Assembly (NCBI RefSeq): GCF_048128805.1
Contig: NC_136017.1
Coordinates: 5,178,807-5,242,806, forward strand
Length of the DNA stretch: 64,000 nucleotides
DNA from: Centroberyx gerrardi
Taxonomy: Eukaryota > Chordata > Actinopteri > Beryciformes > Berycidae
Direction of reading: 5' to 3'
Below the pieces are notes generated by a model that saw only the letters and a list, made by a program, of their open reading frames with translations, did no database searches and was not told the DNA's origin. Each line of letters starts with the position of its first letter. The stretch's first letter is position 1. Of the stretch, positions 1 through 64,000 are shown in pieces. Both the position numbers and the translations under genes were made by a program.

Positions 1-8826
<8,826 letters not shown>

Positions 8827-8906
8827 TAAAAAAAAACAATGGAATCTCACATAGTAATGATACAGGAAAATGAGAGCTAACTGCGAATTCCCTTTAATCT
8901 TGAGAG

Positions 8907-8912
8907 AATAAA
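8907..8912 (+). terminator. styxl2 poly(A) signal candidate
   Basis: AATAAA lies 80 bases past the stop codon. A second AATAAA at 8825-8830 overlaps the stop, which is unusually early. Confidence 0.5.
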
Positions 8913-8963
8913 ATGAGAGGGAATCACTAATCATGCTGCTGCTAGTTCACAGACATCTGCACA

Positions 8964-9110
8964 GAGAATTTCTTCTTCTTCTTCTTCTTCTTCTTCTTCT
9001 TCTTCTTCTTCTTCTTCTTCTTCATCTTCTTCTTCTTCTTCTTCATCTTCTTCATCTTCTTCTTCTTCTTTCTTCTTCTTCTTCTTCTTCTTCTTTTTTT
9101 TTTTTTTTCT
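8964..9110 (+). repeat. (TTC)n microsatellite
   Basis: About 130 bp of CTT/TTC triplets with a few TCA interruptions, ending in a T run, just past the styxl2 3' end. Confidence 0.9.
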
Positions 9111-9615
9111 TCCACTGGCTCTTTTTAACTTTAAAGAGTGGACATTAATTTTTTGTTTCCAAAAAGTTATTTATCCATTTTCAAAGTTCATCATTCAAAA
9201 TATCTAAAATACAAAGGAAACACTCTGTAAAAGTGTTACTTTGTAGATTAAGGACTTGCGTTATGTCCTTTAAGAAATACTGTAATATGTTTAAATTTTT
9301 GTTTTCAATCATTTTGTAAAAGTAGGTGTCAATTTTGTCAAATGGTGGATAACTGAATTTGGAACAAAACTTTTCATTTGTAATTCAATATAGTGTAAAG
9401 CTGGTTGGCACAACACACAGTATTATATCGGTTTAATCTGAATTATTTATCCATATCAAAGATGTATGTATATCAATGAGAAAAATACAGGACAGAAATA
9501 CTCAGCATAGTCTAACATTGTATAATGATGAATGTGATATTATTGTTCATAGCCTACATTAATATATGACTATACAGAAATGGTTAATCCCTAAACTAAA
9601 GCTTTGATTGCACCA

Positions 9616-9671
9616 TCACTGAATGTGAAATTCACAATGATAAACATCATTGTGAATTTCACATTCAGTGA
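9616..9671. repeat. Perfect 26-bp inverted repeat with 4-base loop
   Basis: The arms at 9616-9641 and 9646-9671 are exact reverse complements. The loop is AAAC. Pairing stops abruptly at both ends, since the flanks do not continue the complementarity. Confidence 0.9.
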
Positions 9672-12108
9672 CACAATTACAATGTATTTTCATGAAAGAT
9701 GCTGTGCAATTCCTGAAACAAATTTTCAGTCCCATTTGTATTGTTACATTATTTTATTATTGCAATAAATTTTCTGACAAAGTGAGAAAATTAACGTTAG
9801 TGTGTGTGTTTGTGTGCATGTTGTCATCTAAAAGGATTTGCTTCTCCATAACCACACATTCATGCACAATAAAACAGAATTTTAGTAATTGTTTCTACTC
9901 CACAGCCATCATGCAAGAATTAAATGCAGATTTACATAAAAATACAGAATTTTAGATACTGTCAAGTAGCAATTTTAGATACTGTCAAGCATTTTCTTTT
10001 TTTAATTCAGTCACCACTTCAACCCTTTAGGTTATTTTTTATTGTATAAGTAGGCTGCATTTCCATTAGCAATAGAAACACAAAGGCTCAGTGGTACAGA
10101 ATCTTTTGTTTTGGGTGATTTGGGAGAAATTAAGAATTAAATTCATTTTATGTTCTATTGTCCCTGATATGATGAGCTGGGAAGTGTACTTTGTGGCAAA
10201 ATGACTTCTAATTCTGCTCATTTCTTTTGGTTAGATGATTATGAAAGACTTGAAATATGTTAATAAAACCTGAGAAAACATAGTTTGTTTGTATGATACC
10301 TGTGTGTGTTTGGAAACAGGTTCGTTATACACGAATTGCCATTTCATGTGTCAATGTGTTTTGTAAGCCCATGTGGGCTGGGACACCCAAATCAAATCAA
10401 ACCAAAGTAACCAAAGTTAAAAAAAAAAACTTTAATGCATTTCACTCTGTATTTCACATGCTATAGTGCCATCTAGTGGACAGAAATGTAGTGGTTTTCC
10501 AGAGATAAATATCTAGAGAATAACCTTTTCCCAGTATTCTTGAGAGATATTTTCAGGAATATAATGTCATCCAAGGAATGCTTGGTGATTGATTGATGAA
10601 GACTTCATTGTCAAAGCACATTTTTGGACATTACCTGAAGTTTATTATTCAAAAGATTATTCACTATCTCTAAAATAAAAATAACCAATTCTCTAAAAGT
10701 TTGGTCATTTTGTCAACCAAGGAGTTAAATTACCTGTCCACCATATTGTCCTGCAAAGATTTGCCATGATTTCTTTTAATGTTGTGCTATAAGTTTCATT
10801 TTGGAATGAATGAAGGCGTACAGATCACATCAGATCCTGTGTGTTTGTCTATTCATGGTGACATAATGGTAAAACACGTGAGACTCTGACACACAGCAGC
10901 TTATTGTGAAGCTTTCCAAACCACAGTGGGATAAACCATGGAGGAATGTTAATCTACATACTATTCTGAACACTTAAAATCCTAATCTGTGATCAAAATG
11001 GAACCAAATGGCAAATCAAAATATGGAAATGAAGATTTTTTGGGGGGGTTTTTCATTATAAAATTGTGGCCCAACCTGAGAAAACATTCAGACCTTTACA
11101 ATAGTATATTACATAATAGGGACTAATAAATTATTTTGCTAGATTTATTGATTATTGAATCAAAAAGGTTAATTTTAATCAAACTTTTTCTGATGTAAAA
11201 CGTGTCTCCTCTAAAGTTAAAGGAGCCTGGGTTTATAGTGTTTGGTGACAATTGATGAAAACAGTGTCCTAAACTTGTGTGACTGTTTACTGTGAGTTTC
11301 TAAATATATAAAGATGCAAACGTTTTGCTCTTTTTGTATATATACTGTTATAAAAATAAAGTTACTTTTTCATCTAGGTCGTCAAGCACTCAGTAGCTGT
11401 AAAATCAGATATTGATTACTAACAAAGTCAGTTTTTTGATAGAGGTACCATAATGTATTTTGATGATGATTGTATGATTATGACTGTGAATTGATTCTCA
11501 CATTCTTGCTAACGGTAAATGTATTTTGTGTAACCTGCCGTGCCTTCTTTACATAACGAGGGCCACACTGGAAATAAGTATCAGACCATATTATGACTTT
11601 CTTGGGGATTTTTAACGTGCTTAAGGTGTTTTAAAAGTCATCAATAAATCAAATCAAATTTACAGCTGGTGTAGCTATAATTCCTGCTACAAAATAAATA
11701 AAGCTTTCAAATAAAGCTGCAAGTAAAGGAGAGAGATCAGACCTGAGAGATTAAAGTCTTATAAACACGAGTCCATGAGGCTGGAAACGTGACCTACGGT
11801 CACCAGACTATGGACTGTGAGGTGACGTGTAATGCATTTCTGCCAATCAGCATTAATTAAATCCTACCTCTTGCCTTTCTGAGTGTGAACTGTTTCATCA
11901 CATTGACAGGTGGATTGAACCGGGGAGTGACCGAGCCAAATCCAAAGCAAACAGCTTCAATTGGCTTCAACCTATGAGGAAAGGTTTCATTTTGGTAAAC
12001 TTGGGGCGTTTGCCGACTGTAATACTCGTCGTTTTGCATTACATTTCCTCTATCCGACATATTCAGCAAACTAAGCTGTAAAAAAACTATTTTCCCACCA
12101 AAGGAATT

Positions 12109-15100
12109 ATGGCGGTCTGGTGGAATACAGGAGATATGTTGGACAGCCTGGACCTGGAGGAGAATTCAATAGTCTCTCGGGTAATTCAGGCAGTCGGGCT
12201 CTTTGGAGATATTCTTTCTTTAGAGGACACTATGGAGCCGATAGACTTCTTCTCTGAGGACCAAATAGAGGATGGGATTGGCAAAAGTCTTGACGGTGTT
12301 GAAGGGGCCGCAAAAGGTGAGCTGGAATTGACAAAAAGTCTTCAAGACACAGATGACAAAAAGGTAAAAGATGAGGAAACTCTGAGAGAAACAGTGACAA
12401 TGGAGAAAGATGGAGAGGAACTGTTGGAGAAAGAGAGAGAGAAGGACGAAAAGGCAGAAGAAGAAAAACAGATTGAGGACTGGAAGGATAAAAATGAAGG
12501 CAAAGGGGGAAACGAAAAGGAAGAGGAGGGGGGAAAGGAAGGGGAATGTATCGCAGAAAAAGAAAAACAGGAAGAAGTGGAGAAAGAGGAAAACATGGAA
12601 AAAGAAGATGACGGAAATGTGGAAATGGAGATAGCAAAGCAGGAAGAGGTGAGGGTGGCAGAAGAGGAAGAGAGTGATAAAAAGGTAGAGAAGCTGATAG
12701 AGGAAAAGGAAGAGGAAACAGTGGAGAAAGGTGGAGACGAGGAGAAGATTGAAGGAGAGAAAGTAGAAGCAGAAAAGGAAGAGGTGGACAGAGTGGAGAC
12801 AGAGAAAGACAAAAAGGTGGAAGAAGAAGAGAGAGAAGTAGAAAAGGGGAAATCCATGAAGGAGGAGAAAGAACATGTGGAAAAAGAGGAGACTACTGAG
12901 ATTGAAGAAGCAGAGACAAAGACCGAGAGAAAGAAGGAAGAAGAGGTGGATGAGAAAGAAAAAGAGGGACAGGAGAAAGTAGATGGGGAACAAGGAGGAG
13001 AGGCAATGGAGAAGATGGAAGGAGAGAAAGAGATAGAGAGACAGGAAGAAGATGAAAAAGAAGAGGAGGAGGCAGCAAGGGAACAAGTGGAGGAAGAAAA
13101 AGAGGTAGAGAAACACGAGGAAGAAGAGGTAGAGGAGAAAGAAGAAGAGACTGAGGTGAGGGAGCATGAAAAGTTGGTAGAGGAAGAGAAAGGAGAGAAG
13201 AACATAGGGAGACAAGAGGAAGAAGAGGTAGAGGAAAAGAAAGAAGCGAAAGAGGTTGCAAAGGATCAAGGAGAGAAGAAAGCGAAAGAGACAGAAAGAA
13301 AGGAGGATGAAGAGATTGAGGAAAAAGAAGAAGAGAACGAGGTGGAAAGAGAACAGAAAGAGAAGTCAGAGGAAGAAGCAAAGAAAGAGGTAGAGAGTAA
13401 TGAAGAAGAAGAGGTAAAGGTAAAGGAGGTAGAGGAAGAAGAAAAGGAGGTTATGAAGGAACAAGGAAAGAAGGAAGAGGAAGCAGAGAAAGAGATAGAG
13501 ATGGAAAGACACAAGGAAGAAGTGGTAGGAGAAAGAGAAGAAGAGAAGGAGGTAGAGAGGGAACAAGAAGAGGAGGTAGAGGAAGCAGAAAAAGAGATAG
13601 AGGAAGAAAAGGTAGAGGGAAAGGAAGAAGAAAATGAGGGAGCTAAGGAACAAGGATGGGAGGATGAGAAAGAAAAAGAAGCAAGGAAAACGAGAGCAAT
13701 AGAAAGACATGAGGAAGAAGAGGTAGGAGAAGAAGAAGAAGAGACAAAGGTAGAGAGGAAACAAAAAGAGAAGGCAAAGGAGGTAGAGGAGGAGAAAGAA
13801 GGAGACAAAGACATAGATATAGAGAGACATGAGGAAGAAGAGGTAGGGGAAAGAGAAGAAGAGAAAGGGGTTGAAAGGTTGGAAGAAGAGGAGGTAGAGG
13901 GGAAAGAAGAGAAAGAGCTAAAGAGGGAGCAAGGAGAGAAGACAGAGGAAGAGAAAGAAGGAAAGAAAGAGGTAGAGATGGAAAGATGGGAAGAAAACAT
14001 CAAAGAAAAAGAAGTAGACAAGGCAGAGGAAGAGAAGGAAGCAGACAAAGACATGGGGAGAAAGGAGGAAGAAGAGGTAGAGCCAAAGGAAGAAGAGAAG
14101 GAGATAGAGAGGGAACAAGGAGAGAAAGCCAAGGAGGAAGTAGAGAAGAAGAAGAAGAAGACGGAGAAAGAGGAACCAAATGACGTGGTACAGGAGAGTT
14201 CTCAGATCCAGCGCACTCCATCAGATTTACGCACATCATCGCTGTCGCCACCATCATCATCATCACCCCTACATGACCTCAAGTTCCCTAAAACACCGCT
14301 TAATGACGCTGAAGCTCCCAGAATCCTTATGGATCAAGAGAACAGCGCCGGAGCTGCTGCCAAAACCCACATCGCCAACGTTTGTCCCACATCGTCGAGC
14401 AGGGACAATGAGAGCGAGAACTCTTTGCCAAGCAGGGACCGGGCAGATCCCAACACAGAGCCCAACGCTGAACCCCAGACACCAACTCTAACTACTCTTC
14501 CCAAGTTTCTGAGAGAGACAAACGAAGAAGAATCGGCCGTGGGATTGAAGGACTCCAAGGGGGCACCGCCGTTGGAGACATTGCATGGATCGGACACTTC
14601 AGCTGAAGCGGAGAAGCGGCTTGCAGCGACATCGGCTGAGGAAGAAACACAGAGTTCAGGGAACCAAGAAGACTCAAGATCTTTGTCTTTGACATCATTT
14701 CCTCCTGCAGGACATCAAGGTGTTTTAGAAACTCTGTCACCGGAGGAAAAAGGCCAAACAGCATCTGAACCAGCAGCTGACGAAGACACCCGAGACACTG
14801 CACCTGAACTAAAGGTTCACCTAGAGAAAGGTAAACAAAATCAAGCCTCCAGAAATACTGTTAATACTACTACTACCACCAACACTACTACTACCATTAC
14901 AACTACTAGTACTACTACAACCCTACTACTACTACTACTATGACCATTACTACTACCACTACTACTACTACCACCACCACTGCTACTACCATTACTACTA
15001 CCATTAGTACAACCACCACTTCTACTAATACTCTAGTACTACTGTTGCTACTACTACTACTAGAAGGCCTGCTATTACTACTGCTGCTACTACAACAACT

Positions 15101-16047
15101 AGTATTACTACTACTGCTATTAGTACTAATACTACTAGTACTACTACTAATAATATAACTGTGCTGTAAAATCAAGTCAAATTAGGTGATCTGTAAGTCC
15201 AAATCAGTGAGGCAGATTGCACATTAGGCAACAAAAGTGATTTAAATTTTTCTATTTCCAGTTTGCCATAGTTGTAACTCTAACACCTTCAGTTAATTTG
15301 TTATCGGTCCTAAAATACTTGGCTGGATGTAGTTCAGTTTGGTTTAGAGGGTACAGAGTAGAGACTCTGTACCCTCTAAACTTGGTACAATCTTACATAA
15401 CAGCAATTATGATGAACTGGAATGACACAATTACACAAACTAGGGAATCAGGCTGGAGAGTTAATTAATTCACTCATTAAAATCTAATTAAAATTCCACA
15501 AAGTTGCCACTCATCAGTTGCCAAAAGCAAGTGTCTGATAATGACAAAGCCTCTCACGCAGACAATTAAATCACTTCATATCATGAATTAACATAGGGGC
15601 CTTTGACAAACAAGTTAAATATTTTACTAAAACAAAATTCTATTTCCACTTTTATATTCAGAGTTACTGGCATCAGGCTCCACATTGCTGGATGAGAAAG
15701 TGACATTGATGGACGCCACTGCTCAATCTGTGATGGGGGCCGGGCAAGGAAACAAAGAGATGGGTCCGACGCAGAACTCATCCGGCGGGGAATCGATAAG
15801 AAAACCTCAAGGAAACCAGGTGGAAGTGGAAGTGAAGGAGGAGGAGGAGGAGGAAGAGACGATGGAGGGACAGAAAGAGGAAGGAGGCCAAAACTCCCAT
15901 GAGATGAACGGTGAGGCGGAAGCAGCGGATGACAAGGAAAACAGCAGCGGTCAAACGTCAAAGTACAACACTGTGTCATACAGACGGATCCGGAAAGGCA
16001 ACACCAGACAGAGGATTGACGAGTTTGAGTTCATGATGAACTTGTGA
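12109..16047 (+). CDS. ermn: Ermin-like protein with giant Glu/Lys-rich middle and ERM actin-binding tail
   Basis: Coding exons are 12109-14830 and 15662-16047 (phase 1 junction, donor AAAG|GTAAAC, acceptor TATTCAG), giving 1035 residues. The N-terminus starts [19 protein letters not shown]. Residues about 80-690 are almost only E, K, R and V, in repeating [13 protein letters not shown]-type blocks, predicted to form a long charged single helix or coiled coil. Residues about 690-908 are Ser/Thr/Pro-rich and disordered. The last residues, [20 protein letters not shown] followed by EFEFMMNL, match the C-terminus of ermin ([22 protein letters not shown]) better than ezrin/moesin (YKTLRQIRQGNT). 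This tail binds F-actin in the ERM family. Mammalian ermin is an oligodendrocyte cytoskeletal protein of under 300 residues, so this one is several times longer. The family tail is seen directly; orthology to ERMN and the start codon are inferred. Confidence 0.75.
12340..14180 (+). repeat. 1.8-kb purine-rich coding tract
   Basis: Inside the ermin-like first exon nearly every base on the + strand is A or G. Recurrent units such as GAGGAAGAAGAGGTAGAGG give imperfect peptide repeats ([20 protein letters not shown] type). The complement strand shows long spurious open frames for the same reason. Confidence 0.9.
14831..15661 (+). other. Ermin-like intron with (TAC)n array and perfect palindrome
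   Basis: An array of TAC/ACC/ATT triplets runs from about 14,865 to 15,155 and begins right after the donor. The palindrome at 15342-15381 has 18-bp perfect arms (GTTTAGAGGGTACAGAGT) and the loop AGAG. Confidence 0.8.
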
Positions 16048-16094
16048 GGGTGAAAGACTGTCGGTGGGTTCGGTTCGATTCACAAAACAGCTTT

Positions 16095-16290
16095 GTGTGA
16101 TGCTGGGTGGCAGATTGGCCCGGTGGTCCTATAACCAAAGGGTCACTGGTTCAATCTAAAGGCTGAAGTGTCCAACAACAGCTGTGTGTCCTGGAGCAAA
16201 TCACTGAACCCTTACCTACTTTCTCATTGTACAGTAGCTTCAAAAATGCTTGCTGCTTTCCGTTGTTTCATATCATTATAGAATTAATGC
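16095..16290 (+). mobile_element. tRNA-derived SINE-like fragment
   Basis: GGTCACTGGTTCAATC resembles a pol III box B region. It is followed by a GAGCAAATCACTGAACCC motif typical of fish tRNA-SINE bodies. It sits just after the ermin-like stop codon, probably within the 3' UTR. Family not assigned. Confidence 0.5.
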
Positions 16291-18150
16291 TTTGGGGTTT
16301 GTTTTTTTTTGGCTGCTGGTCAGAGCAAGTATGCAATTTTAAGAATCACTTTGGGCTCTGGTAACTTGTGATGGGAATTTGTCATTATTTTTGACATTTT
16401 ATAGATTAAATGATTAATCGTCTCTAAATGAAAAAATGATCAATAGATTCATCAATAATGAAAATAATCGTCAGTTGTAGCCCTATTAGCAGTAGCTGCT
16501 ATTTTTCAGTATGGGCTAGTGGAGAATTGTTCACTATGCTATCCTGAATTTTAATGATGACTGAAAATCCTTACACTTACAATATCCACTAATGCTATGT
16601 ATAGCTTATATAGCTGGAAAATATAATTTTTTGATTCATAGTTGGTTCATATCGTTTTCAAGGTACGCACCAGAACCTGACGGTCTTTGTCGTAAATTTA
16701 TGGTTGAATTAAATGGTATAAGAGCTTACAACGCCTCATACAGAATTGTGTTTTGTGCATTTGTATAATTCACAGGAGACAGTTTGTCAGCAGACTTTTG
16801 GTCATGTTATCTGTGATTTGCAGGCTTTCTTATGTCTCAGTGTTACATCTATTGAGAGGTGACTGTGGCTCTGACCTCTGCACTCTTTATAACTGGTTGC
16901 TTGTAATGTTGGTGATCTAGGAATTTAAACTTATTCTACTGTTGCACTCATTGAAAGTCACTCTTCAGCTAAACGCCTAAATGTTAATCCAAAATGACTC
17001 TCCCAAATTTCTTATTAAAACAAATTCTTCTCCCTTGACTGTTTTATAACTTCTTATCGTAAACTCATCACATTTACACATTTATCTGTAGATTACTGTT
17101 GTGAGATTGTAGATTTATGACGGTGTAGCCTGATGTTTATTATGGTACTCATTGGTATGGTAGTATATCATTCTGTTAAACTCTGAATTGGGCCTCTATA
17201 GGAATGTTCACCTTGGATTATGGCACAAGGGATATTAACATTATATCCTGTGTATTGATAAAATTATATTACAGATTATGAATCATGTCTTAATACAAAA
17301 TGAATCATGTCTTAATACATTAATGATATAGCTGCGTAAATTAAACAGACAACTTATAAAGTGATTCTCAAATGACACATGCTGGTGTACAGTGAGTCTT
17401 AGAGTAGCTTTGGATTTTAAACAAACTCAGATTTTACATAAAGTACAAATCAACACAGTAAAACAGTATGCTACAAGGGTAGACGCAGTAGGCTATCACA
17501 CACTGAAGTGATCAGAATTGGCAATCCATGTATTGCAAAATTAAATTGAATTAGCCCAGTTTGCTCAGTGTTGTTTACTCCCTTTATCATACCAAACTTT
17601 GACATTTGACAGGAGAAGGGCACACTCTGCAAAACATGTATGACAATTTAAATCCACTGAAATGCTGACTGGTTTACAGATAATTCAAGCTGGTTGCCTA
17701 GTGACCAAAGCATATTTGTGTGTTTGAGTGTTTTTGGAGCGTTTGTGTATTTTGAGTATAGTGCACAGCAACTCTCTGGTTTTTTCAAAACTGGAGAGAC
17801 AAAACTCACATAAATGTTATTGGCTGCTATGTTAGCTTGATAGCATTTTGTCTTTTGGGTCACAACCAGGCCACAACCAGGCCACAACCAGGCCACAACC
17901 AAGCCACAACCATAAACCGAACTATGACACAGCTTAATTTCTGGCCTGTAAGCATTTTGTGCTCCTGAATCAAGCCACTTTTTAATGGTCATGCAGTTGT
18001 TTGACAACAGAAACAAAAAATATGTGAATAACAACATTATGTTATTTATTTCATTGAAATTCAAAATAACATATGACAGAATGGGTAGGAGGGGAAGGAA
18101 AGTGGTCTTCCTTCCCCTCGCTTCCGGGTTGGAAGTTCAAGAACTACAAA
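16291..18150. other. Spacer before znf513
   Basis: AT-rich, no gene seen. It contains a short tandem array of about five CACAACCAGGC units (11 bp) at 17,861-17,912. Confidence 0.5.
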
Positions 18151-18200
18151 ACCCACAACCGCCAGCGCCTGCGCAGTGACGTCACTCTCCGGGAAGTGTC
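18105..18200 (+). promoter_or_regulatory. znf513 promoter with NRF1-like, CRE and ETS motifs
   Basis: CGCTTCCGGG (ETS-like) near 18,120, GCGCCTGCGCAG (NRF1-like) ending at 18,176, a perfect TGACGTCA CRE at 18177-18184, and CCGGGAAGTG (ETS) at 18189-18198 lie together, with no TATA box nearby. This is the usual makeup of a housekeeping-type promoter. Transcription probably begins near 18,190-18,210. Confidence 0.7.
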
Positions 18201-18803
18201 GGACTGGAGCTCTGTTAGCGGTGTGCGTTTGGCAACAAAAGACTCTTTAGAAGGAGTTAGCGAAATTTTTGGACGCTTTCGATAATAATTTGGGGATCAT
18301 ATCAAAGGTAGGTTTGTCGGCGGATTGATATTCACAGATGTTATTTAATTTCAAGGCTAAAATCGCTGAAACAGTAGCTTTATTGTGAATGTTGGTGTAG
18401 CTAGCTTGCGTTAGCTAGCAAGATGGCTCCATCTAGTTACTGCGGAACAATAACAAAGAGTGAATCACCATGCAAATTAGAGGGTGATATACGTCCGTAT
18501 CCAGCACTGGGATGTCCCTGATAACCAATTTTTCTTTGATTTATTTGGCAATAAATGGTTTTAACTGTTTAATTTGGTGATATGTAAACGTGCTGTGGGG
18601 TCCCTTCCGTTTCAGGCAGTAGCTATGGCCCCGGCGCAGTGATGACACCGCTGCTATTACTGTCCGTTGGAGGAAGAGGAAGAAGGTGATGATGACACGC
18701 AGTTAGCTGGCTGGCTGGCTGGCGGACGGACGGACATAGCTGACTGTCTGCGGTGTCGCCCAAAAACCAGAAGACCCGTGACTGACGAAGAGAGACGAAG
18801 AAG

Positions 18804-29721
<10,918 letters not shown>

Positions 29722-29964
29722 GGTGTGTGTGTGTGTGTGTCTGTGTGTGTGTCAAACGTGCATCAGGGTTCCTACGGTAACGTGATAGGAAAAGATAGAG
29801 AAATTGGTCTGTGCTTGCTCAAAAACAAAATTTAAATATCATAGAAATTAGTTTTTCAGCATCAAACTGAGCTTAGCTGAATATAAAAGGACAAACTGCT
29901 TTATATGTCATGAAATATGATGCGCAAAAACCTGTAGCAACCCTGATGTACACGTGTGACCTCC

Positions 29965-30005
<41 letters not shown>

Positions 30006-30153
30006 GTATACACTGGTGAACCTTCAGCCCGTTCAGGTTGGGGCTAAACTCAGGTGCCTTCTACGGCCAGGGACTGACTGAATGACTGTAATGCTGCACT
30101 GACTTAATCTACGGGCATTAAAACACCAGCATGTGAGTATGAGAGTGAGAGTG

Positions 30154-30193
<40 letters not shown>

Positions 30194-30327
30194 ACTAAAA
30201 CAGTGTGTCTGTGAGAGTGGGATCAGTCTTATTGTCTTAACGGTGACCCATCCAGGAAATGCAGTCCACAAAATCATCTTTTGAATGAGATTGTTGTAGC
30301 CAGTTTCAAAATCATGTGTGTGTGTGT

Positions 30328-30359
<32 letters not shown>

Positions 30360-32460
30360 CTGTGTGTGTGTCTGTGTGCGCCACTGCTGTTTTCTGTAAG
30401 CTAACAGTCATGAAGCCAATCTGATGAATGGAAATGTATATTTTTTTCAACAGATAATCTATATTTTGTAAATGTGGGTGGATTTGTGTGAGAATTTAAT
30501 GGTGTTGTTTTTTTTTTGATATTACAAGAGTGAACTGTTTTCATTTCCATATCTTCTCGCAAACTTTTTAATAAGTGGATTTTGTGAAGTGGCCTGGGAG
30601 GGGGTTTTCATCTTGGCAAGCTTGGTTTGGCAATCGGATTTTGTTTTACAGTCGGGTTCCTACGCGGGTTTCAAAATGTATGGAAAATGAGTTTTATAAT
30701 TTTTGGAAGTTGCACAAAAAGTCTGTAAAAGTATGAAAAAATACTGATGTTCAGACCTGATGTAAAAGTTGTGGCTACATATTGGTGATAGTTGATGCAC
30801 TGTTATTTCACAGGGGGGGGGGGATCTGGTTGTGATGAATAATCTTAAAGTCACATTGAAATGAAAAATTACTTTTTCACCTTTGTTAGCCAATTCAACA
30901 ATAAATGCCAAAAAAAAAAAAAATTTCAACAAAATCCTATTGCTTTTACTTCCTCGAAAACTGTATTTTTAGTGATTAGGCCGCTCCCATCACATAAAAC
31001 TTGCAACTTGGCTAGTATTTAATTTTTTGAAGAAGAAGTTGAAGATTACGCACAGAGCATTTTTGAGTTTTTGAACAGTCCCTCCTTCCACTCCAACATC
31101 CTGTTTCAACCAGAAATGAGCCAAATCACCGAAACATTAAGATGCCATTTCCTTGTGACTTTAAGCTACAGAGACAATACTGCCTTATCAAATTCCTCAA
31201 ATCCATTAAAAGAAATCAAAAGTCTGGAACATATGGAATGTCAAAATGTAAAATTCTCCAGGAACCCAGCTGTAGATGTAAAGGAAGTGAGTAGAGCTTT
31301 CTGTCTGAACCCGACAGGTGCTGATGGGGTCGGATAGGGAGGAATTTCTCAAATAAAAATGAGTCTGGCTCGGTTCAAACGGACAGGAAACTGACTGAGG
31401 CCAGTTAGGCCTTTAGAACCAAGTGGGACGTCCGCATGCCGGGACTAGACGGACTTGTGAGACTGACAAAATGTACCAATATTTGACAGGTGTCTGGTGC
31501 TTATTCAAAATATTGTCAAAGTGCTTTTTTTGACAGGTGTGTTGCAGACAGGGAAAGTCAGGAAATTTGATTAAGTCTCTGGGGAAGTTTACAAACGGGT
31601 CGCTTTACAGCAATATAGCAGAACGGGTTTTCCAACTCGTTTCGCACATTTGTTGCGTTGCATGGTGGTTTTCAGCCGGACTGCAGTGACTCTTTACCTC
31701 TTAGAAAAACTTTAACAAATCAGGAAGGAATAAAATCGTAGAAAAATCATGGAATTTGACCTCAGGTTCCACGGCGGGAAACCTGTTTTCATTTCAGCAG
31801 TTTCTTTTTTGACGAGCTGTAGTTTTAGTTTGCGCTCAACACAAATGGTTTCAGGTTTAACCCTTCGGCTCCCGTCGGGTTTGGACAGAAATCTTTCCGG
31901 GTCGAGCCAAGACTCAAAATGTCTAGTCCGTAATGTCAAGCTCTGTTAAGTGACGCTAACCCGTAAAACCCCAAAACACCATTAACCCAGCCATTACTTG
32001 AGTGTGATAAGATATCGAATTAACCATCAAATTTAAACTGTGAATTTCTCGGGTCCAGCAAGCGTTTACCGGAGTGAACGAGTCGCAGAAGTAAAAACAG
32101 AAGGAGCTGCTGGTGAAATATTTGAACCTAAAAGCCGGAGCGTGGATGGAAAAAGCTCTCCGTACGCTTTGATTAACGATGATCAATATATTCACGCTCA
32201 AAATGGATGCATCATTTTCAACGTGTTCAACATTTGTGTCGCTTTTTCTGCGATGAATAAGAACACTCAAAGGATTGTCCCATCGAATCCGGTGTTTTAA
32301 GACACTTTTACCACATAGATGTTCTTATTAAGGTGCTGAAAAGTGACACAAATGACCAGACTTTAAAAAAAAATGAACCATCCTTTTTTCTTTTTTTTTT
32401 TTTAAGAGTGTGCTATCAGGTTGTGAGCTGAGACTGCCTCCATTCTGCTGGTAATCGTAA

Positions 32461-32509
<49 letters not shown>

Positions 32510-33042
32510 AACCTTGTTCACAGTGCCTTCATAGCTCTAATAAAAGAAGTCTGATTGAAGCCGAACTCTCTCTGCGTGCGTCTCATCCTCCCCTTCCACC
32601 CCTTCTACTTCCCCTTTTTCTCTTCTTCTCTTAGGAAACACCTGCAGCGGGGGGGGGGGGGGGGGTGTTAGAAAACACGAGGGATGCTCTTCAATAAAAC
32701 ATCTCGCATGAAAAACCACAAAAAACTCCCTTAAATATCACCTTGTGTCACAGGGTGTGGCTCGGAGACGCCCCAACACACACACACACACACACACACA
32801 CACCGTCATAATATTACAGCAAACACAGATAAAGGCGTTTATGATATATTGGATAGAGAGAGATAATGGCGGTCAGTCTACTGTGACTGTCGGGGCAACC
32901 ATCATGTTTTCATACCAACACACCCCTATATGTAAAGTAGGTGATATCGCATGTGTGTGTGTGTGTGTGTGGTGTGTGTGTGTGCGGAGGGCATATTCCG
33001 TTCAGCAGGATCTAAAGACAGCCACTGTGAATACCTGAACCC
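29722..33042. other. znf513 3' end and spacer
   Basis: Several (GT)n arrays (about 29,724, 29,970, 30,157 and 30,315), a (CT)n at 32,461-32,505, a G run of about 17 at 32,650, a (CA)n at 32,776 and a GT array at about 32,951. A candidate znf513 poly(A) signal ATTAAA lies at about 30,115. A CATCCTGTTTCAACC-type repeat at about 31,095 recurs near 44,163. No gene seen. Confidence 0.5.
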
Positions 33043-34581
33043 ATGGGCCTAGTAAGTAAAACTGCAATTCTTTTATCATTTTTTCTATTATTTTTTAGTT
33101 GATCTCAATATTTATTATTAGAAATGATTGGTTTCTTAGTGCTGATCTCATTTACTCCCATGTGTTTTTATTTTAAACCGTCTCCAAGTCAGATTTCCCT
33201 GACAAGACGAGGACGGTTTGAGTTGAAGTGAGATGCATTTTAGATGTTTGTCTTATGTTTTTGCATCAAACTTTTTATTTAACCTTTAATTTATAAGCCT
33301 ATTAGCATAGACTGATAATTATGTTTATGTGTAATGTTCGAGCAAGATTTATTTGTGAGTGCATAAACATATTTGTGGATCTTATTTTATTTGTGTATCA
33401 TTCATATTATTTATTTGTCGATTTGATTTTATTTGTGACATGTTCACACTATTTATTTATTTAATTTTGAAACAATAATACCCCCCATAATAATGCACAG
33501 TGGCTTTTGATTGATTGATCCAGCTTTTGTTGTGATAAAAAAATAAAAAGTGACGCCTACTTTTACAGAATCATTGCTGGAATTAATGTGATTATTGAAT
33601 ATTGCTGAAGTAATCAGCAATCCTGAGTCCTTTACTTTATAAAACAGTAACATTTTAGAAGATGCTTTCATCTTTGGGCAGCCAGGTGATGATCTTTTCC
33701 TCAAGATGGATATATAGGATTTTGGCAGAGGCGGGGACTTGAGTCACAATTTGAATTACTTGAGACTTGACTTGAGTTCTGGTGACTTGGGACTTGACTC
33801 TGACTTGTATTTTATGAAGTTTTGATCCTATTAAAAACCATATTGCATTGAAAAGTCCTAGATATTTAGTTTTCTTTAAGATATTAAATTGATACTGGAC
33901 TCACTTAGTGTTCTACATTTAGACTTGGGACTTGACATTAATGACATGGACTTGACTTGGACTTGGCTTGGTAATCTACATTTAGACTTGGGACTAATGA
34001 CATGGACTTGATTTGGTAATCTACATTTAGACTTGGGACTAATGACATGGACTTGGCTTGGTAATCTAAATTTAGACTTGGGACTAATGACATGGACTTG
34101 GCTTGGTAATCTACATTTAGACTTGGGACTAATGACATGGACTTGGCTTGGTAATCTAACTTTAGACTTGGGACTAATGACATGGACTTGATTTGGTAAT
34201 CTACATTTAGACTTGGGACTTGACTTGAGACTGGTGCTTCAAGACTTGACACTGACTTGAGACTAGAGCAGAAGTTGACTTGGTCACACCTCTGGGTTTT
34301 TGAATGAAACTCTCTATGTGTTACAGGAAGTAATAAACATGTTTGCTTCCTTGTCCGGTCACTTTGTAGAAATACTCCCACCCCAAGGTGTTCCCGGGAG
34401 ACATCCTGGAGTATCCCAGGAACAAATACTTCTCCCACTTTGGGGTTTACTATGGAGAGCGGGACGGGGTTCCCTACGTCGCTCACCTGACCAGCAGAGG
34501 TGAGAGTTCTGTCTGTGTTCACATACTGGGAGCTGCCCAGTAAGACCACCATAGTCCTGTTGCTGCACTGTTGTCATGTAA

Positions 34582-34619
<38 letters not shown>

Positions 34620-36511
34620 AGATTCAGAGTCCAAGCTCGTGCTGTTTGGCAGAGCTCTGAGGTCAGAGGTCAAGCTGGACCCAGTGGAGCTAGTGGGGAA
34701 AAAATACAAGGTACCACACACACACACACACACACTGGTACACTATTCATACTTTAATAAACAGAAATATCTATCTATCTATCTATCTATCTCTCTATCT
34801 ATCTATCTATCTAATGCAGTATGGATCCCCCTGCTGGTGGTTGTAAAAAGTTTGCATGTATTGACCTGTAATGTGGGATATGTTGGACTAAGAAAGATAG
34901 GGTATTTTCCACTCAGGCTTTTATGTGAATATACCCACAATTTAGATGATCAAATGAAGTCCTGGAAGGACTGGCACAAGTTGTCCAAACTGTTTTTCTG
35001 TTGTTGTTTTTTTTAATTAAATTTGTGTAGATTTATAGACTTTGCAAGTAAAATAAAAGCTAGTAGACGCACACACATACAAAACAAATTTGTTTCCAAA
35101 GCGCTGTATTATACATTTCAGAAAAAAAAAAAAATATATTGAAGTAAAAGGTAAAAGGAACAAGGTGTATTCCTCACACTGCCAAAAAAAAAAAAAAATC
35201 TAGTCAAAAATAATCAAATATATTATAAAAAATATATGGTGCTAAACTTAAAGGACTAGAGATCAGACATTTCAGCTCATTGCTATCTTCAGTCTGCTGT
35301 CAGTCATGTTTTAATTGAGCCTCGCTGTGACTTTTCTCATCATGTCTTCATGTCATGATGCAGGTCAGCAACATGCTGGACGACTCGTTCCCAGCCCGGG
35401 ACTTCCACAGCCTGGTGAAGCCGGCCATAGACGACCTGTTGGGTCGGGAGGTCACCTTCGACATCCTGTTCCACAACAGCGAGCACCAGGCCACACTCTT
35501 CAGATACGGGGTCAAGAAGTCTGAGCAGGTGGGTGAGGAGGGGGGGGGGGGGGGTGCTTCAGAGTCTCTCTATCCACCTACCTACCTGCTAAATTAAATG
35601 TTTATGTCTTCTTTCTGCCTGTATAATGTATAACTGACTGTATAGCTGCTCCACTGGCGGCCATTTTGGAGGGCAATACAACTTGTCCGTCTCAACAGAA
35701 TTCAACATTGTTCATTTCTGTGAGTTTTTTGACTGGGAACTGATAAGTTTGCCACTGATAAATGTGTGTTTAGGTCATTTCAGCTCATTACTACAGATAT
35801 TATGGTCTGTTTAGCTATTAAAGTCTTATTGTAAACACAACATTAGCACACTAGCTAACGTATCTAGTAGCAGCTAGCGTTAGCATGTTCACATTAACAT
35901 CAGTGTGTTTGCTGGCTAGTTAGCTAGCTAACAGTTTGTTCAGGTTAAGACAAGACAGTTTACTGTGTGTGCTACGAAACCAAACCCCTTCATTTTATCC
36001 CTGAAATGTCTTTCATTTCTCATTACATAAACATTAATTATCCATTAAAAATCAGCTTTAAAAAAGTAAGGTTAGTATCATGGGTTTTTAAGGGATTTTT
36101 CATGCCTTTTATGCATGGTTTAGAGTTATTAATGAGTTATTAATGGAAAGTTCCTGTCTCCCTGAATTTTACATTCAATTAGAAAGTAAGGAGTCAAACA
36201 TTAAGGAGTGTTTAAGGTGGTTTTGATGGGGTCTCCTCCATTAATAACTCCCGTAATTAATTTTAAGGGGATTTTGCATGAATTAAGGGGTGAATTAATG
36301 TAAATGTAAAGTTATTTTAAGGGATTATCCTGGTTCGTAGAGGTCACAGTGACCTACATTTGGGAATAAATCCACCTTATCACACTATTCACTTTTACTG
36401 AGAACGTTACTGAATGGATCTCTCTGGGTTGGGATACTAATCATGTATGTGTGCACTCATGGTACTCTGGATGAAAACTCCCACCATATAAAAACATATC
36501 ATGAAAACCTG

Positions 36512-36546
<35 letters not shown>

Positions 36547-36616
36547 GCAGATAGAGAAGGTCTATGAACACATCATGCCGGCATGGAAGAAGCTGTTTGA
36601 GAAGAAGCAGCTGTGA
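33043..36616 (+). CDS. PLAAT/LRAT-fold protein with Cys-to-Ser active site
   Basis: Exons 34370-34499, 34622-34710, 35364-35528 and 36551-36616 have consistent phases and end in TGA. A tiny first exon MGL (33043-33051, donor CTA|GTAAGT, phase 0) fits the reading frame but is tentative. With it the protein is 152 residues, the size of PLAAT/HRASLS phospholipase-acyltransferases. The first catalytic His is present in KYFSHFGVYYG (H26) and the second in PYVAHLTS (H42). The NCEH nucleophile motif reads HNSEH (S115, codon AGC). The DELRYG-like RYGVKKSEQ follows. The C-terminal hydrophobic anchor of PLAATs is replaced by a short basic tail ending KKLFEKKQL. Related LRATD proteins also have Ser here and are thought inactive. 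Either a pseudoenzyme or a Ser variant; function unknown. Confidence 0.8.
33052..34369 (+). other. PLAAT-like intron 1 containing a minisatellite
   Basis: The intron ends in CACTTTGTAG. A Thr/Leu-type GACTTGGGACTTGAC repeat region begins near 33,735 and becomes a regular 45-bp array at about 33,925-34,240. An unsupported first exon would make this upstream sequence instead. Confidence 0.55.
33925..34240 (+). repeat. 45-bp minisatellite, about six copies
   Basis: The unit contains GACTTGGGACTAATGACATG followed by GACTTGGCTTGGTAATCTAC. Copies differ at a few positions (GGCTTGG or GATTTGG). Being a multiple of three, it gives a false 15-residue repeat on the - strand. Confidence 0.9.
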
Positions 36617-36973
36617 ATTCAAGATTCCCCCCCAGTTATCTTCCATCCCAGCCACTAGAGGGCAGCCATATTCTCCTGACCTGCCGTCTGCACAAGCTGA
36701 AGTGTCAGAGGTGTGAGTTTTTGTAAAATGCAAGGAAATTTGCATAAATCATTGATCATTGTTCAGTGCTTGTATCTCAGAAAAGGGATTATTCAGGAAA
36801 CTTCTACCGACCAAGCATGTATTTATGAAATAACACAGCAGGTTTTGAGGGGGTTCGTATATCTACTCAACACCTGACACATCATTTAAAACTTCAATTT
36901 ACAGAGAAAAACAATCAGAAAATCACTAAAATTGAAGCTGCCAGGTTTTCACATGACAGCAGCGATGTAAAAA

Positions 36974-36979
36974 AATAAA
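36974..36979 (+). terminator. PLAAT-like poly(A) signal candidate
   Basis: AATAAATAAATAA about 360 bases beyond the stop codon at 36,614-36,616. Confidence 0.45.
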
Positions 36980-40754
<3,775 letters not shown>

Positions 40755-40760
40755 TTTATT
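40755..40760 (-). terminator. ephx2 poly(A) signal candidate
   Basis: AATAAA on the - strand about 205 bases after the stop codon (40,968-40,966). Confidence 0.5.
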
Positions 40761-40965
40761 AATTAGTACAGGAAGGGTTTCGCACCAAAATGAAGAAACC
40801 AATAAGTTGAGTGATGAGTGTTTTCCTTAGTAAGTTCAGTGTATTCTTTTAAAGGATAGAATCTATCTGTCTGTCTATCTTTATCTCAGCACCACTTCTC
40901 TTTCTTTCTCTCCCTCCTTCCTTCCTTCCTTCCTTCCTTCCTTCCTTCCCTCCCTCCGTCCTTCC

Positions 40966-41061
40966 TCACAGTTTTGGTGTCATCTTAACACCTCCGGCCT
41001 TCTTGTGTGTTTCCTGAAGCCAAGATATCAGGATGCTGTTCACCTCCGCTGGCCTGGAGCG

Positions 41062-41105
<44 letters not shown>

Positions 41106-43162
41106 AGTCCCAAAATCCATATCAAAGGATTCACAGACGGCAGCTATTGTGTATAATTGTGTCTGATTGCTAATGAGGGCTCATAGACAGCAGGCACAGC
41201 TACACACACACACACACACACACACACATACCTCTCCATCTGAGTCCAGTGCCCACACTCCTCGATGTGTGCTTTAGTCAGGTTCGGGATCTGCAATTAA
41301 GGCAGAGAGACTTCAGATTAATTGAGTATAATCACACTGTATGCAGAGTGTAAGTAGACTTTCATAAAATGTAGATTAAGTGCAGACAAAGTTTACTGTT
41401 TGATTGTCATACTGGGTGTCATGTCACATAGCCACGCCTCCATCTCAATCATAAAGAGACTTTTTATTTTACAATATATTTAATGATTTTTCATTAAACA
41501 ACTGAATAAGTATAACACACACGTAATAAGAAATACCGTAAATCCTCTAATAGTGGCCTGTAGTCAATTAAAAGCCGGGTCTCCGATAATGGCCGGGGCC
41601 GTGGTCGACACGAACAAATAAAGGCCGACCTCAAATACAGGCCGGGAAAAAAACAAAGGAAACAAGACTAGCCCTCGGCGTGTCGAATCCTCCAACAGCG
41701 ATATGATATAACTGTATAGATTCTATTCTTAGCTTCAGTTAGCTTCAGCTTACATGCAAACAACGGTGGATACCGGTAAACTCCTGGTGCCTGTTTGTAA
41801 CTGTAGTTTGTAGTAACGTACAAGTGCCACAAGACGGCTCAGCCGGCGGAAGTCTCTGGAGCATGCCGTCGTCGATTACCGTAATTATCGTAATGCATTG
41901 CAGTAACAAAAAAAAGTCTACCTAACGAACCCCAACAGAAGCAGATCAGAAAACAAGGAGGCTTCGTACTAAAATATGAGCAAATATACTTATCAAACAG
42001 AGGGAATTAGAAATAAAGGCCTGTCTCTAATATAAGCCTGCTTCCAATAAAGGCCTGGTACCCTCTGCAGTTGAGGTAAATAAAGGCCCGGGCCAATATT
42101 AGAGGAATTACGGTAGCACAGTAGGAAATCTATTTGGCATGAGGCAATGACTCAAAATCTTGAAATAACAGTTTGTTAATCATGTTCAAATAATAGCTAT
42201 ATATATAAAAAGGCAAATTCAAGTAGAATAACACAGTTAGTCTGTTTGGTTTGAGATATTGATAAGGCAGCAGTGATTGGCTCTGAGTTTAAAATATGAT
42301 TCTGGCACTTCTTAGTTTGTTTTTCTGCAGTCTCCACTGTTAGCTTACTAACTTCACTGAGTAAATTCAAATTAATGTTCAAACTCTTTGGGTGAATTAA
42401 ACGAGCGAGATATATAAACTGATGAAAATTTAGTGAGGATAACAGCCGCTGCACATCGTTTTTCTTTTCTTTTTCTTTTTATTTTCTTACAACATCGTCC
42501 ATGCCCTGGCAGAGGATCGGCGCCAGCACAGGGTCCTTCCCAGCAGTCACCATCAGCGCTGGCATCAGCAGCTAACACACACACACACACACACACGTAC
42601 GCATATAAACACACAGGCAAACGAAGAACAAAAGCTGTCTGACAAAAAAACCCTCAGTAATAGCTTTTTGCATCTTTTTGTGGTAAAGCAGTTAAACCTG
42701 TAGTCAAACTTGAAACTTGCAAAACTACAGTTGTGAATCATCAATATAGATGTGTATTGAATTAAAAAAAAACCTATAGGCTATGTGTAAACACACTATT
42801 TATGTGGCACAATATATGAAGTACTGTTCAGGGAAGTGTTTGGGGGTAATGCTACGATTTGTTTCCATACCAATCACTCCAAGACAAATCCCTGTACATT
42901 TGAAGAGTTTTATTCCAAAAAGCGATATACAACTGTTTAAAGTTCATGTTTAATATCTCTAATAGTGAGGAACCAGTCTGTAAAAGCACTTAAATTACAT
43001 GCTCTCCTTTTGAAAGTACCATCGTTTTCTTTAATTTTGTGCCAGGAAATCGTTTCGTAAGAGTAGGTGTCACTTTTTTTTTCCAGATGATTCGGTATCT
43101 AATTTTGGAAATGTCACTATTTGGTAAATAAAATCAATCCCTTTTTAACTGGCAGCCTCCTG

Positions 43163-43209
<47 letters not shown>

Positions 43210-43327
43210 ATGACGAACCTTCCCAGTCGGACGGGAACACATCCACCTCCAGTTTGCGTCACCGTTGCGATACCAATTCAGCGGCCCTCTGTGGAACCAA
43301 ACACAAGAGGAGTGTTTAGAGGTGTGT

Positions 43328-43369
<42 letters not shown>

Positions 43370-44379
43370 CTAGTAAAGACCACTTTCTTCTCTTTTTTAC
43401 CTGAAGCTTGTCTTTGTATTAGAGAGTACCGTTCTGTAACTGAATGGTCATTTATTGGCCTTTTTATGAAGAAATCGTATTTTAGCCAGTCAGCGTTGTT
43501 CACCTCTGATATGATGGATATGATGCAGTTTGATTGATTACATATTTATTGTAGAGTTGATCAATACTACAGTGGTTGTCTATGGGAAGCCCCTAACCTG
43601 CATTGAGTCTAACCCAATATGATCAGATTCCATATGAATGAATGTTTTTTTATTGTTGTTATTTGGGATTTCAATGAAGAGTTTTAGTGACCCATGATGG
43701 TCTAAATGATGTTTCAGAGGCTTTTCCACTGAATACACTGAATACTTGTCATTTTTTGTCATGAAAATGGTCAAATTTAAAAATACTGAATTGATATTGA
43801 ACAAAATATCAGCTATCGGCAGCTGATACAATCCAAAAAAGAAAGTATGTGTGGGACCTGAAGCCTCTCTCTTTGTACTGGCTGACGTAGAACTGCAGGG
43901 CGGCTTCAGACAGCATGGGGCTCCTGGGGATCTCTTCAGGTAAACCCACAAACAGGCCGCCTGCAACACAACAACAACAACAACAACACAAACCTGCTCT
44001 GAAACAAACAGCCTAAAAAGACAAACCAAACCGCTAGCATTATCCTCCCATCCCAGCTATTATTACCCTCCCATCAAATCAAACTGCCTTTCTCTCCCTA
44101 ACTGATCTCCCATCGTTTTACACTTTTGAATGGTCCCTCCCCGCGTTATGTCCCGCCCCTACATCCTGTTTCAACAGGAAATGCATCACATTAAGGAAGT
44201 AAGATGCTCTCAAAATGCAGTTTATCAGCCTGTTGCCTACAGATGAAACACTTCTGATCAGAAGCATTACAGTCTCACCTCTAGCACAGACTCCAGCGGT
44301 GCTGATAGAAGGACGTCCCACCTGAGGAGAACACACATAATCACAGTGTTTATTACAAGTAAGAAGGTGTGTGTGTGTG

Positions 44380-44466
<87 letters not shown>

Positions 44467-44535
44467 TTGAATGTGATTTCCACCTATATAGACCTGATAC
44501 TAATTGCTCTTCATGAGAATGAGAGTGCTATCATG

Positions 44536-44600
<65 letters not shown>

Positions 44601-44686
44601 TACTCACCGTGTCTCCACTGCCAAAGAAGAAGATCTTGAATGTTCTCTCCAAGTCCTTCTCCAGTTCCGCCTCTGCTACACCCTGC

Positions 44687-44728
<42 letters not shown>

Positions 44729-45545
44729 TACACATGTTTGATTATGGAATATATATGACCTCCACAGAGATATAGGGAGGGGATTATGGGAGAGAAAACT
44801 ACAGCCAGCTGAAAATTTACTGGGAAGTGGTTTAGATGTTTCTGCTGAGGAACTGAAGAACCAAAAGACATGAAAACACACATCTAATATCTGTACTGGA
44901 CCTGTCTGTGTAATGTCTGTAGCAGTCAGTATGGATTACACTCCTGACAGCAGCCTGTCTGTTGCTCTGGATTTCTTTGCAATATGCACACACTAGGGCT
45001 GAACGATTTTGAAAAAATATCTAATTGCGATTATTTTGACTGATATTGCAATTGCGATATGATTTGAGATATTAGAGGGAATGATAATTTTTACGTCATT
45101 ATTCTCATTTTCATTGAAAAACGTATTAAAATGATTATGGTGTGATTTTTGCGGGGATCTGTACCAAACAAAGATGTTTTCTTAAGTCTGGCTCAGGCTG
45201 CCATTGAAAGTTCATAGAGAGAGAGAGGCGCGGTGTTCGATCAGAGAACTGACACCAAACAAAAATATAAAACAAACAATATGGTAAAAATCTCAACATT
45301 GAAGTTTGGAAGATAGACTGGTCGAGGACAGACGGCAATGCGAATTTATTCTGAAGTAAAATGAAATGAAATTGCCCTCGGAAAACGACCAAAATGACCA
45401 AAGTGTTTCCCAGCATGCTGCTCACAGACTTACAGGCTTTTGGAAGTAGATCTGGTAGTCGAATATGGGAAGAGCCTTCAGCTTCTCCTCAGGCGGAACA
45501 GAGGGATCCACAGGGAACAGAGGAGTGTTCAGAGACGCCACCGCC

Positions 45546-45599
<54 letters not shown>

Positions 45600-45707
45600 T
45601 CATTTGTTTCCGTTTTCCCACTGATGGACATGCAGTTTGGAAATGTGTGTGTTTTTGTGTGTTGTTTACATGTGTGTGAATTTATATGAGTGTATGCATA
45701 TGAAGGT

Positions 45708-45740
<33 letters not shown>

Positions 45741-45858
45741 AGTGTGTGAGTGTGTGTGTGTGTGTGTCCACCTGACTCTCTCAGGGTGATACTGAGCCAT
45801 GGTCCAGACCAGGAAGCCGCCCCAGTCGTGACCGATCAGAGTGACCTGAGGTATAGAC

Positions 45859-45921
<63 letters not shown>

Positions 45922-48588
45922 GATGGTAAGAGAGAAAGACAGATGCAGCTTTCCCAAAGTTAAAGAAAAGATGAAAACCTTTAGGTGAGGACAGCCATAC
46001 AATTGATCTTGCTGCAAATCGTAGGCCTTTATTTATGTTACAGTTTCCAGACTAAGACAATCAAAAATGAATATTGACCGATCAGACAGAAAACTGCTGG
46101 ACAAACCTCCTGTAATCCCTGAGAGCTTCTGTTTTACAGTTTGTGTGTGATTCTTTATTTTGATTAAGGTAAGCTAAGTGTTGTGTACATGTATGAACTG
46201 GCAACTTGTATGAATCTGTACAGTTTACATTAGTGTGCTTACAAGGTGAGCGCACTACTATTGTTACTCATACTTATTACCTTAGCACCTTCGTATCACC
46301 TGGCAACCACCAAGTAATACCCTAGCAACCACTAGTAATGACCTAGCAACCACTAGTAATGACCTGGCAACCACCTAGTAACACTCTAGCAACCACTAGT
46401 AATCACCTAGCAACCACTAGTAATCACCTAGCAACCACCAAGTAATACCCTAGCAACCACTAGTAATCACCTAGCAACCACCTAGTAATGACCTAGCAAC
46501 CACTAGTAATCACCTAGCAACCACCAAGTAATACCCTAGCAACCACTAATAATGACCTGGCATCCACCTAGTAACACCCTAGCAACCACTAGTAATGACC
46601 TAGCAACCACCTAGTAACACCCTAGCAACCACTAGTAATGGCCTAGCAACCACTAGTAATGACCTAGCAACCACTAGTAATCACCTAGCAACCACCTAGT
46701 AACACCCTAGCAACCACTAGTAATCACCTAGCAACCACCTAGTAATGACCTAGCAACCACTAGTAATCACCTAGCAACCACCAAGTAATACCCTAGCAAC
46801 CACTAGTAACACCCTTGCAATCACTAGTAATGGCCTAGCAACCACTAGTAATCACCTAGCAACCACCTAGTAACACCCTAGCAACCACTAGTAATGACCT
46901 GGCAACCACTTAGTAACACCCTAGCAAGCACTAGGAGCCAAAGAGACTGTCACTAATCTAGTTCTTATTAATATTCATGAGCGCTCTAGAAACACAGCTG
47001 TATTTTTCATGCTTATAAAGCCATTCAGATTCTGACAGAGGGAGAGAAAGATAGTAGTTTTGAGCATCAGTCTTACTCACCATTTTGTCCATGAAGGTGA
47101 TTAAGTCCTGGAACAGACAAGGAAGGATTTAAATATGTTAGATTCACCACAGATAGAAAATGATTGTGTGCGTACATGAGGGGAATGTGGCTTTTGAGAC
47201 TTTGTGTGTAACCCAGTCTGGTCTCATGACATTTCGTGAAATGAGCAAAATGTCTTAAAATGCAAATACATGCTCCGTGCACAAAAAGTGAGAGAAATGC
47301 GTTTCCCCAGCAGGAAAGGATTAGGAGGAGACATGACTAGAAACAGGAAGTAGTTTGACGGTGGAAAGTAAAGGTGTGGAGGGGGAGATTCAATTCCCAA
47401 CTCATGACAATACGTTTTCTAATTAATTTTTGAGCGAAAGTCTTTCTTATTTAACCATGACCAAAACCTTTCCCTTGCATTTCAGAGTTTTTGCTCATTT
47501 CAGGGCACTGTGTGATGCGGTGTCGGTGCGGCTCGTACCTGGCACATCTGCTCCTGTGAGTATTCCTTTATTTCTGTAAAAGAAAAAGGAGACGAAATAC
47601 AGTCAACTGCTCTAACTAAAACACAAAGCGTGAAATGAACCTTTAACGCTGTGTGTGTGGTTCAGGACGGAGAATACAGGCTGCTCTCGCATGGTAACAT
47701 CCCAAAACGCAGAGACAATTACAACACACACACACACACTCGTATTCCATGTTTGTGGGAGGTGTATTCCGTGTAATATCCAAAATTTGAAATTCAAATC
47801 AAATTCAAAACAAATTCAAATCAGAATATGTTTCTTGGCTCCTACGTGTCGTTCAGTTATACTGTGGTTTTCTCTGTTAAAACTGTAAACAGACGAGCCT
47901 GGAGGGAAAACAAGCGGTGTGTGTGTGCTGCATGCAAAATGGCCTTTTGTGCAGGAAATGAGAAGTAAGGACGTCCAAAGAGTGTGAGTCCATCAGTGTG
48001 AGTCCGTTACATCTAGTGTTGAGTCTTTAAAATTGACGACACGATTCAAAAAACTTTTTTAAATCAGATTAAAATGATCTTTCCTTTTTCAAATTATTTC
48101 AAGATACTGTTACTTGAAAGCAAGTGAAACTACACTGCAAACAAGTGAAATGATCTCATTTGGCAATTTTTTTCCATTTGCTTCCAAATCAGATTTTATG
48201 ACTCAATACTTGATTAAATGACTTGTTAGACATTTCTTGCAGGGTGATAAGTCTTTATGGGAATCTGTCCCTGATAACCTACATTACCTGTGCAGTGAAA
48301 AGTGATGATAAGCAACCATATATGCACACTGCAAAAAATGACCAGTGATTTTTTCTTGTATACAGACTTATTAAGCTAATTTCAGAATATTTTTAGTTAA
48401 AGTATCTTGTTTGAAGACAGTTTCACTCGTAGTAACTTTGTCTTGAAACAAGTTACATTATCATGGAAAATATTTTGAAACCAGTAAAATTATCTGCCAG
48501 TGTGGTGTAATAAAACAAAATCAAAATATTCTGAATTAAGCTTTGTAAAATCACTGCACCAAGACATGAGTCTGACATAAGAATGAGT

Positions 48589-48622
<34 letters not shown>

Positions 48623-48715
48623 GTGGGAGCTGAGGACTCTCCGTATCCTTTCATGTCCAGAGCCAAAACCCTGAAACCTGCTGCTGCCAAGGCCGGGATC
48701 TGCAAAACAAGAGGG

Positions 48716-48748
<33 letters not shown>

Positions 48749-48883
48749 GCATGTTAACCTTTGAACTTGCACGTTTTTAATATTTACATACAGTACACTG
48801 AACATTGTATCGTCTGTCTGTTGTGTTTAAATTAAATCTTTCATCTGTACTGAAATGAATAATGGCGAGTTTGAACTTGAACA

Positions 48884-48933
<50 letters not shown>

Positions 48934-49047
48934 CTGGTACCTCCAGGAATACCAGCTCTCTGGGAAGCCATGACACAACAAGACTGGAGGACCTGAGCCA
49001 AGTTCAACATAATGAGTCTGCACACCAGGCTGGGAGAGAGAGAGAGA

Positions 49048-49130
<83 letters not shown>

Positions 49131-50744
49131 GCAGTGAACACCCAAAAATGCACCGCTGCCACCCATGTCACTTTAAAAGTTATGCAGTTGCAGGTTTTAT
49201 ATGATGGGAGGGGCGGAGGCAGAGGGGGGTGTTTAAAAATCTGTGATGGTTTTATTGGTTGGAATTTTTATATTGCCTACTGGTACAACATGAAGTAACT
49301 AAAAATACACTTCCTGTTTCCCAGGACGTGAAAGTGATGGGATGTTGATATAAAATTACAATAAAGTAAAGATTTGTACATGTTTTGGCATTTATTGTAA
49401 AAAAGAAAGTGTACATTTTGATATGGAGAAACAAGGTGAAAAAATGACATTTTTCATTTCATTGTGACTTTAACCTGCTTCTTCTTCTTCTTCTTCTTCT
49501 TCTTCTTCTTCTTCTTCTTCTTCTTCTTCTTCTTCTTCTTCTTCTTCTTCGTACTAGTAGTAGTGGTAGTATTATTACCAATAATCATTACCTCCACCAG
49601 GGCAGTAATACACAAAACTTGGCATGAAGGCTAATAATGATGATATCTACAGCAGATTAGTCGCCCTTAATCGCTGGCTGGCCAAGTACTGTGAGCAACA
49701 GGGTTTTATGTTTTTAGATAACTGGCCCTCCTTCTGGGGTAAACCTGGCATGCTTAAGACAGATGGCATACACCCTACTGGGTTGGGTGCCCACATTTTG
49801 TCTAGGAACATGGACAGGTGCTTGAGACAGGCATGACACACTCCCCTAAGGCATGCTGGGTCGCAGGTTGTTAGACAGCCTGCCAGGACTTCACCTAGTG
49901 CGGGTTTGGAGTCTGATAGCTCAGATAGCTTAGTGTATCCAATCTTGACTGTGTCCCGCCCTCGCCGTGGCACCTTTTGCCATCGCAGAGACAAACATTC
50001 TCAGCATAACCTTATTCATATCGACCCTTCTGGCAGCAGCATTGACTCTACAACAAACTGTATTACGTACTCGCAAATCAAACCTTAATACACGCTTTTG
50101 TTTCATCAAGACTCGATTATTGTAATGTCTTACTCTCTGGCCTACCTAACTGCAGTATTAAAAAACTACAACTGGTGCAAAATGCTGCTGCCAGAATACT
50201 AACCAGAACTAGAAAATTTGACCACATTACTCCTATCCTAACCTCCCTTCACTGGCTCCCAATTCAAGCCAGATCTGACTTTAAGATGCTTCTGTTAGCT
50301 TATAAATCGTTGCATGGGCTTGCACCATCATATCTATCCGACCTCATCATCCCTTATATTCCCCCTCGTGCCCTCCGATCGCAGGACGCTGGCTACCTTA
50401 CTGTCCATAGAATCAAGAAAAAATCAGCAGGCAGTAGAGCTCCCTATCTCCGGAACCAGCTACCTCTTACAGTCAGGGAAGCTAATTCTGTCGAAATCTT
50501 CAAATCTAGACTCAAAACCTATCTTTTCTCGCAGTCATACGACCTACCTTAGCACCGTTGGCCTGGGCTCGACACAGTCTATTCTCTTACCCTAGCTTAG
50601 ACAGTATTTATAAGGAAATTTGCCGTTGGGAACATAGCATAGGGCTGCCTCCTGGTTACACTGTGTCTAATCACTTCCTATCTGCTGTCTGTATGAGCGT
50701 GTCTGTGCCCAAATACGTCTGGGTCTTGTGCTGCTTCTGCACAG

Positions 50745-50785
<41 letters not shown>

Positions 50786-51836
50786 GCTGGTTTCTCCACC
50801 CTTTCTCAGATTCCTCAGACCCTGATGGTCTTCGGTGCTGGCCTTAGTCCCATCCCTGCTGCCGCTCCCTCCCATCGTGTCTCTGACCCTGTGTGTTCTG
50901 TGTGCAGCTGTTTTTCTCCCCTTCGTCTGTACGTGTGTGTGTGTCTGGGTGTGTTGTGTGTGTGTGTGTGTACGCTGCTTCCTCTCTCTCCTCTTCTCTG
51001 ACTCCAGGTCAGTGTTCTACCTGGCGGTGACGGGTGCTGCCCTGGCTCTTCGTCGTCAGTGCTGGCCTCGCTCTTCCTTTCCGCTGGTCCCACCTGGACG
51101 CTGAATTACGACTGTTGCCCTCGCTCCTTTAGTGCCGGCCTCAGCCCCCTCTCATCGCCGCATGCTGCTTCTCCACCTTTTTGTCTCTCTCTTGTTTTCT
51201 TCTGTCATCATTGTTGCCCATGACTCTGTCAATGTTTTGCCCGGCACCTATTGCACGCTAAGCCGTCCCGGGGGGGGATCCCTATCTGCCTCAGCCCGCC
51301 CAAGGTTTCTTTCTCAAGGTTTTTCCTGGGAGTTTTTCCTTGTGTGCATTAGGGTCTAAGGCTGGGGTGCCGGGTAGGTTAGACTGTAGAATAGGCAGAT
51401 TGTTTGTCTTGCTAAATCTGCTCCTGCCTACTTTGTGTTTTTCGCTATGTTTGTCCTACATAATTTTGTTCACCACTGATTGTGTTTAGTTAGATCTAGC
51501 TAGACACATTCTCTGTAAAGTCCTCTGAGACATGCTTGTGATAAAGGGCTAAACTTGAGATGACTTGACTGAAGGCTGGTTGTGGGCCAAGGAAGAACTG
51601 ATTCACTTTTCATGTGAATTGGGGGCGTGGTGGTGGGCATGGCATCACCAAAAGGTGCATAACTTCCTTGCGGGGTGTTGTCAGACATGGAGGAGGTCTG
51701 TGCTCTACTGAGCACATTTTCTAGTTTATTTATGCAGTAGAAATCAATAGAAATCGTTACCTTGATGGTGACATATCCATGTGACACCTCATCACTGCTG
51801 CAGGACGGAGGGAAGCTCTCTGCTGTTACAGCCTGG

Positions 51837-51879
<43 letters not shown>

Positions 51880-53524
51880 GACAACCAGTTTGACCTAATT
51901 CAGTTGCGGTGACTCTTTTTTGTTGACTGTTCTTTCCCCTGCAGCAGAGACAGCAGCAGCTCAAAGTGCAGCAGAGTCTCATCACTCTGCAACACAAAGT
52001 CTGACAACAACTTACCAGCTGTTTAATCAACTGGATAACTGAGGAGGTTTTTTGTGTACTTGTACTTTTTGGAGTAGTTAGTCATTTTAGTTTTTAGTTT
52101 GTGAATGGACAATCAGCAGAGAAGAGTCATTTGGTTTTACTGCATTTGGTTTTATGCACTTTTTTATTTTATAATTTATTTTTCCTGTCCTCTTCCTTTT
52201 TGCATCACAAGGGAAAGATCACACAATGTTCTCCCGACTCAGGAAATTTTACTACATTCTGAATGAGCCACTGTTTGCTTTTGCTCGGCTCGGTTTTTAC
52301 AGCAGTAATTTTACTTCTACTTCAGTAAAGTTTCATCAAAGTGACAGTACTTTATTACTTTATTTATTATTTAGTACTATATTTTAGCAGGATGTTTCAG
52401 TGCTCTCTCCACCCCAGCTGGAGGGTTAAGTGCCTTGCTCAAGGGCGGGAAGATCGTGTCTCATTCAAATTTCCCCGTCCCGACCCGTTCCCGTTCTCCG
52501 GACCGGCCCGTACCTGAACTCCGGTAAAGTCGGCCAGTTTGTTGAGAGCGTCGGTCAGATCTTCCACCAGGATGGCCTTCATCCCCGCCGCCTCTGCCGC
52601 CTTCACTCCCTCCTCCTCCACATCCAACCACACGGCCTGGAACAAGACTGACAGGTCAAACAGCCGCTCACACAGCCTGAGACGCAAAGCCACAGGTCGA
52701 CTGGCCGATCACAGATGCTCGCAAACGCAAGAAGATTGATTGGATGTTGTCGGTTTGTTTTTATCGTCTCTTTAAATCAGTAACTGCTCGGCCCCACTGA
52801 TGAAACACTGTCACCCCACTGCTGGCTTTGTTTACATACTGATTTATTTAGATTCATGATATGCTTTCTAATGTCAAATTGATTGGCGGAGCTTGAGACT
52901 GGGACAAAACCAGCCCGAATATCCCCTTTTGAAAGTATGGGTAAATCATTTTCAGCAAATTCCTAAGCATTTCTACACACATTTTTACACATTTCCTCTT
53001 CTCTCTCTCTCTCTCTCTTCTCTCTCTCCCTCTTCTCTCTCCCTCTCTTTTTTTTCATATAGAGTTATTCTGGTTAAACCTCTTGTCTGCAGCATATTCA
53101 TTTTTCACAAAAAGATCGACGTGTTTTCATTATAATTTCCTTGGATCTCTCTCTCTCTTTGAATCTTTGTTCCTTCCACTAATACTGGTCTGCGTTCTGA
53201 TTTATGTCCAAGATATCTCTCTCAGTCCTCAGCCATCAGAGTCAATTCGACACTTTTGGTAGATTTGAACAGCCGCCCCAGAACCATATCAGCTCATAAC
53301 TGTCACTGAGAAATCACCGCTTACTAACAATGGGAGATTTGTTTTGTAGAAGAAGTGATTTTGTAAGAGAATGGGTCACTTTGTTCAGACGATGGTTGTC
53401 TCATTTTGGAAGGAAACCCTTTAGTTCCTGGTGTTCAACATGTTCTGTGGGATCCTGATTTGTCCTTTTACACAATTTACAGGAATAAAACATCTTTGTT
53501 CTGCTGCTGTTCCACTGTAACACC

Positions 53525-53572
<48 letters not shown>

Positions 53573-54906
53573 CACGTACACACACAAAAATAAAAACACA
53601 GATAAAAGATAAAAATTTGGATATGATATGTGTCTTCTTCCTTATTAAAGGTTTCATTTCCCTGCAGGCGGGTCAGCGGTCACGCTGCTGGACGGACTGT
53701 CAGGCAGAAAACAATAGCATCCATTATTCTGCAAATCAACTGCAGCCTGCGAGGCCAGCAGGGCGTCACTGCTCAGCACTTTGGTATTTCACTCCAAAAT
53801 GAGAGAAAAAGTGACAGCTACTCTCCACAGAGTGACTGAGAACACTAAATCTAAACAAATGATAGTAGATTTTAAAGGATTAAAGGCAATGTAAGTCCTT
53901 CGTTGACAAAGTGATGATTTTTGACGCTTTGAAATTCAGGTGAAGAAGATCGTTTTTCTAGAATTTACAAAACAGTCGCCACAGCTACATGTATTGCAGG
54001 TTCAAGTCAAGAAGATTTACTGTCATTCAACCATACACAGATATACAGTGCACAGTATGTAGAGGAATTAAATTACGTTCCTTCAGTGCAACAAGACAAT
54101 ACAATGCACAAGACTGCAATACACTACACTACATTTCTCTTTATTGTGTGTTATTGGATCTGTTGCATCTATACAGTATCTGAAAGTGAAAAACAAATGA
54201 TATACCCTAAAAGCTGAGTTTGTGCTGAAAAAAATGACACCAAGCACTTGGGTTAAAAAAAAAAATTTAAGGTGGTAAAATAGAGCACAAAAATGGCTCG
54301 GACTTCTGAGGGTTAAACTACATTTAAACTACATGTAGACTACATTTAGTGCAGTTAGACATGACAGTGTAAACACAATAAATACAATATAATAAGTTCT
54401 CAAAGTGTGTCATAAAAAAATGCAATAAAAAATTGCTGCTTCACTTTATGTGGAAATAATTGCCAACATTTCACATTTCACATTTCACGGTCACAAGATA
54501 TTTATCAGCGTCCTGATAAAGGTATGAAAGACAGTTTTTCCAAAATCGATAAGAATCATCTCTGTATGTCTAAACTACATTTAAATAAATTACTAAAAAT
54601 CTAATTTTACACAATTCAGTTGACGTCCAATTCATTAAACACCTCAACAAGAGAGGAAAAGCTTATAGTGATATTCATATCTATTTTTTTACTTTATCTA
54701 CATCCATATTATAGCCTACTCCTTAATAAAGTCGGGTAATATATCATATTCAGACAGTCAGCTGACATCTGTGCCAGGCTTTACTGATATCTATCATGTA
54801 ACATAATGGAATTGATTATAGCATTATATGGGATCATTAACACTGATAATAATATTACTGTGGTGAAACAGTGCTGAGAGCAGCAGATGGTGGCTAAGGT
54901 CACCTT

Positions 54907-54954
<48 letters not shown>

Positions 54955-55892
54955 CTGCGGCGGTGCGACCCCCAGGCGCTGCAGAGCGGAGGTGAACATG
55001 GCGGGCTCGGGGACCCTGTGGCCCGAGCGACAGGACTGCAGGACCAGGTCAAAATGGCCGCCGAGCAGCGAGAGAAGGCGGGCCCGACCGTCTCCAGTAG
55101 CAGTGTCATCTACCCACTGATTGGCCAGGACAGCTGTCAGTAACCCTGATGGGGAGGGAAGGGGAGGTGGTGAGGTGAGACTGCGGTCAGAATCATAAAC
55201 ATGAAAAAGTTATTTTGTGATGAAGTGTTGTAATTTACTTTTTTGGTGAACCCACTTTCCCTCAACCTGCCTCGTCTACTTCTGCTGCAGTTAGTGATTT
55301 CCTACATTTCCCAGAATGCCTTTCAACAACTTCCAGAGAATGGGTGTGGAACGTTTAGACTCATAAATAGCTTGAAAGTGGGATAATTCAGCTGTGGGTT
55401 ATACATGTCTATGATGCCAGTCGCACCCCTTCCTCAAACCCCAACCTGTCTCTCTGCTGCAGTGCATTCTGGTCTCTCTCCTGCTCCTGTGGGTGGAGAA
55501 ACTGGTCTCTCTCCTGCTCCTGTGGGTGGAGAAACTGGTCTCTCTCCTCTTCTACGATGGATTTCTCCCTGTATGATTGTTGAATGTCTCTCGGTGCAAA
55601 ATGGCGGCTCTAGAAAGAAGCCCTCGCTCTTTGATTCTGAGGGACTGACACCAAAACCTGACGTTTACCGCTGATGTTTTACATCCTGAAACATTTTCTG
55701 ACATCAAACTCCATTGGAGCTGCTGGAAATATCTGGAGGTGACGTCACCTCGTCTACGATTGGCCAGTTATCCACCAAGAAGAAAAATACACCAAACAAC
55801 CAAATGGATCCAGAAATGCAACGTACATCACCAACAGCTGTTTTTTTTAACAGTGTTCAGGTTGGATTTTACCTTTAACACCAAGTTTTTGG

Positions 55893-55949
<57 letters not shown>

Positions 55950-56110
55950 TACCATTGCAGCGTAGAGCGGCAGCAGTCTTCAGAACAGCTGATTGGACGT
56001 CCGTCGTGTCTCTCAGCTCCTCCAGCAAGCCTCCGACTGACCAATCAGGCGGCAGAGTCGCTCCTTGGGCCTGGGCTTCCTTCACACACTCCGCCTCAAA
56101 CTCTGGGATC

Positions 56111-56149
<39 letters not shown>

Positions 56150-58550
56150 GAAAAGTTTGCAGTTGTAGTGAATCATCCCACTATAGAAGACAACTGAGGC
56201 GTGAAGGTTGGTTCTTCTCCTATTAAGCGTGAAAAAAAAAAAAAAAATGGCTGATGACTCTGCAAAGTTTCCCCACAATCATCTAAAACAGCGGGCGGAA
56301 AATTTATATGCAAAGAAGTCGATTCATCTTTGAGTCGGGATTGGATGACAGTGGGTACAGAGGACAGAGGAGTAATAAAATAAAATGGTGGATCATGCTA
56401 ACAGGAGATAATTCTCCCACCTGGGACAGCGTCAGCTCGCCCCGCTCCGCCCGCCTCACAGCGCTGCTCCTCTGGGACGCCAGGCTGCACAGGAAACCTC
56501 TGAAACAGCACAAAGTCGACTTCAGAGGGAGGATCACATGAACATGAAACGATATATGCACACTTACATTCACTTTGCATGCATAGGCCATAAAAAACAA
56601 CTATAGTAATCCAATAATACATTTTAGAAAGATACTATGCAAAAATCACAGCAAACAACAAGATGCACTTAAGTACTATAAACTCTCTTTTGAGTGCCAC
56701 AGAAATACTTTAAGTCCCTACAGGAATATTATAGGAATACAACAGAGTGTGTTTTGTTAGGGTAATATTATTCAGGGAATATGGAAACGATGTTGACCGC
56801 ATCATTAGCCTAATATCGTTCCTGCAGGTTATTGATTATGCAACTAGATAACCAGGCCAAGTCATCAGTGCTGCAGGAAAAAAACATAAACCTGATCCAC
56901 AAGCCATGAAGTCCTGGGATTCTCAAATAATTATGTAACTTAACAGACACTTTCTTTGTTTCACTGTGTGTATGAGGGGGGATTGCTGCCACAAAGAAGG
57001 AGGAGGAGGAGGAGAAGGAGGAGGAGAAGGAGGAGGCAAAGCGCTGTCAACAATGTTGCAACGATTTTGAATGGATTTAATAGGATACACACTCACTTTG
57101 ACTGAGGCTTATGTGTGAGAGCTGCTGTTGCTGTTAATCATCGTCGCTATTAAGCAATGAAGTTGTTTCGTTACTTCCCTCTTTTTCAATATAAACTTGA
57201 CCGGACCACTTGGAGTCATATCCTAAATTCGACAATTTTATTTACCCTCTTTTATTTCCTGTCCTCTCGTTACTCACAGGGACATATTTCATGGCAGCCT
57301 ATCCAAATTAATGTAGCCTAACTGGAAATAACTGCAATTTTATTTTTCTTTCTTTTTTGTATCACTTGCTTTCCAAACCAATTCATAGCAATGTGCATTA
57401 TCTTTTTCAAAATGACAAGTTGTGTAATCATCTAATGTAGATTTACTATGGTCTTACTATAGTTTTACTATATAGTCTTGCTAAGCTAGTAGTTTAGTTT
57501 CCATGACAATGACAGTGATGACAAAGGGCGCGGCCTCAACTGCATTTTGTGCTGATAGTATGAAAAAGCAGATCGCATGATGCACACTTGGTTTCCTCAT
57601 CACTGTGACATTCTGTTCAGCTGGCGATGACATGCAGCATTTTGTTTACATTATAAAATAGACATAGGTTGCAGAAATGAACAATAGATTTAAAAAAAAA
57701 AAGAAAAGAAAAAGAAAACGCTAGGACAGTGGTGAATGCAACCAACATGCATGTAATCTAATCTAAAAACTGTGGTCCATGACACCTGCGTTTCTCTAAA
57801 AGATGTTTTTTAGAGAATTTTTTTTTACTTTAGAAAGTGCTCTGATCTAAAGCAGCCACTTTTAATGGACACTACCCATTGATTTATAAGTAAAAAAGGC
57901 AATAACAGTTTGAAAAATACAGAAGTGTGAACACGGCCTTAATTCCCATGCAGGATGATGCTGCTGCTTGTTCTAGCATCTTAGTTTTCTCGAGGACGCT
58001 GCTTCACCTCCGTCTTTTGCTTTTCTGTGGCATTAATCACCCCCCATACACAAGCCCTGCGATTCACTCACACACTGCAAAAATACCAAGTAGTTTGAAC
58101 AATGCTTGATTGACAAGTGATCTCTGCAGAAGCACCACAGCAATGAGACAACAACAAAATAAAAATAGGATCTCATAGGTTACTTTCAGGATTATATAAT
58201 TTACTGACTTTTATTTCACGCAAGGGGAATTGCCTCAACTATGTTTATTGTTTCAAGATTTAATTCCTTGTTTTTATTTTTGAAAACAGACATATTGGCA
58301 TGAATAGGTTGAAATATACTGAAATTATCTGCCAGTGCAGTAAGATACTTTGTATAAAAGCAGGGTAAACACATCTGGATACAAACTAAAATGACTCGTC
58401 ATTTTTTTTACACTGCAGTGAAGCTGTGTGAGCGCTGTCTCCCTACCGTGGAAGTTCATTCAACTCTTCAAACTTGTGGAAAACAGCAGCAGGACGGGAG
58501 GCGACAGCAACTCCCCACAAGTTGAACAGGACTGCTTTCTTCTCCGCCAT
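40966..58550 (-). CDS. ephx2: EPHX2, bifunctional soluble epoxide hydrolase
   Basis: Nineteen coding exons, 560 residues (human 555). In transcript order: 58550-58447, 56499-56421, 56112-55953, 55145-54955, 52636-52514, 51832-51761, 49029-48934, 48699-48621, 47573-47539, 47107-47081, 45857-45772, 45545-45434, 44682-44608, 44321-44279, 43960-43858, 43288-43219, 42571-42491, 41290-41232, 41053-40966; all phases agree. The C-terminal alpha/beta hydrolase is intact: HGFPESW oxyanion motif, nucleophile D333 in GHDWGG, epoxide-binding Y381 (FDYQIYF) and Y468 (NWYRN), acid D498 (GKDPVL) and H526 (CGHWTQ). It should open fatty-acid epoxides to diols in the cytosol. The N-terminal HAD phosphatase is degraded: FNLWGV instead of FDLDGV (N10, W12), A122 for Thr, V159 for Lys and V184 for Asp. 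The C-terminus is PKL, against the SKM peroxisomal signal of human. Confidence 0.97.
41534..42115. mobile_element. Non-autonomous TIR element in ephx2 intron 17
   Basis: The end TACCGTAAATCCTCTAATA (41534-41552) is the reverse complement, with one mismatch, of TATTAGAGGAATTACGGTA (42097-42115). Subterminal AAAGGCC motifs repeat at both sides. 582 bp, no coding capacity. A core segment (about 41,698-41,757) recurs inverted at about 61,453-61,512. Confidence 0.8.
43162..43368 (+). repeat. (GT)n arrays flanking ephx2 exon 16
   Basis: (GT)n at about 43,162-43,209 and 43,322-43,368 sit on each side of the exon at 43219-43288. On the transcribed strand both are (AC)n. Confidence 0.85.
44366..44462 (+). 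repeat. (GT)n-(GA)n compound microsatellite
   Basis: GT run of about 70 bp passing into a GA run, in the ephx2 intron between exons 14 and 13. A further (GT)n of about 63 bp lies at 44,538-44,600. Confidence 0.9.
44994..45150. mobile_element. Fragment of GGGCTGAACGATT dispersed repeat
   Basis: Starts TAGGGCTGAACGATTTTGAA and carries ATTGCGAT repeats as in the element at 3452-3780. Right boundary not defined. Confidence 0.4.
45546..45771 (-). other. ephx2 intron 11, short (AC)n-(GT)n intron
   Basis: This 226-base intron starts GTGG(AC)n and ends (GT)nGCAG on the transcribed strand. The complementary repeats at its ends can pair and bring the splice sites together. It has no usual polypyrimidine tract. 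Confidence 0.8.
46281..46940. repeat. Minisatellite, about 20-bp units (CCTAGCAACCACTAGTAATG)
   Basis: About 660 bp of variants of CCTAGCAACCACTAGTAATG, with CACCTAGTAACAC and CACCAAGTAATAC versions alternating to suggest higher-order units. It lies in the ephx2 intron between exons 11 and 10. Spacers are as conserved as units and no cas genes exist, so it is not a CRISPR. Confidence 0.95.
49030..51760 (-). other. ephx2 intron 6
   Basis: The intron holds a (GA)n at about 49,035-49,125, (TTC)n at about 49,480-49,550 and an L2-like LINE in the opposite orientation (49,620-51,565). The acceptor uses the CT (GA on +) repeat as its pyrimidine tract. Confidence 0.8.
49620..51565 (+). mobile_element. 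L2-like LINE, internally deleted, antisense to ephx2
   Basis: 49,624-49,836 encodes [20 protein letters not shown], an SGNH-esterase-like C-terminal region found in some CR1/L2-type ORFs. 50,090-50,552 encodes the end of reverse transcriptase ([44 protein letters not shown]). Endonuclease and most of the RT are missing. After a long 3' UTR with CAAGGTTTCTTTCTCAAGG, the copy ends near GATGACTTGACT at about 51,565. Disabled. Confidence 0.8.
52637..54954 (-). other. ephx2 intron 4
   Basis: Contains CT microsatellites (about 53,000 and 53,527-53,567), a fish repeat with ATATACAGTGCACAGTATG near 54,040-54,110, and a (GT)n at 54,910-54,952 beside the donor of exon 4. No extra exon seen. Confidence 0.6.
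55894..56148 (-). repeat. (GT)n / (CA)n pair bracketing ephx2 exon 3
   Basis: (GT)n at about 55,894-55,945 and (CA)n at about 56,114-56,148 lie on the two sides of exon 3 (55,953-56,112). On the transcript this is (UG)nUAG, then the exon, then GUACAUUC(AC)n. Confidence 0.9.
56500..58446 (-). other. ephx2 intron 1
   Basis: Contains a (GGA)n array at 56,998-57,036 and an AGTCCCTACAGGAATATTAT-type motif near 56,713 that also occurs at 62.5-63.4 kb. No exon seen. Confidence 0.6.
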
Positions 58551-58567
58551 GTCGTCGTATATTTTAG

Positions 58568-58620
<53 letters not shown>

Positions 58621-58800
58621 TCTCTGATCTGCTGTATGAGGGGAAACTTTGCCCTCTGTCCGAGTTTCACGGCAGATCCGCCTCCCCGGTTTATAAGCTC
58701 ACACACACTCATTAGCATGCAGCCCGTTTAAAGTTGACGCCTTTGGTCAACTGGAAAAACTCCAGCGTCTGCTTTTCATTATGCAAATGAGGAGTACATA
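58551..58800 (-). promoter_or_regulatory. ephx2 proximal promoter and leader
   Basis: On the - strand a TTATAAA TATA-like box (58696-58690) lies 140 bases before the ATG. A (GA)n/(AG)n run (58,571-58,626) fills much of the probable 5' UTR and ends about 20 bases from the start codon. Further up are an inverted repeat AGTTGAC-7 bases-GTCAACT (58732-58752) and a perfect octamer ATGCAAAT (58781-58788 on +). Motifs are visible; binding is inferred. Confidence 0.5.
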
Positions 58801-59000
58801 CACAAACACACACACACTACATAAACACCACTACACACATACACAGACCACACACACACACACACACACACACCGGGACACACTATATTTTTATTTGTAA
58901 TGTAATTTGTAGGTAATTTTATTTTAATCTCTAATTTATAATTTTCTTTAATTTAGGCCTATTATAATTATTTTCTCTAAGTACAGTATAAAGTCTATTA

Positions 59001-59031
<31 letters not shown>

Positions 59032-59047
59032 ACATACAGACTACTCA

Positions 59048-59094
<47 letters not shown>

Positions 59095-59218
59095 GGAGGA
59101 AAGGTCAAGGAGGTCCGTGGGAGGACTGACACTTGGCACACACACACACACACACACAAAACCGCAGCAGAGTAGAGCAATGGTCAAAGTGAGGTGTGAA
59201 TTACTCACATACCAGTTG

Positions 59219-59258
<40 letters not shown>

Positions 59259-60818
59259 TAAAACAATGCTCCCAAACTGACTTGACAGAATGGAGGTGAA
59301 TGAGAAACTTTTAATCTGCTGTTCAGATCCAGACTAATCAGCTGGGTTTGAATTTTAACAAGCAGCATGCAGATCGCCTCACATTACATTACATTACATT
59401 ACATTACATACTACCTACAGTATATTTATGGGTCAGCAGCAGTCAAACATGCAGCTCCAATCCCATTTTGTCCCATATCCCATTTTCTTACTTTTTTGTT
59501 AAGTCTGAACGGCAGAAAACTGTGGAATCGGTTCTCTCCAGGTCTGAAACCACGTTCCCAGGTGGTTTGAAATGCAAATTCAAACTGGCTCTGAGCGTTT
59601 TTATGGTCACACTTTATTTGGATAGTCCAATGATGATATTTAACTTATTCTCAAGTGACTTTAAAGTGTCACCGAACAATCTATTGGGTTTCAGGTGATG
59701 CAGTAGTGTAAAAAGTAGTCTAAAGATAGGTTAGGAAATAATGTGTTAATTGTGTTTTAATTGTGTTTTACTGTGGGTTTTAGTCTCCAATATGTTCATT
59801 TTAGGTTTTTGAATATGTGATGTAATCAAGTGTATTAGAGACTGTTTGGAATATATCTAGAAACTCAACATATCAATAAATTAAACATTTTTCATTGCAG
59901 AGATAATGCATTTGCACGCATTTTAGAGCCATAAAATATTGAATGAATGTTATTTAAAAATATTCTAACATAACTTATTATTGCCTATTTTGGTCTTGAA
60001 TAGACAGATAAATAGATAAGAACTTTATTAATCCCAGTGGAAAATTCAAATTGTCACAGCAGCAAGACACTTAAGAAACCATAGACAAAACAAAGCAAAA
60101 AGAGAATAAAAAAATTAAGAATAAACACCAAGGCAAAAATAAAACTATGTGTACAACATACATGTGCAAATGTAGCCCATGTGTGCAAAGCAGTTTGTAC
60201 AGTATATGTGCAGATTGTTACATATGATACACGAGTGTGTGTACGAGTGCAAGAATAGAATAGGAATAAGGACTCGGTTTGCTCTGGTCTGGGTCTTGAC
60301 TTGGTCTCAACCCCCTTTGGATCTGGTCTTGAAATTGACTTGGACTAGACTGAGTCGGTCTTGACTTCTGCCCTGCATAGAGTACAATGCAATGCAGGAA
60401 GAACATGCTCTTAGTCATGCATAAAATGGGACAAAAGACATCAGTACATAATAAACTCTCATGTATTCAGGGCAGTTAGTTCCTCATGAGTCAAACCTGA
60501 GATTCAAGTTTTCAGTGTTTGATTTTGTTCCTCCCCTAATCCTTCCTGCTTGGATCAAATCATCTATTCTCTCCTTGCCCAGTAACATTTACAGCTGAGT
60601 GAGCTGGTAGGGCTGAAGTGGGTAGAGACACTTGACATTAAAAATCAGCACTTTAATCTGCTGATTGGAACACTTGGTTTGAGTTTAGCGAGTCTGAGTT
60701 GAATGATATATTCACATCCGGTACAGAATATACAGAGGAGGAGCGGGGAGCGGCGTAATGTCTCGCAGCATCGCCCGACTTGAGCTGACAGACTCCAAGA
60801 GACTGTCGACCTTGGTTG

Positions 60819-60859
<41 letters not shown>

Positions 60860-61035
60860 GTGTGCCTGGCCTTTGCAGCCAGTTACAATCTCACTCTGAT
60901 CTCACTCTGGGTTCAGGGAGAGACAGAGAAAAAAATACATCAAATCTTTATGCCTTTTGAACTTGTCTTTATGGACCTTTTCCACGTGAAGGGAATATTA
61001 AAATGAGGCCTGATGGACTTCAATAGATGCTGGAC

Positions 61036-61125
<90 letters not shown>

Positions 61126-61244
61126 TAGATATCACTATGCATTTCTCTTCATTTCTACAACTGTCATCCATTCCAACGGTTCCCAACCTTTTGGGCTGGA
61201 CCGCAACAGCGGGGCCAGCCCTATAAACCTGAATGTCTGTCACT

Positions 61245-61340
61245 CACTGACTGAGTGACTGACTGAGTGACTGACTGAGTGAGTGACTGAGTGAGTGACT
61301 GACTGAGTGAGTGACTGAGTGAGTGACTGACTGACTGAGT
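61245..61340 (+). repeat. (GAGTGACT)n-type tandem array
   Basis: Irregular run of GACTGAGTGA/GTGAGTGACT units of about 95 bp, directly left of the element at 61,346. Confidence 0.85.
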
Positions 61341-61345
61341 GATGA

Positions 61346-61957
61346 AGTTACACCATTGGTCGGCCGTGGCTCGTTTTCTCCGCCATCTTGTTTCTCCGCT
61401 GAGATCGGGAACCGGTTTCTCCCACACAGTAAGCAGGCTGACCAATATCATGCATGTAAGCTGAAGCTAACTGAAGCTAAAGTAGAATCTATACAATTAT
61501 ATCATATCGCCGTTTATTTCGATGCATATGCGCGGGCTCAGTCCACCTGACAGCCCTCTGTTCTGTCGGCGGAGAGAGAGACAGACAAGCATGGAGGTTT
61601 CGGCGCGCCGAGGGCTTCCTGCCGACGCTCCCCGGAGCTTCCCGGGGCCACGGTGCCGGCCGGTGCCGATAGCTGGGCGCCGATTTGTTCCCGGTGATCC
61701 GGCCGAGATTTCGGCGGGGGTCCCGACGCCGATGCGGCACCGGGTGTCCGGCGAACGGCGTTTTCAGCACCGATGGGTACCAGAGCGACTGGCGCTTGGA
61801 TCGGGAGGATCAATGCGGGCCGTGGGCGCGGTGGAGAGGACAGCGGCGGAGAGAGGAGACGGGATGCGCTGGAACGGAGATCAGTATGGATGTATGGACT
61901 ATTCTTCTGTATTAACAGTCTACAGCGGAGTTAGTTACACCATTGGTCGGCCGTGGC
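61346..61957. mobile_element. Insertion-like segment bounded by 25-bp direct repeats
   Basis: A 25-base sequence containing TTACACCATTGGTCGGCCGT occurs exactly at 61346-61370 and 61933-61957. The enclosed DNA is CpG- and GC-rich, unlike its AT-rich surroundings, and includes the block shared with the element at 41.5-42.1 kb. Class unknown. Confidence 0.55.
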
Positions 61958-62994
61958 ACATGGCACACCCATACACGGTCCAGCCATATACTATGTTTTG
62001 ACCTATCTTGTTCATGTAAAGGACCCACCAGGTAGATTTTGAGATTTTTGTCCAAAAAACCCCATCTGATGGTTTTTGTTGTGACATATAACTAAATACA
62101 GAATTACGTAACAGCGGAAAGAACAAAACCTCCGACCAGAACAGTCATCCTTATGTATTCTCTCACTGTACAAATGTCTAGTTGTAAAATTAAACTACAG
62201 GCAAAGCAAGGCAAGGCAAACTTTAATTCAACGTGCACACAAAAAAATGCATAATTTGTCAGGTAAAATGACATTATCAACTTATAAAATGTAAAATAAT
62301 ATAAAAAAGAAAGAAAGAAAGAAAAAGATAAAATAGGTAAGTAAATAATAAAACATATAAATAAAAGAAATAAGCAATAACTATTTGCTTATTGCAATAA
62401 CCATTTTGGTTGGGACGGACTGGAAACCCCTCAGGGTCCACTGCAGGTCCCCAAACCCTACTTTGGGAACGACTGATTCATTCTTTGGCCATATGAATAG
62501 GATCCTATAGGGAATCATCACTATAGATGGGAATAAATCACTATAAGAATATTATAGGAATATTACATACCATAGGAGATAAAAGAAAGAAGAAATAACA
62601 CCATAATTTAGACTACAATAAGGCAAGGCAAGTTTATTTATATACCACATGCAATTCAAAGTGTATAAGAAGAGAGAATAAATAAAGAATTAAAATGCAT
62701 AGAAAGAGAATAAAGATCAAGTTACATAGGCAGTGCAGAACACTAAGGTCACTATGCACTCACTATCGCAGACACACTATAAGCCCCTATAGGAATATTA
62801 TAGGACTATTATAGGATTATTATAGGAGCAGCATGGTGGTGAAGAGAGTGGGAGGCTGTTCCTGGACCAGCATTTCATCACACAGAGGTTTGGAGGCGAG
62901 GGGGACACACAGGCGGCTGGGAGAGGAGCAGGAGGAACACCCCGAGGTGAAAACACACGGGATCGATTCCAATCAATCCATTCGATGATCGGAC

Positions 62995-63067
62995 ATGGAA
63001 GGGGGGATTGATCTGGCTCTGCCCTCCGCGAGGACGGCGCTTTGCTGCTGGATCTTAATCAACTCCG
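62995..63067 (+). CDS. Possible signal-peptide first exon, divergent from ephx2
   Basis: An ATG in good context (GGACATGG) opens 24 codons plus one base, MEGGIDLALPSARTALCCWI then LINS, ending at a consensus donor (CCG|GTGAGT). The hydrophobic ALCCWILI core suits a signal peptide. The surrounding 200 bases are more GC-rich than the flanks, as expected of a first exon. Mammalian EPHX2 has CHRNA2 head-to-head beside it and CHRNA2 begins with a short signal-peptide exon, so chrna2 is a reasonable guess. The second exon is outside the window, so this may also be chance. Confidence 0.3.
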
Positions 63068-64000
63068 GTGAGTGAGGCGTTCAAATCTCACACAGCGGCT
63101 CCGTTTATTGAGATTAATTAACGGGACTGAATCAAAAAACAGGTGTGACGGTGCGTATGCAGATTAAAAATCACTATAATATTCCTATAATATTCCTACA
63201 GGGACTTATAGTGTGATTCTGCTACTCAATAGTGAGTTTATAGTGGGCTTACTGTACTTTTTTTAAAATCTCCTATTAAATCGCTATAATATTCCTATGA
63301 TATTCCAATAATATTTCTATAGGGATTTACAGTGTGTCTGTGGTATTCAATAGTGATCTTATCGTACTTTATGGTATTTGATGGTATCACTATAATATTC
63401 CTGTAATATTCCTGTAAGGGCTTATACACGTTTTCTGTTATACTTCTATAGTATTCTTCTAAAATTGATTATAGGATTACTATACAGGTAGTTATTTTTC
63501 CTGGGGTATGAAGTCATTTATGCGAAATACTCGTTTTGGGGAAAAACATTGCCTGAAATGTATCATTCATCATCTCTAAAATTACTAAAAGTGACTGTAG
63601 GTACCTGCTGTCCTTTTAAAAAAAAATCATTTTTTTTAATGTGTGATGATCAGATCAGGTGTCACTTTTCAAACTCATTTTGAAATAAAACTGTTGAGTT
63701 GATCAGCAGTTATTTAAAACTAATGTAAAATGATGTGTCAACAAGTAACCAGCTGTTTCTTAGTTCACCTGAGTAATTACCTGATGTAGTCCTAATAATA
63801 AAGTGATATTTATGTTATTTTAATTATTGATCCACTTGGGAAAATTCTGTTATTGCTTGCTCCCCTAAAGTCAGAGATGTTGCAGCCCCATTTTGTTTTT
63901 CAGGCTGATAAGACAGATACATGAGCCCTACTGCAGCTTTAAAGTAAATAATAGTATTTTTTTAAAGAATCAGTAGCTCAGGCTGCTGATTAACACACTT
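63068..64000. other. AT-rich right edge with ATATTCCTATAATATTCC repeats
   Basis: Repeated CACTATAATATTCCTATAAT-type motifs occur at 63,168-63,480, related to those at 62,520-62,575, 62,740-62,830 and 56,713. No gene seen after them. Confidence 0.6.

Follow-up and report, generated by a model that had tools for sequence, protein, structure and literature searches.

The PLAAT, LRAT and LRATD proteins are the closest described relatives of the gene reported here, and published work already bears on what a loss of the catalytic Cys may mean in them. An engineered C113S form of PLAAT3 is used as its lipase-dead version (PMC12017856, PMC9338259). PLAAT3 with a truncated hydrophobic tail is found off membranes and its phospholipase activity is abolished in vitro; PLAAT5 is naturally without such a tail and is mostly cytosolic (PMC4624172). 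In human FAM84B/LRATD2 the two His remain but the Cys is gone, and the protein is stated to be without the activities (PMC7140883). Human LRATD1 and LRATD2 are described as N-myristoylated (PMC8689648), and knockdown of LRATD2 is reported to delay the transport of EGFR from the ER to the Golgi (PMC8536394). Natural Cys-to-Ser swaps in papain-like folds have been called intriguing and poorly explored (PMC10318531). Among the matches listed in our literature search we found no published report of a Ser-bearing PLAAT in fish (titles and abstract openings) and no related publication on a PLAAT as a pseudoenzyme.

The gene described here lies on the plus strand of a 64,000-nucleotide stretch of DNA from Centroberyx gerrardi (the window, from whose first letter positions are counted). 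We found it to be an intact member of the LRAT/PLAAT superfamily whose product, judged from its sequence, is probably an inactive pseudoenzyme that binds a lipid or a protein partner. Its four exons give a spliced translation of 149 codons plus a stop codon that is open throughout; all of its splice sites are GT-AG and the intron phases are 1, 0 and 0, in agreement with an earlier note on this DNA that had described frame and splice structure as intact. The exons, with a tentative start exon, are as follows.

33043-33051, plus strand: candidate start exon MGL (tentative), donor CTA/GTAAGT, phase 0 with the exon at 34370
34370-34499, plus strand: exon with the GD motif and both catalytic-type His (FSHFGVYYG, YVAHLTS), phase 1 donor
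34622-34710, plus strand: exon with the rest of the split Asp codon, then SESKLVLFGRALRSEVKLDPVELVGKKYK, phase 0 donor
35364-35528, plus strand: exon with HNSEH (Ser codon AGC at 35478-35480, at the Cys site) and the RYG motif
36551-36616, plus strand: last exon, IEKVYEHIMPAWKKLFEKKQL and the stop codon, without a hydrophobic anchor

The product reads KYSHPKVFPGD...FSHFGVYYG...YVAHLTSR/D... and later FHNSEHQATLFRYGVKKSEQ/IEKVYEHIMPAWKKLFEKKQL before the stop; the domain is spread over three exons, and the gene structure is intact from 34370 onward. Elsewhere in the window, the gene is preceded by a C2H2 zinc-finger reading frame (28999-29718) and followed, on the minus strand, by EPHX2-like pieces. 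A long open exon at 5965-8824, which we take to resemble DUSP27/STYXL2, ends in a dual-specificity phosphatase match (PF00782). A 953-aa Glu/Lys-rich open frame without a Pfam match (12082-14940) precedes an Ermin/ERM C-terminal match (PF20491) at 15631-16044, and the open frame at 50046-50549, also without a Pfam match, is presumably the end of a LINE reverse transcriptase. A tandem-looking repeat with a ACTTGGGACTAATGACATGGACTTG-type unit occupies 33900-34230, just upstream of the exon at 34370; an intron of the plaat1-like gene on C9 holds a similar GACTTGGACTTGAG-rich stretch.

The product matches the Pfam LRAT family (PF04970) with an E value of 1.1e-12 and 48.7 bits against a cut-off of 24.3, over profile positions 3-119 of 120; no NCBIfam family matches the 149-aa product. 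Its best solved relative is PLAAT2 (E 1.4e-10 in a PDB sequence search), and the nine distinct PDB sequences that match comprise PLAAT2, PLAAT3, PLAAT4 and a PLAAT3/LRAT chimera, with current names in place of those used by the depositors. Both H-box His are present, where the PLAAT criterion is two His, or His plus Asn in PLAAT1, and they stand in the two contexts that the earlier note had read as conserved. The nucleophilic Cys of the PLAAT NC motif, the catalytic Cys of LRAT, is absent: the motif is NSEH, the codon at the site is AGC, and three PDB alignments (PLAAT2 and two of PLAAT3) pair the Ser with the PLAAT Cys, which confirms the replacement first noticed from the letters alone. The two His are separated by 15 residues, compared with 11 in all 13 other rows of the alignment, and the Phe that follows NxEH is replaced by Gln. 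Contig scans for viral and prokaryote relatives with the 149-aa query gave 21 and 39 pattern stretches, respectively, none of which was confirmed.

The in-frame codon directly before 34370 is a stop, so a start exon is needed upstream. Of the 152 residues first ascribed to the product, 149 come from the exons then noted and the remaining three need a start exon outside them; MGL at 33043-33051 would bring the total to 152. Within 29723-34369 we found four candidates of at most 30 codons with a donor score of at least 2.5, namely 31233-31286 (4.2), MGL at 33043 (3.2), 33662 (3.2) and 32904 (2.6), the donor weights being vertebrate donor frequencies. The MGL exon drops out at a stricter donor cut-off of 4, and a looser pattern gave nine candidate rows; by chance, 0.237 candidates of at most five codons with an MGL-level score are expected per 1.32 kb. 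With MGL, 12 residues precede the GD motif, the same number as in the modelled C17 paralogue (MAPVL exon). MGL is thus one of several candidate start exons; if right, it would give the product an N-myristoylation-like MGLKYS start as in LRATD proteins. An MG start is a signal for N-myristoylation under the motif rule.

At the other end of the protein, the last exon used encodes no C-terminal hydrophobic anchor; its peak 18-residue hydropathy is -0.53 versus 2.24 in the C16 paralogue. The proposal that a basic tail had replaced the anchor thus holds for the anchor, while the tail is only mildly basic (five Lys and three Glu). Ranking other possible last exons by hydropathy and taking the top six gave four repeat-like or T-rich frames; the other two (1.68 and 1.63) remain candidates. 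A scan for the last exons of the paralogues gave a clear hydrophobic one for C16 only and none that was convincing for C9, C17, C12 and C14, so the last introns of these four rest on the donor side. Because PLAAT5 is also without an anchor, its absence is not peculiar to the window gene.

A search of the genome with the LRAT profile gave at least 15 exon matches, grouped into at least 12 genes; the window gene was absent from these matches and was added as a thirteenth. Counts from this kind of search are lower bounds. Ser is found at the Cys site in five of the 13 genes (the window gene, a gene at 14.54 Mb on C12 and three LRATD genes) and Cys is kept in the other eight. The three LRATD proteins of this genome are also His-His-Ser, and the analogy that the earlier note drew with LRATD is supported. 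The C12 gene (L023, G000:C12:14535500-14545000, ~4288-5332, minus strand) is spliced and reads NSEH, and its first His is missing too (FSLWGVY); NCEH and SHWGVY are both present in its C14 sister (L024). Two adjoining LRAT-like genes at G000:C3:16086556-16089183 each have NCEH in an unspliced domain. An LRAT-like piece on C23 (L025, G000:C23:3260000-3269000, ~2968-3096, minus strand) also has NCEH and is split or incomplete; its match covers the last third of the LRAT profile only (76-118 of 120).

Intron positions, read by eye, connect the window gene to its spliced paralogues. Those on C9, C12 and C14 have a phase-1 intron after the H-box exon that splits the same Asp codon, those on C16 and C17 have a break at the same place and phase, and the phase-0 break after the SEQ motif is common to the window gene and the spliced paralogues. 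The KYK/VSN intron is private to the window gene, and the five spliced paralogues (C9, C12, C14, C16 and C17) read through it. In three LRAT-type genes (two on C3 and one on C23) no intron interrupts the domain, and in the two that were checked the next donor comes three codons later.

A tree was built from 14 rows, made up of 12 of the 13 genes and two human rows; the C23 gene at 3.26 Mb was left out, a single exon having been read. No other row ends in a branch nearly as long as that of the window gene (1.81 changes per column). In the best tree the gene is joined with LRAT, at a support of 72/79, which is not firm. In tests of groups that were picked after the residues had been seen, and that long branches weaken, grouping the window gene with PLAAT (p-AU 0.191), with LRATD (0.219) or with the C12/C14 pair (0.21) was not rejected. 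A tree of PLAAT, LRAT and LRATD, as the earlier note had proposed, here puts the gene at the end of a long branch close to one of the three, with no firm placing. An arrangement with all five Ser rows in one group was rejected (p 0.0097), as was one with the window gene and the C12 Ser gene as sisters (p-AU 0.005); the C12 gene is instead the sister of the Cys-bearing C14 gene, with support of 96/99. These comparisons support at least two, perhaps three, origins of the Ser in the superfamily within this genome, one of which the window gene may share with LRATD. The assignment of the window gene to the PLAATs is partly supported: its domain is of the LRAT/PLAAT type and two of its introns are at PLAAT positions, whereas the best tree places it, not firmly, with LRAT and a grouping with PLAAT is not rejected. 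Because of the intron positions we favour a PLAAT-type ancestry over the tree's weak placing with LRAT.

It is unlikely that the gene is a spliced LRATD relative whose Ser is the ancestral one of LRATD, as opposed to a PLAAT in which the Cys was lost separately. The grouping with the three LRATD rows is not rejected, both are His-His-Ser, and the window gene would share the MG start of the three LRATD proteins here, if MGL is right; but the LRATD genes here each consist of a single open frame, unlike the window gene with its introns of the PLAAT type, LRATD has no counterpart of the segment from the H-box to the SEVK region, and the best tree places the window gene, not firmly, with LRAT.

In the pseudoenzyme that we favour, the product would keep the domain and both His without the thiol needed to attack the acyl ester. 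Acyl chains would be neither transferred nor released, and the protein would bind its lipid or protein partner, for example in competition with active PLAATs. Membrane contact, if any, would be made via an N-terminal myristoyl group, if the MGL exon is right, and not via a C-terminal anchor. A binding role is favoured because C113S kills PLAAT3, because PLAAT3 needs its tail for activity and because LRATD2 lacks the Cys. Three observations weigh against parts of this proposal: both His have been held over a long branch, which would also fit a Ser nucleophile; the MGL donor competes with two other candidates that score as well or better (31233-31286 and 33662); and two hydrophobic alternative last exons exist.

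A lipid acyltransferase or phospholipase in which His-26 activates Ser-115 and His-42 orients His-26 (numbering with MGL) is possible, less likely than a binding pseudoenzyme and on the whole improbable. We keep it in play because neither His has been lost and the N-x-E-H frame is intact. Retention of the His is not automatic, since the spliced Ser gene on C12 has lost its first His, to Leu. Papain-like families that use serine have been reported, and Cys-to-Ser mutants of two papain-like enzymes are said to stay partly active (PMC10318531). Against a working Ser stand the inactive C113S form of PLAAT3 (PMC12017856, PMC9338259), the four extra residues between the two His, the Gln for Phe after NxEH, the Phe for an invariant Tyr, and the three His-His-Ser LRATD proteins here, whose human counterpart FAM84B is described as inactive (PMC7140883).

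The open frame and the spliced structure count in favour of the pseudoenzyme, and the domain looks constrained because the window gene keeps 12 of the 15 columns that are invariant in nine Cys-bearing rows, a count that leaves out the four other Ser rows. In the three that differ, Ile replaces Leu, Phe replaces Tyr and Ser replaces Cys. With all 13 rows it keeps eight of nine invariant columns, and when agreement in 85% of the nine Cys-bearing rows is enough, 20 of 29, at pairwise identities to its relatives of 24-38%. The longer spacing of the two His (15 residues, not 11) speaks against full constraint. When the C9 plaat1-like gene was allowed to drift neutrally to 33% identity, 1 of 400 runs (GC40) and 11 of 400 (GC55) stayed free of stops; at 60% identity the figures were 15 or 40 of 400, depending on base composition. 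GC3 is 0.78 in the window gene versus a GC of 0.33-0.50 across its own introns, and in the paralogues it is 0.77-0.82 (C9, C16 and C17), 0.59 (C12) and 0.51 (C14). The conservation and drift results argue for a gene that has long been under selection; its present state lies outside what they address. A recent loss of function in this species, with Cys-to-Ser as an early lesion, would agree with an AGC codon one base from TGC and with the long branch; it is distinctly improbable given four exons without a stop, frameshift or broken splice site and the invariant columns that are kept. An assembly or read error at 35478-35480 is highly improbable: a DNA search of the assembly with the exon at 35364-35528 found no second copy or haplotype beyond the window itself, so there is one matching place only, but the surrounding frame is clean and an error would leave the Gln after NSEH, the Phe for Tyr and the insertion unexplained.

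Beyond the pseudoenzyme itself, the sequence comparisons allow a bolder, doubtful suggestion: the gene may represent a separate vertebrate LRAT-fold lineage, with Ser for Cys and a myristoyl group for the anchor, that reached the LRATD design independently and perhaps carries out His-His-Ser lipid turnover. The change is of an unusual but not unheard-of kind, and at least two, perhaps three, independent Cys-to-Ser swaps in one superfamily occur in this genome, one of them beside a Cys-bearing sister. With PLAAT1-4 (HRASLS) the window gene shares the LRAT domain, the H-box His, N-x-E-H and the RYG frame, and with the spliced PLAAT-type paralogues the phase-1 intron after the H-box exon and the phase-0 break after the SEQ motif. 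It differs from PLAAT1-4 in its Ser, in the last exon without a hydrophobic anchor, in an extra intron and in the four residues added between the His, and the tree does not join it firmly to them. LRAT has the highest identity to it (38% over 113 aligned columns, for the C3b gene) and a THFG/SHFG-like H-box, but in the three LRAT-type genes read the domain is unspliced and the Cys is kept. LRATD1 and LRATD2 (FAM84A/B) have both His and a Ser at the Cys site within an NSE motif (three LRATD rows here), but they are proteins of 262-281 aa in one open frame without the central stretch, whereas the window gene encodes 149 residues in four exons. The C12 paralogue is likewise spliced with NSEH for NCEH, and it differs in the lost first His and the Cys-bearing sister on C14; the His-His-Ser window gene and this Leu-His-Ser paralogue are a natural pair for asking if Ser can be functional in this fold or signals a change to binding.
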